Part shown: one piece after another, positions 1 to 64,000 of the stretch
Layout of the letters: every line of letters starts with the position of its first letter
Position numbering within the stretch: the first letter of the stretch is position 1
NCBI RefSeq assembly: GCF_030684675.1
Contig: NZ_JAUXXZ010000050.1
Location: 124,001 to 188,000 of the forward strand
Direction of reading: 5' to 3'
DNA length: 64,000 bases
Source of the DNA: Daejeonella sp.
GTDB lineage: Bacteria; Bacteroidota; Bacteroidia; Sphingobacteriales; Sphingobacteriaceae
Program-made: the position numbers and the translations under genes
The notes under the pieces: model-generated
Databases searched by the model: none
Seen by the model: only the letters and a program-made list of their open reading frames with translations
Told to the model about the DNA's origin: nothing

Positions 1-732
1 TTCGGACTTGATTATGAAAAAATGGATTTGGTGAGAATCGGACAAGCAGCAGAAAATGAATTTGTTGGGGTAAAGTGTGGCATCATGGATCAGTTTGCGA
101 GTGTTTTTGGAAAAAAAGAGCATCTTATCCGCCTGGATTGCCGGAGTTTGGAATCTGTTTATGTGCCATTCCATGCCAAAGACATCAAAATATTGTTGTT
201 TGATACGAGGGTAAAACATTCACTGGCTGATTCAGCTTACAATCAGCGCCGTGAACAATGCGAAAAAGGAGTAAAACTCATACAGGAATTACATTCGGAA
301 GTGAAGAGCCTGCGGGATGCCAGCCAGGAAATGCTCGATACCTATGTGAAGCCTGTTGATGAAACTGTCTATCGCAGATGCAGCTATGTCGTTTCAGAGA
401 TCAAGCGACTTTTAGATGGTTGTGAAGACCTCAAAAAAGATGATCTGATCAGCTTTGGCAAACGAATGTTTGAGACCCATGCCGGATTAAAAGATCTGTA
501 TGAAGTTAGTTGTGATGAACTCGATCTGCTGGTTGATCTGGTCAAAGACAATCCCGATGTGATTGGTGCACGGATGATGGGCGGGGGTTTTGGTGGTTGT
601 ACTATCAATCTGGTAAAGGCAGAAGCAGCAAATGATCTTATAAAAAATGTTACTGATGCTTACTTATCTGAAACAGGAACTGAAATGTTGGTTTATGAGG
701 TTGAAATCGAGGACGGGACGGGAATTAACTGA
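1..732 (+). CDS. galK: Galactokinase, C-terminal part (start lies before the window)
   Basis: The reading frame is open from base 1 (FGLDYEKMDLVRIGQ...), so the gene begins upstream; about 243 residues are visible. Galactokinase phosphorylates galactose to galactose-1-phosphate in the Leloir pathway (GHMP kinase fold, cytoplasm). The visible part holds the VGVKCGIMDQFAS stretch that carries the catalytic Asp region, and the C-terminal GHMP motif GARMMGGGFGGCTINLV near window residues 195-211. The protein ends normally with a short acidic tail. The downstream gap carries palindromic repeats and the next gene is convergent, so this is the last gene of its transcription unit. The family call is firm; anything about the N-terminus is outside view. 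Confidence 0.95.
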   Translation, partial: FGLDYEKMDLVRIGQAAENEFVGVKCGIMDQFASVFGKKEHLIRLDCRSLESVYVPFHAKDIKILLFDTRVKHSLADSAYNQRREQCEKGVKLIQELHSEVKSLRDASQEMLDTYVKPVDETVYRRCSYVVSEIKRLLDGCEDLKKDDLISFGKRMFETHAGLKDLYEVSCDELDLLVDLVKDNPDVIGARMMGGGFGGCTINLVKAEAANDLIKNVTDAYLSETGTEMLVYEVEIEDGTGIN

Positions 733-759
733 CTCAGTTGTGTATCATAAGTGTGTAAT

Positions 760-833
760 GTCATTGCGAGTGTAGCGAAGCAATCTCCAATTAAACAGCG
801 GAGATTGCTTCATCGTGCCTCCTCGCAATGACA
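760..833. repeat. Palindromic repeat, family A, copy 1
   Basis: This is an imperfect inverted repeat. The left arm tcattgcgag (761-770) followed by tgtagcgaagcaatctcc is mirrored by ggagattgcttc...ctcgcaatga on the right. It can fold into one long hairpin between the convergent galK and cysK-like genes. The same palindrome, with a different loop, occurs in the array at 6601-6853 and at 8412-8508, where it is the target of an IS110 element. Confidence 0.9.
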
Positions 834-844
834 ATGAAAATAAC

Positions 845-906
845 AGCTGTTCGACATGTTCCGAAGGGCATGTCGAATACTCAGATAATCTGGATTTGCA
901 ATCCAG
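845..906. repeat. REP-like palindrome, family B, solitary copy
   Basis: This is a two-hairpin unit. The first hairpin has a perfect 9-bp stem, ttcgacatg with catgtcgaa. The second is ctggatttgcaatccag at 890-906. The first hairpin is nearly identical to those that flank the RAYT gene at 37828-38355, so this looks like a dispersed, gene-less copy mobilised by that enzyme or a relative. Confidence 0.85.
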
Positions 907-924
907 AATTATAGAATAACCGAT

Positions 925-1842
925 TTAATCGCAGTATTTGTACCCCGAATCACAAAGTATAGTGACAATATTCAATGTTTTTTCATTTGCCAACAAATAC
1001 TTCTGCGCCGCAATTACATTCGCAGCCGCTGAATAACCCACATAGAAACCCTGCTCTGAGGATAATCTCTTTTTCATATCCATCACTTCCTCATCACTTA
1101 CTGTAATAAAATCATCTGCCAATGCTTCATCCCAATGCGGTGGGATCAAGCCGTAAGCAGTACCCTGAATAATATGTTTAGGATCATTGACTTTCCCTGT
1201 TTTCAGGATTGCTGCGCTTTCAGGTTCTACAGCAATGCATTTGATGCCCGGATTGACCGATTTCAGGTACTTCGAAGTCCCGATGAATGTACCACCACTA
1301 CCAACAGATGCAATAAACACATCAGCTTCAGGCAAATCCCGGAGAATTTCCGGTCCGGTATGATTAAAATGTGCCTTAATACAGGATGGATTATTGAACT
1401 GATCTGCATAAAATGCATTCCTCTTTTGAGTAATTTCATTTGCTGCTTCTATTGCAAGGGCAATATCTGCACCGGTAACCATTCCTGGGCTTCCATCGAC
1501 CTGTTTGGTCAGTATAAGCTCTGCACCAAAAGCGCTCAGGATTTTTCTACGTTCCGGACTATTCCCTTCCGACATCACCGCTACAAATGGATTGCCGAAT
1601 TGCCTGCAAACCAAAGCCAGTCCGGCACCCATATTCCCGCTGGTCATTTCCACGACCGTTTGTCCTCTTTTCAAACTGCCATTCTCATAAGCATCCAGAA
1701 TAATCTGATAAGCCGCCCGGTCTTTGACACTTCCGCCCGGCTGCAAATGCTCTGCCTTGGCATAGATCTTTCCGGGCAAATCGGCGCTGATCTTGTCGAG
1801 GAAGATTAATGGGGTGTTATGGATTAGGTTTAGGGTGCCCAA
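925..1842 (-). CDS. PLP-dependent cysteine synthase family protein
   Basis: This is an O-acetylserine sulfhydrylase-type enzyme (fold type II PLP) of 305 residues, the usual length for CysK/CysM. The PLP lysine sits in GGSVKDRAA (near residue 40), the phosphate/substrate loop is TSGNMG (near 68), the glycine-rich PLP phosphate loop is GSGGT (near 180), and the C-terminal motif CDSGYKY is present. It would make cysteine from O-acetylserine and sulfide; a cystathionine beta-synthase-like role cannot be excluded. An in-frame stop lies just upstream, so the start is the TTG at 1842. This start overlaps the preceding small ORF by 13 nt and suggests co-transcription with the higBA genes. A CysK versus CysM assignment is not possible from sequence alone. 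Confidence 0.88.
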   Translation of the reverse strand: MGTLNLIHNTPLIFLDKISADLPGKIYAKAEHLQPGGSVKDRAAYQIILDAYENGSLKRGQTVVEMTSGNMGAGLALVCRQFGNPFVAVMSEGNSPERRKILSAFGAELILTKQVDGSPGMVTGADIALAIEAANEITQKRNAFYADQFNNPSCIKAHFNHTGPEILRDLPEADVFIASVGSGGTFIGTSKYLKSVNPGIKCIAVEPESAAILKTGKVNDPKHIIQGTAYGLIPPHWDEALADDFITVSDEEVMDMKKRLSSEQGFYVGYSAAANVIAAQKYLLANEKTLNIVTILCDSGYKYCD

Positions 1843-2021
1843 GGTTTATTTGACTCATTGGACTGGGTATCAAAAGTCCATTTTTCAAAATCTTCATCCT
1901 CAAATAAATCCCGAATCAGCAATTCGTCATCACCACGTTCATGCATAACCTTAAATGATTTCTCCCAATTGGCCCTGGATTCTGGGACTATTTTAGATTT
2001 ATAGATCTGCGAATCTTTCAT
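1830..2021 (-). CDS. Small protein resembling the C-terminal tail of MazE-type antitoxins
   Basis: The product has 63 residues and is acidic. The segment WEKSFKVMHERGDDELLI followed by FEDEDFEKWTF resembles the toxin-binding tail of Bacteroidota AbrB/MazE antitoxins, but the N-terminal AbrB DNA-binding hairpin is absent. Only 10 nt separate it from higA, so there is no room for the missing part, and no mazF lies beside it. It may be a remnant, or a small protein translated with its neighbours: it sits between higA and the cysteine-synthase gene and overlaps the latter by 13 nt. The resemblance rests on motif memory, not on a search. Confidence 0.5.
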   Translation of the reverse strand: MKDSQIYKSKIVPESRANWEKSFKVMHERGDDELLIRDLFEDEDFEKWTFDTQSNESNKPWAP

Positions 2022-2031
2022 TCTGACAGTA

Positions 2032-2340
2032 TTAATTTTTCATTTCCACGCTAAAGCTAATCTTTGCATTTAGTGCTTTGAAAACTTTCAGGATTGTCTC
2101 TACCCGAGCATCTGTCAGACTATTTTCAAGTTTGGAGATTTGAGCTTTTTGTACCCCGACCAGCTTGCCCAACTCTTCTTGTGTTAAATTACGATCTAAA
2201 CGTGCCTGTTTGATCGCTTCTCCTAATAGGTCGAGACGCAATTCATTTTCAAAAGCTTCGCGCCTGGGTGTTCCCGCCCGACCGATATGTTTATCAGTGA
2301 TTTCTTCGAGAGTAAAAATTTTCAAGCCTTGATTACTCAT
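2032..2340 (-). CDS. higA: HigA-type antitoxin with XRE helix-turn-helix
   Basis: The product has 102 residues. The C-terminal half is a Cro/C1-type helix-turn-helix: LGEAIKQARLDRNLTQEEL followed by GVQKAQISKLENS and a helix ending in KVFKALNAKISFSVE. The gene overlaps the upstream toxin gene by 8 nt (2333-2340), the usual toxin-first order of higBA operons. The protein should neutralise HigB and repress the operon promoter, which would lie in the 128-nt gap upstream of higB. The N-terminal part (IFTLEEITDKHIGRAGTPRR) is typical of this antitoxin subgroup in Bacteroidota. Function is inferred from family and pairing. Confidence 0.88.
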   Translation of the reverse strand: MSNQGLKIFTLEEITDKHIGRAGTPRREAFENELRLDLLGEAIKQARLDRNLTQEELGKLVGVQKAQISKLENSLTDARVETILKVFKALNAKISFSVEMKN

Positions 2341-2698
2341 TTTTAGGTGTATTGCGTGTAAAATATAGTTTTCTCAAACTTTCTGCTTTAATCAGATCAG
2401 CCTGAGGCGTTTTTTGTGATTTCTTAATAATTCCGTGGGTACAAATAATGAGAGTTTCTGCACTCATACGCTTGTCCCAAAATGCAAAAAGCCGGTAGTG
2501 TATATTCTTGTAAAGAGTTCTAAACTCCCAGACCTCATCGTTTAGCTTTTTAAAAAGCTCCTTGTCATTTGAATATCTTGATTTTGTGATATTATAAATG
2601 ATCTTAATCCTGACTTTCTCATCAAGAAGTACGAGAAATTCAGCCGCCTCTTCCAAAAATTGAACGCTAAACTTCGGCTTCTGTAAATTATTATTCAA
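2333..2698 (-). CDS. higB: HigB/RelE-superfamily toxin (phage Gp49-like)
   Basis: The product has 121 residues. The architecture matches Gp49-like/HigB mRNA interferases: a helical N-terminus (VQFLEEAAEFLVLLDEKVR), the strand VWEFRTLYKNIHYRLFAFWD, then IICTHGIIKKSQKTP and a C-terminal basic helix containing AESLRKLYF. These toxins cleave mRNA on the ribosome. The gene is first in a toxin-antitoxin pair with the overlapping XRE gene. The pair neighbours an Mrr-type nuclease on the same strand, so this short stretch looks like an acquired defence and stability patch. Confidence 0.87.
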   Translation of the reverse strand: MNNNLQKPKFSVQFLEEAAEFLVLLDEKVRIKIIYNITKSRYSNDKELFKKLNDEVWEFRTLYKNIHYRLFAFWDKRMSAETLIICTHGIIKKSQKTPQADLIKAESLRKLYFTRNTPKNE

Positions 2699-2826
2699 AG
2701 ATAAAAGTTTCTTATTAAGGAAACAAACTATTCCCTTAATAAATCTTAGAATAAGCAGCCATAAGTTGAAATAAAAACTTTAAGGGGGTATTATGATTTA
2801 GTTATCGGCAAAATTCAACCTTCAAT

Positions 2827-3738
2827 TTACCTTTGGGTAGGAGTTTCCATATACTGCTCGAAAAATTTCAAATTGGGTTCATAAATCATTTGAGGAGTCA
2901 CACCTAATTCAACTTTTTCAAACATCTCAACCAACTTATCTCCATCAATTAATTCGAGTTTTATATTTATTTTCTCTATTTCAATTGCAGCTTTTGCAAA
3001 AGATCCTGTTGTTATTAGAAGGCCTTTTTCTACACTTCGCTTGTTTGTCTCCATAACACCTATAAATGCTTGGACCTTTTCAGTTGGAACCGTTCCTTGG
3101 TACCTTTTACATTGAAAGAATACACTTAAATTTACAAATGGATTAAGCTTTAAAGTGGCATATCCATCAATTCCACCATCATGCGATTTTTGAGTTATTT
3201 CTATGTTTTCAAAATCATATTCTAATAAAAGCCTTCCGCACAATTGTTCAAATCCAGTAGGAGAAATATTCTGCAAAACCTGTAATAAAGTTGGCTTTAA
3301 ATTAACTTGACTTTCTGGCTCATTTTCCTGTTGAAGCTTTATTATTTCTTCAGCTTCGGTATCAATGCTTTGTTGGGGCTTTTCATGTTTTAATTCTTGA
3401 AAAACCTTAACCCATTTCAAGAATATTGAATGAGCCTGATCTTCATCAAGTTTAGTTTCCCAACCACTTTGACTTAACGTCCAAACACCATGTTTAGATG
3501 TAGCTAATAGCTCTTCCCAAACTAAATATTGTCTAGCCCAAGCAAGCTGATTTTGAAATTTTAAAACACCAGATTTTTCATACCGCTCATTTAAAATATC
3601 ATCAGAGATATTATATTTTTCTCCAATCCACTGAGTAATTACCTTGGGTTTAGCAGATCCACCCAAATCTCTCAAGGCATCCAAAATAGGCCCAAACCAC
3701 TTAACAAACTCTGTTTTACCAATTCTTTTTTTTGTCAT
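2827..3738 (-). CDS. mrr: Mrr-type restriction endonuclease (type IV-like)
   Basis: The product has 303 residues. The N-terminal winged-helix Mrr_N domain spans about residues 8-95 (FVKWFGPILDALRDLGG... through HGVWTLSQSG). A variable Glu-rich linker runs over about 110-145. The C-terminal Mrr catalytic domain begins at GFEQLCGRLL and shows the PD-(D/E)xK core as DGGIDG followed by FFQCKRYQG. Mrr proteins cut DNA carrying foreign methylation. No methyltransferase or specificity subunit is adjacent, which agrees with a stand-alone type IV enzyme. It is separated from higB by 128 nt with the same orientation. The substrate cannot be read from sequence. Confidence 0.88.
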   Translation of the reverse strand: MTKKRIGKTEFVKWFGPILDALRDLGGSAKPKVITQWIGEKYNISDDILNERYEKSGVLKFQNQLAWARQYLVWEELLATSKHGVWTLSQSGWETKLDEDQAHSIFLKWVKVFQELKHEKPQQSIDTEAEEIIKLQQENEPESQVNLKPTLLQVLQNISPTGFEQLCGRLLLEYDFENIEITQKSHDGGIDGYATLKLNPFVNLSVFFQCKRYQGTVPTEKVQAFIGVMETNKRSVEKGLLITTGSFAKAAIEIEKINIKLELIDGDKLVEMFEKVELGVTPQMIYEPNLKFFEQYMETPTQR

Positions 3739-3822
3739 AATACAATACTGTTAAGCCTTTTTCCATAGTGAGATAACCCAATTTGCTATCTCCTAAATTT
3801 ATGAGAACCGAGGGATTAAACC

Positions 3823-5154
3823 TTAAATAAACCTATTCACCAAATTCTCCAGGTATTCCTGTTTTCCACTTTTTACTGCCGGTTCTCCCATTTCAACTGC
3901 AAGGTTTCTCAGATCTTCCAGACTCAGCTTTCCTGTTTCAAAATTTTTGCCTTTCCCCGAATCAAAAGAGGCATATCGATCCTGGCGAATTTTTTTATAA
4001 TCCGAATGCTTCAAAATATTATCAGCAGCAATCAGGGCATGAGCGAAAGTGTCCATACCACCAATATGAGCATAAAATAAATCGGCAGGATCAGTTGAGT
4101 TTCTGCGGATCTTGGCATCAAAATTAATACCTCCGCCACCGAAACCTCCAGCCTCAATAATCACCAGCATCGCTTCTGTCAGTTCATTAATATTATTCGG
4201 GAACTGGTCGGTATCCCAACCATTCTGATAGTCGCCGCGGTTCGCATCGATTGAACCCAATAAGCCTGCATCAGCACTTACCTGCAGTTCATGCTGGAAA
4301 GTATGACCAGCCAGCGTTGCATGATTGACTTCAATATTCAGTTTAAAATCATCCATCAGATCAAACTGACGCAGAAAACTGATCACTGTAGCGGCATCGT
4401 AATCATACTGATGTTTACTTGGCTCACAGGGTTTTGGTTCAATGAAAAAAGTGCCCTTAAATCCATTCTTTCGCGCGTAATCCCTTGCCATGTGCAGGAA
4501 TTTTGCAAGATGCTCCTGCTCACGCTTCATATCTGTATTCAGCAGACTCATATATCCCTCACGCCCCCCCCAGAACACATAATTCTCACCATTGAGGGCA
4601 ATAGTGGCATCCAGAGCCGCCTTTACTTGTGCTCCGGCATGGGTCAGGACATGAAAATCAGGATTAGTCGAGGCTCCGTTCATATAACGGCGATGCGAGA
4701 AAAGGTTGGCGGTGCCCCAGAGTAATTTTACACCGCTGGCGTTTTGTTTCTCTTTCGCATAAGCAGTAATCGCCTGCAGGCGGCGCTCATTTTCTAAAAC
4801 ATCATTGCCATAATCTACCACATCCACATCATGAAAACAGTAATATGGCAGGTTCATCTTGGTAATAAACTCAAAGGCCGCATCCATTTTATCTTTTGCA
4901 CGTTCAACTGCATCACTTTTTGCATCCCATTGAAAAATATGGGTTGGCTCTCCGAAAGGATCTGATCCGTTTCCAACAAATGAATGCCAGTAAGCACAGG
5001 CAAAACGCAGGGTTTCCTTCATCGTTTTACCAGCAATGATCCTGTTCTCATCGTACCAGCGAAATGCTAATGGATTATTGGATTCAGGTCCCTCATATTG
5101 TATCTGACCTATGCCTTTGAAAAATTCTTTGTCGCCTGTAATGATATTTGCCAT
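3823..5154 (-). CDS. xylA: Xylose isomerase
   Basis: The product converts D-xylose to D-xylulose (cytoplasmic TIM barrel, two divalent metals). Its 443 residues are the normal length for a class II enzyme. Visible motifs are [13 protein letters not shown] with the catalytic His near residue 107, the metal/substrate segment [18 protein letters not shown], and [15 protein letters not shown] with the later metal ligands. The N-terminus [15 protein letters not shown] is characteristic. The partner kinase gene xylB lies 3.4 kb upstream on the same strand. Between them are a rightward CE15 esterase gene, a repeat array and an IS110 element. The 219-nt gap to the divergent esterase gene probably holds both promoters. 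Confidence 0.97.
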
Positions 5155-5373
5155 TCTGAAATTTTTATGTCTTCGAATTTATAGAATTAAATAATAATTA
5201 GTGAAAAACTGAGGAGCTAATCTATAGATCCCTCCGCGCGGCAAAATTTTTGAATAGAAAACTATTGCAATCGCTTGTCGGGATAACGGCAATACCATAA
5301 GTTCCGTTTCGCAGACAAAAACCTATATTTATAATCAGAATTATAACCCATACCTGGTCATAAAAAATACCAC

Positions 5374-6573
5374 ATGAAAGCATTTCTCTTAATTTGCCTT
5401 AGCCTTCTCATTTGCATACAGCTTCATGCCCAAAATCATGAAGAATCGAATTATGACGAATCCAAAGTGCCTGCCTATACCCTTCCGGATGTTCTTAAAT
5501 CAAGTGATAACAAAACAATAAAAAACAAAAAGGCCTGGGAAAAGATTAGAAGACCCGAGGTACTGACTTTGTTCGAAGATAATATTTACGGACCGGTCCC
5601 TAAATCTTTTGAGGATATCCGTTTTTCTCTCCTTAGTGAAGATAAAAACAGCATGGATGGCAAAGCACATCGTAAAGAAGTTCTGATTGAGGTATTCAAC
5701 AGAAATAAAAGTGTCAGGATCAATCTTATTCTTTTTACTCCTAATAATGCAGTAAAACAAAGCCCTGCATTTTTACTGATCAATAATCGCGGCAAGGAAA
5801 ATACGGACCCCAGCAGAAAAACAATAAGCGAATTCTGGCCTGCAGAAGTGCTTATTGATGCTGGTTATGCCATTGCAGCTTTTCATGTCAGTGATCTTGC
5901 ACCGGATAATAAAGATGAATTTATGAATGGGGTCATGCAATTATATCCAGAACAATTAAAGGCTGATAATGGGATGCGTGCGATAGGTGCCTGGGGATGG
6001 GGCGCCAGCCGGGTGATGGATTATTTTGAAAGCGATCCTCAAATCGATAAAAAAAAGGTAGCCTTAGTCGGGCATTCGCGGGGCGGAAAAGCATCGCTCT
6101 GGGCAGCTGCGCAGGATCAGCGTTTTGCAATGTGTATTACTAACTGCTCGGGAAGTACAGGAGCGGCACTTGCCCGCCGACAATTTGGAGAACGGGTGAG
6201 AAGGATCAATACCTCATTCCCGCATTGGTTTAACACAAATTATAAAAAATTTAACGATCATGAAGAGCTTTTGCCTGTTGATCAGCACATGCTGATCTCG
6301 CTGATCGCACCCAGACCGGTTTATGCTACAAATGCTTCTGAAGATCTATGGGCTGATCCAAAAGGCACATTCTTATCCCTCAAAAACGCTGAGGATGTTT
6401 ATAGTTTGTATGGTTTAAAATCAAACTTACCGGAGGTTCCTCCGGGCTTGAATACGCCTGTTATTGAATCTCCTCTGGCCTATCATAACCGGGAAGGAAA
6501 ACATGATATGACGTTGTACGACTGGAAGCAGTTTATAAAGTTCGCGGATTATCATTTTGGGAAGGGGAGATAG
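5374..6573 (+). CDS. CE15 family glucuronoyl esterase-like exported protein
   Basis: The product has 399 residues with a signal peptide (residues 1-20, ending LHAQ). It has an alpha/beta-hydrolase fold with the nucleophile elbow GHSRGGK (Ser235), the oxyanion-region motif SGSTGAALARR, the conserved FPHWFN, an acidic segment SEDLWADP (Glu323 is the likely acid) and GKHDMT with the catalytic His377. This set is typical of carbohydrate esterase family 15, which hydrolyses the ester between lignin and the 4-O-methyl-glucuronic acid side chain of xylan. The gene is divergent from xylA and points at xylB, which supports a role in xylan use. It should act in the periplasm or at the cell surface. Activity on a related ester is the main alternative. 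Confidence 0.88.
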   Translation: MKAFLLICLSLLICIQLHAQNHEESNYDESKVPAYTLPDVLKSSDNKTIKNKKAWEKIRRPEVLTLFEDNIYGPVPKSFEDIRFSLLSEDKNSMDGKAHRKEVLIEVFNRNKSVRINLILFTPNNAVKQSPAFLLINNRGKENTDPSRKTISEFWPAEVLIDAGYAIAAFHVSDLAPDNKDEFMNGVMQLYPEQLKADNGMRAIGAWGWGASRVMDYFESDPQIDKKKVALVGHSRGGKASLWAAAQDQRFAMCITNCSGSTGAALARRQFGERVRRINTSFPHWFNTNYKKFNDHEELLPVDQHMLISLIAPRPVYATNASEDLWADPKGTFLSLKNAEDVYSLYGLKSNLPEVPPGLNTPVIESPLAYHNREGKHDMTLYDWKQFIKFADYHFGKGR

Positions 6574-6600
6574 GATTGTGATAGACACTTGTCATTGCCA

Positions 6601-6853
6601 GTGTAGGTTTTTGTCATTGCGAGTGTAGCGAAGCAATCTCCCAGCTTATATTACTAAACATCATAAGATTGCCGCGTCGTGCCTCCTCGCAATGACAACA
6701 CTACTATTGTTGCGAGTGTAGGTTTTTGTCATTGCGAGTGTAGCGAAGCAATCTCCCAGCTTATATTACTAAATATCATAAGATTGCTTCGTCGTGCCTC
6801 CTCGCAATGACAACACTACTATTGTTGCGAGTGTAGGTTTTTGTCATTGCGAG
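6601..6853. repeat. Tandem array of family A palindromes, period 115 bp
   Basis: Two complete 115-bp units (6601-6715 and 6716-6830) are followed by the first 23 bp of a third (6831-6853). Each unit starts gtgtaggtttttgtcattgcgag and contains one palindrome (6613-6696 and 6728-6811) with arms tcattgcgag and ctcgcaatga. The units differ by only a few bases, for example gccgcgtcg versus gcttcgtcg. The third unit is cut by the IS110 element and resumes at 8412. A partial remnant precedes the array at 6591-6600. Confidence 0.92.
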
Positions 6854-6899
6854 GGGTAATTTATTGTATAAAAATCAATATTAATGACGTTAATTTTGC

Positions 6900-7078
6900 A
6901 TAAGGCAAAAAACCTAGAGCAGTATAACAGTCTGAACACTAGTGTTCCAACCTGATTGCGAGTTTTGTTTTAGGGTATAGTATTAATCAATATTGGTGAA
7001 TCTTATGATATCCCGCATGGTAGAAATATCTTATTTATGATACCCTAAGCTTGATGGTTTATAAAAATTTGCCTGTAA
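6900..7078 (+). ncRNA. Candidate bridge RNA of the IS110 element
   Basis: IS110 recombinases are guided by a structured RNA from the noncoding end; here that end lies upstream of the CDS. Seen in sequence are a 14-bp palindrome gaacactagtgttc (6934-6947), attgcgAG at 6955-6962 identical to the left target plus AG, atggtAG at 7016-7022 identical to the element's right terminus plus AG, and the pairing segments tagggtat (6972-6979) and ataccctaa (7040-7048). These fit target-binding and donor-binding loops. The other half-guides are not convincing: only acact (6936-6940) matches the other target side, in complement. Boundaries and strand are inferred, and no promoter was identified. Confidence 0.5.
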
Positions 7079-7082
7079 TCTT

Positions 7083-8387
7083 ATGAGCAGTTTAAGCAAA
7101 ATCTATCCTAAGAGTGCCGGTATTGATATTGGGAGCGAAAAGGTGTATGTTTCTGTAGAGGATCAACCGGTTAGGAACTTCGCAACCTTCACCGCATCTT
7201 ATCGTGAACTGAGCAGTTATCTTAAGGAAAATTCGATCACCCATGTAGCCATGGAAGCAACCGGAATCTATTGGATCACCCTGTATGATGTTCTGGAAAG
7301 TGATGGATTCGATGTTACTTTGGTGAATCCGGCTGACAGTAAGAATCTCCCGGGTCGAAAGACCGATGTACAAGATTGCCAATGGATCCAGCAATTATTC
7401 AGTTACGGACTATTGCGTAAAAGTTTTGTCCCTGAAGATATAGTCAGGAAGTTGAGGGTATATACGCGTATGCGTGAGGATAAACTTCAGATGGCCTCCT
7501 CTCACATCCAGCATATGCAGAAGGCGATGATACAGATGAATATTCGTTTGCCCGAAGTGCTTTCTCAGACCCATGGAGCAAGCGGAATGGCCATGATCAA
7601 GGCTATCCTGGAAGGTGAACGAAATGCAGAGGTCTTACTAAGTTATTGCACCACTTCGCTGATCAAGCGAAAAGGTGTAAATATTCTGCTTGCTCTTGAA
7701 GGAAACTACAAGGAAGAATATCTATTTGAACTACAACAGGCTTATGATGGCTATATGTTTTATTTGGATCAGGTAGCTAAATGTGATCAGGAAGCTGGGA
7801 AAATACTAAAAGAATATAACAGCCGCTCAGACAAGGGTTATAAAGATAATCATCCTATTAAACCCATACGTCATAATAAACCGGAGATCAAACATCTTCA
7901 TGAACTGCTGTTGGGAATTCATGGTGCTAATCCGACAACTCTCCCCGGTTTGACAGATTACAGCCTGATGAAACTCACCGCAGAGCTGGGCAATGATATT
8001 ACTCAATGGCCCACGGTTAAAAACTTTGTATCGTGGTTAGGTTTAGCTCCGGGGAAACATCAATCAGGAAAGATGAATAAGCGAAGCAGGAAAAAGGCAG
8101 TCACCAGAGCCGGACAAATCTTTAAACAGGCAGCACAAAGCATCTTATTGAGTAAACAACCCGGCCTTGGGGTATTCGCCCGAAGAATTAAAGCAAGAAG
8201 GGGTGCTGGTATAGCCATAAAAGCTACGGCAAGAAAAATAGCTGAACTCTATTACAATATATTTTCCACAGGAATGGAATATGTAGAACAAGGGGTCAAA
8301 AGGTATGAAGAAAAACTAAAGGAGCAACAACTCATATTTCTTCAAAAAAAGGCTAATGAATTCAATTTTCAATTAGTTGAAAGATAG
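7083..8387 (+). CDS. IS110 family transposase (DEDD RuvC-like serine recombinase)
   Basis: The product has 434 residues. The N-terminal RuvC-like DEDD domain shows D15 in GIDIGSEK, E59 in MEATGIYW, and D95 and D98 in KTDVQD. A coiled-coil linker spans about 120-250. The C-terminal Transposase_20 domain begins near LHELLLGIHGANPTTLPGL and contains the candidate catalytic Ser328 in GKHQSGK. All expected catalytic positions are present and the frame is intact, so the enzyme may be active. With a guide RNA it would cut and rejoin at the target and donor cores. The ATG at 7083 follows the long noncoding left end. Confidence 0.95.
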   Translation: MSSLSKIYPKSAGIDIGSEKVYVSVEDQPVRNFATFTASYRELSSYLKENSITHVAMEATGIYWITLYDVLESDGFDVTLVNPADSKNLPGRKTDVQDCQWIQQLFSYGLLRKSFVPEDIVRKLRVYTRMREDKLQMASSHIQHMQKAMIQMNIRLPEVLSQTHGASGMAMIKAILEGERNAEVLLSYCTTSLIKRKGVNILLALEGNYKEEYLFELQQAYDGYMFYLDQVAKCDQEAGKILKEYNSRSDKGYKDNHPIKPIRHNKPEIKHLHELLLGIHGANPTTLPGLTDYSLMKLTAELGNDITQWPTVKNFVSWLGLAPGKHQSGKMNKRSRKKAVTRAGQIFKQAAQSILLSKQPGLGVFARRIKARRGAGIAIKATARKIAELYYNIFSTGMEYVEQGVKRYEEKLKEQQLIFLQKKANEFNFQLVER

Positions 8388-8411
8388 AAGATTATGAAAA
8401 ACGTCAATGGT

Positions 8412-8508
8412 AGTGTAGCGAAGCAATCTCCCAGCTTATATTACTAAACATCATAAGATTGCCGCGTCGTGCCTCCCTGCCCGTCCGGTCAGGCGGGCTC
8501 GCAATGAC
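8412..8508. repeat. Family A palindrome, right half, resuming after the IS110 element
   Basis: This continues the third repeat unit: tgtagcgaagcaatctccc..., then the right arm ending ctcgcaatgac. Compared with the intact units it carries about 21 extra bases (8477-8497) between gcctcc and ctcgcaatgac. The extra segment is itself an imperfect palindrome, gcccgtccggtcaggcgggc. A second small mobile hairpin therefore seems to be nested in the arm. Confidence 0.85.
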
Positions 8509-8525
8509 AATACTGCGGAGCAATC

Positions 8526-9998
8526 CTATAAATGCCCCAGCAGCAATTCCTTCCATTCCTGGTAAATCGTTTCGTATTCCTCTGATTTTTGAGGTTCGAT
8601 TTTGCGGAGTGGTTTCAAATTTGCAAATGCATTTTCAGTACTGAATTCTCCAACACCAATTCCAGCACCAATTGCTGCTCCAATACTGCCTTCATTGCTA
8701 TACAATTCTACCGGAACACCACAAGCATTGACAAATGCTTCAATAAAGAGTTCACTTGAAAACATATTCGCTTTGCCGGCACGGATGAGTGTGGGGTTCA
8801 TACCGTTCTCACGCATAATATCGAGTCCGTAACGAAAAGCAAAGGCGATGCCCTCCTGAACTGCCCTGAAAATATGTGCCCGGCTATGCAGGTTCAGGTC
8901 AATATGATGGAAGTGGGCACCGATATTCTTATTATTCAGCATGCGTTCTGCTCCATTTCCAAAGGGCAGGATCCTTAATCCTTTACTTCCTATGCTGATC
9001 GCTGAAGCCTCCGTATTCATGGTATTATAGGCAAGTCCCGATGCAATTATATCCCTGGTCCAGCGATTCAGAATTCCGGTTCCATTGATACAAAGCAATA
9101 CCCCGATTCGTTTTTGTTCCTCTGAAAAATTAACATGAGCAAAGCTGTTAATCCGCGATTCCTCATCGAAAGTCAGCTGATCTGACACCCCATAAATCAC
9201 CCCGGAGGTACCACCATTGGCTGCAACCTCACCCGGTTTTAAAACATTCAGAGAAAGAGCATTATTGGGTTGGTCTCCTGCCTTATAGCTTACAGGAATA
9301 CCCGTCTTTAATGAAAGTCTGACGGCAATTTCAGCACTCAGTCTGCCATGATCCGTAAATACAGGCTGAATCTCCGGGAAAATATCCTCAGGGAAACCAA
9401 AATGATTCAAGACTTCTTTTGAAAGCTCATTCCTGGTAAAGTCCCAGAATACACCTTCCGAAAGAGATGAAACGCTGATATTGATCTCCCCGCTAAGCTT
9501 CATCCCGATAAAATCTCCCGGAAGCATCACTTTATAGATCTTTTCGAAAATTTCAGGCTCATTTTGCTTCACCCAGGCAAGCTTCGAAGCTGTAAAGTTT
9601 CCAGGCGAATTAAGCAGATTGCTCAGGCATTTTTCTTCACCAATCGCCTGAAATGCTTTATTACCAATCTCAACTGCCCTGCTGTCGCACCAGATAATTG
9701 AATTCCGGAGTACTTTTTGCTCTTTATCAACCAATACCAGTCCGTGCATCTGATAGGCAATTCCAATTGCTCCTACTGCTTTCGGATCGTACAATCCCGA
9801 AGCATTTGCTTTAATAATTGCCTGCTGAACATTTTCCCACCATATTTCCGGCGATTGCTCCGCCCATCCGGGATGTTCAGCAATAATCGCCGATTCAGTT
9901 TCAGGGTATTGAACTGTACAAAGGCATCCCTGAGTTTGAGAATCAATAACAGATACTTTGATTGATGAAGTGCCGAGGTCGATACCGAGTAGTAGCAT
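8526..9998 (-). CDS. xylB: Xylulokinase
   Basis: The product has 490 residues and belongs to the FGGY kinase family. It phosphorylates D-xylulose to xylulose-5-phosphate, completing the XylA-XylB route. The N-terminal ATPase motif GIDLGTSSIKV, the substrate segment MHGLVLVD, AGDQPNNALSL, and the C-terminal nucleotide-binding motif SIGAAIGAGIGVGEF are visible. Length is normal. The 3' end lies only 17 bp from the repeat that carries the IS110 element, so the insertion left the reading frame intact. The separation from xylA may have changed co-expression of the two enzymes. Upstream (9999-10110) is a short low-complexity stretch of gttgtctg-type repeats. Confidence 0.94.
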   Translation of the reverse strand: MLLLGIDLGTSSIKVSVIDSQTQGCLCTVQYPETESAIIAEHPGWAEQSPEIWWENVQQAIIKANASGLYDPKAVGAIGIAYQMHGLVLVDKEQKVLRNSIIWCDSRAVEIGNKAFQAIGEEKCLSNLLNSPGNFTASKLAWVKQNEPEIFEKIYKVMLPGDFIGMKLSGEINISVSSLSEGVFWDFTRNELSKEVLNHFGFPEDIFPEIQPVFTDHGRLSAEIAVRLSLKTGIPVSYKAGDQPNNALSLNVLKPGEVAANGGTSGVIYGVSDQLTFDEESRINSFAHVNFSEEQKRIGVLLCINGTGILNRWTRDIIASGLAYNTMNTEASAISIGSKGLRILPFGNGAERMLNNKNIGAHFHHIDLNLHSRAHIFRAVQEGIAFAFRYGLDIMRENGMNPTLIRAGKANMFSSELFIEAFVNACGVPVELYSNEGSIGAAIGAGIGVGEFSTENAFANLKPLRKIEPQKSEEYETIYQEWKELLLGHL

Positions 9999-10110
9999 TA
10001 GCAGGATTTTGTGTTAGAATGAATTTATAAAAATGTTATCAGTTGTCTGTTACCTGTTGTCTGGCATAACACGAGCTATTGGTACCTGTCAACAGATAAC
10101 CTGTGACACA

Positions 10111-11292
10111 TCAAATAAGCTTCTGATATGTCCTCCACCATAAATCAGGCATCTCACCTGAATTGGCTGTTTGATAATCTTCATAGCGGCAAGGTACGAG
10201 GTGATGCCTTTCATTCTTGGACTTCCCTGCAGGGTAGGGCACCTGCATCCACCAGCGATCTGATTTTTTGCTTTTGACAAAGACCAGTTCATGGGAACCA
10301 TCTTTGAGTCCGGCTCTGTAAGTGATGTATTGCGATTTAGGCAATAAAGGAAATTCCTTCTTCCTGTTATAAAATCCATCAACAAAATACCAAACCATTT
10401 GGGCCAGCAGCATAGCAGTCTGTCCATTCAGATCATAAGCCGGATTATATTCATAAAAACCTATTGAAGAAAGCTTATCATTCATGCCGGCATACCTAGA
10501 AATCTGGCAGGCATTCTCACCATAAAACCCATTTGGTGTAGCATTGGCATTGCCAGCGGCATCCGAAGAACGAATTGCAGAAATATCAAAACTTAACATA
10601 TTCGCATTACGAATCACAGGCTCAGCAAGATTAATATTACCTGAAAAATCACCCAGGCGATGTGCATCAAAATAGAGCTTATCCATCAATTTCAGGCTTT
10701 CCTGATTAACATAGAAGGTCTGGTATCCGATATTACTGAAGTTGAAAAGGAAATTGGGTTCGTGCAAAAAGATCTTGTTCAGGTAGGAAATTGAAGTGGT
10801 CTCGACCGTTCCGTCGATATTGTCATCCAGGTCAAAATGCGAATCGACAACCAGCAGATCTACCTTCTGCTCCAGCTCTTCATAAGCCATGAACTGAGGA
10901 TATGTCAGATCCTGACCACCACCTATTATCACAGGTATTATGTTCTTTTTGATCAGTTCAGTTACTAAGAATTTTAGAGCAACATAGGTATCTGAGACCT
11001 TATGCCCGGCACGGATATTCCCAAGGTCAACGATGCGGGTGTTATAATTACCCTCATTCAACTCATAAAATTTTTGTCTGAAGGCATCAGGAGCCAAAGC
11101 TGTTCCAATATTATTGATCGAATTCCTGTCTTCCAATACGCCAATGAGAGCAATATCAAAAAGACCACTGTCAAGATCGGGAAAATCATCATGGAAGGCT
11201 ACGATCGTGGATCCTAAATGACTTGTATAAAAACCATTTTCCGGACTAATGGAATCGAAATCAAGCGGACTAAGAAAATCGGATAATGACAT
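10111..11292 (-). CDS. Arginase/formimidoylglutamase-fold (ureohydrolase) family protein with altered metal ligands
   Basis: The product has 393 residues. The ureohydrolase fold is recognisable from IIGGGQDLT, VVDSHFDLDD and LSFDISAIRSSDA. Canonical enzymes bind two Mn ions through GGxH, DxHxD and SFDxD. Here D150, H152, D154 and D236 are present, but the first-motif His is Gln127 and the second Asp of SFDxD is Ser238. The protein also has a C-terminal extension beyond about residue 330 rich in Trp, Tyr and Lys. It is usually annotated as formimidoylglutamase or arginase in Bacteroidota; with two ligands replaced, that activity is doubtful. No histidine- or arginine-degradation gene is adjacent. 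Confidence 0.75.
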   Translation of the reverse strand: MSLSDFLSPLDFDSISPENGFYTSHLGSTIVAFHDDFPDLDSGLFDIALIGVLEDRNSINNIGTALAPDAFRQKFYELNEGNYNTRIVDLGNIRAGHKVSDTYVALKFLVTELIKKNIIPVIIGGGQDLTYPQFMAYEELEQKVDLLVVDSHFDLDDNIDGTVETTSISYLNKIFLHEPNFLFNFSNIGYQTFYVNQESLKLMDKLYFDAHRLGDFSGNINLAEPVIRNANMLSFDISAIRSSDAAGNANATPNGFYGENACQISRYAGMNDKLSSIGFYEYNPAYDLNGQTAMLLAQMVWYFVDGFYNRKKEFPLLPKSQYITYRAGLKDGSHELVFVKSKKSDRWWMQVPYPAGKSKNERHHLVPCRYEDYQTANSGEMPDLWWRTYQKLI

Positions 11293-11454
11293 AATAATTG
11301 TTCCTGTAATTTAATTGACAGTTTATAATTGAACAGCCCCCGATTAATATTGCATTACACAAAATTGAAGAAGAATCAGATAATTGAGAACAGACTCAAA
11401 GCAAATATCAGTTTATTCAGTTACTTTTGAAAGCATTTAAAAAAATTCATCCGG

Positions 11455-12426
11455 ATGATTTTAGTTACCGGCGCTACCGGTTTTTTAGGTTCAGAATTAA
11501 TCAGGCAATTGCTGCTCAGAGGAGAAAAAATCAGAGCAATCAAGCGGGATACATCCCGGATACCCCAAATTTTAACGGAGCAAAAAGATATTGAGTGGTT
11601 CAACGCCGATATTCTTGATTATTTCGCACTGAGTGAGGCCATGGATGGTATTAGCCATGTTTATCATTGTGCTGCGCTAATTTCCTTCCATCCCAAAGAC
11701 AAAAAAGAGATGCTAAAAGTGAATGTGGAAGGCACCTCAAATCTGCTCAACATCTGTATGGAAAAAAACATCCAGCGCTTTTTACATGTGAGTTCAATTG
11801 CGGCACTGGGTGAGAGCAAAAAAGGCAAGCTGATTACCGAGAAAAATCACTGGGAATTTGGATCAGGTCAGAGTACCTATTCAATCTCAAAATATAAGAG
11901 TGAGATGGAGGTTTTCAGAGCAGCAGCAGAAGGCTTAAATGCAGTCATTGTAAATCCATCAATCATTATCGGCAAAAATGCTGGTAAAGAAGGAAGCGGA
12001 CAATTGTTTGAATCAATACGAAGCGGTTTGAATTATTTCCCGGGAGGAAGTTGCGGTTATGTGGATGTCGAGGATGTCGCAAAATCTATGATCCTTTTAA
12101 TGGAAAGTACTATTTCTGATGAACGATTCATTATCAATTCAGAAAATCTGACCTATAAAGAATTTTTCTCGAACATTGCCCTGAAATTTGGTAAAAAACC
12201 ACCGTCTATAGCATTAAAACCCTGGATGATGTATATCGCATGGCTGGGAAGCCGTGTAGTTACATTTTTAACCGGTAAACGATTCGGTCTGAGCGCAGAA
12301 ACCGTTCGCAGTGCATTCAAAAAGCAAACCTATTCCAATGAAAAAATAAAAAAGGCATTAAATTTTAATTTTAAATCCGTTGACGAATCCATCAGCGAAA
12401 TTTGCCTGCACCTTAAAAATAGTTAA
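11455..12426 (+). CDS. NAD(P)-dependent epimerase/dehydratase (extended SDR)
   Basis: The product has 323 residues. The N-terminal Rossmann motif VTGATGFLGSEL is at residues 4-15. The catalytic pair is in YSISKYK, with the upstream Ser in HVSSIAALG. The sequence resembles dihydroflavonol-4-reductase-like and 3-beta-HSD-like extended SDRs of Bacteroidota. It should reduce or epimerise a sugar nucleotide, sterol-like or polyketide-like substrate; the substrate is not evident. The next gene begins about 20 nt downstream on the same strand if the TTG start is used. The divergent 162-nt gap upstream separates it from the arginase-fold gene. Confidence 0.85.
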   Translation: MILVTGATGFLGSELIRQLLLRGEKIRAIKRDTSRIPQILTEQKDIEWFNADILDYFALSEAMDGISHVYHCAALISFHPKDKKEMLKVNVEGTSNLLNICMEKNIQRFLHVSSIAALGESKKGKLITEKNHWEFGSGQSTYSISKYKSEMEVFRAAAEGLNAVIVNPSIIIGKNAGKEGSGQLFESIRSGLNYFPGGSCGYVDVEDVAKSMILLMESTISDERFIINSENLTYKEFFSNIALKFGKKPPSIALKPWMMYIAWLGSRVVTFLTGKRFGLSAETVRSAFKKQTYSNEKIKKALNFNFKSVDESISEICLHLKNS

Positions 12427-12445
12427 TCCCCTAATTAATAAAGCA

Positions 12446-13738
12446 TTGAAACAGTTTTATATCATAGATTTCGACAGTACATTTACCCAGGTAGAGGCAT
12501 TGGATGAACTGGCCCGTATTTCATTAATGAACCATCCCGACCGGGAAAAGATCTATCAGAAAATTGAAGATCTGACCAATGCAGCGATGGAAGGCAAAAT
12601 GTCGTTCCGGGAAAGCCTGACCGGAAGGGTTCAGCTCCTGGAAGCTGACCGTAATCATTTAAAAACCTTGGTTAGCCTGCTGAAAAAGAAGGTTTCTTCA
12701 TCTTTCTCCCGGAATAAAACATTCTTCAAAAAACATACAGATTCGGTTCTTATTGTTTCGGGTGGATTTAAGGAATTTATCACCCCTGTTGTACTTCCCT
12801 ATCATATCCGCAAGGAAAACATCTACGCTAATACCTTTGTTTTTGATGATAATGGAAAGATTATAGGATATGATGAAAACAACCCACTTTCCAATGAAGG
12901 GGGTAAGGTTAAACTTTTGAAAGAACTTGACCTCAAGGGTGATATTTATGGGATTGGGGATGGACATTCTGATTTCCAGCTGAAGGAATTTGGGATGATC
13001 AAAAAATTCTATGCTTTTACCGAGAATATCGAACGTAAAACTGTTGCTGAAAAAGCCGATCATGTTACGCCTAGTTTTGATGAGTTTCTGTATGTCAATA
13101 ATCTACCCAGAGCCATTTCCTATCCTAAAAACAGGATTCTTTGTCTGGTGATTGGAGATGTACCTGAACTTGCCATTCAAACCTTAAAGAAGGATGGATT
13201 TTCTATTCGCCATAAAAAAACATTTGAAGAAAAATATGTGCCAGATGTGGGGATGATGCTTCTGGCTAATGGTGAACTGCTTGAAAGGGAAAAGCTCGAA
13301 CGTGCGGTAAAACTAAAAACGATCGGATACCTCGGCAACAGCGAACCGAAACTCTCCCATGGTTTATGTACCGACATGGGCATTATCATATTTGACGACC
13401 CGAAGAACAGCCCTAAGAATCCTGAATTTATTGCCAAAAGGATGATTAATTTCATCAATCATGGCCATACTTATGTGAGTGCGAACTTTCCAAATCTTCA
13501 GCTTCCGCGAATTGCAGGAGCTCATCGTTTGATTCACATCCACAAAAATATGCCGGGTATAATGGCTCAGATTAATAAGGTTTTTGCGGATCATCATATT
13601 AATATTGTGGGTCAATACCTGATGACCAATCCGAGCATCGGCTATGTAATTACTGATGTGAGTGACGAGTACGATAAAAAAGTATTAAAGGCTCTGAAGC
13701 AGATTGATCATACGATTAAGTTCAGAATACTTTATTAA
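12446..13738 (+). CDS. serB: Phosphoserine phosphatase fused to SerA-type regulatory/ACT region
   Basis: The start is taken at TTG 12446 (LKQFYIIDFDSTFTQ). An ATG at 12380 would add 22 residues without homology and overlap the previous gene by 47 nt. Residues 1-215 form an HAD-IB phosphatase: nucleophile DFDST, motif II SGG, and GDGHSD near residue 176. Residues about 230-330 resemble a degenerate SerA substrate-binding domain without its NAD domain. The C-terminus (NFPNLQLPRIAGAHRLIHIH to the end) matches the ACT domain of D-3-phosphoglycerate dehydrogenase. The enzyme would make serine from phosphoserine, with the ACT domain probably sensing an amino acid. The fusion is a Bacteroidota trait. 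Confidence 0.85.
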   Translation: MKQFYIIDFDSTFTQVEALDELARISLMNHPDREKIYQKIEDLTNAAMEGKMSFRESLTGRVQLLEADRNHLKTLVSLLKKKVSSSFSRNKTFFKKHTDSVLIVSGGFKEFITPVVLPYHIRKENIYANTFVFDDNGKIIGYDENNPLSNEGGKVKLLKELDLKGDIYGIGDGHSDFQLKEFGMIKKFYAFTENIERKTVAEKADHVTPSFDEFLYVNNLPRAISYPKNRILCLVIGDVPELAIQTLKKDGFSIRHKKTFEEKYVPDVGMMLLANGELLEREKLERAVKLKTIGYLGNSEPKLSHGLCTDMGIIIFDDPKNSPKNPEFIAKRMINFINHGHTYVSANFPNLQLPRIAGAHRLIHIHKNMPGIMAQINKVFADHHINIVGQYLMTNPSIGYVITDVSDEYDKKVLKALKQIDHTIKFRILY

Positions 13739-13844
13739 GCTGAAAGCAGAAAGTGGAAAGCTAAAAGCAGAAAGGTAAAAGCTGCTTGCAGTACGGTTTC
13801 CAAGAAAAATCATTAAATTGCCAGCCTGATTAAATTTTAATACT

Positions 13845-14930
13845 GTGTCTGATAAATTAAATATTTCCATCACAAAAACTGCTCAGTCACGTTTGGCTGA
13901 TATTGATTTCGATAATTTACCCTTTGGAAAGAACTTTTCCGATCATATGTTCATTGCTGATTACAGCGATGGAGCATGGAAAGACTTTAGAATTGTACCT
14001 TACGGAGAGATCGGGTTCAGTCCTGCGATTTCTGCATTGCATTATGGACAAGCATTTTTCGAAGGTATTAAGGCTTACAAACATGCCGATGGAAAAGTCA
14101 GCATCTTCCGTCCTGATAAAAATGCAGAGCGTTTTAATCTTTCTGCACAGCGTTTGTGTATGCCTGAACTTCCGGTTGATATCTTTTTAAAGAGCCTTGA
14201 AACATTGGTTGATCTTGACAGAGACTGGGTGCCGTCTAAGGCAAATCATAGCCTGTACATCAGACCATTTATGTTTGCAACCGATCCTTTTTTAGGTGTA
14301 ACACCCTCATCTACATATAAATACATCGTTTTAACCGGACCGGTTGGGCCTTATTTTTCAAAGAATCTGAAGGTAAAAGTTGAAACCTTTTATTCAAGAG
14401 CAAGCGATGGTGGGTTCGGTTTTGCGAAAGCTGCTGGAAATTATGCTGGCTCAATGCTTCCGGCAATGAAAGCTACTCAGGAAGGTTTTGACCAGCTGAT
14501 CTGGACAGATTCGAAAGAACATGCCTATATCGAAGAACTTGGGGCTGCCAATATTATGTTTATGATGGACGGGAAATTGATTACACCATCTACCAGAGAT
14601 ACCATTCTGAAAGGCGTAACCCGTGATACCGTTTTAACTTTGGCAAAAAGCTGGAACATTCCAATTGAAAAACGCAGAATCTCAGTTGAGGAGATCATCA
14701 AAGGAATTAAAGAAGGTCGCATCACTGATGCATTTGGTGTTGGAACAGCCGCTACCATTGCTCATATAGCTGAAATCGGACATGAAGGCGAACTCTATAC
14801 CCTTCCTGATCCGGCAAAACGGGTGTTCTCTAACCGAGTGCTTGACACATTGAATGAATTAAGATATGGCCGCTCAGCTGATGAGCATGGGTGGAATTTT
14901 GCGGTCCGGTCCGGGTCTAGCCCGGACTGA
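13845..14930 (+). CDS. ilvE: Branched-chain amino acid aminotransferase
   Basis: The product is a fold type IV PLP aminotransferase of 361 residues (group III type, longer than E. coli IlvE). It transfers the amino group between glutamate and the keto acids of leucine, isoleucine and valine. Motifs are LHYGQAFFEGIKAYK, IRPFMFAT, the PLP-Lys segment KAAGNYAGS, EELGAANIMF and ITDAFGVGTAATI. Translation starts at GTG 13845. The last residues (VRSGSSPD) are encoded by a palindromic repeat that begins inside the gene at about 14901, so the natural C-terminal tail appears replaced. The gap upstream (13739-13844) holds low-complexity aaagcagaaag-type repeats and no gene. Confidence 0.93.
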   Translation: MSDKLNISITKTAQSRLADIDFDNLPFGKNFSDHMFIADYSDGAWKDFRIVPYGEIGFSPAISALHYGQAFFEGIKAYKHADGKVSIFRPDKNAERFNLSAQRLCMPELPVDIFLKSLETLVDLDRDWVPSKANHSLYIRPFMFATDPFLGVTPSSTYKYIVLTGPVGPYFSKNLKVKVETFYSRASDGGFGFAKAAGNYAGSMLPAMKATQEGFDQLIWTDSKEHAYIEELGAANIMFMMDGKLITPSTRDTILKGVTRDTVLTLAKSWNIPIEKRRISVEEIIKGIKEGRITDAFGVGTAATIAHIAEIGHEGELYTLPDPAKRVFSNRVLDTLNELRYGRSADEHGWNFAVRSGSSPD

Positions 14931-15048
14931 CAAGCCCGGACTGACAAGCCAGGAATGACAAGCCAGGAATGACCACTGATCAGATCTCGACCGACAAACG
15001 TGTCAGTCCGGGCTTGACCCGCTGTCAGTCCGGGCTTGACCCGGACCG
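14907..15048. repeat. Long inverted repeat with internal 14-bp tandem repeats between convergent genes
   Basis: The left arm at 14907-14931 and right arm at 15024-15048 match over 25 bases with one mismatch (key core tagcccggactgac versus gtcagtccgggctt). A second partial right arm lies at 15002-15019. After the left arm are three 14-bp tandem units, gactgacaagcccg (14925), gactgacaagccag (14939) and gaatgacaagccag (14953). The structure spans the end of ilvE and the end of the leftward AsmA-like gene. It could terminate both or be a mobile palindrome. Confidence 0.85.
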
Positions 15049-15050
15049 GG

Positions 15051-16862
15051 CTACCTACCACCATTCCTGTTCATCCTTCTAACATCGCGTTTCTTCAGCC
15101 GGTCATCGCGCCTTTCTTCCCTGTTGTTGCGTTCGATTTCCATCTTTCTCAGCCTTGCTTTGATCTCAGTCTGGGTTGCAGCATCAAAGCCAATGGTATT
15201 CAACAGTGCTTCAGCAAATCCTTTCCAGATCATATTAAAGAATGATGAACGATCAGGACGGGCATAATAAAATGCTCCCCTCCTCACAGGCTGGCCATTC
15301 ATGGGATTATCGTCTTTTATGATTAGAATATTGGCAAAAATAGATGCGATACCCTTTCGCTTTAAGCGGCTGGAATTTTCACGTTTTTCTAAAAGGGTGA
15401 TTTTCAAATCATTATAATAACAGGTCAGAATTCCTCTTACCCCATTAATACTCCCCCTTCCGTTAAAAATCATCTGATTTATATAACCAGATTTAACTTC
15501 AATCAATGATAATGGTCTGATCGCCGAATTGAACATTTCTGCATCAAGTTTTCCCAATTTTCCTGAAAACTCGAATGCTCCGCCAGGGTCTGGCAGATTG
15601 AATTTCATTACGATATCCAAACGACCACGATTCATTAATAGTGAGGTTAGCTTTACCTCACTGAATTTATTTCTAATCAGGTTTAGCGAATCATTGGTCA
15701 CATTGAAGATACTTCCGTTAATACCTCCAAATGAAAGTGTTCCTTTGCGCCTTGAATAAGGATTGTATTCCGAATAATTGACATGTGAATCCTTTAGCAG
15801 TACTGTATCTATGGTTGTATCAAGCTTGAATCGTTTTAATGCCAGCTGCGGAAAATTAACCCCCTTATCCCTGATCGAATCGGGCATTCCACGATTCAAA
15901 AAAACTGATAAATTACCCTTGTTTAATGTTAATGAAGATGCAATGAGCCTCCTGTCACGGTTCAATAGCTCGTAATCAATATTGTTTAATTCAATATCTT
16001 CAAAGTGTGCAGAATATCTGTCCTTCTGGAATTTGAATCTTCTTGAAAACTCCATCTCTGAATATCTTGGTAGAAGGCGAAAGCCCTTTAAATGGGCATA
16101 CCCCCCTGCAGTTGAGGCCTTGAATTCACTGAACTGAATATTATAATTTCCGTCCTCTGTAAGCGATTTGTAACCAAGCAGTTCAGCATAAATATCTTTA
16201 GTATAATATAAGCGCGATCGGTCAAATTGAGATGCCGAATCAATCAGCAGATCGCTGATCCTAAGATACAGATCTTTAAGCTCGGTGACCCTTGTCCCTC
16301 CTTCTGCGCTGCGGTCGATATACTTAAAATCTGCATTTTTAAGAATGATACTCCCAATTTTAACAGAGTTCAGATAGGGCCTAAGGTGCTGGTAGGCAGT
16401 TCTCAGGTCTTCTTTATGGGATAATTTTGTGTTTCTGGTTTTAGAATATACAACTCTTAAAGAAGGTCGGTCAATTTCAATGGCACCCATCTCCAGTTTA
16501 CCGGATGTATATATTTTCCAGGGCTGTATCCTCTTTAAGATCAGTTTGGCTATTTCAACCTCATACAAATGCCTTGGTGCAATGCTGTCAACTTTCATCT
16601 TTTCATACACCAGGGTGTCGGGTATGAACCGGATATTCGAAACGTTTAGTCTTCCGGTAATAAAATTCACCCGGATATTTTCAAACTCTATGCGGTATAG
16701 ACCATCTGTTGACCTGTCGATTGCTTCTTTAATCCTTTGAGTTAAAATAGGTTTCCAATAGTAGTTCAGATATACTGCGGCTCCGCTTACCAGAAGGATC
16801 AGTACCATTAAAATTGAAAAGATCCACTTTCTAAATAAGACTTTATTACTATTCTGAACCAT
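15051..16862 (-). CDS. AsmA-like membrane-anchored protein of unknown function
   Basis: The product has 603 residues. A single N-terminal membrane segment spans about residues 11-32 (WIFSILMVLILLVSGAAVYL), followed by a long periplasmic region rich in beta strands. The pattern (TDGLYRIEFENIRVNFITGRL, then repeated statements of strand-turn-strand) resembles AsmA/DUF748-type bridge proteins. These span or contact the periplasm and are linked to lipid transport or outer-membrane homeostasis. The C-terminus is a very basic Arg-rich tail (RRDDRLKKRDVRRMNRNGGR). No enzyme motif is seen. The gene stands alone, convergent with ilvE and divergent from miaB. The AsmA link is by fold pattern only. Confidence 0.6.
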   Translation of the reverse strand: MVQNSNKVLFRKWIFSILMVLILLVSGAAVYLNYYWKPILTQRIKEAIDRSTDGLYRIEFENIRVNFITGRLNVSNIRFIPDTLVYEKMKVDSIAPRHLYEVEIAKLILKRIQPWKIYTSGKLEMGAIEIDRPSLRVVYSKTRNTKLSHKEDLRTAYQHLRPYLNSVKIGSIILKNADFKYIDRSAEGGTRVTELKDLYLRISDLLIDSASQFDRSRLYYTKDIYAELLGYKSLTEDGNYNIQFSEFKASTAGGYAHLKGFRLLPRYSEMEFSRRFKFQKDRYSAHFEDIELNNIDYELLNRDRRLIASSLTLNKGNLSVFLNRGMPDSIRDKGVNFPQLALKRFKLDTTIDTVLLKDSHVNYSEYNPYSRRKGTLSFGGINGSIFNVTNDSLNLIRNKFSEVKLTSLLMNRGRLDIVMKFNLPDPGGAFEFSGKLGKLDAEMFNSAIRPLSLIEVKSGYINQMIFNGRGSINGVRGILTCYYNDLKITLLEKRENSSRLKRKGIASIFANILIIKDDNPMNGQPVRRGAFYYARPDRSSFFNMIWKGFAEALLNTIGFDAATQTEIKARLRKMEIERNNREERRDDRLKKRDVRRMNRNGGR

Positions 16863-16979
16863 ACAATGCCTTCGGTTAAATACTAAGTTAACCTTAATCG
16901 TTAACGTTTCTAAAGATTATCTGATATGTCAGTACAATTTAAAAATATCATTTGCTAAGCAAAAAGAATCTCTGCCAAA

Positions 16980-17010
16980 TTGTCATTTTGCAGAAAAAAT
17001 CATACTTTTG
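16980..17010 (+). promoter_or_regulatory. Bacteroidota-type promoter of miaB
   Basis: TACTTTTG at 17003-17010 matches the -7 consensus TAnnTTTG exactly. TTG at 16980-16982 lies 20 nt upstream, in the -33 position. Transcription would start at about 17016-17018, giving a leader of roughly a dozen nucleotides before the ATG at 17029. Confidence 0.65.
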
Positions 17011-17028
17011 CAGCTAATTTAATAAAGA

Positions 17029-18522
17029 ATGTTTGAGCGCCCAATAAACTTAAAAGATTCATCAGAAACTACATTACACGATGAATCTCGTCAGGGTGAA
17101 GCCTTAATCTTAGAAAACACCGGACAATATACAGGACGAAAACTGTACATTGAAAGTTACGGTTGTGCCATGAATTTCTCTGACAGTGAGATTGTTGCAT
17201 CGATCATGCAGGATATGGGCTTTGAAACAACAAGTCAATATAAAGAAGCTGATGTCATTTTTATAAATACCTGCTCAATTCGTGATAATGCCGAGCAAAG
17301 GGTAAGAAACCGCTTGCGTGAATTTGGGGCTGCTAAAAACAAACGACCGGGAATGACGATTGGCGTTCTTGGCTGTATGGCTGAGCGCCTAAAATCCAAG
17401 TTTCTGGAGGAAGAGAAGCTTGTTGACATTGTGATCGGCCCTGATTCTTACCGCGATCTGCCAAATCTGATTGCCCAGTCCGATGATGGAATACGTGCAG
17501 TGAATGTTCTTCTGAGTAGAGAGGAAACCTACGCTGATATTAGTCCGGTACGATTGAATAGCAACGGCATTTCAGCCTTTGTATCTATTATGCGCGGATG
17601 CGATAATATGTGCTCATTCTGTGTGGTTCCCTTCACAAGGGGCAGGGAAAGAAGCAGAGATCCTCATTCAATTGTTCAGGAGGCCCGGGAATTATTTGAA
17701 AAGGGTTATCGTGAAATTACGCTGCTTGGTCAGAATGTAGATTCTTATAAGTGGGGAGGAACGGCCTCACCCCAGCCCTCTCCAGAGGAGAGGGAGCCGG
17801 ATATTTCCTTTGGGGGTGAGGCCCTAAACTTTGCCGGACTATTAGAACTTGTTGCTCAAATCAATCCGCTTCTGAGAGTACGTTTCTCCACATCCCACCC
17901 GAAAGATATTACCGACGAGGTATTGCATACCATGAATAAGTATGAAAATATCTGCAATCATATTCACCTGCCGGTACAATCAGGAAGCTCCCGGGTACTG
18001 GAACTGATGAACCGTACCTATACACGTGAATGGTATATTGAGCGGATTGATACGATCAAAAAACTTATTCCGGATTGTGCGGTCTCAACCGATATCATCA
18101 TCGGTTTTTGTACAGAAACTGAAGAAGAACATCTGGATACGCTGAGCCTTATGGACTATGCGCAATTTGATTTTGCTTATATGTATACCTATTCAGAGCG
18201 TCCCGGCACACTTGCTGCCAAGCGTTTTGAAGATGATATTCCAGAAACGGTAAAAACCCGCAGGTTCAATGAAATTCTGAAAAAGCAACAGGAATGCTCT
18301 TTGAACCGCTTGCAGCAGCACATAGGTAAAACACATAAAGTGCTGATTGACGGGTTCTCAAAGAAATCAGACAAAGATTTTTCGGGCAAGAGCGAACATA
18401 ATATCACTGTAGTTTTTCCGGTAAATGACGCTTATAAAGCTGGCGACTATGTTGATGTCAAAATAGAACGCTGCACCCCGGCCACTTTGATAGGGAGAAT
18501 CAAGGCTGATGTGGAGATTTGA
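17029..18522 (+). CDS. miaB: tRNA-2-methylthio-N6-dimethylallyladenosine synthase
   Basis: The product is a radical SAM methylthiotransferase that adds the methylthio group to i6A37 of tRNAs. The N-terminal MTTase domain has the auxiliary-cluster cysteines C46 (YGCAMNF), C82 (NTCSIRDNA) and C116 (LGCMAER). The radical SAM cluster is C191, C195, C198 in [10 protein letters not shown]. The C-terminal TRAM domain ends about residue 495. Residues about 244-267 ([13 protein letters not shown], then FGGEALN) do not fit the family; they are encoded by a palindromic repeat inserted in frame (17763-17823). The gene heads a run with a sigma-54 activator, lptE, a TPR-like gene and secG. Confidence 0.96.
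17763..17823. repeat. Palindromic element inserted in frame within miaB
   Basis: The outer arms ggcctcacccc (17763-17773) and ggggtgaggcc (17813-17823) are perfect complements. The inner arms ccctctcc (17776-17783) and ggagaggg (17787-17794) form a second, tighter hairpin. The element adds roughly 20 residues to MiaB in a loop between GQNVDSYKW and FAGLLELV without breaking the frame. This is analogous to Rickettsia palindromic elements in genes. Confidence 0.85.
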
Positions 18523-18652
18523 AAATTTGGAGATTTGAAAATGCCAGAAAACAAATTAAAAATTCAGCCGGGTATTATTTATTGGAAAATTTAAGACTGA
18601 TTTGGAGAAATTATTTAATCATCAAATTTTCAAATCATCAAATCATCAAATT
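18513..18652. repeat. AT-rich low-complexity repeat region between miaB and the sigma-54 gene
   Basis: ggagatttgaaaat occurs at 18513-18526 and again at 18529-18542. The complementary string aaattttcaaat occurs at 18624-18635 within a run of tcatcaaa units. The region can fold into a weak hairpin. It overlaps the last codons of miaB and supplies the spurious upstream TTG (18602) of the next reading frame. Confidence 0.7.
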
Positions 18653-18658
18653 ACAATA

Positions 18659-19894
18659 ATGGACGTTCAGGACATAAAAAACAGATTTAGTATCATTGGT
18701 AATTCACCTTTACTTAACCGTGCAATTGATATTGCCAGGCAGGTAGCACCAACCGATATCTCTGTGCTGATTACTGGTGAAAGCGGTAGCGGTAAAGAGG
18801 TTTTTTCACATATTATTCATGCATTGAGTGCCCGCAAACATGGGCCTTTTATAGCCGTAAACTGCGGTGCAATACCTGAAGGAACGATTGACTCCGAATT
18901 ATTTGGCCATGAAAAGGGATCATTTACCGGGGCTCACGATGCCCGCAAAGGATATTTTGAGGTAGTTGACGGCGGAACCATATTTCTGGATGAGGTTGCA
19001 GAACTTCCAATCGGAACTCAGGCACGCTTATTAAGGGTTTTAGAAACAGGCGAATATATTCGTGTGGGTTCTTCCAAAGTTCAGAAAACAAATGTTCGGG
19101 TAATCGCTGCTACAAATAAGGATGTTTTCGATGCAGTAAGCGCCGGGAAATTCAGGGAAGATCTTTATTACCGATTGAACACTGTACCATTGAAAATTCC
19201 TGCATTAAGAGAGCGCAAGGAAGACATAAATTTACTGTTCAGGAAGTTTATCGCCGATTTTACAGATAAATACAGAAGCCCTTCAGTACAACTTGACCAA
19301 AGTGCGCAGCAGGGTTTAATGAATTACAGCTGGCCGGGAAATGTTCGTCAGCTTAAAAATATAGCTGAACAAATTGCTGTTCTTGAAAAAGACAGAAATT
19401 TATCAGCAGAACACCTGCAAAATTATATCCCAACCGAAGCCGGAAGCACCCTTCCTATGCGTATTTCAAACCAGAACAAGGAGGATTTTTCTGAGCGGGA
19501 TATTCTTTATAAAGTACTTTTCGATATGAAGAAGGATATGATGGAACTGAAAAAGCTGGTTGCTGAGATTATACAAAACGGAGGCAATACCTCAAGCATT
19601 CAGTCAAACCAGAAGGTAATCAACCAGCTTTACAGGGATATCGAAATTCCCGGAAGCAATAACCTGGCCCCTGATCCGCATCAACTTGTTATCCATCAAC
19701 CTGATAATAATAAGTCATATGATATGATGGACGATGTGGAAGAGGTAGAAGAATCCTTATCCTTGATTGACAAAGAATCAGACCTGATCAAGAAAGCACT
19801 CAAAAAGCATAAAGGAAAACGGAAACTAGCAGCTCATGAACTTGGGATCTCAGAACGTACCTTGTATCGTAAAATAAAGGAGTTAGAACTCTAA
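18659..19894 (+). CDS. Sigma-54-dependent transcriptional activator without a receiver domain
   Basis: The product has 411 residues from ATG 18659. A TTG at 18602 would add only residues encoded by AT-rich repeat DNA. The AAA+ sigma-54 activation domain spans about residues 8-235: Walker A GESGSGKE, the sigma-54 contact loop GSFTGA (canonical GAFTGA), Walker B GTIFLDEV, and the SWPGNVRQL motif. A poorly conserved region follows (about 270-360). The C-terminus is a Fis-type helix-turn-helix (KLAAHELGISERTLYRKI). There is no phospho-receiver or sensor domain, so control is likely by abundance or a partner. The position between miaB and lptE hints at a role in envelope gene control (inference). 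Confidence 0.93.
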   Translation: MDVQDIKNRFSIIGNSPLLNRAIDIARQVAPTDISVLITGESGSGKEVFSHIIHALSARKHGPFIAVNCGAIPEGTIDSELFGHEKGSFTGAHDARKGYFEVVDGGTIFLDEVAELPIGTQARLLRVLETGEYIRVGSSKVQKTNVRVIAATNKDVFDAVSAGKFREDLYYRLNTVPLKIPALRERKEDINLLFRKFIADFTDKYRSPSVQLDQSAQQGLMNYSWPGNVRQLKNIAEQIAVLEKDRNLSAEHLQNYIPTEAGSTLPMRISNQNKEDFSERDILYKVLFDMKKDMMELKKLVAEIIQNGGNTSSIQSNQKVINQLYRDIEIPGSNNLAPDPHQLVIHQPDNNKSYDMMDDVEEVEESLSLIDKESDLIKKALKKHKGKRKLAAHELGISERTLYRKIKELEL

Positions 19895-19908
19895 ATCAGT
19901 CCCGGAAT

Positions 19909-20427
19909 ATGCAAAAGATACTTTCAAAATTTAGATACTGCCTAATTATTGGCCTTGTGCTGCTCTCCCAGTCCTGCGGAACCTATTCTTTCTCAGGTGC
20001 TTCAATACCTGCAGAAATGAAAACTGTCTCTGTTCAGTTCTTTGAGAACACTTCGGCATTGGTGGTGCCTAATCTAAGTCAGCAGTTTACTGAAAGATTA
20101 AAAACACGAATTCGCGATCAATCCCGCTTAAGCATTATCAGAAGCGATGCCGATGCCAATTTTGAAGGCCGGATCACTGATTATACAATACGTCCGGTAT
20201 CTATCCAGGGAAATGATCGGGCCGGACTAAACAGAATGACGGTCACCGTAATGGTGAAATATACAAATGCATTGAACCCGGAATTGAATTTTGAACAAAG
20301 CTTTCAGGCATTTCAGGAATTTAGCACAAGCCAAAGACCTGTTCAGGCACAGGAGCAAGATTTATTGAAATTGATCAATACCCAATTAACAGAGGATATT
20401 TTTAACAAGGCTTTTGCCAATTGGTAA
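19909..20427 (+). CDS. lptE: LptE-like lipoprotein (LPS assembly)
   Basis: The product has 172 residues with a lipoprotein signal peptide whose lipobox is LLSQSC (Cys near residue 23). The mature part begins GTYSFSGASIPAEMKTVSV and continues as the LptE/secretin-like fold of Bacteroidota (FFENTSALVVPNLSQQFTERL). LptE forms the outer-membrane LPS translocon plug with LptD. It starts 14 nt after the sigma-54 activator, so the two are likely co-transcribed. Identity to LptE is by pattern and by gene order, with secG close downstream. Confidence 0.85.
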   Translation: MQKILSKFRYCLIIGLVLLSQSCGTYSFSGASIPAEMKTVSVQFFENTSALVVPNLSQQFTERLKTRIRDQSRLSIIRSDADANFEGRITDYTIRPVSIQGNDRAGLNRMTVTVMVKYTNALNPELNFEQSFQAFQEFSTSQRPVQAQEQDLLKLINTQLTEDIFNKAFANW

Positions 20428-20459
20428 TAAATATTTAGCTTTCAAAAAACTCAGCACAA

Positions 20460-21911
20460 TTGAAACAGATTAATCAGCAGGAATCATTCATCAAATTGTT
20501 TGCAAATTGTATTGCAGATCCTTCTGCGATAGATGTCGGGGATGCAAAAATTTTAGAGAAAGCCCTGGAAAAATTTCCCTATTGTCAGGTATTAAATCTC
20601 TGTTATAGCCGTTCCTTATCACTTTCAGGCTCCGAAAACCTGAAGAAACAATTGAGTTACACAGCTTTATCAATTCCTGAAAGAAAAATTCTTTATACTA
20701 TCCTGAATGAACCTGAAAAATTAAAGGAGCATGAAAAATTAAAATATATTGAATCTGTATTATTTGCGGAACAGGATTCGGAGGACGAAGGGATACATGG
20801 TATTGAAAGTATAAACTACTTTAATGAAGAGAAATTAAATGCGGATGAAGGGGAAATTGTTGTAGAAACAATCCCGAAAGAGCCTAGTATTCAGCCAATT
20901 GAAGAAGATTCATGGTCTGCTAAGATAGAAACCGAGGCTGAAAAGGAAATAACAACAGAACCTGAAAAAGAAGAACACCCGATTGAGGAAGACGTTTGGA
21001 CAGCGAAAATAGAAACGGCTCCCGAAAATGAAGTCCCAACGGATGCTGAGACAGAAAAACAGACAATTGATGAAGGAATCACTTCTGAAAAAGCAGAAGA
21101 TCCTATAAAAGAAGAGAAGGAAACAATAGCTGAGCCTGAGCAGCCAAGTGCTATTGTGAATAAAAATCAGGAAGAAGAATCTTCTTTATTGGGTGATATC
21201 TTCAATACGATTAATCAAAGCGCTATTCCATTTGAAGATCCTGCAAAGGAAGAAACAAAAGCAGAGCCGGTTTTCAGTGCTGAAAAGGAAAAAGAAATAA
21301 AGCCTGCCGGAGAGATCAAAACTAATCCAGTAGAAGCTGAAGAACCCTCAACTGAAGAAACAGACCGCACTGAAAAAGCAGAAGTAGAAACAGATCAGGA
21401 AGTATCCAGGTACAACGATGATAAAATGCCCTATTCCTTTTTATGGTGGTTGCAAAAAACCCGAATGGAGCATGCAGGGACATATCAGCCTTATGCTGAT
21501 TTCAGATTAGATACTAATCAGAATATTAAAATAAGTTCTGTAGATCAGTTGAGCAGTCAGATCATTGAGAATATATTCCACTTACAATCACCATTGGAGC
21601 AGGTTGAAAACGCACCCAGAACTGTTCCATTCCAGGTTAAACGTAAGGAGGATTCCATTCTTGAGAAATTTATCAAGGAGGAGCCACAGATCAGACCACC
21701 CGATTCTCAAAAATTGGATACCGAGAACAAAGCAAGGAAAAGTGCGGAAGACCCGAACGATCTGGTTTCAGAAACACTGGCAAATATCTATGCAGATCAG
21801 ATGCTGTATGAAAAAGCCATCGCTACTTACAAAAAATTAAGTTTGAAAGTTCCGGAAAAAAGCACGTACTTTGCCGACCAAATTCGTGAATTAGAAAAGA
21901 AAGTAAATTAA
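20460..21911 (+). CDS. Acidic TPR-like protein of unknown function
   Basis: The product has 483 residues from TTG 20460. The N-terminal helical part (about 1-110) is followed by a long low-complexity acidic linker rich in Glu, Lys, Thr and Pro (about 110-330). In the linker, IEEDxWxAKIET-type segments recur at roughly residues 143 and 176. A C-terminal region of about 60 residues ([20 protein letters not shown]) reads as one TPR-like hairpin. There is no signal peptide or membrane segment, so it is probably cytoplasmic. It sits between lptE and secG in a conserved Bacteroidota order. Function is unknown. Confidence 0.75.
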
Positions 21912-21916
21912 TAGAT

Positions 21917-22252
21917 ATGTTGTATACAGTTATTATCCTGGCGATCATTGTTTGTGTTTTGTTAGTCCTGATCATTTTGATCCAAAACCCTAAAGGAGGT
22001 GGTTTATCCTCAGGATTTGCGGGCTCAAATAATATTATGGGCGTTCAGCGCACAGGCGATTTTCTGGAAAAAGGCACTTGGGTTCTTGCAGTATCCTTGA
22101 TGGTTCTGGCCTTAATGGTTAATGTTGTAGTTCCACGTGGTGGAGTAGTTGACCAGGAAATGAATGATATTCAAAATCAGATCAATAAGCCTGCTGCTCC
22201 GGTTGCCGCACCATCAGGTCTTTCTTTACCAACAGACAGCACTAAAAAATAA
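21917..22252 (+). CDS. secG: Preprotein translocase subunit SecG
   Basis: The product has 111 residues. Two membrane segments (about 3-22 and 54-72) flank the conserved cytoplasmic loop IQNPKGGGLSSGFAGSN. A longer Ala/Pro-rich C-terminal tail is common in Bacteroidota. SecG assists SecYEG protein export at the inner membrane. The gene starts 5 nt after the TPR-like gene and is followed by a clear terminator at 22272. Confidence 0.95.
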   Translation: MLYTVIILAIIVCVLLVLIILIQNPKGGGLSSGFAGSNNIMGVQRTGDFLEKGTWVLAVSLMVLALMVNVVVPRGGVVDQEMNDIQNQINKPAAPVAAPSGLSLPTDSTKK

Positions 22253-22271
22253 ATAAGCATTTTAGAAAAAC

Positions 22272-22297
22272 GCCACCTGATCGGTGGCTTTTTTTTT
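22272..22297 (+). terminator. Intrinsic terminator after secG
   Basis: The stem gccacc/ggtggc with loop tgatc (22272-22288) is followed by a run of nine T. It ends the miaB-secG transcription unit. The 170 nt that follow, up to groES, contain several ttgaca strings (22324, 22339, 22378) but no CIRCE element. Confidence 0.9.
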
Positions 22298-22467
22298 GCA
22301 TCAGGCTGACATTTTACTGACAGCTTGACACCGATATATTGACAAGAAAGAGGCTTGGATTATCAAATAATGAAAATTTGACAAGAAATGTATCCTAAGG
22401 CTATTTGGCATAATTCGTGTCAACAAAACAGTACAAACATTCAATCAATTTAATTTATTATATCAAT

Positions 22468-22761
22468 ATGGCATTAAATATCAAACCTAGCGCAGACCGG
22501 GTAGTTATAGAAGCTGCACCGGCTGAAGAAAAAACGGCCTCCGGACTTTACATTCCTGATACTGCAAAAGAAAAACCTCAAAAAGGTACTGTTGTAGCTG
22601 TTGGACCAGGCAAATATGCAGAACAAACCGGCAATTTAATCCCTATGGCTTATAAAGTAGGAGATGTTGTATTATACGGTAAGTATGCTGGAACAGAGAT
22701 CTCTCATGAAGGTAAAGAATATCTTATCATGCGTGAATCTGATATTTTTGCAACATTATAA
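22468..22761 (+). CDS. groES: Co-chaperonin GroES
   Basis: The product has 97 residues from ATG 22468 ([20 protein letters not shown]). The upstream GTG at 22417 would add 17 unrelated residues. The mobile loop [19 protein letters not shown] and the roof/core pattern ending [10 protein letters not shown] are typical. GroES caps GroEL during protein folding. A 163-nt gap with nine heptamer repeats separates it from groEL. No CIRCE operator (TTAGCACTC-N9-GAGTGCTAA) is visible upstream, so heat control is by another route. Confidence 0.96.
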
Positions 22762-22762
22762 C

Positions 22763-22825
22763 GAAGTCGGAAGTCGGAAGTCAGAAGTCAGAAGTCAGAA
22801 GTCAGACATCAGACATCAGACATCA
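22763..22825. repeat. Heptamer tandem repeat between groES and groEL
   Basis: There are nine consecutive 7-bp units: gaagtcg twice, gaagtca four times, gacatca three times. The tract lies 2 nt after the groES stop, within the groESL operon leader to groEL. Such tracts vary in copy number by slippage. Confidence 0.92.
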
Positions 22826-22924
22826 GATCACATACCTCATACCTCGAATCTAAATTTAATTGAAAACCAGAGTTTGATAAAAACATTAGTTTGAATTAAC
22901 TCTAACATCTAAAATCTTTAAACA

Positions 22925-24565
22925 ATGTCAAAACAAGTTAAATACAATGTTGAAGCGCGCGATGCTCTGAAAAGAGGCGTGGATATCCTTGCCAATGCAG
23001 TAAAAGTAACTCTTGGACCAAAAGGCCGTAACGTAATTATCGATAAGAAATTTGGTTCACCTGCAATCACTAAAGATGGTGTTACAGTTGCCAAAGAAAT
23101 TGAATTAAAAGACGCCCTTGAAAACATGGGTGCACAGATGGTAAAAGAAGTTGCCTCTAAAACAGCTGATCAGGCTGGAGATGGTACTACTACTGCTACA
23201 GTTTTAGCTCAGGCAATCGTAACTGCCGGAATTAAGAATGTTGCTGCCGGTGCAAATCCAATGGATCTGAAACGTGGTATTGACAAAGCGGTATCGGCTG
23301 TTGTTGCTAATTTGAAAAAACAATCACAGTCTGTTGGCGAAGACAATAAAAAAATTAAGCAGGTTGCTTCAATCTCTGCAAACAATGATGAAGTGATTGG
23401 TACCCTGATCGCTGACGCAATGGCGAAAGTTGGAAAAGATGGTGTAATCACTGTTGAAGAAGCAAAAGGTACCGAAACTGAAATGAAAACAGTTGAGGGT
23501 ATGCAGTTCGACCGTGGATACTTATCTCCATACTTCGTAACCAATGCTGATAAAATGGAAGTTGAACTGGATAATCCTTATATCCTGATCTACGACAAGA
23601 AGATTTCTTCAATGAAAGAACTTCTTCCGGTTCTTGAAAAACAAGTTCAAACCGGAAAACCATTATTGATCATTGCTGAAGATCTTGACGGTGAAGCATT
23701 AGCTACCCTGGTAGTTAACAAAATCCGTGGTTCACTGAAAGTGGCTGCTGTTAAAGCTCCTGGATTTGGTGATCGCCGTAAAGCTATGCTTGAAGATATC
23801 GCAATCCTTACCGGTGGTACAGTTATCTCTGAAGAAAGAGGTTATAAATTAGAGAATGCAGACCTTACTTATTTAGGTCAGGCAGAAAAAGTAGTTGTTG
23901 ATAAAGATAATACGATCGTAATTAATGGAGCAGGTAAAACTGCTGATATTAAAGCACGTGTTAGCCAGATCAAAGCTCAGGTTGAAACAACTACCTCTGA
24001 TTACGATAAAGAAAAATTACAGGAACGTTTAGCGAAACTATCAGGTGGTGTTGCCGTACTTTATGTTGGTGCTGCTACTGAAGTTGAAATGAAAGAGAAA
24101 AAAGACAGAGTTGACGATGCTTTACATGCAACCCGTGCAGCGGTTGAAGAAGGAATTGTTGCCGGTGGCGGTGTTGCTTTCATCCGTGCTGTTGATGCTT
24201 TAAAAGATCTTAAAGGTGATAATGAAGACGAAAATACAGGTATCGCGATTATCAGACGTGCTATCGAAGAGCCATTACGTCAAATCTGCCAAAACGCAGG
24301 TATTGAAGGTTCTATCGTAGTTCAAAAGGTGAAAGAAGGTAAAGCTGATTTTGGATATAATGCACGTACTGATGTTTACGAAAATCTGATCGGTGCAGGT
24401 GTAATCGATCCAACTAAGGTTGGTCGTATTGCATTGGAAAATGCAGCTTCAATTGCAGCCATGCTGTTAACAACTGAGGTTGTATTGGCTGATGATCCTG
24501 AAGAAGATAAAGGTGGTGCTCATATGCCTCCAATGGGTGGCGGCGGTATGGGTGGAATGATGTAA
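22925..24565 (+). CDS. groEL: Chaperonin GroEL
   Basis: The product has 546 residues, the usual length. It shows the ATP-binding motif [12 protein letters not shown], the equatorial segment [12 protein letters not shown], and ends with the flexible Gly-Met tail [13 protein letters not shown]. It forms the 14-mer folding chamber with GroES. The codon use is strongly biased in the manner of a highly expressed gene (for example many GGT and CGT codons). A strong terminator follows at 24591. Confidence 0.98.
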
Positions 24566-24590
24566 TCAGAAGCCCTCATAGGTCAATATA

Positions 24591-24628
24591 AAAAATCCTT
24601 CCTGATTAATCGGGAAGGATTTTTTTTG
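24591..24628 (+). terminator. Intrinsic terminator after groEL
   Basis: The stem aatccttcc/ggaaggatt has a 10-nt loop and is followed by a T-rich run (24620-24628). It closes the groESL operon. No gene is visible between here and 24801. Confidence 0.92.
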
Positions 24629-24800
24629 TTAAAGTTTTTTCAGGAGAATCATATACCAATAAATATATGTTAATTTTCTAAGAAAACCCTCTCCTAACCC
24701 GCTAAGCACATTTTGCACAATTAATTAAATCATTTGGAACAATTATTGCATCCCAATGGTTTACAATAATAATGTCCTGAAATTCTGAGCCAATACTTTT

Positions 24801-25568
24801 ATGTTAGTGATGGAAAAACAAAAAAAAACGAAAGGATCTGCTATCAAGGTAGTTACACCCATCTATCAAGCTGACAATAAAAAACTGGCTACTAAATTAA
24901 AACTCGCTAATATCGAAATTGCATTTCAAAATGGAGAAAAAGAGAAAAGAGCAGATGAGCTGATTATTGCCAATAAGGAGCTCGCCTACCAGGATCAAGA
25001 AAAAGAAAAACGGGCAGCTGAACTGATCATCGCAAACAAAGAACTTCTTTTACGGGACAAAGAAAGTGAGAAAAAAGCTGACACATTAATTATAGCAAAC
25101 ATTGAACTCGCCTATCAGAATCAAGAAAAAGAAAAGAGAGCTGAAGAACTGATTATCGCAAACAAAGAACTTGTATTCCAGAACCAGGAAAAAGAAAAGA
25201 GAGCTGAAGAGCTGATTATCGCAAACAAGGAACTTGCATTTCAAAACGAGGAAAAAGAAAAAAGAGCATCCGAACTAATTCTTGCAAATACTGAGCTGAA
25301 AAAAGCCGAAGAATCTCACAAAGAATATATTCTGGGACTTGAAGAGATCATCTTTATTACATCCCATAAAGTCAGGCAACCTATCACACAAATACAGGGA
25401 ATTTCAAGCCTGCTTAATGAAACCATTGTTACACAGGAAGAAATAAAAGAAATTATCCAATTTTTAAAAGAACCAATCAAGTCGTTAGATGCTTTTACAA
25501 GGGAACTTACAACCTATTTATGCCAGCTTCAGTCCAAACTAGAGCACAAAAATGATGAAGACATCTAG
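24801..25568 (+). CDS. Coiled-coil protein of 21-residue repeats with orphan DHp-like helix
   Basis: The product has 255 residues. Residues 35-160 are six tandem 21-residue units (consensus IANKELAFQNEEKEKRAEEL plus I), three heptads each, so a continuous coiled coil. Then LANTELKKAEE leads into EEIIFITSHKVRQPITQIQG, which resembles the phosphoacceptor helix of histidine kinases with His189. A second helix follows (about 205-240), but no ATP-binding domain is present and the ORF ends at 25568. Similar repeats precede full kinases in Bacteroidota. The protein may be phosphorylated by another kinase, act as a dimerisation partner, or be a truncated kinase. It has no membrane segment and no operon partner. 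Confidence 0.8.
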   Translation: MLVMEKQKKTKGSAIKVVTPIYQADNKKLATKLKLANIEIAFQNGEKEKRADELIIANKELAYQDQEKEKRAAELIIANKELLLRDKESEKKADTLIIANIELAYQNQEKEKRAEELIIANKELVFQNQEKEKRAEELIIANKELAFQNEEKEKRASELILANTELKKAEESHKEYILGLEEIIFITSHKVRQPITQIQGISSLLNETIVTQEEIKEIIQFLKEPIKSLDAFTRELTTYLCQLQSKLEHKNDEDI

Positions 25569-25591
25569 TTAATCATCTTAATACTAATCAT

Positions 25592-26287
25592 TTAAATCTC
25601 CATTTGGAACAAATCCGAAATACGCCTCTTCAGTTTCTCCTTTACTTCGTTAATATCAACCGGATGACCCAGCTCCCTTTCCATTGAAGTAACATCCTTA
25701 TCATCTATTCCACAGGGGACAATATTTTTAAAATAAGACAGATCTGTATTAACATTGAACGCAAGTCCGTGCATGGTTACCCAGCGGCTGCACCTAACAC
25801 CCATTGCGCAGATCTTTCTCGCACGCTCATTATCCGCATCCAGCCAAACACCGGTATAACCTTCATACCTGCCGCTTTGTATTCCATAATCAGCCAGTGT
25901 AAGTATCACAGCTTCTTCAAGAGTGCGCAGATACAGGTGGATATCAGTAAAAAAATTATCAAGGTCAAGTATTGGATAAGCAACAATCTGTCCCGGACCA
26001 TGATAAGTAATATCCCCCCCCCGGTTAATTTTATAAAAAGTTGCCTGTTTATTCGTTAATCCGGCTTCATTGAGGAGTAAATTTTCTGGCTTACCACTTT
26101 TTCCGAGTGTATAAACATGAGGATGTTCGACGAAAATGAGATGGTTAATAACCGGATAATCCGTATTGTTATTTCTATTCTGTGTTTTTGCCTGAACCGT
26201 TTCTGCAAAAACCTGCTCCTGCCTGTCCCAGGCCTGCTGGTAATCAAGCAAACCCCAATCCTGAAATATAACCTTCTTATTCTTCAT
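25592..26287 (-). CDS. lipB: Octanoyl-[acyl-carrier-protein]:protein octanoyltransferase
   Basis: The product transfers octanoate from acyl carrier protein to lipoyl domains, the first step of lipoate synthesis. The start is taken at ATG 26287 (MKNKKVIFQDWG), giving 231 residues and an 11-nt overlap with the upstream gene. Alternatives are ATG 26293 and TTG 26302. Motifs are RGGDITYHGPGQ, AMGVRCSRWVTMHGLAFNVN and the catalytic Cys in IVPCGI with the nearby Lys region. The gene is translationally coupled to the phosphopantetheinyl transferase gene, so two post-translational carrier modifications are encoded together. Confidence 0.95.
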   Translation of the reverse strand: MKNKKVIFQDWGLLDYQQAWDRQEQVFAETVQAKTQNRNNNTDYPVINHLIFVEHPHVYTLGKSGKPENLLLNEAGLTNKQATFYKINRGGDITYHGPGQIVAYPILDLDNFFTDIHLYLRTLEEAVILTLADYGIQSGRYEGYTGVWLDADNERARKICAMGVRCSRWVTMHGLAFNVNTDLSYFKNIVPCGIDDKDVTSMERELGHPVDINEVKEKLKRRISDLFQMEI

Positions 26288-26927
26288 TATCATCTGCAAC
26301 AAATCCGATCATATACCCATCAAATTTCTCGTAATGCACTTTGAATTGCCTATGCCGGTTACCCGTATTAAGCATGGCATCAAAAGATCCACTGCCTTCA
26401 TATTCAAAGGGCTCAAGCTTTATATGCTCCAGAAAACTAATATTCCTTTTACCATGAAGCTTATAAATAGCCTCTTTTGCACACCAGGTTACGTATAGCT
26501 GATCAATCCGATCTTTATCCTGAATAAAATCAAGCTCCTCCTTACTCAGGAACTTGTGGGCTATTCGTTCGATCTTATCTTTAACAAGTTCGATGTCTAT
26601 TCCTACTGCCTTACTCTTACTAACCATCACGGCAGCATAATCATAAGAATGGCTCAGGGAAATATGGTGGGGGAAATTACTTAAATAAGGTTTACCACTT
26701 GAATCTACCTTGCAGTCAATATAATTATCAGTATCCATCATCCTGCGAAGCAGAACACGGGTGCTGAGCCAATGCATATTACGTTTGCCGTTAATCAGCG
26801 TATCCAGATAAGATAATTCATGTTCCTTCAACTGTAACTGAGCCAGCAATTCATCTGCACTTTCTTCGATCTTCCAGATTGCAAAAGATGTATTGCGGTC
26901 AATTTCCCGATGGTAAGCAAGAGCCAT
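26277..26927 (-). CDS. 4'-phosphopantetheinyl transferase superfamily protein
   Basis: The product has 216 residues and is of Sfp type (pseudo-dimer). The magnesium and CoA motifs are visible as AVGIDIELV (near residue 112) and WCAKEAIYKLHG (near 147). The first half contains the SGKPYL and ISLSHSYDYA segments. It activates carrier proteins (ACP or PCP) by attaching phosphopantetheine. Length and motif spacing favour an Sfp/AcpT-like rather than an AcpS enzyme. The gene overlaps lipB by 11 nt. Which carrier it serves is not shown by the context. Confidence 0.92.
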   Translation of the reverse strand: MALAYHREIDRNTSFAIWKIEESADELLAQLQLKEHELSYLDTLINGKRNMHWLSTRVLLRRMMDTDNYIDCKVDSSGKPYLSNFPHHISLSHSYDYAAVMVSKSKAVGIDIELVKDKIERIAHKFLSKEELDFIQDKDRIDQLYVTWCAKEAIYKLHGKRNISFLEHIKLEPFEYEGSGSFDAMLNTGNRHRQFKVHYEKFDGYMIGFVADDNEE

Positions 26928-26997
26928 TCTTAAAAATAAAATACCTGCAAAACTATCTCAAATTAATCATAATTTAGGCTAAATCTTATGCTTATTT

Positions 26998-27534
26998 ATG
27001 ATACTTTCTGATAAACTCATTCTGGAAGAAATTGAAAGAGGAAATATAATTATTGAACCCTTCAAAAAGGAGTGCTTAGGTACCAATTCTTATGATGTTC
27101 ATCTGGGGAAATACCTGGCAACATACAGAACCAGGGTTCTCGATGCTAAACTTCATAATGAGATCGATCATTATGAGATTCCTAAGGATGGTTTTGTACT
27201 TCAACCCAACACCTTGTATCTTGGAGTTACTCTGGAATATACTGAAACTCACAGGCATGTGCCATTTCTGGAAGGAAAATCAAGTACCGGCAGACTTGGA
27301 ATAGACATCCATGCAACCGCCGGAAAAGGGGATGTGGGTTTCTGTAATACCTGGACCCTGGAAATATCATGTACACAACCGGTTAAGATTTATGCCGGTA
27401 TGCCTATCGGACAATTAATCTATTTTGTAGTTGATGGCGATGTGGAGACCATGTACAATACGAAACTCAATGCCAAATACAACAATAAGACCACAAAACC
27501 CGTTGAAAGTATGATGTGGAAGAATTCCTTCTGA
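26998..27534 (+). CDS. dcd: dCTP deaminase
   Basis: The product has 178 residues. It deaminates dCTP to dUTP in pyrimidine deoxynucleotide synthesis (trimer of the dUTPase fold). The signature EGKSSTGRLGIDIHATAG contains the catalytic Glu/Arg region, and QPNTLYLGVTLEY is also diagnostic. The possibility of a bifunctional dCTP deaminase/dUTPase cannot be excluded. The gene is monocistronic, divergent from the transferase gene and followed by a terminator at 27571. Confidence 0.94.
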   Translation: MILSDKLILEEIERGNIIIEPFKKECLGTNSYDVHLGKYLATYRTRVLDAKLHNEIDHYEIPKDGFVLQPNTLYLGVTLEYTETHRHVPFLEGKSSTGRLGIDIHATAGKGDVGFCNTWTLEISCTQPVKIYAGMPIGQLIYFVVDGDVETMYNTKLNAKYNNKTTKPVESMMWKNSF

Positions 27535-27570
27535 GCATCAGCAGGAAAATAAATCGTATATTATACATAG

Positions 27571-27606
27571 TTAAGCCTCAATTTAAAAACTGAGGCTTAA
27601 ATTTTT
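27571..27606 (+). terminator. Intrinsic terminator after dcd
   Basis: The perfect 10-bp stem ttaagcctca/tgaggcttaa (27571-27580 and 27591-27600) is followed by attttt. It lies 36 nt after the dcd stop. Confidence 0.88.
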
Positions 27607-27681
27607 ACTGGCACCAATTTTTCTGGTTGAACCAGGCTTACAATTGTACCGGCATTAGATTTTTTATTCAGGACAATCTTT

Positions 27682-30393
27682 ATGAAAAAATATTTCATTA
27701 TCATATTTTCTATATTATTCTCAGCAACAATGTTGGGATTTATCATTGATGATGAGCCCCTGAAGAAGATTCTTACTCAGATAGAAAAATACAGACTGAA
27801 ATACCCGCAGGAGAAGGTCCATTTGCATCTTGACAAACCTTATTATGCAATTGGTGATAATATCTGGTTTAAAGCATACGTGGTTAACGCTGAGAAAAAT
27901 GAATTGTCTACCCTGAGCAGGATCTTATATGTAGAATTGATCAACGACAAGGATTCAATTAAGAAGTCTCTGAAAATTCCATTGGAATTGGGATTAACCT
28001 GGGGGGATTTTGCGCTTACTGACTCACTGAGAGAAGGTAATTACCGAATACGGGCATATACTACATGGATGCGAAATTTTGGAGAAGAATACTTCTTTGA
28101 TAAAACCATTACCATAGGTAATTCTATTTCTAATAGTGTGTTAACTCAGGTTGACTATTCTTACAGCAAAGATCCGCGCGGACAAAAAGTATTAGCCAAA
28201 ATCAATTATAGCGATATGGCCGGCCAGCCGCTCGCTAATAAAGAGGTTAGCTATTATGTTGAACTGGATTTCAGAAGTATTTTGAAAGGAAAAGGCATTA
28301 CTGATGCAATGGGAAATCTTCAGGTCAGTTTTGTAAACAACCAGCCTTTCATATTAAAGTCTGGAAGAATCAGTACAACTATCCGTCTGGATGATAAGAA
28401 CAGTGCTAATAAAAACTTTCCGGTAAAATCAACATCCAATGAATCTGTTGTTCAGTTCTTTCCCGAAAGCGGGGATCTGGTGAATGGACTCAGTTCAAGA
28501 ATTGGATTTAAGGCGGTGAGTTCAGACGGACTTGGAATCAATGTCAGTGGTTATATCAGCAATCAAAATAATGTCCGAATGGCTGATTTTAAATCGGAAC
28601 ATGCAGGAATGGGCCACGTTAGATTAATACCTGAAATTACTGATAACTATGCTGCACATATTATTTTTGAAGATGGGTCAGAAAAGACTTATCCCCTGCC
28701 AAAGGTAAAAGCGAGCGGATATGTTTTATCCGTGAGTAACACCGATACGGATGAGCTCAAAATCAGGGTGTCAACAACTGAAACCGCCAAACCTGATGAA
28801 GAAATTACCCTTATTGCGCAAAGCAACGGTCAGGTACATTTTGTTTCAAAAAATAGACTCACTTCAAAAACCTTCAATGCAAGCATCCCGAAAAAGCGTT
28901 TTCCAACCGGAATACTTCAGTTAACACTCTTTTCTGCTCAAAATGAGCCCGTTGCAGAGCGGCTTGTATTTATAAATCATTCTGACTTTTTGCAAATTGA
29001 GCTTAGCAGCGACAAGCAGGAGTATAAAAAAAGGGAGAAAGTCAAATTGACCCTGGACACAAGAGACCCTGAGGGTAAACCTACACTCGGGAGTTTTTCT
29101 ATTGCGATTCTGGATGAATCAAAAGTGCCCTTTAATGAGGCTGATGAAACTACTATAATGTCAAACCTTCTGCTCAGTTCAGATTTGAAAGGTTTTATTG
29201 AACAGCCCAATTATTATTTTGATGAAATAAATGAAGATAAGATCAGGCAGCTTGATATCTTATTGCTCACGCAGGGCTGGCGGCGGTTTGAATGGAAAAA
29301 TATGCTGTCAGACAATTATCCCACCCTGGTTTATCAGCCCGAAACCAATTTGCAGGTGAGTGGCAAGGTAACTACAATGACAGGCAAGCCTGTAATCGGG
29401 GGGAAGGTTACCTTATTCTCCGCATCTGGAAACGTTTTTATGCTGGACACAATTACTAATGTAAACGGAGAATTCAGATTTGATAACCTGATTTTTAATG
29501 ATAGCACGAAATTCGTAATCCAGGCAAGAAATGAAAAAGACCGAAAAAATGTAGAAATTTTGCTTGACAGGATTCCACCACAATTGGTTACAAAAAACAA
29601 AAACGAAGCCATGCTAGAGGTAAACGTTAACCGCTCCATGCTTCCCTACCTGAAGAATAGTCGCACCCAGTTCGATGAACTCAGGAGATATGGTGTAATT
29701 AGCAGAAATATCCTTCTTGATGAGGTAAAAATAGTTGAACGAAAACAGGAAGTAAAATACTCCTCGAATCTGAATGGACCGGGAAGGGCTGATGCGGTAA
29801 TCAAGGCTGACCAGCTTCAGAATTGTTATGATCTTGCGATATGCCTGCAGGGAAGAGTTGCCGGTTTAATTATCAGGGATGGCATGGCCTATCTGATGAG
29901 AAATATGGGCTCTTCATTCAGAGGGCCGATACCTATGCAGGTAGTTGTGGATGGGGCCTTTTTGGGTCCTGAATTTCTATCAGTCATTAACGTACAGGAT
30001 GTGGAAACCGTTGAAGTGCTCAAAAGCGGTGCAAACAGTGCTATTTATGGCTCAATGGGCGGAGGTGGTGTACTCATCATAACTACCAAACGGGGTGATA
30101 ATAACAATAATTACAGGTCTTATTCGCCCGGAATAATGAGTTATAAACCTCAGGGATTCTTTAAGGCAAGGGAGTTTTATTCACCCAACTATGCAGATCC
30201 TGCGATTAATGCCAAGATTCCTGATCTGCGGACTACTATTTACTGGAATCCAAATGTTATAAGTGATACTACAGGTAAAGCAACTATTGAATTCTTCAAT
30301 TCTGATGGAGCAGGTAATTATAAAGCAATTGTTGAAGGGATAAATATCAATGGATCGATAGGAAGAAAGGTTTTCAGATATAGCGTCAAATAG
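27682..30393 (+). CDS. Exported MG-like/TonB-plug protein without a beta-barrel
   Basis: The product has 903 residues with an N-terminal signal sequence (KKYFIIIFSILFSATMLGF). The N-terminal half carries macroglobulin-like beta domains; the diagnostic segment is PQEKVHLHLDKPYYAIGDNI. A carboxypeptidase-regulatory-like domain lies at about 556-620. A TonB-dependent receptor plug domain lies at about 740-810 and ends NSAIYGSMGGGGVLIITTKRG. The chain then ends within about 90 residues, so there is no barrel. Such plug-only proteins are common in Bacteroidota and unassigned. The enoyl-CoA isomerase gene follows after 4 nt, so the two may be co-transcribed, though no functional link is obvious. 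Confidence 0.82.
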   Translation: MKKYFIIIFSILFSATMLGFIIDDEPLKKILTQIEKYRLKYPQEKVHLHLDKPYYAIGDNIWFKAYVVNAEKNELSTLSRILYVELINDKDSIKKSLKIPLELGLTWGDFALTDSLREGNYRIRAYTTWMRNFGEEYFFDKTITIGNSISNSVLTQVDYSYSKDPRGQKVLAKINYSDMAGQPLANKEVSYYVELDFRSILKGKGITDAMGNLQVSFVNNQPFILKSGRISTTIRLDDKNSANKNFPVKSTSNESVVQFFPESGDLVNGLSSRIGFKAVSSDGLGINVSGYISNQNNVRMADFKSEHAGMGHVRLIPEITDNYAAHIIFEDGSEKTYPLPKVKASGYVLSVSNTDTDELKIRVSTTETAKPDEEITLIAQSNGQVHFVSKNRLTSKTFNASIPKKRFPTGILQLTLFSAQNEPVAERLVFINHSDFLQIELSSDKQEYKKREKVKLTLDTRDPEGKPTLGSFSIAILDESKVPFNEADETTIMSNLLLSSDLKGFIEQPNYYFDEINEDKIRQLDILLLTQGWRRFEWKNMLSDNYPTLVYQPETNLQVSGKVTTMTGKPVIGGKVTLFSASGNVFMLDTITNVNGEFRFDNLIFNDSTKFVIQARNEKDRKNVEILLDRIPPQLVTKNKNEAMLEVNVNRSMLPYLKNSRTQFDELRRYGVISRNILLDEVKIVERKQEVKYSSNLNGPGRADAVIKADQLQNCYDLAICLQGRVAGLIIRDGMAYLMRNMGSSFRGPIPMQVVVDGAFLGPEFLSVINVQDVETVEVLKSGANSAIYGSMGGGGVLIITTKRGDNNNNYRSYSPGIMSYKPQGFFKAREFYSPNYADPAINAKIPDLRTTIYWNPNVISDTTGKATIEFFNSDGAGNYKAIVEGININGSIGRKVFRYSVK

Positions 30394-30397
30394 AAAG

Positions 30398-31165
30398 ATG
30401 AATACAATAAAAATCAGGATTAAAGATAAAATTGCCGTGCTTTCGCTGGATCGCGGTCGTTCAAATGCTATAAATTCAGAAATGGTTTCTGAACTGCATC
30501 AAATGATAAGAAATATCGAAAATGATGATTCTATCGCCGGACTTATTCTAACCGGAAAAGATGGTTTCTTTTCAGCAGGACTGGATCTTATCGAATTATA
30601 TGGTTATGATGAAGATCAGATCAAAGAATTTTGGGTAGAATTTTTAAGCCTGGTTACCTTGATGGTTTCATTCAAGAAACCCATGATCGCTGCAATCAGC
30701 GGACACAGTCCGGCAGGTGGCTGTGTTTTGGCAATTTGCTGTGATTACCGGGTAATGGCCGAAGGAAAGTTTATCATCGGATTGAATGAAGTACCTGTAG
30801 GTATCATTGTCCCTGAAAGTATTTTCCATCTTTATGCATTCTGGCTTGGAAATGCTCCAGCCTATCGTGCTTTGCTTGAAGGCAAGTTGATGAATACTCA
30901 GGAAGCATTGAGTGCCGGGCTGGTCGACGAGGTTGTAAGCCCTGAGAGTATCCTGCATGCCGCTGAGCGTAAAATGCTGACATACATACAGCTTGAACGT
31001 AAAACCTGGCAACAAAGCAAAATGAATATACGAGAAGAACTCCTTAAAAAGGTAAGCGCTGATCAGACTGAAATGCTTGGGCATATGCTTGAACAATGGT
31101 GGTCGCCGTCAACACGTTCGATATTAAAAACAATCATTCAAAATCTTCAACAAAAATCTTCCTGA
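30398..31165 (+). CDS. Enoyl-CoA hydratase/isomerase, delta3,delta2-enoyl-CoA isomerase-like
   Basis: The product has 255 residues with a crotonase fold. Oxyanion-hole segments FSAGLDLIELYG and ISGHSPAGGCV are present. The pattern IIGLNEVPVGIIVPES resembles mitochondrial ECI1, where the Glu of GLNE is the single catalytic base. The usual second hydratase Glu in the AGGG-type segment is absent, which favours isomerase over hydratase activity. The gene precedes a 2,4-dienoyl-CoA reductase-like gene by 1 nt. The pair would handle double bonds of unsaturated fatty acids entering beta-oxidation. Confidence 0.85.
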   Translation: MNTIKIRIKDKIAVLSLDRGRSNAINSEMVSELHQMIRNIENDDSIAGLILTGKDGFFSAGLDLIELYGYDEDQIKEFWVEFLSLVTLMVSFKKPMIAAISGHSPAGGCVLAICCDYRVMAEGKFIIGLNEVPVGIIVPESIFHLYAFWLGNAPAYRALLEGKLMNTQEALSAGLVDEVVSPESILHAAERKMLTYIQLERKTWQQSKMNIREELLKKVSADQTEMLGHMLEQWWSPSTRSILKTIIQNLQQKSS

Positions 31166-31166
31166 T

Positions 31167-32063
31167 ATGTATAATGAACCCATGTTACGTGATGATGCCC
31201 TGAGCGGAAAAACGATCATTGTTACCGGTGGCGGAACAGGTTTAGGCAGGGCTATGAGCACTTATTTTCTTAAACTAGGTGCCAACGTGGTAATCACAAG
31301 CCGCAAGATGGATGTTCTTGAAAAAACTGCTGCCGAGATGCAGGAAGAAGCATCTGCCGATGGCAGGGAACTTAAGGCAAAAGTACTTCCCCTTAAATGT
31401 GACATTCGCAAACCTGAAGAGGTTGATGAGGTTTTAAAGAAAACACTTGAAACTTTTGGTCAGGTGAATGGTTTACTAAATAATGCAGCAGGAAACTTTA
31501 TTTCTCCAACGGAAAGACTCTCTCCAAATGCATTTTCAACTATCATTGATATCGTTTTAAAAGGTACAGCTAATTGCACAATGGCTGTTGGAAAACACTG
31601 GATCAAAGAGAAACAAGCCGGAGCAATATTAAACATTGTAACAACCTACGCATTCACAGGCTCAGGATATGTAGTTCCATCGGCCTGCGCAAAAGGAGGT
31701 GTTTTAGCCATGACCCGTTCTCTTGCAGCAGAGTGGGGTAAATATGGCATCCGAAATAATGCAATTGCCCCAGGTCCTTTCCCAACAAAAGGAGCATGGG
31801 ACAGGTTACTTCCCGGCGATATGGCAAAAAAATTCGATTTCAAAAACCGGGTACCTCTAAAACGGGTTGGTGATCATCAGGAACTGGCAAATCTGGCTGC
31901 ATTCATGATGTCAGATTTTTCGGGATATATCAATGGAGAAGTGATCACTATTGATGGAGGAGAATGGCTCCAGGGAGCTGGGCAATTCAACGGACTTGAA
32001 GCAATTACACCTGAAATGTGGGATATGCTTGAAATGATGACCCGATCGGCCAAAGGAAGTTAA
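31167..32063 (+). CDS. 2,4-dienoyl-CoA reductase-like SDR (DECR1 type)
   Basis: The product has 298 residues. It has the SDR cofactor motif TGGGTGLGRAM and NNAAGNF. The active site has no YxxxK. Instead it shows TYAFTGSGYVVPSACAK, which matches the mitochondrial DECR1 layout where Tyr (TYA) and Ser (PSA) act with Lys. The downstream AAEWGKYGIR and PGPFPTKGAWDRL also fit. It would reduce 2,4-dienoyl-CoA with NADPH. This differs from the flavin-dependent FadH of E. coli. It is co-transcribed with the isomerase gene, and ridA follows after 16 nt. Confidence 0.88.
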   Translation: MYNEPMLRDDALSGKTIIVTGGGTGLGRAMSTYFLKLGANVVITSRKMDVLEKTAAEMQEEASADGRELKAKVLPLKCDIRKPEEVDEVLKKTLETFGQVNGLLNNAAGNFISPTERLSPNAFSTIIDIVLKGTANCTMAVGKHWIKEKQAGAILNIVTTYAFTGSGYVVPSACAKGGVLAMTRSLAAEWGKYGIRNNAIAPGPFPTKGAWDRLLPGDMAKKFDFKNRVPLKRVGDHQELANLAAFMMSDFSGYINGEVITIDGGEWLQGAGQFNGLEAITPEMWDMLEMMTRSAKGS

Positions 32064-32079
32064 TTTCACTCAGGAATAT

Positions 32080-32466
32080 ATGCAGAGACGTTTTAATATT
32101 TCTTCCGGAGCCGTTTGGGAAGATCTGGTGGGCTATAGCAGAGCCGTAAGAATTGGAAATATCATTGAAGTTTCAGGAACCACCGCGGTTGATGGAGATA
32201 AGCTGATCGGAAAAGATGACCTGTACGCTCAGACAAAATTTATTCTCCTAAAAGTGGAAAAAGCCTTGCAGGAGGCCGGAGCCCAAATGACTGATGTAGT
32301 ACGAACACGCATGTATGTAACAGATATCAGCAGATGGGAAGAAGCCGGAAAAGCGCATGCTGAATTTTTCGATGTTATAAAACCGGCAACAACTATGGTT
32401 GAGGTAAGCCGCCTGATCCATCCTGATTTACTCATAGAAATTGAGGTATCGGCAATTATTCAATAA
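32080..32466 (+). CDS. RidA/YjgF family enamine/imine deaminase-like protein
   Basis: The product has 128 residues and forms a trimer of the RidA fold. The segments NIIEVSGTTAVDGDKLIG and VRTRMYVTDISRWEEAG, and PATTMVEVSRL with the family-typical E-V-x-x-L, are visible. The conserved catalytic Arg of true RidA lies in a different context (VVRTRMYV here), so the subgroup is uncertain. These proteins hydrolyse reactive enamines or act on acyl-CoA-like side products. It is the third gene of the unsaturated fatty-acid operon. Confidence 0.85.
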   Translation: MQRRFNISSGAVWEDLVGYSRAVRIGNIIEVSGTTAVDGDKLIGKDDLYAQTKFILLKVEKALQEAGAQMTDVVRTRMYVTDISRWEEAGKAHAEFFDVIKPATTMVEVSRLIHPDLLIEIEVSAIIQ

Positions 32467-32509
32467 TATACTTATTAAAATATTCATTCTGTAATCGGTA
32501 TCCATTCTG

Positions 32510-32517
32510 TATTTTTG
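32510..32517 (+). promoter_or_regulatory. Candidate -7 promoter element of clpS
   Basis: TATTTTTG at 32510-32517 matches TAnnTTTG, but no TTTG or TTG lies at the -33 distance. Its end is only 4 nt before the clpS ATG, so a transcript from here would be leaderless. Confidence 0.45.
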
Positions 32518-32521
32518 TAAA

Positions 32522-32803
32522 ATGGGAACACAGGTACAGGAAGAAACACTAACGCTTGAGGAGGTTTTAGCAGCGTTAAAAGTTAATCATCGCCTGATTC
32601 TGTGGAATGATGATACCAATACTTTTGAGCACGTTATTCATTGCCTCGTAAAATACCTCGACTATACTGAAAAACAGGCTGAAAGAATCGCCTGGACAGT
32701 CCATAATGACGGGAAATGCACAATCCTTGAAGGTTCATTTACTGAAGTTGAAGTTTACCGTAAAATACTTCAGCAGGAAGGCTTAACTGTTAGTGTTGAA
32801 TAG
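32522..32803 (+). CDS. clpS: ATP-dependent Clp protease adaptor ClpS
   Basis: The product has 93 residues. It binds N-degron substrates and passes them to ClpA/ClpC with ClpP. The family core LILWNDDTNTFEHVIHCLV (near residues 26-44) holds the ND-D and hydrophobic pocket residues, and the C-terminal helices are present (AWTVHNDGKCTILEG). It is a short monocistronic gene, convergent with the PorP-like gene. Confidence 0.95.
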   Translation: MGTQVQEETLTLEEVLAALKVNHRLILWNDDTNTFEHVIHCLVKYLDYTEKQAERIAWTVHNDGKCTILEGSFTEVEVYRKILQQEGLTVSVE

Positions 32804-32855
32804 AAAACAGAAATCCAGGTCTTATTGCTTAACATCTTCCCATCCTTCAAATCCC

Positions 32856-33791
32856 TCAAAAATAGCACTTTGGGGTTGAGCTCGAATTCCTGGTAGAAAA
32901 TCTGAAATTAAGCACAATTTCATGTGATCCCCTTTCAACAGCTGCCAGTCTTGAGGTTGTAAAATCGTATGAATATCCTAACTGCAGATTTGGACTTAAC
33001 TGTATCTCAGCAAGCAGATCCACTGAATCCATAGAGCGTAATGAAGCCCCAAGCCAGAGTGTTTCTTTAAAAAGGAAATTCGCATTCAAATCTATCTGAA
33101 CAGGAGAACCGTTTACATATTTAATAAGTATATTTGGTTTGAACTTAATATCAGCTCCCAGATCCATCAGGTATCCACCCTGTAGTAAATAATGCGGTTT
33201 GTATGCCGTGGCAGATTGCTTTGCTGTACCTAAATCCCTGTAATAAAAAAAAGGTGATGAAAGACCGGCATAAAATTTCTGCGAGAACAGCATTAATCCA
33301 AATCCAAGATTCGCCCTCAGGGAATTCTGATCAGCAAAAACAGGATCCTGAGCTGCTGTAGGACTCCCGGACTGGCTATATTGTCCCACATACTTTCCCA
33401 GTCCACCATTCAATCCCAGAGAAAAGTAAGTATTATCCCCAACAGCAATCTTATGAGCTACCGTACCTAAAAAGCCATTCTCACTAATTACTTCACCAAT
33501 CTGATCTCTCATAAATATTATGCCTGCTGATGTTCCTGATTGATTTATCGGGCTATGAACAGAAATAGTTTGTGTATTCGGAGCACCTTTAAATCCCACC
33601 CATTGCTGTCTTGCAAGTGCTGTGACATTAATTGCATCATCTATTGAGGAATATGCCGGATTGATCATTAATCCGTTAAACATATATTGTGTAAACATCG
33701 CCTTCTGCTGAGCAAAAACAGAAGTTGTACCACTGATGAAAAGCAGCAATGCAAGTAAAACAACTCTGATCTCCTGCGACTGGAATTTCAT
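32856..33791 (-). CDS. PorP/SprF family type IX secretion-associated outer-membrane protein
   Basis: The product has 311 residues with a signal peptide (about 1-27, ending VFAQ). The beginning of the mature region QKAMFTQYMFNGLMINPAYS is the PorP/SprF signature, with later segments NYKAGLSS-like and a C-terminal strand typical of an outer-membrane barrel. These proteins work with the gliding or type IX secretion machinery and anchor large adhesins such as SprB. No adhesin gene lies next to it here. The family call is strong; the partner is unknown. Confidence 0.88.
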   Translation of the reverse strand: MKFQSQEIRVVLLALLLFISGTTSVFAQQKAMFTQYMFNGLMINPAYSSIDDAINVTALARQQWVGFKGAPNTQTISVHSPINQSGTSAGIIFMRDQIGEVISENGFLGTVAHKIAVGDNTYFSLGLNGGLGKYVGQYSQSGSPTAAQDPVFADQNSLRANLGFGLMLFSQKFYAGLSSPFFYYRDLGTAKQSATAYKPHYLLQGGYLMDLGADIKFKPNILIKYVNGSPVQIDLNANFLFKETLWLGASLRSMDSVDLLAEIQLSPNLQLGYSYDFTTSRLAAVERGSHEIVLNFRFSTRNSSSTPKCYF

Positions 33792-34058
33792 TGATTCGGC
33801 TTTTAGCGATTGTTCTGACCCTGACCTTAATTATACCCTTTAGCAATTGGAAGAAAAAACAATTGCATTATTTCAACCAACATTAAATTCAGGGCCGAAA
33901 TATGGATTCTTGTACGTTAAACAAGGTATATAGTTACGATTCTCCAATATTGATGCCAATCCTCACCTAATTTTAACCCTGACTTAAATCCTTGAATTTT
34001 TTCTTAATTTGTCTGCCTGAGTCGAAAATTTCATTTGCTACATTTTAATTTCAAAGAC

Positions 34059-34814
34059 ATGTTTTTCTACTTATCAAAGGTCCTTACCTTCCTGATCTCA
34101 CCAACAGTCATCATCATAGGTGTTTTGATTATAGCATTGATCATTAATAAACCAGCCCTGCGAAGAAAATTGCTCATCGCTTCTTTGGGCTTACTTCTTT
34201 TCTTCAGCAACCCATTTATAATTAATCAATTACTTAAATATTGGGAACTGAAAAGCAGCATGAATGACAAGAAGATTTACGATACCGGCGTAATTCTCAG
34301 TGGTTTCATGACCAGGGATAAAGAAAGCGGCAGTCTTAGTTTTGGAGAGGGTGCAGACAGGCTGACGGAGGGTTTAATACAATATAGAAAAGGCCGGATA
34401 AAAACAATAATAATTAGTGGGGGTAGCGGAAGTATGGTAGATGATACGCGTGAGTCAACACTCGCCAAAGCATTTTTAATAGAAAATTGCAATGTACCTG
34501 ACTCCGTAGTTATTATTGACTCAGTATCGAGAAATACCTACGAAAATGCTGTTGAATCTAAAAAAATCATGAATGCAGCAGGATTAAGATCCGCTATCAT
34601 GATTACTTCGGCATGGCATATGAGAAGAGCAGAAGGATGCTTTAAGAAAGTTGGTTTGGATGTTGATGTACACCCAATTGATGGCATGTACCATGGTCAG
34701 GGTTTTACTCCATCTGATCTATTTATCCCAAATACCAGCAATATTGTTCGATGGGAAAACCTTATGCATGAGATTGCAGGGATTATAATCTATAAATTAC
34801 AGGGATATAATTAA
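34059..34814 (+). CDS. YdcF/ElyC (DUF218) family membrane protein
   Basis: The product has 251 residues from ATG 34059 (MFFYLSKVL); the TTG at 34035 is less likely. Two N-terminal membrane segments span about 8-29 and 36-52. The DUF218 domain includes GVILSG, the segment RTIIISGGSG-like (IKTIIISGGSGS), ESRNTYENA-like (SRNTYENAVESKKIM) and ITSAWHMRRA. ElyC/SanA relatives act in peptidoglycan or envelope maintenance; the reaction is not established. The gene is convergent with the CBM9-like gene, with a 20-nt gap. Confidence 0.88.
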   Translation: MFFYLSKVLTFLISPTVIIIGVLIIALIINKPALRRKLLIASLGLLLFFSNPFIINQLLKYWELKSSMNDKKIYDTGVILSGFMTRDKESGSLSFGEGADRLTEGLIQYRKGRIKTIIISGGSGSMVDDTRESTLAKAFLIENCNVPDSVVIIDSVSRNTYENAVESKKIMNAAGLRSAIMITSAWHMRRAEGCFKKVGLDVDVHPIDGMYHGQGFTPSDLFIPNTSNIVRWENLMHEIAGIIIYKLQGYN

Positions 34815-34834
34815 TTTGAAGGGATAGGAAGTTA

Positions 34835-35974
34835 TTATTTAGACATCCGTTTCCTCAATTGTACCAGCCCCTCGTTATTTACACTGTAAACCTGCTCATC
34901 ACTGCTTATAAAGACCATAAACTGATGTGTACCTGCTTCCATCCAAAGCTTGTTTTCTTTCCCTTCAATAGGAAATATCAGTTCAGTTATCCCCAACATA
35001 GACAGATCGGATGCGTATACCCTATTTTTTTGATAATAATCCTGCTGCAAATAATAAACATACCAGAGATGCTTCTTTTGCTCTTCACTGTAAGGGATAG
35101 TAAATGAATTTTTAGAATCTCCGGATACTTGTTTGCTGAAATGCAGATAAGCCCAGCGCTCAGGAAAATGCATATTTATCACACCCTGCGAAGACCAGAC
35201 CCAATTGTATTCGGGTAGATTCCTGCCATCAGCTCCTTTCAATTTGATATATTTTCCATCTTTCACTTCAGTTTTCCATTCCACTCTCGAAAAATTAATC
35301 CTCCAGAAATCACCATCAACTGGCACTTTAGCAGAATTAGCGATACTTACTGCCCAAAATGGAATAAACATCTCAAGAGTCCAGCCCTTATCAATATCTG
35401 ATGGATTATTTATTGTTCCCTGAACATCCACTGCCCATTTCACACCGGGAGCATTATACGTGATCATTGCTCCGCTGCCATTACGGTATGGTTTAGTCAT
35501 GAACAAATCGAACATAGTATTTAAGGCATTTACCTCGAACTCATAATAACGGTGAGTATCATTGTCGGGATCAATAAATACTTCAAAATCATTGTCATAA
35601 AAAACGATATCATCATAATTCTTTAAATATGCCCAAACATGAGGCTCCATGAGTTCAGCGGCAATATATAAACCTTTGCTATCCCAGGTCATCTTTGCTC
35701 TGGTATTCCAGATTGGAAGTGGTTTTCTTTCAGCTTGAATATCCTTGAAATTTTCTGTCCATTCCACATTTTTCCAAACCTTATCATCCAGTTTACCATC
35801 GATTTTTGGTGACTCGGAATTAAAGAATACGGTATATTTCTTTGGGGTAGATAATAAATCCTCCTTTCCTGCAAATTTAGGCTGTGCCTTAGCAGAAGAT
35901 ATAGTCATTAAAGTCAGAAGACCTGAAAACAGCAAATAAAATTTATTTTCAGGATAAAAAATTTTGATGTCCAT
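34835..35974 (-). CDS. Carbohydrate-binding family 9-like exported protein
   Basis: The product has 379 residues with a signal peptide (about 1-31, ending SAKA). A CBM9/DOMON-like beta-sandwich spans about residues 55-250: IDGKLDDKVWKNVEWTENF, FYDNDFEVFIDPDNDTHRYYEFEVNA-type segments and WRINFSRVEW. The rest is unassigned. Such proteins bind sugar ends or heme-like ligands in the periplasm or on the outer membrane. In a genome with CE15, XylAB and UxaC genes a polysaccharide role is reasonable but not shown. There is no enzyme motif. Confidence 0.82.
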   Translation of the reverse strand: MDIKIFYPENKFYLLFSGLLTLMTISSAKAQPKFAGKEDLLSTPKKYTVFFNSESPKIDGKLDDKVWKNVEWTENFKDIQAERKPLPIWNTRAKMTWDSKGLYIAAELMEPHVWAYLKNYDDIVFYDNDFEVFIDPDNDTHRYYEFEVNALNTMFDLFMTKPYRNGSGAMITYNAPGVKWAVDVQGTINNPSDIDKGWTLEMFIPFWAVSIANSAKVPVDGDFWRINFSRVEWKTEVKDGKYIKLKGADGRNLPEYNWVWSSQGVINMHFPERWAYLHFSKQVSGDSKNSFTIPYSEEQKKHLWYVYYLQQDYYQKNRVYASDLSMLGITELIFPIEGKENKLWMEAGTHQFMVFISSDEQVYSVNNEGLVQLRKRMSK

Positions 35975-36203
35975 ATTTTAACTCTACAAATTTGAGAATT
36001 GGAAATTAAGAAGATTTTTGATGATTCAGAACTATAACGAAATATATGAATCATTCTAAACAATTGTGGGTATCCCATTAATAAGAATAAAATACCTGAA
36101 CCAAGGCTGCCAAAAAACTGATGTTCAAGCTTGTATAATTTTCACTCTTCTTGCTTTTTAATATCTTCGCAGTTCAGAACCAATTTTAAACAATCTTAAA
36201 TTC

Positions 36204-37757
36204 ATGAAAAAATCAATTAAGCTTTTAGCTATAGTTCTATTATTTTCAGGGAGCATAACATACGCCCAAAATAATGATCCGGTTGTACAAGGGATTATTA
36301 AAGAAGCAAGTGAAAACTCACAATTGAAGAAACTTGCCCATGAGCTGACCGATGGAATTGGCCCAAGGCTTGTTGGAACACCGCAAATGAAACAAGCCCA
36401 CGATTGGGCGGTTGCAAAATATGAAAGCTGGGGAATTCCTGCAAAAAATGAGAAATGGGGAGAATGGCGCGGATGGGAACGAGGTATAACTCATATTGAT
36501 ATGATTCACCCACGTACTGAATCGCTTGAGGGAATGCAGCTTGCATGGAGTGCTTCAACCCATGGTAAAACTGTTACTGCAGAAACAATTATTCTGGCCG
36601 ACCTTCCCGACTCTATTGCATTTCAAAACTGGTTACCTAATGTAAAAGGTAAATTCGTAATGATTTCTATGCAACAGCCTACAGGAAGAGATGACAGAAA
36701 CTGGGAAGAGTTTGCTACCAAAGAATCACTTGAAAAAATGAAGGTCGAGCGTACTGCTGCAGTAAATGCATGGCGCAACCGTCTTAGCAAAACCGGACTT
36801 AGTCCGAAAGCATTGGCAATAGCCCTTGAAAATGCGGGAGCCGCAGGTATTTTTGCCTCCAACTGGTCTGCAGGCTTTGGAGTAAATAAAATATTTGGTG
36901 CTCAAAGTACAAAGATCCCAACCATTGACGTTTCTCTTGAAGATTACGGAATGCTGTACCGTCTAACAGAATCAGGTGTTACTCCTAAGATTAACTTACG
37001 TGCCGACTCAAAACAACTGGGAATGGTACCCGTTTTCAATACGATAGCTGAAATCAAAGGCACTGAAAAAGCGGATGAGTATGTAGTACTCTCTGCACAT
37101 TTCGATTCATGGGATGGCGGCACAGGCGCTACAGATAATGCTACCGGAACAATAACCATGCTTGAAGCAATGAGAATCCTCAAAAAAGTTTATCCGAATC
37201 CAAAGAGGACTATTCTTGTTGGGCATTGGGGTAGTGAAGAACAAGGATTAAATGGATCCAGAGCATTCGTTGAGGACCACCCGGATATCGTCCGGAATAT
37301 TCAGGCTTTGTTCAATCAGGATAACGGAACCGGAAGGGTTGTTGATCTTTCGGGTCAGGGATTTTTACACGCTTACAGTTATTTAGGCAAATGGTTACAG
37401 GCAGTACCTGATGAAATCAGATCAGAGATTAAAACTAACTTCCCCGGCACTCCCGGTGGTGGCGGATCTGATTATGCATCTTTCGTAGCTGCAGGTGTTC
37501 CTGCATTTTCATTAAGCTCCTTAAGCTGGGCTTATAGAACTTATACCTGGCATACCAACCGTGATACTTACGATAAGATTGTATTTGATGATGTTCAGAA
37601 AAATGCAATTCTAACAGCAATAATGGCCTACAAAGCAAGTGAAGATCCAACACCGGCATCCCGCGAAAAAAGTATTCTCCCTGTTAGTCAAAGAACCGGC
37701 CAGCCAATATCATGGCCTGCACAACGCAGCCCAACTCGTAAGGGTGGTGTAAATTAA
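36204..37757 (+). CDS. M28 family zinc aminopeptidase with PA-like insertion
   Basis: The product has 517 residues with a signal peptide (about 1-21, ending YAQ). The M28 metal site is complete: H299 and D311 in SAHFDSWDGGTGATDN, E345/E346 in SEEQG, D373 in NQDNG, and H450 in WHTNRDT. A PA-like inserted domain occupies about residues 120-270. The enzyme should cleave amino acids from peptides in the periplasm or outside the cell. The upstream TATCTTCG (36162-36169) is one base off the TAnnTTTG promoter box. The gene ends four bases before a REP/RAYT unit. Confidence 0.92.
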   Translation: MKKSIKLLAIVLLFSGSITYAQNNDPVVQGIIKEASENSQLKKLAHELTDGIGPRLVGTPQMKQAHDWAVAKYESWGIPAKNEKWGEWRGWERGITHIDMIHPRTESLEGMQLAWSASTHGKTVTAETIILADLPDSIAFQNWLPNVKGKFVMISMQQPTGRDDRNWEEFATKESLEKMKVERTAAVNAWRNRLSKTGLSPKALAIALENAGAAGIFASNWSAGFGVNKIFGAQSTKIPTIDVSLEDYGMLYRLTESGVTPKINLRADSKQLGMVPVFNTIAEIKGTEKADEYVVLSAHFDSWDGGTGATDNATGTITMLEAMRILKKVYPNPKRTILVGHWGSEEQGLNGSRAFVEDHPDIVRNIQALFNQDNGTGRVVDLSGQGFLHAYSYLGKWLQAVPDEIRSEIKTNFPGTPGGGGSDYASFVAAGVPAFSLSSLSWAYRTYTWHTNRDTYDKIVFDDVQKNAILTAIMAYKASEDPTPASREKSILPVSQRTGQPISWPAQRSPTRKGGVN

Positions 37758-37760
37758 ATA

Positions 37761-38521
37761 AGCTGTTCGACATGTTCTGCAGGGCATGTCGAATACTTAG
37801 ATAAGGGTGGATTTTTAATCCACATATTCACAAAAATACCAGGTCAAGTAGTCCTTTTCTAGTTCCATAATAATCACCACAACTACTATACAAATATTCC
37901 TCTTCTTTTTCGACCAGAAATGCGCGTACAGGATTTAGATGAATGTAATTTAATTTGACAATAAAAAAATCCTCCGAATAAATTTCCTCACCATGATACC
38001 CTTCTTCCCAAAACCATATATTGCCATCCTTATTTAGCAACCATAACATCCATTTTTTACGACTTTCCGCTGGATTTTGCTTAATGGCTTCATAAATTTT
38101 TTTGGATGTATATTTCTTCAGATCTCTGATAATATCACTTAAGTTTGATTTCCTACTGCTTAAAACCATATGAAAATGGTTACTCATTATCACCCATGAG
38201 TGAACCTCTAAGCCCTTATGCTGCTGACAATATCTAATACTATCAAGTAAAATATTAACATATTCTGCTCTTGTAAAAACATCAACCCATTGATGTACCG
38301 TACATGTTATAAAGTGCGGGGCATGTTGATTTTTAATTGTATAACTTAATCCCATAATCGAATATGGAAATTAATTACAGGGGCTATGTACTACTGTATT
38401 GATCTAATTAGTTAACGGTTTATTTTTGAAATCTTTCGATAAAAATTCATAAAATTCAAGCGGGTTTCAAACCCGCTTTATCTGTTAATTCGACATGCCC
38501 TGCGGAACATGTCGAACAGCT
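37761..38521. mobile_element. REP/RAYT unit: transposase gene bracketed by inverted REP palindromes
   Basis: The left side reads agctgttcgacatg...catgtcgaa (37761-37793), then a second hairpin gtggatttttaatccac (37807-37823), then the gene. The right side reads aagcgggtttcaaacccgctt (38459-38479 region) and then ttcgacatg...catgtcgaacagct (38488-38521), in inverted order. The outermost bases are therefore agctgttcgacatg on one strand at both ends. A solitary copy of the same palindrome lies at 845-906. The whole unit is about 760 bp. Confidence 0.85.
37828..38355 (-). CDS. REP-associated tyrosine transposase (Y1, RAYT)
   Basis: The product has 175 residues and is a member of the Y1/HUH transposase superfamily. 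The HUH motif is SNHFHMVLS (near residue 58), and a second helix and the C-terminal LNYIHLNPVRAFLV with YLYSS are characteristic of RAYT proteins. The candidate catalytic Tyr lies in the helix before or within LNYIHLNPV. RAYTs process REP hairpins as single strands, and this gene is flanked at both ends by REP palindromes in inverted order. All motifs are intact. The alternative, an IS200-like transposase, is less likely because the flanking structures match REP. Confidence 0.9.
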   Translation of the reverse strand: MGLSYTIKNQHAPHFITCTVHQWVDVFTRAEYVNILLDSIRYCQQHKGLEVHSWVIMSNHFHMVLSSRKSNLSDIIRDLKKYTSKKIYEAIKQNPAESRKKWMLWLLNKDGNIWFWEEGYHGEEIYSEDFFIVKLNYIHLNPVRAFLVEKEEEYLYSSCGDYYGTRKGLLDLVFL

Positions 38522-38527
38522 TATCGA

Positions 38528-40723
38528 TTATAATACCAGTAAACCCTTTTGCCTCAAACTATTTATTGCCTTTCCATACCAAAATGGTTCAAAATCTACT
38601 TCTAAGTAAGTTTCAAAATCCATTTTTGCCTTTTTAAAGGTCATCAGTTCTGCATTTTCAGGACCTGCAAGAGTCAGAAATTTAATCAGCCAATCAGCCT
38701 GATCTATTTCGACCTGAATGCTAAAACTCCCCTTCTTTTCAAAGAATTTTAACCCGGCCATTTCCCATTGCCTGCCCTTTTTACTTTTTGTAAAATAATC
38801 GATTACAGGCTTTGTCCCGAGCCAAACTATTTTTGCATCAGGTTTAAGCAGGAATGACTCTTCCTTAGAAAGAGACTTTATAATAAATTCAGGATCAACC
38901 TTCGTCTTTGGTACCTTATGTTCAAACCATTCCTGCAAAGGGTAATCAAAACAGATTCCATGCATGTAATTAAACAATGACTTCTTTAAACCATAACTAA
39001 AGAGTTCATGATCAGTTCCACTTTTATCAATGTGAACTATATCATTATTTGCAAAGCTGCCACTTGTACTACAGGCTTTTTCAGCTTTGAACTTTTCGGG
39101 ATACATCCCCACCGGACTATGAGCTGTCATCGCAAACTGATGCCAGAATGCCGACTGAAGAACTCCTGACTCAAACATTTGTCTTACCATTTCCAATGAA
39201 TCGATGGTCTCTTGAGCAGATTGGGTTGGGAAACCATACATCAGATAAGCGTGAACCATAATCCCTGCTTCGGTAAAATTATGACAGACTCTGGCTACCT
39301 GCTCAACTGTTACACCTTTTTGGATCAGCTCCAACAGGCGATCGGATGCCACTTCGAGTCCGCCGGATATTGCGATACAGCCTGAAGCTTTTAACAGTAA
39401 ACAAAGATTCCTTGTAAAACTCTTCTCAAAACGAATGTTTGTCCACCAGGTTACAGTCAGTTTTCTCCTGATAATCTCTAAAGCAAGTGATCGCATTAAG
39501 GCGGGTGGTGCAGCTTCATCGACAAAATGAAACCCCCGCTCACCAGTTTGTGCTATCATTTCCTCCATCCTGTCGCAGAGCAGACCGGCCGCAACAGGCT
39601 CATAAACTTTAATATAGTCAAGTGAAATATCACAAAATGTACATTTCCCCCAATAGCAGCCATGGGCCATTGTCAGCTTGTTCCACCTCCCGTCGCTCCA
39701 CATACGGTGCATTGGGTTGACCACCTCAATAACCGAAATATATTTATCAAGCAGCAGATCACTGTAATCAGGTGTACCTACATCAACTTGCTTATAATCA
39801 GGACAAATACTGCCATTGCAATACTTCAGCTTTGAATCGACAATTGCAAAAGTCCGTTTCAGCTCATTCAGACCACGCTTCCCATCTAAATATTCACAAA
39901 GATGCTCCATTGGAGCTTCCCCATCATCCAAACAGATAAAATCGAAGAATTCGAATACCCTGACATCTGAAACTGAACGTAATTCGGTATTCGGGAAACC
40001 ACCACCCATTGCGACCTTAACTCCGGGATAATGCAATTTCAGCCATTGGGCAATCCTAAAAGCAGAATAAAGATTACCAGGAAAAGGAACTGAGAGCGAC
40101 ACAAGCTCAGGTTTCAACTTCGTAATGCTCTCTTCCAGAATACGCAAAAGGATTCCGTCGATATAGGTATTATCAAGTTGTAATGCTGCGTATAATTCAT
40201 CAAAACTGGATGCAGAACGTCCCATACGCTCAGCATATCTGCTGAATCCAAAATGGGGATCAATACACTCAACAATCAGATCAGAAATATCCTCAAGGTA
40301 TAGGGTTGCCAGGTGCTTTGCCTTATCCTGGGTACCCATAGTACCGAATGCCCAGTCTATATCTTCCAACTGACTAAATCGTGAAGCTTCCGGAAGAAAA
40401 TCCTCCTGACAAATCAGGTGTGAAAGCGTTGGATTATGGCCCTGCAAGAATGATGTTACAGCATCAATGGTGTTGATATAATGTGCTTTGAGAGCAATTA
40501 TTCGCCTTGAATTTTCTGAAATAGTATCTGTGTATATGATCTGATTGAACAAGTCTTCCAATCCGGGGCTTGAAAATAACTTCAGAATAACTTCAATTCC
40601 AAGATCAGCCTGATATGATGAAATGTTTTTCGTATTAAGGAAACCCTTTAGATATGCCGTAGCAGGGTATGGCGTATTCAACTGTGTAAAGGGTGGGGTT
40701 AGTAAAAATACCTTCGTTGCCAA
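38528..40723 (-). CDS. B12-binding-type radical SAM protein of unknown function
   Basis: The product has 731 residues. The N-terminal half (about 1-290) resembles the cobalamin-binding domain of B12-dependent radical SAM proteins (ATKVFLLTPPFTQL, later VKVAMGGGFPN), but no DxHxxG motif is seen. The radical SAM core starts at the cluster motif HGCYWGKCTFCD with C356, C361 and C364. That is CX4CX2C, not the common CX3CX2C. A C-terminal extension of about 200 residues follows. Substrate and pathway are unknown and no precursor peptide gene is adjacent. It lies between the REP/RAYT unit and a DUF2490 gene. Confidence 0.82.
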   Translation of the reverse strand: MATKVFLLTPPFTQLNTPYPATAYLKGFLNTKNISSYQADLGIEVILKLFSSPGLEDLFNQIIYTDTISENSRRIIALKAHYINTIDAVTSFLQGHNPTLSHLICQEDFLPEASRFSQLEDIDWAFGTMGTQDKAKHLATLYLEDISDLIVECIDPHFGFSRYAERMGRSASSFDELYAALQLDNTYIDGILLRILEESITKLKPELVSLSVPFPGNLYSAFRIAQWLKLHYPGVKVAMGGGFPNTELRSVSDVRVFEFFDFICLDDGEAPMEHLCEYLDGKRGLNELKRTFAIVDSKLKYCNGSICPDYKQVDVGTPDYSDLLLDKYISVIEVVNPMHRMWSDGRWNKLTMAHGCYWGKCTFCDISLDYIKVYEPVAAGLLCDRMEEMIAQTGERGFHFVDEAAPPALMRSLALEIIRRKLTVTWWTNIRFEKSFTRNLCLLLKASGCIAISGGLEVASDRLLELIQKGVTVEQVARVCHNFTEAGIMVHAYLMYGFPTQSAQETIDSLEMVRQMFESGVLQSAFWHQFAMTAHSPVGMYPEKFKAEKACSTSGSFANNDIVHIDKSGTDHELFSYGLKKSLFNYMHGICFDYPLQEWFEHKVPKTKVDPEFIIKSLSKEESFLLKPDAKIVWLGTKPVIDYFTKSKKGRQWEMAGLKFFEKKGSFSIQVEIDQADWLIKFLTLAGPENAELMTFKKAKMDFETYLEVDFEPFWYGKAINSLRQKGLLVL

Positions 40724-40760
40724 ATCCTGAAATTTTAAACCCTAATATTTTGCTCAAAAA

Positions 40761-41522
40761 TTAATGATACAATTTTAGGCTATGATTGATCCCTAGACTT
40801 GCAATATTACGATTTAAATACTCGACTCCCGAAATACGTTGCTGATAGAGGTTAATATAACCCAGCTCAACCGTCAGATTTTTGACCAATTGATAATTAA
40901 GTCCGGCATAAAAGCGGTTCTGATCAAAAGAATTAAAAAGTATGCCCTTATGAGTGTTGACATAAATCCCATCACTTAGTTTAAGATAAATTTCGTGATC
41001 ATGATTTTTCGAGTTGATTAATTTACATTCAAGAGCTAACATATAGGATATCCTTTCCACAAATCTGTATCCATCAATTAATGAATCATCCTGTTTCTTA
41101 TGGATGAATCGCTCTTCCATCCGGTAACGGTGATTTAAATGAATAGATCCTAAATTGTGACTATACCCCAGGTCGTGATTAAGTCTTATTTCAGGAACCT
41201 TTAATGAACTTGAAAACTCAGGATCACCCGGAGAATTTAAATAATAGGCAATTCCATTTCTAAGACTAAAATTTTTAAATGGCTCAAAACCTAGCTGTGA
41301 TTTACAGAACATCTGCGATTGTCTGACAGGATCTGTATAAATGCGTTCCTGAACTTCAACATTCAATGACCATTTTGGCGAAAATTCCAAATCAGAGGAA
41401 AAAGATGCAACAGCAAGGCTTTGCCGGATAACTTCTTTTCGGAAATCCTGAGCATATACAGAATACGAAACTAATACGAAGGATATAATCTTAAAAAGGA
41501 TCCCAGCAGATCTCAGAAACAT
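40761..41522 (-). CDS. DUF2490 outer-membrane-like protein
   Basis: The product has 253 residues with a signal peptide (about 1-25, ending VYAQ). Repeated amphipathic beta strands fit an outer-membrane barrel: the pattern LNHRYRMEERFIHK and QNRFYAGLNYQLVKNLTVELGY is typical of the DUF2490 family, and the chain ends with an aromatic-containing strand (LGINHSLKLYH). Function is unknown. It lies 37 nt from the radical SAM gene with the same orientation, so the two may share a promoter in the 171-nt gap to cvfB. Confidence 0.8.
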   Translation of the reverse strand: MFLRSAGILFKIISFVLVSYSVYAQDFRKEVIRQSLAVASFSSDLEFSPKWSLNVEVQERIYTDPVRQSQMFCKSQLGFEPFKNFSLRNGIAYYLNSPGDPEFSSSLKVPEIRLNHDLGYSHNLGSIHLNHRYRMEERFIHKKQDDSLIDGYRFVERISYMLALECKLINSKNHDHEIYLKLSDGIYVNTHKGILFNSFDQNRFYAGLNYQLVKNLTVELGYINLYQQRISGVEYLNRNIASLGINHSLKLYH

Positions 41523-41665
41523 AGCAGCAAATATTGTCTGAAAATAATCAATGGATTTGAAAATTGAATAGGATAAGTATCAGATAACAAATAAATTACC
41601 TGAAATCAGCTAAGGTTAAATAACTAATCAACCCCGGCATCAGGATTCAATAGTTAACAGTTTAG

Positions 41666-41673
41666 TATCTTTG
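41666..41673 (+). promoter_or_regulatory. -7 promoter element of the cvfB-like gene
   Basis: TATCTTTG matches TAnnTTTG exactly and lies 20 nt before the ATG at 41694. The -33 element is not obvious. Confidence 0.5.
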
Positions 41674-41693
41674 CAAAATATTAAATTACAATC

Positions 41694-42536
41694 ATGGTAG
41701 AGATCGGCAAATTCAATGAGCTAAGATTTATAAAAAAGACTGAAAATGGTCTCATCTTGACTGAAGGAGAGAAAGAAGTTCTGCTACCCTATGTATATGC
41801 TCCGGAGGGTGCAGAGATTGGCGACAACCTTCATGTTTTTGTTTATATCCACAGCGATGGCCGTTTAATGGCGACAACAGAAACTCCTATAGCCCAGGTT
41901 GATGAATTTGCTTTTCTGGAGGTTGTTGATGAAAATGAAAATGGTGCGTTCATGGATATGGGCATAGGTAAGGATGTATTTGTGCCTAACAAAGAGCAAA
42001 AGCGCCCGATGAAGATTGGGCAGAAATATGTAGTGTTCCTTTACAATGATGAGAAAACCGAACGCATTACAGCCTCCTCATATCTGAGTGATTTTATTAA
42101 TCAGGATGAACATGATTTTGAAGAGGGAGATGAGGTAAGACTGCTGATCACGGATGAAAGTGACCTTGGATTCAGTGCCATTATCAACCAGCGATTCATG
42201 GGTCTTCTTTACCGGAATGAAGTTTTTGAAGACCTGAAACCCGGTGATCAGAAACGTGGATTTATAAAAAAGATCCGGGAAGGAAATAAAATCGATCTCA
42301 GCCTGCAGGTAATCGGCTTCAAACATATTCTTGATCTGAAAGATACCCTGATAATTGATCTTCAGGAAAATAATGGTTCAATTCTCTTGGGTGATAAAAG
42401 TTCGCCTGAGGATATTTACAATAGATTAAAGATTAGTAAAAAGGCATTTAAAAAGGCCATTGGGAGTTTGTATAAGGAACGCCTGATTATAATCTCTGAT
42501 CATGAGATAAAACTAGTCCCCAAAGAAAACACTTGA
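41694..42536 (+). CDS. CvfB-like S1 RNA-binding protein
   Basis: The product has 280 residues. It shows the tandem S1-like OB folds and the C-terminal winged helix of the CvfB family: N-terminal EIGKFNELRFIKKTENG, GAFMDMGIGKDVFVPNKEQ, and LLYRNEVFEDLKPGDQKRGFI, then SPEDIYNRLKISKKAFKKAIG as the winged helix. In Staphylococcus CvfB affects virulence regulators. In Bacteroidota it is a conserved RNA-binding protein with unknown targets. It is monocistronic with a clear -7 box. Confidence 0.92.
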   Translation: MVEIGKFNELRFIKKTENGLILTEGEKEVLLPYVYAPEGAEIGDNLHVFVYIHSDGRLMATTETPIAQVDEFAFLEVVDENENGAFMDMGIGKDVFVPNKEQKRPMKIGQKYVVFLYNDEKTERITASSYLSDFINQDEHDFEEGDEVRLLITDESDLGFSAIINQRFMGLLYRNEVFEDLKPGDQKRGFIKKIREGNKIDLSLQVIGFKHILDLKDTLIIDLQENNGSILLGDKSSPEDIYNRLKISKKAFKKAIGSLYKERLIIISDHEIKLVPKENT

Positions 42537-42610
42537 GCTATAAAGCTTCAAATTTTGCTATTCCCGAAAAAAATAATTAATATTAATAGGTAAACATAAC
42601 ATCTATTCAA

Positions 42611-43204
42611 ATGAAAAGAACGCTATTATCCCTTGTTCTTATAAGTCTGGGACTTTCAGTAAGAGCACAAAACACAATTCCTGCTGCTGCAATACAAATA
42701 CAAACAGCTGAACTGGCTGCCCCTGCCGACAAGCGTGGAGCTTCTAGTGTTTATGGCTATTCTGCAAAGGGTGAATTCATTCTACTCAGAAAGGGTACCA
42801 ATGAAATGATCTGTTTGGCAGATGATCCGAAAATTCCGGGCTTAAGTGTAGCCTGTTATCATCAGGATCTGGAACCTTTTATGAAAAGGGGACGTGATTT
42901 AAAAGCAGAGGGTAAGACTCCTAAAGAAGTAGCTGATATCCGTGATCATGAAGCAAAAAGCGGGTGGTTTCCTATGCCAAAACAACCTGCAAGTTTATTT
43001 GTTTATACCGCCAAGGCTGAAAACTATAATGCTGAAACAGGTTCTGTTAAAGATGGCTATCTGAGATATGTAATCTATACCCCATACGCTACAGCAGCAA
43101 GTACCGGCTTACCTTTAAAACCGGATGCTCCGGGTATGCCCTGGCTTATGGATCCTGGAACACACAGAGCACATATTATGATTAGCCCTCCGCCTAAAAA
43201 CTGA
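42611..43204 (+). CDS. Exported protein of unknown function
   Basis: The product has 197 residues with a signal peptide (about 1-20, ending VRAQ). It is proline-rich and polar, with a recurring set of aromatic segments: SSVYGYSAKGEFILLRKGTN and DGYLRYVIYTPYATAA. Two cysteines lie at LADDPK-adjacent positions (MICLADD, VACYHQ). The C-terminus ends HRAHIMISPPPKN. No known catalytic motif is seen. I do not recognise a named family. It is likely periplasmic, monocistronic, and convergent with the MFS gene. Confidence 0.75.
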   Translation: MKRTLLSLVLISLGLSVRAQNTIPAAAIQIQTAELAAPADKRGASSVYGYSAKGEFILLRKGTNEMICLADDPKIPGLSVACYHQDLEPFMKRGRDLKAEGKTPKEVADIRDHEAKSGWFPMPKQPASLFVYTAKAENYNAETGSVKDGYLRYVIYTPYATAASTGLPLKPDAPGMPWLMDPGTHRAHIMISPPPKN

Positions 43205-43225
43205 GAGGTTTCTTGCTTTTAATAT

Positions 43226-44488
43226 TTAAGGAACAGGATTTAGTGGTTCTTTATTTTGAATGGTCTTTCTGTTCAGGAAGGCTTCCTTTTTCATGCTTTT
43301 CGCAGCAACTACGGCACTGATCAGCATTAATATTGCACCAGCAAAAAAGGGAGCTCCGGCAAATTTAACATCCCCTTCAGGTCTTGTAAACCAGGCAAAT
43401 AAATTGGTCATGAGTAAAGGCCCGACAATAGAAGTCGCGCTCATTAAACTAGTTAATGCTCCCTGTAATTCCCCCTGTTCATTTTTGGGAACATTACCAG
43501 AAATGATGGATTGTAGCGCCGGACCTGCGATACCGCCCAGACAATACGGAATTAAAAAGACAAACATCATCCAGCCATCGGTAGCAAAAGAAAACAGGAA
43601 CAGCCCAAGAGAATATAGCCCTAATCCTACATAAATACTTTTCTCATCACCCAGTTTTGGATTAATATATCGGATTAAGCCTCCTTGTACTATCGCAATA
43701 AGCAAACCAATGACTGTTAATGAAATACCCATTAAGGTATTGCTCCATTGGAATTTTTCTATGTTGAAAAAGGTCCAGGTACTTTGAACAGCATGACCGG
43801 CGATATAGACAAAAATGAGGGAAATAATCAATCCGCCGACACCTTTATACTTCTTAAGCTGAAGCAGAGAACCCAGTGGATTGGCACGTTTCCATTCAAA
43901 AGGTCTTCGATGTTCCTTTGCCAGTGATTCAGGAAGTACAAAATAGCCATAGATTAAGTTCAGGAAAGTCAGAATTGCCGCTGCCATGAAAGGAACCCTG
44001 GGGCCAAACTCGCCCAAAAGTCCGCCTATTCCGGGGCCAATAATAAATCCCAAACCGAATGCAGCCCCAATCATACCAAAATTTTTGGATCGGTTTTCGG
44101 GAGTACTGATATCGGCAATATAAGCTGTAGCTGTAGTGAAACTTGCACCGAATAGTCCGGCAATTAACCTTCCGACAAAAAGCCACCAGATCGTTGGAGC
44201 CACCGAAAGAAAAATATAATCAATTCCAAAGCCTAATAGGGATAAAAGTAAAACTGGCCTCCGTCCATATTTATCACTCAGATTGCCTACAATTGGAGCA
44301 CAAATAAACTGCATGATTGCATAGGCAAAAGTTAATAAACCAGCCCATTGTGAAGCCTCACTAATGTTTCCCTGAATCAGTTCCTCAATTAATTGAGGAA
44401 AAACCGGGATGATCAAACCAAGCCCGATTACATCAAGTAAAAGCGTTATAAATATAAAACTGATTGCAGCTTTAGGGGGGGTAGCCAT
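43226..44488 (-). CDS. TetA-like major facilitator superfamily transporter
   Basis: The product has 420 residues and about 12 membrane segments. The motif A loop between helices 2 and 3 is [14 protein letters not shown], and helix 1 has [14 protein letters not shown], the mark of the TCR/Tet group of drug/proton antiporters. The motif C-like segment [15 protein letters not shown] is in helix 5. It should export a small molecule; tetracycline is only the family name and no resistance is implied. No regulator gene is adjacent. It is convergent with the exported protein gene. Confidence 0.9.
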
Positions 44489-44655
44489 AGATTCCTTTTC
44501 AGAGACGATTTTTCAGGAGGCCAACTTAAACATAATTCCAGAAAATATTATTAATTTTTAATTGCCAGGAATTTATCGAAAAACCTCCTTAAATTGAGTA
44601 GGCGAATTACTGAAAATTATAAAACTCATCAAAAAAATCTGATCGGGCATTACCA

Positions 44656-46155
44656 TCAATCTATTTGGTCAGGAATTGTAAAATAAAAGGTGCTTCCTTC
44701 CCCTACCTTGCTCTCTGCCCAAATTTTACCTCCATGCTTCTCAACAAAATTACGGCATAGACCCAGTCCCATTCCTGTTCCTTTTTCACCTGAAGTGCCA
44801 TAAGAAGTAAAACCTGTTTCATCACTAATTGTAATAAGCTTAGCTTCGGCAATTGGCGCTAACTTAATAAGACAATGCTTAACCTGTCCCCGAAGATCAG
44901 TAACTGAAGTCACGTTAAAATCAACTGAATGGAATTGTATTCTAGCCCATTCTAACAGGTCTTCTAACAACTCATGGGCATTTAATATGCTCTTTTGAAT
45001 CATTGTCATATATTCGATCAACTCCTCCCTTTTTGTTGTTTCAATATCCATAAATACAACCTCCAGTAGGGCCACACTTCCCGAAATCGGGTTTCTAAGG
45101 TCGTGTGCAATAACAGACAATAGTTTATTTTTCTGATCGTTAAGCAGTCCGAGATCACTATTCAGTTGCTTTAGAGAATCTTGCTGAAGTTTCCTTTCAG
45201 TAACATCACGCATACTGCCTTCTGTACCAATCACTTCAGAATTTCGGAATATTAATTGGGCATTGACTGATGAATATCTTAATTCTCCGGCTTTTGTTCT
45301 CAAACGTACTTCAAAATCGTTGACAGCCCGCTTTTCTTTGAGGATTTCAGTCAGTCGATCGCGATCTCTTTATGATAATAAAAGTCAGTAACCGGCCTGC
45401 CAATAACCTCATCCCGCTCATAGCCAGAATGTTTTTTTATAGAGGGACTAATCTCAGTAACTATGCCTTCCTTGTTGGTTTGATAGAAGACATCCTGGAT
45501 GTTCTCAAACATACTCCTGAATTGTTCCTCACTCAGACGTAAACTTTCCTCAGTCTTCTTTCTATCTGTGATATCAACCATGGATACGCTGGTACGCTGT
45601 GTGCCATTCGAATCCTTAAACATTATCGAGGAGATCTCAACAGGAAAATGCTCAGCATTTTTTCGAATACCAATAAGCTCAGCTTTTGCATAACCCACTT
45701 TTTCCCTATTCCTCAAGTATTTGGTTAAATTAGGATCAGCGGTATCCACAATACCCGATCTGCCCAGATCCCTTAATTCATCGACAGTATAACCGAACAT
45801 ATCAAGGGCTGCTTTATTAGCTTCTAAAATATGTCCGTCAGGCTCAATCAGGAAATGAGCATTGAGAGAGTTATCTATAATAGATTTATACTTTTCTTTG
45901 CTGTCATTTAATTGAATACTTTTAATTTTTATGTGCATTTCCACGCAGGCAATCAGCATGAATGGCTTTCCATTCTTCACCTATCTCAGGAAAAAGTTCA
46001 TAATGTGAACGTCCCAATATTTTTTTTCCATGAAGTCCATAGTCATCAACCCATTTCTGCGAGGCAGCTATATAGCACATTTTAGTATCCACAACAGCAA
46101 TTGCGGTTGGGGTAGCGGAAATAATATTAGTCAGATTATCAATTAGAGAACTCAT
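44656..46155 (-). pseudogene. PAS-domain sensor histidine kinase, frameshifted and partly deleted
   Basis: There are three fragments of one kinase. An N-terminal PAS half (46155 to about 45922) ends GNAHKN followed by a stop, and the second half of that domain is missing. Two further PAS domains (45980 to 45351) end KEIAID and a stop. Frame shift by one base restores [19 protein letters not shown], which joins directly to the next fragment; the site gagatcgc at about 45362 has lost one g. The last part (45303 to 44656) keeps the H-box (IAHDLRNPI), but the ATP-binding domain lacks its N-box and goes straight to [15 protein letters not shown]. It therefore cannot be an active kinase. The three lesions point to real decay. 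Confidence 0.87.
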
Positions 46156-46355
46156 AGATATCGGCAGATTTTATTTGATAACAATATTGAGCCTGTTGTG
46201 TTCAAGTATTAAGACTTAAAATCTTAACAATAAACAATCAGGTTTATCAGTACGACAAGCTAATAAAATATCCTTTGCCACCTAATTCTGGCAACCTTAA
46301 CTTATTATAACAGCAATCATGCCAGAGGTGGGACTTTTTGTTAAATACGAAGGAC

Positions 46356-46817
46356 TTAATCCTTAAAGTGATACAAAAATATCACCTCCCCTCTGAATGC
46401 GGGTTTGCTCTGGCCATTAATCTCAAGTTCAGCAGCAATTGTGGCTTTGGTAACACCTCTTAAATTCGCTATCGAAGCCAGCTTTACCCTTAACCTTACC
46501 TCACTACTCACTACCACAGCCTGCATGAATCTAAGGTTCTCAATACCATAATTGATCTCCATTTTCAGGTTTTTGATATCGGTAATCTGCTTCCATAAGT
46601 ATGGGATCAGTGATAAGGTAAGATAACCATGCGCAATAGTTGCCTTAAAAGGCCCCTCAGTGGTTGCCCGCTCAGTATCGATGTGTATCCATTGATGGTC
46701 AAGAGTTGCATCTGCGAATTTTCCGATCTGATCCTGAGTAATTTTATGCCAGGCCGAAACACCCAGTTCCTGGCCAAGAAAAGATTCAAATTCAGTATAA
46801 TTATTAATTACAAGCAT
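46356..46817 (-). CDS. MaoC-like (R)-specific enoyl-CoA hydratase
   Basis: The product has 153 residues with a hot-dog fold. The hydratase-2 active-site motif is FADATLDHQWIHID (catalytic Asp and His near residues 40-45), with ATIAHGYLTLSL following. It would hydrate trans-2-enoyl-CoA to (R)-3-hydroxyacyl-CoA. No PHA or fatty-acid gene is adjacent, so its pathway is open. It is monocistronic and flanked by a broken kinase gene and DUF3810. Confidence 0.9.
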   Translation of the reverse strand: MLVINNYTEFESFLGQELGVSAWHKITQDQIGKFADATLDHQWIHIDTERATTEGPFKATIAHGYLTLSLIPYLWKQITDIKNLKMEINYGIENLRFMQAVVVSSEVRLRVKLASIANLRGVTKATIAAELEINGQSKPAFRGEVIFLYHFKD

Positions 46818-46929
46818 AGCAAATTAGTTCTTATTTAATCAATTATTACAAAGTTAATGTTTATTAAGCGATGACCCCCCTGTTTGAAACAGGGAATTTG
46901 CTTCGCGATATAAATTGCATATTTATAGT

Positions 46930-48033
46930 ATGATTCAGAAAAATTCAGATAGGATTCCGAAGCTAAAATTATTCAGCAGTATTTTTCTACTATCCCTGAT
47001 CATACTTATTTTCCAACAAAAATCTCAGCCTGAGTTGATTGAAAAATACTATTCAATTGGCACCTATCCCCGGATTCGTAGCGGACTTCAATTCATTTTT
47101 AGTAATATCCCATTTAGTTTGGGTGATCTTCTTTATTTGCTTCTAAGCATCGCCATATTAATTTCAATTTTTAAGTTTTTAAAAATCTTTTTCTTTCAGA
47201 AAAGACGCCTGGGTGGAGCAAAAATTGCACTCAACATGATTATTTACCTGGAAGTACTCATCCTTATTTTCTATCTGTCCTGGGGGCTAAATTATTTCCG
47301 GCAGCCGGCAGCAGAAAGATTGAAACTAACTGGACAGGAATATTCAAAGGAGGAACTTTACAAAATAACCGGAATTCTGATTGATTCTGCTAATTCCATC
47401 CGCTCGAAAATCAATCCGGAGCAATGGCCGCAAACTGACCATGAGCTTTACCTGGAATCAGCCAAAGCGATAAAAAACCTTCATCCGCCATATGATGCAG
47501 CCGTATATCCGATTCCAAAAATAAAGAATTCTCTGATCGGCACGCTCATGAATTATTTCGGAACTGCCGGATACTTTAACCCATTTACCGGCGAAGCTCA
47601 GATTAATTCGGGCATGCCGATATATCTCAAACCTTTTGTTGCCTGCCATGAAACAGCACACTCTATGGGCTATGGTGCCGAGGATGAGGCTAATTTTATT
47701 GGCTTTATAAGTGCCAGTGAATCGGATAATCCGATGCTCAAATATTCGGCTTACTACCTGGCTGCCCAGGAATTTATGTTTGAAACCGGCAGGTTGGATA
47801 CCCTGGTATTTCAAACTCTGAAGAGCCGGATCTCAGAACCATTTTTGGCTGATCTGAAAAATGAAAGAGCCTACTGGGAGCAATACAGAGGTATGACCAG
47901 GAGATTCAGCAGCATCTTTTACGATAATTACCTGAAGGTCAATAAACAACCCGATGGAATGAAAAGTTATAACCGGATGATCATACTGACCATGGCCTAT
48001 TATAAAAAAAGGGGGCTTTTAAAAGCCCCCTGA
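46930..48033 (+). CDS. DUF3810 family membrane zinc-peptidase-like protein
   Basis: The product has 367 residues from ATG 46930 (MIQKNSDRIPKLK); the TTG at 46915 is an alternative. Three membrane segments lie in the first 125 residues. The soluble part has CHETAHSMGYGAEDEANF, which resembles a HExxH-type zinc motif (HETAH) with a downstream acidic ligand region. This pattern is conserved in DUF3810 and suggests a metallopeptidase, though activity is not established. The last codons (KKRGLLKAP) are inside a perfect palindrome that serves the convergent gene as a terminator. Confidence 0.88.
   Translation: MIQKNSDRIPKLKLFSSIFLLSLIILIFQQKSQPELIEKYYSIGTYPRIRSGLQFIFSNIPFSLGDLLYLLLSIAILISIFKFLKIFFFQKRRLGGAKIALNMIIYLEVLILIFYLSWGLNYFRQPAAERLKLTGQEYSKEELYKITGILIDSANSIRSKINPEQWPQTDHELYLESAKAIKNLHPPYDAAVYPIPKIKNSLIGTLMNYFGTAGYFNPFTGEAQINSGMPIYLKPFVACHETAHSMGYGAEDEANFIGFISASESDNPMLKYSAYYLAAQEFMFETGRLDTLVFQTLKSRISEPFLADLKNERAYWEQYRGMTRRFSSIFYDNYLKVNKQPDGMKSYNRMIILTMAYYKKRGLLKAP
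48004..48030 (-). terminator. Terminator of the leftward Gfo gene, inside the DUF3810 coding end
   Basis: A perfect 20-bp palindrome gggggcttttaaaagccccc at 48011-48030 is followed, on the minus strand, by seven T (complement of aaaaaaa 48004-48010). It thus terminates the leftward operon. On the plus strand no T-run follows. Confidence 0.85.
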
Positions 48034-48037
48034 TTGG

Positions 48038-49429
48038 TTATTTTCCTAATGCCACTTCCCGGGCTTTAGTTGTAGTGTAATATTTAGCGAGCATGTTCGG
48101 AACTTCCCATGCCGGTAATTTTCCCTCTCTCAGATACTGAAAGTATTTTTTGGCTACCTGTGCAAAATGATCTTCATGACCAACTTTATATTTATCAGGA
48201 ATAATTACTTCCCAGCCTGTTGAATTTTTCTTCAGATCAACGCCCGGATACTTGTCGTTAATCTGTTTCAGATCATCCATAATCTCATTCTCAAATGCTT
48301 TCATATCAACTCCTGCAGCAGGCTCGATGTACAATACAGGCTTAAAATTCTGCTCCTTACCCTGCTTAATAATGACACTCGCCTTAGTACCACGCATTAC
48401 CGAAAAATGGGTGTCCCCGGTTCCTTCAGGCGCCTGGAAATCCCAGGTCACAGAAACTTTTGCATGAATTCCTTTCAGACGATAGTTTATCTCTCCGTTT
48501 GAATAAGGATTCAATACGCCATCTTTAACATCAGCTTTCAAATATTCCGGAAATTCTTTCTTAAGAGTGACCTTTTCAAATTGCTGTGCCGTTAATTTAG
48601 TACTCCATCTTTTGGCTGAAACAATTTCGATATCCTTTTTATAGTCAAGTACCTGATCAGGAAAACATTCCCATTGTACCAAATCAACCAGGTGGGTTGT
48701 AATATCGGTGATTCCTTCTCCCTGCTGCTTAACATCAAAAAACCAGGCCGGTCTGACAAGCGGTTTGCCGGAAACATTCTTGAAGAAATAATGAACACTT
48801 ATTTTCGTAACAGACGGGTTTTCGGGACTACCCTTATCCAGCTCACCAAACGCCGGAAGATGTGCAAACTCCTTTTGAAGGATGCTATTGATCTCATAAC
48901 GCTCAGTCATGATATCATAAAGCAGCACTTTATTTTTTTCTGCCGATTCAAAAGCCTGAATCAGGGTATTAAAGCCCTCGGTATCAATTGCCATCGGCTT
49001 ATCTGCCAGTACATTTAGACCCGAATCAACCGACTGCTTGATATAATTTGTCTTAAACTTATTGTTTCCGGCAATAACGACCACATTCCCTGCCTTTTCC
49101 TGAAACATCCTTGCCAGGTAATCATCACCTGTATATACCTTTTGATTCCATCTTGTTGGCTCCTCTGCTCTTTTGTTATAAGAGCTGATCAGATTAAGGT
49201 GGGATTTGACCTCATCTCCATATGGGGCATAAACATGCACCACAGAATCAATTTCGGGATACATCGACTTCTGTATCAGAGCAGAGTGAAAATGTCCCGG
49301 ATCAAGGGTTATCAGTCGAATTTCAGGTTCTTGTATTTTTTCAGATTTATCTGCACATGATGTACCAAAAAGAATCATACAGTTAATTAACAGAAAGTGT
49401 TTAATGTTGTAGAAGTTAGATTTTATCAT
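48038..49429 (-). CDS. Lipoprotein Gfo/Idh/MocA-like oxidoreductase
   Basis: The product has 463 residues. The lipoprotein signal is ILFGTSC (Cys near residue 25). A Rossmann-like Gfo/Idh/MocA N-terminal half carries VLADKPMAID (DKP in place of the usual EKP), and a larger C-terminal domain ends DKYKVGHEDHFAQVAKKYF. The substrate is probably a sugar or sugar acid, but the N-terminal GxGxxG motif is not obvious (IRLITLDPGHFHSAL). That casts doubt on normal NAD binding. It is the last gene of the uxaC cluster and the only one with a lipobox, so it is membrane anchored. Confidence 0.8.
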   Translation of the reverse strand: MIKSNFYNIKHFLLINCMILFGTSCADKSEKIQEPEIRLITLDPGHFHSALIQKSMYPEIDSVVHVYAPYGDEVKSHLNLISSYNKRAEEPTRWNQKVYTGDDYLARMFQEKAGNVVVIAGNNKFKTNYIKQSVDSGLNVLADKPMAIDTEGFNTLIQAFESAEKNKVLLYDIMTERYEINSILQKEFAHLPAFGELDKGSPENPSVTKISVHYFFKNVSGKPLVRPAWFFDVKQQGEGITDITTHLVDLVQWECFPDQVLDYKKDIEIVSAKRWSTKLTAQQFEKVTLKKEFPEYLKADVKDGVLNPYSNGEINYRLKGIHAKVSVTWDFQAPEGTGDTHFSVMRGTKASVIIKQGKEQNFKPVLYIEPAAGVDMKAFENEIMDDLKQINDKYPGVDLKKNSTGWEVIIPDKYKVGHEDHFAQVAKKYFQYLREGKLPAWEVPNMLAKYYTTTKAREVALGK

Positions 49430-49503
49430 AAAAATAGCTTGAAATTAAATTTATTCTAATTTTTCGATTTACAAACAGAAGAGCATCTGCCTTCTATTAA
49501 ATA

Positions 49504-50778
49504 TTAAATAATTTTCTCTAGAGTTATGGGTTTTAATTTTGGTGAAAGCAAATGTATTCCTGTAAATGCGATCAGGTAGGCACATCCGGCAAAGATGAAC
49601 AAGGAAACATAGCTTCCGGTTGTTTGTAACAGGAAGCCACCGATCGTTGCACCGAACATACCCCCAACAGCGCCAAGCATACTGCCTATACCAACAACAG
49701 AACCCACTACCTGTCGTGGAAACATATCGGTTGTGAGCGTAAACAGGTTAGCAGACCATGCGGAGTGCGCAGCTAAGGCCAGCCCTATCAGGCCGACAGC
49801 GAGCCATAATTCCGTTGTCTGAGCTGCAAAGTAAACCGGAACAACACATAACGCCGATGCAAACATGGTAGTTTTACGACTTTTATTTACAGACCATCCG
49901 CGCTTAATTAAGGCAGAAGATGCCCATCCGCCAATAATACTACCGAAATCAGACATCAGGTAAATTACGATCAGTATTGGGCCAATCTTCGCAATACCAA
50001 TCCCATAATTACTGAAAAAGAACTTAGGCAGAAAGAACAGGAAGAATGAAAATATAGGGTGAGTCATGAATGCACCAAATGCGAATGCCCAGGTTTGCCT
50101 GTTCTTTAGCAAATGCAGCCAGGGAATTTTGATCTGGGGTTCCAATGGATCACTCGTAATATATTCCAGTTCTGCTTTTCCAAGTTTAGGATGATCCTGG
50201 GGCAATCGGTACATCATCATCCAGAAAACAATCCAGATAAAACCTATTGCACCGGTAATGACGAAGGTCATTTGCCATCCATAATTGATGGCAATAAAAG
50301 GAACTGCCAGAGGGGCAACTATTGCCCCAACACTTGCTCCGGATACAAAAATACCTGTAGCTAATGCCCGCTCTTTCCTTGGAAACCATTCTGAAACGGC
50401 CTTTAAAGCTGATGGAAAATTCCCTGCTTCACCCAATCCAAGGAGAAAACGAACCGCAGCAAATCCAAAAAGAGAAGCCACAAGTGCATGCATCATCGTG
50501 GCAATGCTCCAGAATCCAATAGCGATTGTAGCTCCCATACGGGTTCCAATCTTATCCAGAAGATGGCCCATAATGAGGAATCCAAGGGCATAGGCAGCCT
50601 GAAAAGAGGAGACAATAAAGCCATACTCTGAATCAGACCATGCAAACTCTTTTTGAAGTTGCGGAGCCAGAATACCAAGAACCTGCCGGTCAACAAAATT
50701 AATTGTGGTAGCCAGGAACAGCATTGCACAAATCTTCCAGCGGTAATTACCGACTCCTGATTTTGAAGCTATAAGCAT
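49504..50778 (-). CDS. ExuT-type hexuronate MFS transporter (second copy)
   Basis: The product has 424 residues and 12 predicted membrane segments. The anion-cation symporter group signature at the start (INFVDRQVLGILAPQLQ) and the motif A-like GHLLDKIGTRMG identify the ExuT/GudP-like subfamily. It probably imports a hexuronate with protons. It lies 74 nt upstream of the lipoprotein gene and 128 nt downstream of a Gfo gene. A second, more distant relative (54712-56034) is in the same operon. Exact substrate is inferred from uxaC. Confidence 0.87.
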   Translation of the reverse strand: MLIASKSGVGNYRWKICAMLFLATTINFVDRQVLGILAPQLQKEFAWSDSEYGFIVSSFQAAYALGFLIMGHLLDKIGTRMGATIAIGFWSIATMMHALVASLFGFAAVRFLLGLGEAGNFPSALKAVSEWFPRKERALATGIFVSGASVGAIVAPLAVPFIAINYGWQMTFVITGAIGFIWIVFWMMMYRLPQDHPKLGKAELEYITSDPLEPQIKIPWLHLLKNRQTWAFAFGAFMTHPIFSFFLFFLPKFFFSNYGIGIAKIGPILIVIYLMSDFGSIIGGWASSALIKRGWSVNKSRKTTMFASALCVVPVYFAAQTTELWLAVGLIGLALAAHSAWSANLFTLTTDMFPRQVVGSVVGIGSMLGAVGGMFGATIGGFLLQTTGSYVSLFIFAGCAYLIAFTGIHLLSPKLKPITLEKII

Positions 50779-50906
50779 TATTTCCTCATTTCTATTAACA
50801 TATCATTGCAATCCATGCAATTGGGAACGGATATAAAAATCATGGTTCGCCACAATCAAACATTGAGGAATTAAGCCCCTATTTTACAATGACAGATAAT
50901 TTCAGC

Positions 50907-52256
50907 TTAAACTTTTGGTTCCCAGCCTTTTTGGTACTCTCTTGTCCAGAGTTTCATCGCACCCTTATCATTTAAAATATGACCATTTTCAGGATCAATA
51001 TTAAGGGTTCTTCCGGTACGCTGAGCAATATTACCAAGCTGACATAACAAAGTACTCTGATGTCCGCCATGAATATCTGCTGCCAGAGCGGTCCCGCTCT
51101 TAATACCGCTAAAGAAGTTTTGAATATGAAAAGCATCTAATTGCTGCGAAGGACTAGTCAGGCTCGCGGTATCAACTTTGGTTTCATTTTTAGCTTCTTT
51201 GATAAGATTATTCTTAAGATCAAATGCCTTGTATGCATTACCGCCGCCTATCACTAAGGTGCCATTTTCACCATAAAATATAACCCCTACCGTATTACCT
51301 TCAATTGGAAATGGATTACAACTTCTGCCTTCCCAGGTTATGGTTGATTTGTTACCAAACTCTATATTAATATTTTGAGTATCAGGCGCTTCCCAATCAT
51401 CCTGATAACGATACCTACCACCTGCAGAGCTTACTCTTGTTGGGTATTCAACCTGAAGGCCCCAGCGTGCAAGATCGATCATATGCGTACCATTATTCAG
51501 TGCTTCTCCGGTACCCCAGTGCCAGAACCAGTGCCAGTTATAATGAATCAGATTATCCTTAAACTCACGGCGCGGGGCAGGTCCCTGCCAAAGATCATAA
51601 TCCAGCCACTCAGGAACAGGGGCAGTTTTACCCACTCCAATTGATGGTCTGTTGTTAGTATACCAGGTTTTTGCAAAATAAGGCCGACCAATAATTCCAC
51701 CATGTAATTCAGCGATCCCGGCAGCTACATTAGGCCAGGAACGGCGTTGATTACCCATTTGAATTACATTTTTATATTTATTGGCTGCAGCCACAAGAAG
51801 CTCCCCTTCATGAGGATTATGGCTGCACGGTTTTTCAAGGTAAACGTGTTTGCCGGCTGCCGATGCGAGCAAAGCGGCAGGAGCATGCCAGTGATCCGGT
51901 GCTGCAATTACTAGCGCATCAAGCTGTTTATCTTCCAGAGCCTTTCTGAAGTCAGGCTGAGCCATAGGTTTGGTGTTTTGTATCCCCGCAACCGTACTGA
52001 TACATTTTTCGGCTGCACGCTTGTCCACGTCACAGATATAACGAATTTCACAATTCTTCTGAGCAGCAAAATTTGAAGAAAGTGCAAGTCCGCGACTATT
52101 AACACCCATCATTGCAACCTGAATGCGCTCATTTGCGCCCATAATTTTTGCATAACTGCTTGCACTAAAACCAGGCAGAACACCTCCAAATGAAATCGCG
52201 GCAGCGCCAGTAACTGTCTTTTTAATAAAATCCCGGCGGGAATCTGAATTTTTCAT
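50907..52256 (-). CDS. Tat-exported Gfo/Idh/MocA oxidoreductase 3
   Basis: The product has 449 residues. The twin-arginine signal is SRRDFIKKTVTGAAAISFGG. The Rossmann domain (MMGVNSRGLALSSNF) is followed by the EKP-type motif YLEKPCSH and the catalytic-region segment NNGTHMIDLARWGL. The C-terminal half is a typical beta-sheet substrate domain with several Trp. It should oxidise or reduce a sugar or sugar derivative in the periplasm with a tightly bound NAD(P). Its operon neighbours are two related oxidoreductase genes and two uronate transporter genes. Confidence 0.87.
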   Translation of the reverse strand: MKNSDSRRDFIKKTVTGAAAISFGGVLPGFSASSYAKIMGANERIQVAMMGVNSRGLALSSNFAAQKNCEIRYICDVDKRAAEKCISTVAGIQNTKPMAQPDFRKALEDKQLDALVIAAPDHWHAPAALLASAAGKHVYLEKPCSHNPHEGELLVAAANKYKNVIQMGNQRRSWPNVAAGIAELHGGIIGRPYFAKTWYTNNRPSIGVGKTAPVPEWLDYDLWQGPAPRREFKDNLIHYNWHWFWHWGTGEALNNGTHMIDLARWGLQVEYPTRVSSAGGRYRYQDDWEAPDTQNINIEFGNKSTITWEGRSCNPFPIEGNTVGVIFYGENGTLVIGGGNAYKAFDLKNNLIKEAKNETKVDTASLTSPSQQLDAFHIQNFFSGIKSGTALAADIHGGHQSTLLCQLGNIAQRTGRTLNIDPENGHILNDKGAMKLWTREYQKGWEPKV

Positions 52257-52317
52257 GTGTATATTAATTTATGGCGTTTAAGCCTTTGTTTAATTTTATT
52301 TTAATTCTCAGGAAAGC

Positions 52318-53532
52318 TCAAATATCATATTCACTTTTCCAGTATTGAGTTGTTTCGGTTTCGGCAGCTTTATTTCCCATATGTACAGCGATAGCCACAT
52401 CCTTGCCGGTTCTGACATTGGAAGCAGGTTGCTTTCCAGTTAAGATACATTCTGCAAAATCGCGAAGGGCGTAAACCGTGGGGTCAAGCACCGGACTATC
52501 CTTGTGAAAATCAATTGGTACACCGGTACCACCCGGTGAAACCTCAAGAGTCGCACCTGTAACACCATCTACCGTTCCGGTGGTTTTATTTTTTGCTTCA
52601 GGATAAATAAAGGCCCTATCCCTTAATATTTCAATTGTACCCTTGGTTCCAAGGATACGAATGGAATAACCTTTGTACTCATTTGTAAGAATGGAAGTAA
52701 CACTGGATTTTACTCCACCTGGATACTCATAAACCAGACGGATATTATCAAAATTGTCTCTTCCATCCTTCCAGAAATCAATTCCACCAAATCCGGCAAC
52801 TTTAATAGGATGGCTGCCCTGAATCATATTCACCATGTCAATTTCATGAGCGCTGAGTTCAGACAGAAGCCCTCCGCAGTATTCCTTATACATCTTCCAG
52901 TTAATAGCACGCTCGGTTTTAGGATCAGTCACCGGTTGACGCCAGTCGGAATTTCGATTATACTGGCATTCATAATGAAATACCTTTCCAATCCATCCCT
53001 TGTCAATAATCTCTTTGACTTTATGGTACATTGAATAGTACCTGTATTGATGGCCCACCTGAAATACAAGCTTTGAGCTATCAACCAATTTCACCAGATG
53101 AAGAGTTTGTGGAATATCATAGGTCATCGTTTTCTCAACATAAACATGTTTCCCGGCCTTAAGAGCGGCTACAGCCATCGGAAAATGTAAATAAAGGGGT
53201 GTAGCAATAATTACTGCACGAACGTTTGGATCATCTATAAGTTTCTGATAATCATAGTATCCCTTGGCATCCTTATCGGCCACCCTCAAACCAGCCTTCA
53301 AATGATCCTCAACAATATCACAGCAGGCGACAAGCTCAATAGTGCGAACATTTGCCAGAGTTTGAGCAAGGCCCAGACCACGACTGCCAGTGCCAATCAG
53401 TCCAACCCGGACCTTCTCCGTTTGGGATGATTGAAGAAAATCAAGTCTATTAGACCCAAAAGCCGTAAGGCCTGTCAACGCCAAAGCACCGGTACTTATA
53501 AACTTTCTCCTTGACTGATTCTTATTTTTCAT
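52318..53532 (-). CDS. Tat-exported Gfo/Idh/MocA oxidoreductase 2
   Basis: The product has 404 residues. The twin-arginine signal is SRRKFISTGALALTGLTAFG. The Rossmann motif GLIGTGSRGLGLAQ is complete. The canonical EKP is EKT (VYVEKTMTYD), so the conserved Pro is Thr. The likely catalytic stretch is LLSELSAHEIDMVN, with His and Asp/Glu. It starts 11 nt after the previous oxidoreductase gene, so the two are surely co-transcribed. The substrate is unknown; periplasmic location is inferred from the signal. Confidence 0.87.
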   Translation of the reverse strand: MKNKNQSRRKFISTGALALTGLTAFGSNRLDFLQSSQTEKVRVGLIGTGSRGLGLAQTLANVRTIELVACCDIVEDHLKAGLRVADKDAKGYYDYQKLIDDPNVRAVIIATPLYLHFPMAVAALKAGKHVYVEKTMTYDIPQTLHLVKLVDSSKLVFQVGHQYRYYSMYHKVKEIIDKGWIGKVFHYECQYNRNSDWRQPVTDPKTERAINWKMYKEYCGGLLSELSAHEIDMVNMIQGSHPIKVAGFGGIDFWKDGRDNFDNIRLVYEYPGGVKSSVTSILTNEYKGYSIRILGTKGTIEILRDRAFIYPEAKNKTTGTVDGVTGATLEVSPGGTGVPIDFHKDSPVLDPTVYALRDFAECILTGKQPASNVRTGKDVAIAVHMGNKAAETETTQYWKSEYDI

Positions 53533-53543
53533 GAATAATAAAT

Positions 53544-54587
53544 TTATCTGTTTTTCTTCGCTGCTCTGGCATAAATATCTGCCAAACTAATAGGAACCCC
53601 GCCTTTGCGTTTACTCTCATCTGCAGCTTCCATAAATGCACACATATCAAGAGTGTCTTCAGAACTTACAGGAACTACCCCTGTTTTGAAAAAATCTGTA
53701 ATCTGTTTTAATAGCGGGTTATAGCCTCCATATTCACCAATCTGGACTGTTCCCTTTTCAGCGAATACTGTACCTCCATATCCAAGTTTTCCGGAACGAA
53801 GTCCACGGAAAGTACCAACCCTTCCATCATTCCAGGTACCAACAACAACATCCACCTCAGGTGAACTGATTCTTACCACCTGCTTGCAACCTGGACCCAT
53901 TACTGTAAATAGTGACTCCACCCCATGGATTCCATACCAAAAAAGATCAGGGTGAGTACTCTCCAAATGACATGGACTAAAAGTTTCAGCACCCAGTACC
54001 TTTCCGTACTTTCCGCCAGCAATCTCTTGCGCCCCAACAGAATATCTTAGTGAAGAAGCAGAAAATACGCCCACATTAGCCTTTTTAGCTGCAGAAAATA
54101 TGGCAGAAGCATCTGCAAGTGAAGCTGCTATCGGTTTATCAATAAAGAAGCGCTTACCCGCCTTTATAACCTGCAAGGCCTGTTCAAGATGTAAACGTCC
54201 ATCATTGGTCTCCAACAGAACAAAATCAACTTTATCTAACAAACTGGCTATCGAGTCGGTAATTTCAACACCTAGTTTTTTTACATCCTCAATGTAACCG
54301 GGTATACGCTCATAACTACTTTTAATATCCTTGCTACCGTAAGGGTAAGCCGCTACGACCTTAAATCCACTATAATCCGGACTAGGGTTCGGGCCATTTA
54401 GGGCTTTAGTAAAAGCAATTACGTGGGAAGTATCTAAGCCGATGATTCCAACTCTGGTACCAACAGCAGCACTGGATTTTGATGAGGGGTAAAGGCTTTC
54501 AGCAAAGCTGTTTGCACCAATTCCAATTCCTGCAGCAGCAAGAGCTGTTGTTCTGATGAACATTCTACGGTTCTGATCTGTTTTCAT
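53544..54587 (-). CDS. Tat-exported Gfo/Idh/MocA oxidoreductase 1
   Basis: The product has 347 residues. The twin-arginine signal NRRMFIRTTALAAAGIGIGA is followed by a Rossmann-like start (VGIIGLDTSHVIAFTK), which lacks the standard GxGxxG glycines. The DKP motif is FIDKPIAAS. The later segment YGIHGVESLF carries the likely active-site His and Glu. It is shorter than its neighbours. The combination of a weak cofactor motif with a conserved active-site segment is notable. It is the third gene of the operon, after uxaC and the first transporter. Confidence 0.83.
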   Translation of the reverse strand: MKTDQNRRMFIRTTALAAAGIGIGANSFAESLYPSSKSSAAVGTRVGIIGLDTSHVIAFTKALNGPNPSPDYSGFKVVAAYPYGSKDIKSSYERIPGYIEDVKKLGVEITDSIASLLDKVDFVLLETNDGRLHLEQALQVIKAGKRFFIDKPIAASLADASAIFSAAKKANVGVFSASSLRYSVGAQEIAGGKYGKVLGAETFSPCHLESTHPDLFWYGIHGVESLFTVMGPGCKQVVRISSPEVDVVVGTWNDGRVGTFRGLRSGKLGYGGTVFAEKGTVQIGEYGGYNPLLKQITDFFKTGVVPVSSEDTLDMCAFMEAADESKRKGGVPISLADIYARAAKKNR

Positions 54588-54711
54588 ATTTATAAAAAAT
54601 TGTAATTATAATTTATACCATTCTAAGACGGTGTTTACTCCCGGTCTGCATATCGAAAAGTAAAATAAATAGCTCAATAATGCAAATAATGTGCTTAGGG
54701 GAGGTATATTG

Positions 54712-56034
54712 TTACTCTAGCTTCTTCATATGAGGCTTAATAGGAGTCATTTTTGGTACCAAAACCCTGAACATTAAAAACCAGGCCAGCAGATAAGCAG
54801 TTCCACAAAAAAGAAATAACAGATAATAACCGGTTTGAATATGTCCGGCCGCCTTGTAGTGATCAAGTAAATATCCCGCACTCTTTGCAACCATAATATT
54901 TCCAAAACCTCCGAACATTCCTCCAATTCCGATTACTGCACCGATTGAAGTTTTGGGGAACATATCTGAAACTGTAGTCATAATATTAGCCGACCAAGCC
55001 TGATGTGCCGACATTCCAATTCCAATAATGATTACCGCATACCACATATTAAATGATCCAGCCCATTGCGAGAACATAACCATTAGTGGGATGGTAGCAT
55101 AAATAAGCATGGAGGTTTTACGGGATCTGACCATAGTCCAGCCCTTATTTTTGCTGAACCACATGGGTAACCATCCTCCAGCAATACTCCCGATTCCGGC
55201 GATCAAATAGACCACTGCAACAGGAAAGCTCACCTCAAGGCCTACTAATCTATATTCTGAAATTAAAAATGCCGGAAGCCAGAAAAGGAAAAACCACCAT
55301 ACACCATCGGAAAGAAATTTTCCTACAGCATAGGCCCAGGTTTGTTTATAGGTTAAAAGTTGCCTCCAGGGAATTACTACCTCAGTTTCTCCCTCATTTA
55401 GACTTGTTGTGGTTTCCTCATCACTATTTATATGCGCAAGTTCTGAAGCTGAAATCCTTTTATGCCGTTCAGGAGTTTCATAAAGCAGGAACCAGAAAAT
55501 CAGCCATAGAAAACCAACAGCCCCGGTAAGTATGAAAGCCATTTGCCAGCTATAGGTTACAGCCAGCCATGGAACGAGCAGGGGAGCAATAACAGCCCCT
55601 ATATTGGTTCCGCTGTTAAAAATACCTGTTGCAAATGCTCTTTCACGTTTGGGGAACCATTCTGCGACAACTTTAATAGCCGCCGGGAAATTACCTGCTT
55701 CGGTCACACCTAAAAATGCCCTTACCACTCCAAATCCAAAAGTGGTCTTTACAAATGCATGCATTACCGCGGCTATACTCCATAAAATAAGAGATACCGC
55801 ATAACCCATTTTACTTCCAACCCTGTCAATAATACTTCCAACACCCAGCATTCCAAGGGCATAAGCTAACTGAAATGCTGCAACAACGTTAGAATAATCA
55901 GTTTCAGACCAATTAAATTCCTTTTCTAAATAAGGTTTCAATAGACTGATTACCTGACGGTCAAGATAATTGATGGTTGTGGCGAAGAACACCAGTGAGC
56001 ATATCGTCCAGCGATAATTAGTCATTTTTTGCAT
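54712..56034 (-). CDS. exuT: ExuT-type hexuronate MFS transporter
   Basis: The product has 440 residues from ATG 56034 (MQKMTNYRWTI); ATG 56025 and TTG 56043 are alternatives. It has 12 membrane segments. The subgroup signature INYLDRQVISLLKPYLE and GSIIDRVGSKMG are visible, and AFLGVTEAGNFPAAIK is the ExuT/GudP helix-4 motif. It should import glucuronate or galacturonate with protons. It lies 45 nt after uxaC, the next enzyme in the pathway, which supports the assignment. Confidence 0.9.
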   Translation of the reverse strand: MQKMTNYRWTICSLVFFATTINYLDRQVISLLKPYLEKEFNWSETDYSNVVAAFQLAYALGMLGVGSIIDRVGSKMGYAVSLILWSIAAVMHAFVKTTFGFGVVRAFLGVTEAGNFPAAIKVVAEWFPKRERAFATGIFNSGTNIGAVIAPLLVPWLAVTYSWQMAFILTGAVGFLWLIFWFLLYETPERHKRISASELAHINSDEETTTSLNEGETEVVIPWRQLLTYKQTWAYAVGKFLSDGVWWFFLFWLPAFLISEYRLVGLEVSFPVAVVYLIAGIGSIAGGWLPMWFSKNKGWTMVRSRKTSMLIYATIPLMVMFSQWAGSFNMWYAVIIIGIGMSAHQAWSANIMTTVSDMFPKTSIGAVIGIGGMFGGFGNIMVAKSAGYLLDHYKAAGHIQTGYYLLFLFCGTAYLLAWFLMFRVLVPKMTPIKPHMKKLE

Positions 56035-56079
56035 GCAGATCAATAATTAAGCTCTTTCTATTCAGAGTGCCCGGTAAGC

Positions 56080-57480
56080 TTATGATTTAAAGTAATTCTT
56101 AGCGTTAAAGTAACAAATATTCTGAACCATTTGCCCCAGCCATTGAATATCGTTTGGCAATTCCCCGCTTTCAACATCATTACCAATCAGATTACACAAA
56201 ATTCTTCTGAAATATTCATGCCTTGGATAGGACATAAAGCTCCTGGAATCGGTAATCATTCCAACAAAACGACTTAACAGGCCCATACTTGAAAGTGCGT
56301 TAATCTGATTGACCATCCCGAACTTCTGATCCAGAAACCACCAGGCCGATCCGAACTGGATTTTACCAGGCACGGTTCCGTCATTAAAATTGCCCGCCAT
56401 GGTAGCAAACATCTCATTATCTGCAGGATTGAGATTGTAAATTATAGTTTTTGCAAGTCTGTTGGTAGAATCCAGCTTATTTAAAAATTTAGACATGCCT
56501 CGCGACTGTGAGAAATCGCCCATAGAGTCAAAGCCGGTATCGGGGCCAAGCTCTGTAAGTAACCTTGAATTATTGTTTCGGATAGCACCGAGATGATATT
56601 GCTGAACCCAGCCCTTTTCATGATCCCAATATGCCAGATTGAGCAGCATACAAGACTTAAACCTGAGAATTTCGATTGAACTCAGAGCCTCCTGATTGAG
56701 GATTTTGATAAATATTTGATCTATTTCAGCATCCGTATATTCTTCATAGCAGAGTTGCTCCAGGCCATGATCTGAAACCACGCAGCCATTCTTTGCAAAA
56801 TGATCATGCCGGCTCTTTAAGGCATACAAATACTGCTCGAATGTTTTAATCTCATGTCCGGAAACAGACGCTAGTTTATGTATATAAGTATGAAGTTCTG
56901 GTAAATTATCTGCATTCATCGCCTTATCTGGTCTGAATGAGGGCCTAACCACTACTGAAAAGCCATCGGCTTTGATCTTCTGATGGAACGAAAGATCGTC
57001 AAGCGGATCATCTGTTGTACCGATGCTCTCAACCTTCATTCTTTCGATCATCCGGCGAATTGAGAACTCAGGTGTCTGAAGTTTTGCACTGCATTCATCG
57101 TAAATCTTTCTTGCAGTTGCAGGAGAAAGAATTTCGTAAATATCAAAATAACGCTGCAATTCGAGATGAGTCCAGTGATAGAGCGGATTCCGGAAAGTAA
57201 AAGGCACCGTTTCTGCCCATTTTTCAAATTTTTCCCAGTCGCTGGCATTACCAGTGATATACTTTTCAGGGATACCATTGGCCCTCATGGCACGCCATTT
57301 ATAATGATCGCCATAGAGCCATATTTGAGTCAGATTTTCAAAATTTGAATCAGCAGCAATCTGGTCAGGGGGGAGATGACAATGGTAATCTATAATAGGT
57401 AAACCTGCGGCATAATCATGATAAAGACTTTGCGCAATTGTTGATTCAAGAAGGAAATCCCGGTTTAAAAATGCTTTCAT
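56080..57480 (-). CDS. uxaC: Uronate isomerase
   Basis: The product converts glucuronate to fructuronate and galacturonate to tagaturonate (amidohydrolase superfamily TIM barrel). It has 466 residues from ATG 57480 (MKAFLNRDFLLES); the upstream in-frame start at 57516 is less likely. Motifs are the metal site DYHCHLPP, GTTDDPLDDL, VVRPSFRPDK, and MITDSRSFMSYPRHEYFRRIL at the C-terminus. It is the first gene of the leftward operon and gives the cluster its identity. The next steps (uxaB/uxuB, uxaA/uxuA) are not in the window. Confidence 0.96.
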   Translation of the reverse strand: MKAFLNRDFLLESTIAQSLYHDYAAGLPIIDYHCHLPPDQIAADSNFENLTQIWLYGDHYKWRAMRANGIPEKYITGNASDWEKFEKWAETVPFTFRNPLYHWTHLELQRYFDIYEILSPATARKIYDECSAKLQTPEFSIRRMIERMKVESIGTTDDPLDDLSFHQKIKADGFSVVVRPSFRPDKAMNADNLPELHTYIHKLASVSGHEIKTFEQYLYALKSRHDHFAKNGCVVSDHGLEQLCYEEYTDAEIDQIFIKILNQEALSSIEILRFKSCMLLNLAYWDHEKGWVQQYHLGAIRNNNSRLLTELGPDTGFDSMGDFSQSRGMSKFLNKLDSTNRLAKTIIYNLNPADNEMFATMAGNFNDGTVPGKIQFGSAWWFLDQKFGMVNQINALSSMGLLSRFVGMITDSRSFMSYPRHEYFRRILCNLIGNDVESGELPNDIQWLGQMVQNICYFNAKNYFKS

Positions 57481-57550
57481 TTGCTTTATTAGACGAATGT
57501 ATGGTATTATCCCCAATTCATTCTAAAGCAATATCGTAAAATTTTATTGA

Positions 57551-57569
57551 TCCTGAACCCGATTCAGGA
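57551..57569. repeat. Short perfect hairpin in the gap between uxaC and crp
   Basis: tcctgaa and ttcagga (7-bp arms) flank a cccga loop. No T-run follows on either strand, so it is more likely a short dispersed palindrome than a terminator. The gap is 173 nt and holds no gene. Confidence 0.6.
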
Positions 57570-57653
57570 CAAGTTTAGAGATTCCAATTCGCCCGGCTCT
57601 TACAAGAATGGCAGTATTCGGCCAGGTCTTCAATTGAGGGGAAGTATGGCGAT

Positions 57654-58289
57654 TTAGCTGAACGAAGCAAGCAATTTAATCTCGTTGCGGTAAAGAATAA
57701 TTTTCTTGTCGTTTTCCAGCTGCTTCAGGAGCCGTGAAATCACCACACGGCTGGTCGCCAATTCATCTGCAATCAGTCCGTGGGATGCCTTAATCACACT
57801 TGAACCACTCAAACGCTGTTTCTCTTTCAGATATCCAATCAGACGTTCGTCGAGCTTGTGAAAAGCAATGCTTTCAATCGATTTTAACAGTTCAATAAAT
57901 CGCTCATTGAAGCTGCGCATGATATAGTTCTTCCAGCTTGGATAGGTACAAAGCCAGTCATCAAGCTTAACATGCGGAATCGCGATCAGCTCAACATTAT
58001 CCTCGGCAACGGCTTTGACCTCACTTTTTTTTGCTTCAAGGCAACAACTGTAAGCCATGGAACAACTCTCGTTGCTTGACAGATAATAAAGCAAAATCTC
58101 ATTTTCTTTCTCATCTAATCGATAAACCTTCATTGTCCCTTTCAGGACTATAGGCATCATCCTGACATATTTACCATAATCCATAATCAGATCACCTTCT
58201 TTAAAGGTTTGAAGGATCCCAAACTGCTGTATTTCCTGTATTAGCTGGGGTTCGAAAATACTCTTGAATATATCCAGATTTGCAATCAT
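57654..58289 (-). CDS. Crp/Fnr family transcriptional regulator
   Basis: The product has 211 residues. A cyclic-nucleotide-binding-like sensor domain spans about 1-125, with a C-terminal Crp winged helix: SHGLIADELATSRVVISRLLKQLE. The sensor holds three cysteines, C76, C82 and C83, in ESCSMAYSCC, a spacing common in Bacteroidota Crp proteins found beside sulfur genes. A role in sensing sulfide, sulfane sulfur or redox is plausible but only inferred. Its ATG overlaps the stop of the porin gene (TAATG at 58289), so the two are translationally coupled. It closes the leftward sulfur operon. Confidence 0.88.
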   Translation of the reverse strand: MIANLDIFKSIFEPQLIQEIQQFGILQTFKEGDLIMDYGKYVRMMPIVLKGTMKVYRLDEKENEILLYYLSSNESCSMAYSCCLEAKKSEVKAVAEDNVELIAIPHVKLDDWLCTYPSWKNYIMRSFNERFIELLKSIESIAFHKLDERLIGYLKEKQRLSGSSVIKASHGLIADELATSRVVISRLLKQLENDKKIILYRNEIKLLASFS

Positions 58290-59725
58290 TAAAAATGAAA
58301 GTTTAGAACAAAGTTAGACTGTACCATATTTACTTTATTGATAATTAGTCCGCTGTTGCCATAGGTTTCACCATTATTTAATTTGGCAACGAGCAGGAGC
58401 TGAGCTTCAAGCCCCTTTAAAGTATTTGTAAAGGTATATCTAATATCCGTATTTATCTGTGTATATGAAGGCATTCCATACTTATTCAGTGCATAATTCT
58501 TTGTATCAGGCAAATGATAATAGCCGGCTGCAACAGAAGTTTTGAACCCCGATTTTGGGAAGCTATAATTCACTTTAGCCATTACTGCATCCAGATCTCC
58601 GAATCCTTCATTTCGTTCGCGCGGTAGAAAAGTAAAGAATGGATCTCTACCCCATTCCCGTGGGACTAAATAACGCCCCTGAGCTGTGATACGGTTATAG
58701 TTTAGAGAAGTCTCCAATCCCTTATTTTTCCAGGCTAACTTTGCTCCGAAACTCAATGAATTTGCTCCTTTTGAAAAATATGTTTCCGATTGATTTATAT
58801 TACCCCCATTATTTATAGCATCCTGTTTAATAGCCTGTGCCGAAGCTATCAGACTTGAATTTCCTTTGAGAGGAAAAGAGATGTCGGTTTGTAACATAGC
58901 CGTGTTAAATACATTCTCTGTGAGCATATTCCAAGCCTGAAGCTTTGCCCTTTTGTTTATTGCCGTAGTCACACCTAATAATGCTACACCCTTACTATGT
59001 ATTTGTCCGCTGTAAAGTGATGGAGTGCCATCAGGATTCAGACCGGCAGAATAAATACCGATTGTTTCTCCTACGCCAAACCATTTGGTAGTACTTCTTG
59101 GAGAAATACTGTATAACCAACCTGCTTCAATTTTAGTTCCTTTAATTTCATTTATCTCTGCCCATAGCCCCTCCACTCCTGTTGGGCGCATCCGGCCGTC
59201 CTGAAGATTAATAAATGGAGTGTTCAGCAACTGACGACCAAAAATCAGGGAAGATTTCTTATAATTATATTTCAGGTAAAGTTCTTCTAAACGATCTATA
59301 TCTTTCTTATTAGATGGATCCTCCAGATCAAAAAGACCAATTTCATAACGATTATACTGCCCGCTTTGCGGATCAGGAATCGTCATGTCTGAAGAACCAA
59401 TATTGAAAATATAAAAGCCGCTGATCCCGAACTGTAAATTATGAAATTCTGCAGTTTCGAACCGTAAGCCCCCACCGGCTGCATTTGCATAATAATCAGT
59501 TAAATCTTTTTCATTCAGGGTTATCATATTGAAATATCTGAAATGACCCTGCACACTTCCATTTTTGAAAGCACCTAATAGGGACTTGCTGTCTGCAGAG
59601 TCCTTCCCCTTGCCTTTATACATTTCAGGACGCTCAGAAACTTCCTGATGCTGGGCTAAAACAGCAATTGGAATCAGGAAAAATAAGAGCAAAGGGATTC
59701 TATATATGAAATTTTTCATATTCAA
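58289..59725 (-). CDS. OprD-like outer-membrane porin
   Basis: The product has 478 residues with a signal peptide (about 1-24, ending VLAQ). The mature chain has many alternating amphipathic strands and ends in a phenylalanine-rich strand (SNFVLNFHF) for outer-membrane insertion. The pattern FKNGSVQGHFRYFNM and LIFGRQLLNTPFINLQDGRM matches the OprD family. It probably lets small anions or other nutrients pass. Being in the same run as SoxB-like and cytochrome genes, a role in thiosulfate entry is an inference. It is translationally coupled to the Crp gene. Confidence 0.8.
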   Translation of the reverse strand: MNMKNFIYRIPLLLFFLIPIAVLAQHQEVSERPEMYKGKGKDSADSKSLLGAFKNGSVQGHFRYFNMITLNEKDLTDYYANAAGGGLRFETAEFHNLQFGISGFYIFNIGSSDMTIPDPQSGQYNRYEIGLFDLEDPSNKKDIDRLEELYLKYNYKKSSLIFGRQLLNTPFINLQDGRMRPTGVEGLWAEINEIKGTKIEAGWLYSISPRSTTKWFGVGETIGIYSAGLNPDGTPSLYSGQIHSKGVALLGVTTAINKRAKLQAWNMLTENVFNTAMLQTDISFPLKGNSSLIASAQAIKQDAINNGGNINQSETYFSKGANSLSFGAKLAWKNKGLETSLNYNRITAQGRYLVPREWGRDPFFTFLPRERNEGFGDLDAVMAKVNYSFPKSGFKTSVAAGYYHLPDTKNYALNKYGMPSYTQINTDIRYTFTNTLKGLEAQLLLVAKLNNGETYGNSGLIINKVNMVQSNFVLNFHF

Positions 59726-59755
59726 AATGTTAAAATAAGATGATTTAAAAGAGTT

Positions 59756-60190
59756 TTAGAGTTTGATATAGCTCCAGCCTTCCTGCTGTTTTTTAGCTAT
59801 TTCCAGCACTCCGGAAATAACAGTCCCTGCACCGGAAACTAACTGGTCGGGTGTAATTTTTCTTTTTTTCATTGCAAACTCACAGGCAACAAAACTGACT
59901 CCCTTATCGGCATAAGCTTTGATCTCCTTTTGAACAACTGACGTACTTTTTACCAGCATTTCTAATCCGCCACCATGGCAAACTACCTCTACCTGTATAT
60001 CAGGTGCCACTCCAAAATAGTTCTTCAATTGAGACATCAGGGTTTGATGAATAACCGTGTCGGCTGAAGTAAGCTGGAATACAATCTTAAGTCCTTTATA
60101 GGCATCGGCACGTGGATCCTTAGAAACACTCTGAGCATTGATACTATTTGAGAATGCAAATAACACAAGGATAAAAAGGAGTTTTTTCAT
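59756..60190 (-). CDS. Exported DsrE-family protein
   Basis: The product has 144 residues with a signal peptide (1-20, ending NAQ). DsrE/TusD-like alpha/beta fold: LKIVFQLTSADTVIHQTLM, EVVCHGGGLEML with Cys71, and VACEFAMKKRKI with Cys103. Conserved cysteines in DsrE proteins carry sulfane sulfur, here in the periplasm and not the cytoplasm. It would pass or bind sulfur between the SoxB-like protein and the cytochrome or transporter (inference). It lies 31 nt upstream of the porin gene. Confidence 0.85.
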   Translation of the reverse strand: MKKLLFILVLFAFSNSINAQSVSKDPRADAYKGLKIVFQLTSADTVIHQTLMSQLKNYFGVAPDIQVEVVCHGGGLEMLVKSTSVVQKEIKAYADKGVSFVACEFAMKKRKITPDQLVSGAGTVISGVLEIAKKQQEGWSYIKL

Positions 60191-60318
60191 TTTTATATTT
60201 TTGTTTTTTAATGGCTATGAAGCTTGCATGAGCTTATATTCATGTCGTTTTGTGAGTGATACGCTCATGCAGGTTTCATTTGTTTGAAATTAATATATTT
60301 TCTTAAATATTAAATTTA

Positions 60319-62007
60319 TTAACGAAACTGATAATCAACTCCAGTAACCTGAGTCAAAAGTGTTTGAGAGGCATCTAAAGCCTTTGCAGACATTGGCGGA
60401 CTTGGAGTTACCGGTGAATTTACACTTAAATATTCTTTTAAAACAGAGTGTAAGGTAAATGCGGTATTCATCGGGTTGACAACGCCCCTCATCCTGCAGA
60501 GCATATCTTCAGGATCTCCTTCACGTTCACATGCACAAATCCTATAAGTCTTAGCCAAATCTAGTGGCATACCGTTAACCTCCACATCTTTAACTCTCCG
60601 ACCATTCTCCTCAAAAGCCATAAAGCTAATTTTCATGCCTTTGAACTTGATTACCCAACCGCCAAGCCGCTGTGAAGCATCTTTGGCAAAAACATTATTT
60701 AGTTCTTTTTCAAGCCAGTCGAAAATTTGTTTACCCGTAACAGAACCTGTTCGGACCACACTATCCACTGGGAGCATGTCAAAAATATATCCATTTGTAA
60801 TTGGGATATTCCCCGTTTTATCAGGACTGGCATTCGGCGGACAGAATCTAAAACCGTTGGATAAAACAATATCAGCTTCTTTAATTTTCCACTTTAAGGC
60901 ATCCAGAATCAAAGTATCTATTGTGTTTTCAATTACAAAATAACGATATAGTGGTAAAGTACTATAGCCGGCAATATGATTGATATCGTTCTCGAAAGGC
61001 TGTTCATGAATATCTATCAGTTTAGAAATCTCCTTATCAGCTTTATATTTTTTTGAATCAATTTCAACCAGCGAATAGGTGTCCTGAATAACCTTTCCAT
61101 CCTTTATCCGGAGCTCAAGTTTTCCAACAAAAGAACCAAAAGCTCCCGGTTCAACTACCTTTGAATAGCGACACTGAATCGGTTTTCTTACCCTTTCATG
61201 CGTATCGCCACCGAGAATATAATCAACACCCTCACATTCAGGCAGATTAGCCAAATGAATCTGTTGGGATAATCCAAGATGAGAAAGCAATAAAACATAG
61301 GCACATTGCTCCTGGTTACGTAAAACATCTATGTAGTGAGCCAGATTTTCTTCAGGTTTGGTATAGATAATTCCTTTACTGTAACCTGGCGACTGACGGA
61401 TAGGAACCAGGGGATCAGTATATCCGAGGAAGCCAATTTTTACACCTCCTACGTTCCATACATGATAGGGCTGAAAAATCAATTCACCCCTTTTACCATT
61501 CCCAAGATCATGATACATATTGGCACAAACTTTCGGTGCATTTAATGCCCCCAATAAAGTCTGCATGGCCTTTTTGTGATAAATTACCTCCCAGTTACCC
61601 GGCAAATAAAGGTCGTAACCCAGTTCATTTAAGACCGGAACCATTGCTTTCCCAGTGGTTTTTACAGATAGTTCACTACCCTGAAACATATCTCCGGTAT
61701 CAATAATAAAGGTATTTGGATTCCTTTTCTTCTCTTTTCTAAGGTATGTTGCCAGATTAGCATAACCTCCTGTCTTCCGAAATACAGCCTGCTCATTTTC
61801 CCAGAAAAGTTCATCATGCGGATGAACCTGACAATGCACATCGGTAGTTTGCAATATTGAAAGGGTAAATTCACCATCCTTTTCTGCAAGTGCAAGACTC
61901 CCTGAAGCCTCGTTTGCAATCGCAAAAAGAGGATTCGCAGAAACCAGAGCAGCACCGGCACTCATCGCACCCACTTTTCTTAAAAAGCCCCTCCTGTTAT
62001 TTTCCAT
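60319..62007 (-). CDS. SoxB-like thiosulfohydrolase/metallophosphatase
   Basis: The product has 562 residues. The Tat signal is NRRGFLRKVGAMSAGAAL. The calcineurin-like metal site shows D56 and H58 (TTDVHCQVHPHDEL), D106 (GDMFQGSE), N138 (GNWEVIY), H243 (LSHLGLS) and H270; a 5'-nucleotidase-type C-terminal domain follows. The HDELFWEN and GNWE contexts fit SoxB, which hydrolyses sulfate from sulfur-charged SoxY in the periplasm. The usual GGHTH is GGDTH (Asp268), so one metal ligand is changed. No soxYZ lies in the window, so a SoxB-like phosphatase is an alternative. Confidence 0.8.
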   Translation of the reverse strand: MENNRRGFLRKVGAMSAGAALVSANPLFAIANEASGSLALAEKDGEFTLSILQTTDVHCQVHPHDELFWENEQAVFRKTGGYANLATYLRKEKKRNPNTFIIDTGDMFQGSELSVKTTGKAMVPVLNELGYDLYLPGNWEVIYHKKAMQTLLGALNAPKVCANMYHDLGNGKRGELIFQPYHVWNVGGVKIGFLGYTDPLVPIRQSPGYSKGIIYTKPEENLAHYIDVLRNQEQCAYVLLLSHLGLSQQIHLANLPECEGVDYILGGDTHERVRKPIQCRYSKVVEPGAFGSFVGKLELRIKDGKVIQDTYSLVEIDSKKYKADKEISKLIDIHEQPFENDINHIAGYSTLPLYRYFVIENTIDTLILDALKWKIKEADIVLSNGFRFCPPNASPDKTGNIPITNGYIFDMLPVDSVVRTGSVTGKQIFDWLEKELNNVFAKDASQRLGGWVIKFKGMKISFMAFEENGRRVKDVEVNGMPLDLAKTYRICACEREGDPEDMLCRMRGVVNPMNTAFTLHSVLKEYLSVNSPVTPSPPMSAKALDASQTLLTQVTGVDYQFR

Positions 62008-62038
62008 ATTACTTGATTCGGGAATTCTAATTTTAGTT

Positions 62039-63127
62039 TTAAATTTTAGCGGCTGAATTCTTTTTTACAGATTCTGCACTCTTCTTTTGTTCTTCCGCTA
62101 TGGGTTTAAAGGGTCCTAACTTATGTTGTTCTTCAGTAAACTTGTCTGAATAAGGACCAAAAGGATGATCTATCGGCTTTTTTGATTTATCTGGCCAATC
62201 TGTTGGAACGTTAATGTGTGGACGTGGTTGTGAATTAATATAGGCAGCAACATCCCAGGCTTCTTCATCACTCAATATCGGGTTTTCATAAGTAGCACCT
62301 TGCGGCATATTATCCCTCACATATTTGGCAAAGTTTGAAATGCGGTACAAACCTGCACCATCATTATAACTGTTCTTACCCCAAAGTGGAGGGAAAGCAT
62401 ACTCTGTTTTATCAGAGTTCAAAAATCCTGCACCATCAGACTGGTGGCAGCTCTGACATTTTGAAGTATAAACTGCCTTTCCCTTATTCGGATCGGCAGC
62501 CCTGTCAAGATATGCCAGGTCTCTGAAACCAGAGCCAGCAGCCTTTTCACCCTTCTTCACATTGGTGCCGAGAAAATTAAGGTAGGCAACAATAGCCTTC
62601 ATTTCTTTACTTTCTGTATCTAATGCCGAACCGTTTAAACTCCTCTCAAAGCAGTCATTAACACGTTTTTCAACACTTTCCTCTGTTCCGCTCCTTGCCC
62701 TGAACTTTGGATATAATGAGGCTACAGAACCATAGTTATTAGCAAATACCGCTGTCCCAGCCTTCAAATGACAGTTCTGGCAATTCATCCCATTACTGAT
62801 CTGCATTACAGAACCATTTGGCCCCAGATATTGAGCTGTATGAGCAATAAGCTCCTTTCCGTACTCAACCTCCGATTTTTGTTGAGCATCAGTGATCGTG
62901 CTGACATCTGGTGCAATCCAAAATTCCTGAACCACTGATTTTACTTCGGCGACAACAGACGCTGCATCCTCAAGCTTAACTTTTGGTCTTTTTGGCAAAT
63001 TGATCAGATAATAGCCCAATGGGAGGGCAACTATTATAACAACCAATAGTACCATTAAGTTAATCAGCTTTCTTATAACTGAAAGCAGATCCTTAGTTAC
63101 ATCGCCATCATCATGCTTCTTAGACAT
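62039..63127 (-). CDS. Membrane-anchored diheme cytochrome c, TsdA-like thiosulfate dehydrogenase
   Basis: The product has 362 residues. One N-terminal membrane segment spans about 22-44. Heme sites are CQNCH (C116-H120) and CQSCH (C224-H228). The surrounding motifs YLGPNGSVMQISNGMN, KFRARSG, RVNDCFERSLNG, RAADPNKGKAVY and YNDGAGLYRISNFA are those of TsdA-type enzymes. C159 in NDCFERS lies where TsdA has its unusual heme Cys ligand. The enzyme would oxidise two thiosulfates to tetrathionate or work as an electron acceptor for sulfur oxidation. It is encoded between the YeeE halves and SoxB-like gene. Confidence 0.87.
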   Translation of the reverse strand: MSKKHDDGDVTKDLLSVIRKLINLMVLLVVIIVALPLGYYLINLPKRPKVKLEDAASVVAEVKSVVQEFWIAPDVSTITDAQQKSEVEYGKELIAHTAQYLGPNGSVMQISNGMNCQNCHLKAGTAVFANNYGSVASLYPKFRARSGTEESVEKRVNDCFERSLNGSALDTESKEMKAIVAYLNFLGTNVKKGEKAAGSGFRDLAYLDRAADPNKGKAVYTSKCQSCHQSDGAGFLNSDKTEYAFPPLWGKNSYNDGAGLYRISNFAKYVRDNMPQGATYENPILSDEEAWDVAAYINSQPRPHINVPTDWPDKSKKPIDHPFGPYSDKFTEEQHKLGPFKPIAEEQKKSAESVKKNSAAKI

Positions 63128-63138
63128 AAGCCTTATTT

Positions 63139-63552
63139 TTAGTGAGGTAATTTATTCTTGATTAGTCCGTACAGGTAAGTTCCAACTATAGCAAAGAAAA
63201 ACACGATTGCCATAGCCCAATAACCATAACCGATATTCACTATCATTGGTCCCGGACAAGCACCGCTCAAAGCCCAGCCGAGTCCGAAGATCGAACCCCC
63301 AATAAGGTAACGTACAACAGATTTTTCTTTCGGATTAAACATAATCGGGTTGCCATGATAATCTCTCATACGAAACCTTTTGATTAAAGCTACACCCGCT
63401 ACACCCAGGGTAACTGCAGTTCCAATAATTCCGTACATATGAAAAGCCTGAAAGCGGAACATTTCCTGAATCCTGTACCAGGAAACTGCCTCAGATTTCG
63501 TCATCACGATACCGAAAACTATACCCAGCAATAAAAATTTTATAAACTTCAT
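63139..63552 (-). CDS. YeeE/YedE family transporter, half protein (DUF6691-like)
   Basis: The product has 137 residues with four membrane segments. The signature SGACPGP near residue 98 contains the conserved Cys of YeeE/YedE thiosulfate/sulfur transporters. The GIIGTAVTLGVAGVAL and WALSGACPGPMIVNIGYGY segments are typical. It is one half of a transporter normally found as two small adjacent genes; the other half is at 63556. It lies 11 nt upstream of the cytochrome gene in the same operon. Confidence 0.9.
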   Translation of the reverse strand: MKFIKFLLLGIVFGIVMTKSEAVSWYRIQEMFRFQAFHMYGIIGTAVTLGVAGVALIKRFRMRDYHGNPIMFNPKEKSVVRYLIGGSIFGLGWALSGACPGPMIVNIGYGYWAMAIVFFFAIVGTYLYGLIKNKLPH

Positions 63553-63555
63553 ATC

Positions 63556-64000
63556 TTAAAATATTAAAGGAAGAAATAAATAGGTCATCAGTAAACCCCC
63601 GATAAAAAAGCCCATTACTGCTATCAATGATGGAACCTGAAGATCTGATAAACCGCTGATGGCGTGTCCGGAAGTACATCCCCCGGCATAGCGGGATCCA
63701 AATCCTACCATTAAACCTCCAAAAGCCAGAAGAAGGAATCCTTTAATGGATAAAACTGCATCAAGTCCAAAAAGTTCGGCAGGTTGCAGGGATTCAGGAG
63801 CAGCAATTCCCAGTTTGGATAAATCCTGAATTGTTGCCTCAGAAATCAGAACAGGAGCATCCGTAGACAGGAATTCTCTGGCGATGAAACCACCTAAAAT
63901 TGCTCCTACAAGAAATACCAGATTCCATATTTGTGCTTTCCAGTTGAAATCAAAAAATTTAGCTGATTTGCCCAGACCTGCAGCTGCACAGATCGTTCTT
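63556..64000 (-). CDS. YeeE/YedE family transporter, second half (runs off the right edge)
   Basis: The frame is open to the window edge, so the start is outside; 147 codons plus the stop (63556-63558) are visible. Translation shows membrane segments and the signature GFGSRYAGGCTSGHAISG, which holds the conserved Cys of YeeE/YedE proteins. It ends 3 nt before the downstream half-gene. Together they form a complete sulfur-compound channel for thiosulfate uptake. Confidence 0.88.
   Translation of the reverse strand, partial: RTICAAAGLGKSAKFFDFNWKAQIWNLVFLVGAILGGFIAREFLSTDAPVLISEATIQDLSKLGIAAPESLQPAELFGLDAVLSIKGFLLLAFGGLMVGFGSRYAGGCTSGHAISGLSDLQVPSLIAVMGFFIGGLLMTYLFLPLIF

What the first reader, a model, noticed from the sequence alone, without database searches (positions are those of the whole stretch)
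6900..7078. Possible bridge RNA with readable guide matches to target and donor
The 229-nt left noncoding end of the IS110 element contains attgcgAG (6955-6962), identical to the left half of the insertion target plus AG. It also contains atggtAG (7016-7022), identical to the element's own right end plus AG. Both end with the same dinucleotide that is shared by the two flanks. IS110 recombinases are guided by an RNA with one loop for the target and one for the donor, so these are the expected signals. Only partial matches are seen for the other half of each loop (acact at 6936-6940; ataccct at 7039-7045 is one base short), and which strand is guided is not resolved.
Basis: partly seen in the sequence, partly recalled or inferred. 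Interest (0 to 1): 0.78.

Follow-up and report, generated by a model that had tools for sequence, protein, structure and literature searches.

The report
Bridge RNA with reversed guide order
A jumping gene in this bacterium appears to carry an RNA that tells it where to insert, and comparison with dozens of relatives shows how that RNA is read, including two features that differ from the best-studied example of such an RNA.

Summary
Two loops in a covarying fold carry guides that track target and donor across relatives. The target-loop 8-mer matches the left side far beyond chance (50 elements: mean suffix 6.1 nt against 3.75 swapped, 0 of 20,000); the donor-loop 8-mer matches the right end (44 elements: 6.18 against 4.09). 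The six junctions found in the host genome all sit in one REP-like repeat. Strand: the 3' arms read left flank and right end; the target-loop 5' arm (W: ACACT) reads the right flank antisense, more weakly. This is opposite to IS621 and the same as IS1111-type IS4321, yet the RNA lies upstream of the gene as in IS621. Unexpected: the donor-loop 5' arm repeats a left-end stretch (X) about 20 bp inside the core (26 of 38 elements share 6 nt or more, 3.3 expected). Transcription and activity are untested. New variant of a known kind.

The parts
6843..6853 (+). left flank: end of the REP-like target repeat, GTCATTGCGAG; core AG = 6852-6853
   Evidence: identical at 3 of 3 left junctions found in the genome; 26-nt uninterrupted target present 8 times in the genome
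6854..8411 (+). IS110-family element (second core AG = 8412-8413)
   Evidence: ends defined by the 3 left and 3 right junctions found in the genome
6873..6882 (+). X in the left end, AATCAATATT, repeated in the donor loop 5' arm at 6985-6994
6885..6891 (+). left copy of subterminal inverted repeat TGACGTT
   Evidence: matches AACGTCA 8400-8406; covaries over 34 elements
6891..6898 (+). candidate Bacteroidota -7 promoter element TAATTTTG (consensus TAnnTTTG recalled)
   Evidence: TAnnTTTG found in 14 of 39 elements in this region; no expression data
6900..7078 (+). inferred bridge RNA (ends not mapped)
   Evidence: conserved fold
6907..6920 (+). outer stem P1, 5' side; 3' side 7049-7062
   Evidence: 11 of 14 pairs with a change on both sides, 80.4% of cells paired
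6926..6969 (+). target-binding loop: P2 6926-6930/6965-6969, hairpin about 6940-6954
6936..6940 (+). right-target guide ACACT on the 5' arm, antisense to AGTGT 8412-8416
   Evidence: class-wide test; weak in W alone
6955..6962 (+). left-target guide ATTGCGAG on the 3' arm
6970..7048 (+). donor-binding loop, closed by P4 6970-6978/7040-7048, hairpin P5 6995-7002/7007-7014
6985..6994 (+). X in the donor loop 5' arm
7017..7023 (+). right-end guide ATGGTAG on the donor loop 3' arm
7083..8387 (+). DEDD recombinase, 434 aa
   Evidence: Pfam DEDD_Tnp_IS110 and Transposase_20; IS621 8wt6 E=1.2e-10
8400..8411 (+). right end AACGTCAATGGT: inverted repeat 8400-8406; ATGGTAG runs 8407-8413 including core
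8412..8422 (+). right flank AGTGTAGCGAA, continuation of the target repeat
   Evidence: identical at 3 of 3 right junctions found

Best explanation
The 5' noncoding end encodes a bridge RNA that works with the adjacent DEDD recombinase. [quoted passage not shown] The donor loop recognises the element: its 3' arm (ATGGTAG) pairs with the right end and its 5' arm (X) with a left-end segment about 20 bp from the core, each beside a subterminal inverted repeat. The recombinase exchanges strands at AG. Shown: the fold, the guide-flank and guide-end covariation, the repeated use of one target repeat, and the guide order. Inferred: transcription, RNA-protein binding, real base pairing, catalysis, and the function of X.
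For: Target guide: (mean suffix 6.10 against 3.75+-0.15; 27 of 50 at 7 nt or more against 1.4 expected; reverse-complement control 3.52 against 3.37). Ends defined by copy comparison, without the RNA: guide matches 8 of 8 (W), 7 of 8 (G310, G372), 6 of 8 (G016), 6-7 (two flank types of G326), 5-6 (G302), 5-7 (G233). Natural retargeting among recombinases 91-95% alike: guide GTTTTGAG at sites ending TTTTGAG (three elements) or GTTTGAG (one), guide GTCGTGAG at a GTCGTGAG site. Right end, with the guide picked by motif alone: 6.18 against 4.09+-0.17, 0 of 20,000; 29 of 44 at 7 nt or more against 3.2 expected; reverse-complement control 3.50 against 3.61. Right target: 3.27 against 2.30+-0.16, p=1e-4, n=33. 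X: 6.21 against 4.03+-0.18, n=38. Fold: (covariation score 0 of 500 shuffles in both). Order controls IS621 and IS4321.
Against: No expression or binding data. W folds no better than its shuffles (z -0.25), and no Rfam family matches. The right-target guide is weak: 11 copies in G388 share only AG on the right, relatives L011, L092 and L014 have runs of 2-3 pairs, and its z (4.2) is hardly above unrelated comparisons (up to 4.1). 45 of 122 elements lacked the search motif and were not tested. In one search, 8 of 50 rows gave only 3-4 nt (L037, L077, L142, L148, L087, L100, L137, L152; L148 with a wrong candidate 8-mer), 12 of 44 gave only 2-5 nt. X lies too far from the core to fit the IS621 geometry.
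Confidence: 0.92

Rival explanations
1. The recombinase protein, not an RNA, reads the target; the loop matches are coincidence or shared repeat ancestry.
For: The targets are REP-like repeats that several IS families hit (PMC1525189 abstract). In W alone the matches are only moderately significant.
Against: Guides change together with flanks among closely related recombinases; the signal holds for 40 elements without CTGAG guides (6.18 against 3.62).
Confidence: 0.03
2. Bridge RNA with the IS621 polarity; the 3'-arm matches are mis-assigned and the true left-target guide is on the 5' arm.
For: IS621 also has its RNA upstream of the gene, and published covariation places the bottom-strand guide on the 5' arm (PMC11208160 passages).
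Against: 5' arm against left flank in sense gives only z 3.7, off the core, while the 3' arm gives z 16.8 (the latter partly circular) and holds where ends are set by copies; the IS621 control gives the opposite order.
Confidence: 0.03
3. X is not a donor guide but a duplicated recombinase-binding or regulatory DNA site (left end and donor-loop DNA), or a trace of sequence conversion.
For: X lies about 20 bp from the core, in the same sense as the top strand, and near the candidate promoter; donor-loop arms adjacent to the core are the known geometry (PMC11208158 passages).
Against: X sits in the unpaired 5' arm and varies jointly in many lineages (AATCAATAT, AAGCAATAA, TCTGAAGGT, GGTTTAT, TAACATT, AGCCACACA), as guides do.
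Confidence: 0.4

Closest known systems
IS621 bridge RNA (IS110 group, E. coli; PMC11208160, PMC11208158)
   Same: RNA upstream of the recombinase gene; target loop 5' of donor loop; guides include the core dinucleotide; REP-type targets; DEDD recombinase.
   Different: In IS621 the 5' arms read left flank and right end in sense and the 3' arms read the other sides antisense; here the 3' arms read left flank and right end. Core AG instead of CT. Longer inverted repeats and X are present here.
IS1111-type seekRNA, e.g. IS4321 on R751 (PMC11187229)
   Same: Top-strand match lies 5' of bottom-strand match (IS4321 checked); subterminal inverted repeats of 7 bp or more in many members.
   Different: IS1111 RNAs usually lie downstream of the gene and their recombinases are 330-350 aa (paper); here upstream and 434 aa.
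ISEc21 seekRNA (IS110 type; PMC11187229)
   Same: Noncoding region upstream of the gene.
   Different: Reported guide order is the reverse of IS1111 and so the reverse of this one (paper section read; not re-tested).
REP-targeting insertion sequences ISPpu9, ISPpu10, ISPa11 (PMC1525189 abstract)
   Same: Insertion into repetitive extragenic palindromes.
   Different: Other hosts and repeats; not compared by sequence here.

Membership tests
IS110 family recombinase | DEDD_Tnp_IS110 and Transposase_20 domains; G--P----SG motif | tested here: met
   (70.5 and 41.5 bits, over cut-offs 29 and 21.3); GLAPGKHQSG in the translation; motif from PMC11187229
Bridge RNA / seekRNA | two internal loops in a conserved structured RNA | tested here: met
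   (structures derived from the same alignments)
Bridge RNA / seekRNA | one loop complementary to the target, covarying with it | tested here: met
Bridge RNA / seekRNA | one loop complementary to the donor ends | tested here: met
   right end met; left end matched only through X, not next to the core
Bridge RNA / seekRNA | RNA is transcribed and bound by the recombinase | not testable with these tools
   needs RNA sequencing of the purified complex
IS110 group (IS621-like) | noncoding region upstream of the gene | tested here: met
   229 nt upstream, 24 nt downstream
IS110 group (IS621-like) | bottom-strand guide on the 5' arm, top-strand guide on the 3' arm | tested here: not met
IS110 group (IS621-like) | short subterminal inverted repeats (2-3 bp) | tested here: not met
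   7 bp in W; 6 nt or more in 29 of 34 elements against 10.5 expected
IS1111 group | subterminal inverted repeats of 7-17 bp | tested here: met
   W has 7 bp; the left copy is 31 bp from the core
IS1111 group | top-strand guide 5' of bottom-strand guide | tested here: met
   class-wide; in W by the position of ACACT before ATTGCGAG
IS1111 group | noncoding region downstream; recombinase 330-350 aa | tested here: not met
   upstream; 434 aa
IS1111 or IS110 group by phylogeny | recombinase groups with that clade | tested here: inconclusive
   tree of 49 rows: 44 long recombinases form one clade, IS4321 next, then IS621; both references are on very long branches

The most novel reading that the evidence does not exclude
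A large clade of long (about 400-480 aa) IS110 recombinases, seen here in Bacteroidota, Pseudomonadota, Actinomycetota and others, uses upstream bridge RNAs with the IS1111 guide order, so RNA position and guide polarity are separable traits; and their donor loop recognises the left end by a second, same-sense guide about 20 bp inside the element, so one loop may staple both ends beside their inverted repeats.
Probability: 0.5. Interest if true: 0.75.

Novelty: new variant of a known kind. Interest (0 to 1): 0.62.

Why it matters
Bridge RNAs are programmable recombination guides. The seekRNA paper reports one guide order for IS1111 types (RNA downstream) and the reverse for the one IS110-type element it tested (RNA upstream), as in IS621. 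This clade has the RNA upstream with the IS1111 order, so the order cannot be assumed from position when annotating or reprogramming such elements. X, if it is a guide, is a donor-recognition rule not described in the passages I read and directly testable by compensatory mutation. Elements of one lineage that retarget by changing a few guide bases offer ready natural guide-target pairs.

Tried and rejected
Single-sequence folding of W is not significant (z -0.25), so it was not used as evidence. Rfam has no matching family (one hit, E 0.94, 19.7 bits against a gathering score of 80). ATACCCT as the second donor guide was rejected because it forms stem P4. A left-end guide in the antisense sense (IS621 logic) was tested and not found: reverse complement of the left end against the donor 5' arm 5.64 against 5.38, p=0.037 (uncleaned) and 4.08 against 4.05, p=0.45. 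A same-sense right-flank guide for the target 5' arm was not found (p=0.51).

Weak points of the tests. One search's X figure held a bad row (L144); X and the right-target test were redone on the set cleaned, with 6 rows dropped (L019 as a duplicate; L027, L048, L076, L088, L144 as uncertain). In one search the core of most elements was placed with the guide itself, so its target z is partly circular; searches are not. One search counts a match anywhere in a 160-nt window, so some matches are not at the junction (for W the first one found is in the neighbouring repeat copy; L072 and L073 are low complexity). The diagonals tested were chosen, several right ends were set by hand, and other diagonals gave p 0.015-0.03 with strict pairs; the L035 match is a run of one base. 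The sister-clade check used 7 of the 16 elements printed, those whose ends I could place by eye from the match; L060, L062, L067, L069, L073, L079-L081 and L083 were not resolved or not tried. In one search one measure (further pair types) was reached by 27 of 500 shuffles. A longest-match test did not recover the IS621 and IS4321 guides because of mismatches; one search recovered the IS621 guides with mismatches allowed and the IS4321 order from the empty site, where a 7-nt sense match (TTTTCTG) overlaps the 6-nt TATTTT.

Full report
WHAT IS THERE. Window 6854-8411 is an IS110-family element: a 229-nt noncoding left end, a 434-aa DEDD recombinase at 7083-8387 and a 24-nt right end. The host is a fragmented genome (G000, 84 contigs). 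Other copies are cut at contig ends, leaving three left and three right junctions in all. The three left junctions read TTTTGTCATTGCGAG before the element, and the three right junctions read AGTGTAGCGAAGCAATCTC after it. The target is a REP-like repeat; the uninterrupted 26-mer GTCATTGCGAGTGTAGCGAAGCAATC occurs eight times in the genome, and GTCATTGCGAG occurs eight times in the window against 0.04 expected. The core shared by both junctions is AG.

They are real, with two coordinates off by one. Judged on W alone the left-flank and right-end matches are unlikely by chance (P 0.0016 and 0.022; both together 0 of 5000), ACACT is borderline (0.049), and the fourth is nothing (0.66). ATACCCT belongs to a stem.

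THE FOLD. Eight close relatives, W included (A2), give an outer stem, a target loop and a donor loop. With the structure named, 92.2% of cells pair, 20 of 45 pairs show changes on both sides, and the covariation score is 0.329 against 0.185 shuffled (0 of 500) and at most 0.133 when slid. Over 21 more diverse sequences (A1): 94.6% paired, 74 double-change cells against 22.2, score 0.484 against 0.232 (0 of 500). These structures were derived from the same alignments, which favours them. W alone folds no better than shuffles.

THE TARGET GUIDE. The 8 nt after a CCYG-like motif on the 3' arm of the target loop equal the left flank up to and including AG. I collected 128 elements; 122 had enough upstream sequence, 77 had the motif at the required distance, in 58 distinct genomes or loci, and 50 remained after dropping duplicates and short rows. 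The guide's longest suffix found in a 160-nt upstream window averages 6.10 nt against 3.75+-0.15 for swapped guides (0 of 20,000); 27 of 50 match by 7 nt or more against 1.4 expected; the reverse-complement control is 3.52 against 3.37. Poor rows are L142, L037, L077 and L148 (3 nt) and L100, L137, L087 and L152 (4 nt); L148 was scored with a wrong 8-mer, and some candidate 8-mers of distant rows are uncertain. Seven multi-copy sets define their ends without reference to the RNA and agree. In one unnamed genus, recombinases 91-95% alike carry guides GTTTTGAG, GTCGTGAG and GCGGAAAG; the sites end in TTTTGAG or GTTTGAG for the first, GTCGTGAG (8 of 8) for the second, and ATGGAAAG or AGGAAAAG for the third.

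THE RIGHT TARGET. The 5' arm of the target loop (W: ACACT) is complementary to the right flank beginning at the core. Over 33 elements the strict complementary run on the expected diagonals is 3.27 against 2.30+-0.16 (p=1e-4); control diagonals give p 0.03 and 0.015. In one search the three best diagonals of this comparison lie on one line next to the core, but their z (about 4) is matched by unrelated comparisons (up to 4.1), so the weight rests, whose diagonals were chosen. The guide is weak: 11 copies of one element in G388 share only AG on the right, while 9 of 11 have CTGAG directly on the left and the other two have CTGAGAGAG.

THE DONOR. The 3' arm of the donor loop equals the right end through AG. 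With the guide picked by motif alone and sought in a 230-nt window around and after the gene's end, the mean suffix is 6.18 against 4.09+-0.17 for swapped guides (0 of 20,000); 29 of 44 match by 7 nt or more against 3.2 expected; the reverse-complement control is 3.50 against 3.61; without the common GGTAG guides 28 elements give 5.75 against 3.97. Changes track: ATGGTAG, ATGGGTAG, ATGGCAG, GATAG. The left end is matched differently. The donor 5' arm repeats, in the same sense, a left-end segment about 20 bp inside the core (W 6985-6994 and 6873-6882): mean 6.21 against 4.03+-0.18, 26 of 38 at 6 nt or more against 3.3 expected; no signal in the first 18 nt (p 0.37) or in the reverse complement (p 0.45); z 6.6 at left-end positions 22-26, counted from 0. 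Both donor segments lie beside a subterminal inverted repeat that also covaries (7.53 against 5.17+-0.21 over 34 elements).

POLARITY. On a real IS621 copy (L153) the left flank matches the 5' arm (8 of 9) and the right end the donor 5' arm (8 of 9), with the antisense right flank and left end on the 3' arms (5 of 6 and 5 of 7), as published (PMC11208160 passages). On IS4321 of R751 the antisense right-target match (10 nt) lies 5' of the sense match (6 nt), with the noncoding region downstream, as published for IS1111 types (PMC11187229 sections). The element here has the IS4321 order with the RNA upstream. In the sister clade, 7 elements whose ends I could place by eye (of 16 printed) show left-flank matches of 7-10 nt and right-end matches of 6-8 nt, after motifs like those that precede the 3'-arm guides: Mesorhizobium, Burkholderia (two copies), Rhodospirillales, Magnetospirillum and two Streptomyces; their right-target arms gave no clear match. 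The tree places 44 long recombinases in one clade, but IS621 and IS4321 are on very long branches.

HOW IT LIKELY WORKS. The RNA loads on the recombinase; the target loop opens the repeat end and the donor loop holds the circular element's junction; strands exchange at AG (known for IS621 at its CT core, PMC11208158 passages; inferred here). X may let the donor loop bind the left end beside its inverted repeat, possibly holding both ends for excision; this is speculation.

NOVELTY. Bridge RNAs are known, and REP targeting is known (PMC1525189 abstract). In the papers found by the searches I saw no report of the upstream position with the IS1111 order or of X, but I read only passages of PMC11208160 (plus its section on diverse IS110s), PMC11208158 and PMC12045711, the abstract and five sections of PMC11187229, and listings of the rest; figures and supplements were not seen, and Extended Data Fig. 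10 of PMC11208160 could show it.

Noticed in passing
window 6595-6853 and 8385-8499: A 115-nt unit containing the REP-like repeat stands in tandem just left of the element (6595-6709, 6710-6824, 97% alike), with a 69% match at 8385-8499 on the right.
   Followed up: partly
window 3823-5154 and 8526-9998: By recall of sequence family, the flanking minus-strand genes look like xylose isomerase and xylulokinase, so an esterase-like gene, the repeats and the IS lie between two xylose genes.
   Followed up: no
L194 and L196 (G310): TCTGTCAATGGTAG occurs 22 times in genome G310; 12 were viewed. It is the left flank of the G310 element in 3 of 3 copies, resembles the right end of W-type elements, and in two of the 12 is followed by what looks like a decayed W-type left end: one IS110 targeting sequence that resembles another's end.
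   Followed up: partly
L020 and L146/L152: In L020 the target-loop and donor-loop 8-mers are the same (TATGGAAG). In L146/L152 two copies stand head to tail, the right end of one serving as left flank of the next.
   Followed up: partly
L133 and L177 (G388): Two of 11 copies have left flank CTGAGAGAG instead of CTGAG, as if the exchange had slipped along AG repeats.
   Followed up: no
L101, L122, L129, L166, L170, L179 (G372): Six copies with left flank TTAGGGAA and right end CAGGAT: the shared core does not look like AG and may be GA.
   Followed up: no
L153 1980-2130: This IS621 copy has a duplicated left end whose inner boundary lies in its own target-guide sequence ATCGGGCCT, as if it had inserted into its own guide.
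   Followed up: no
G000 contigs C66, C3, C9 (L007, L008, L010): Three other IS110-type recombinases in the host genome (open frames 392, 359, 335 aa), outside this clade in the tree.
   Followed up: no
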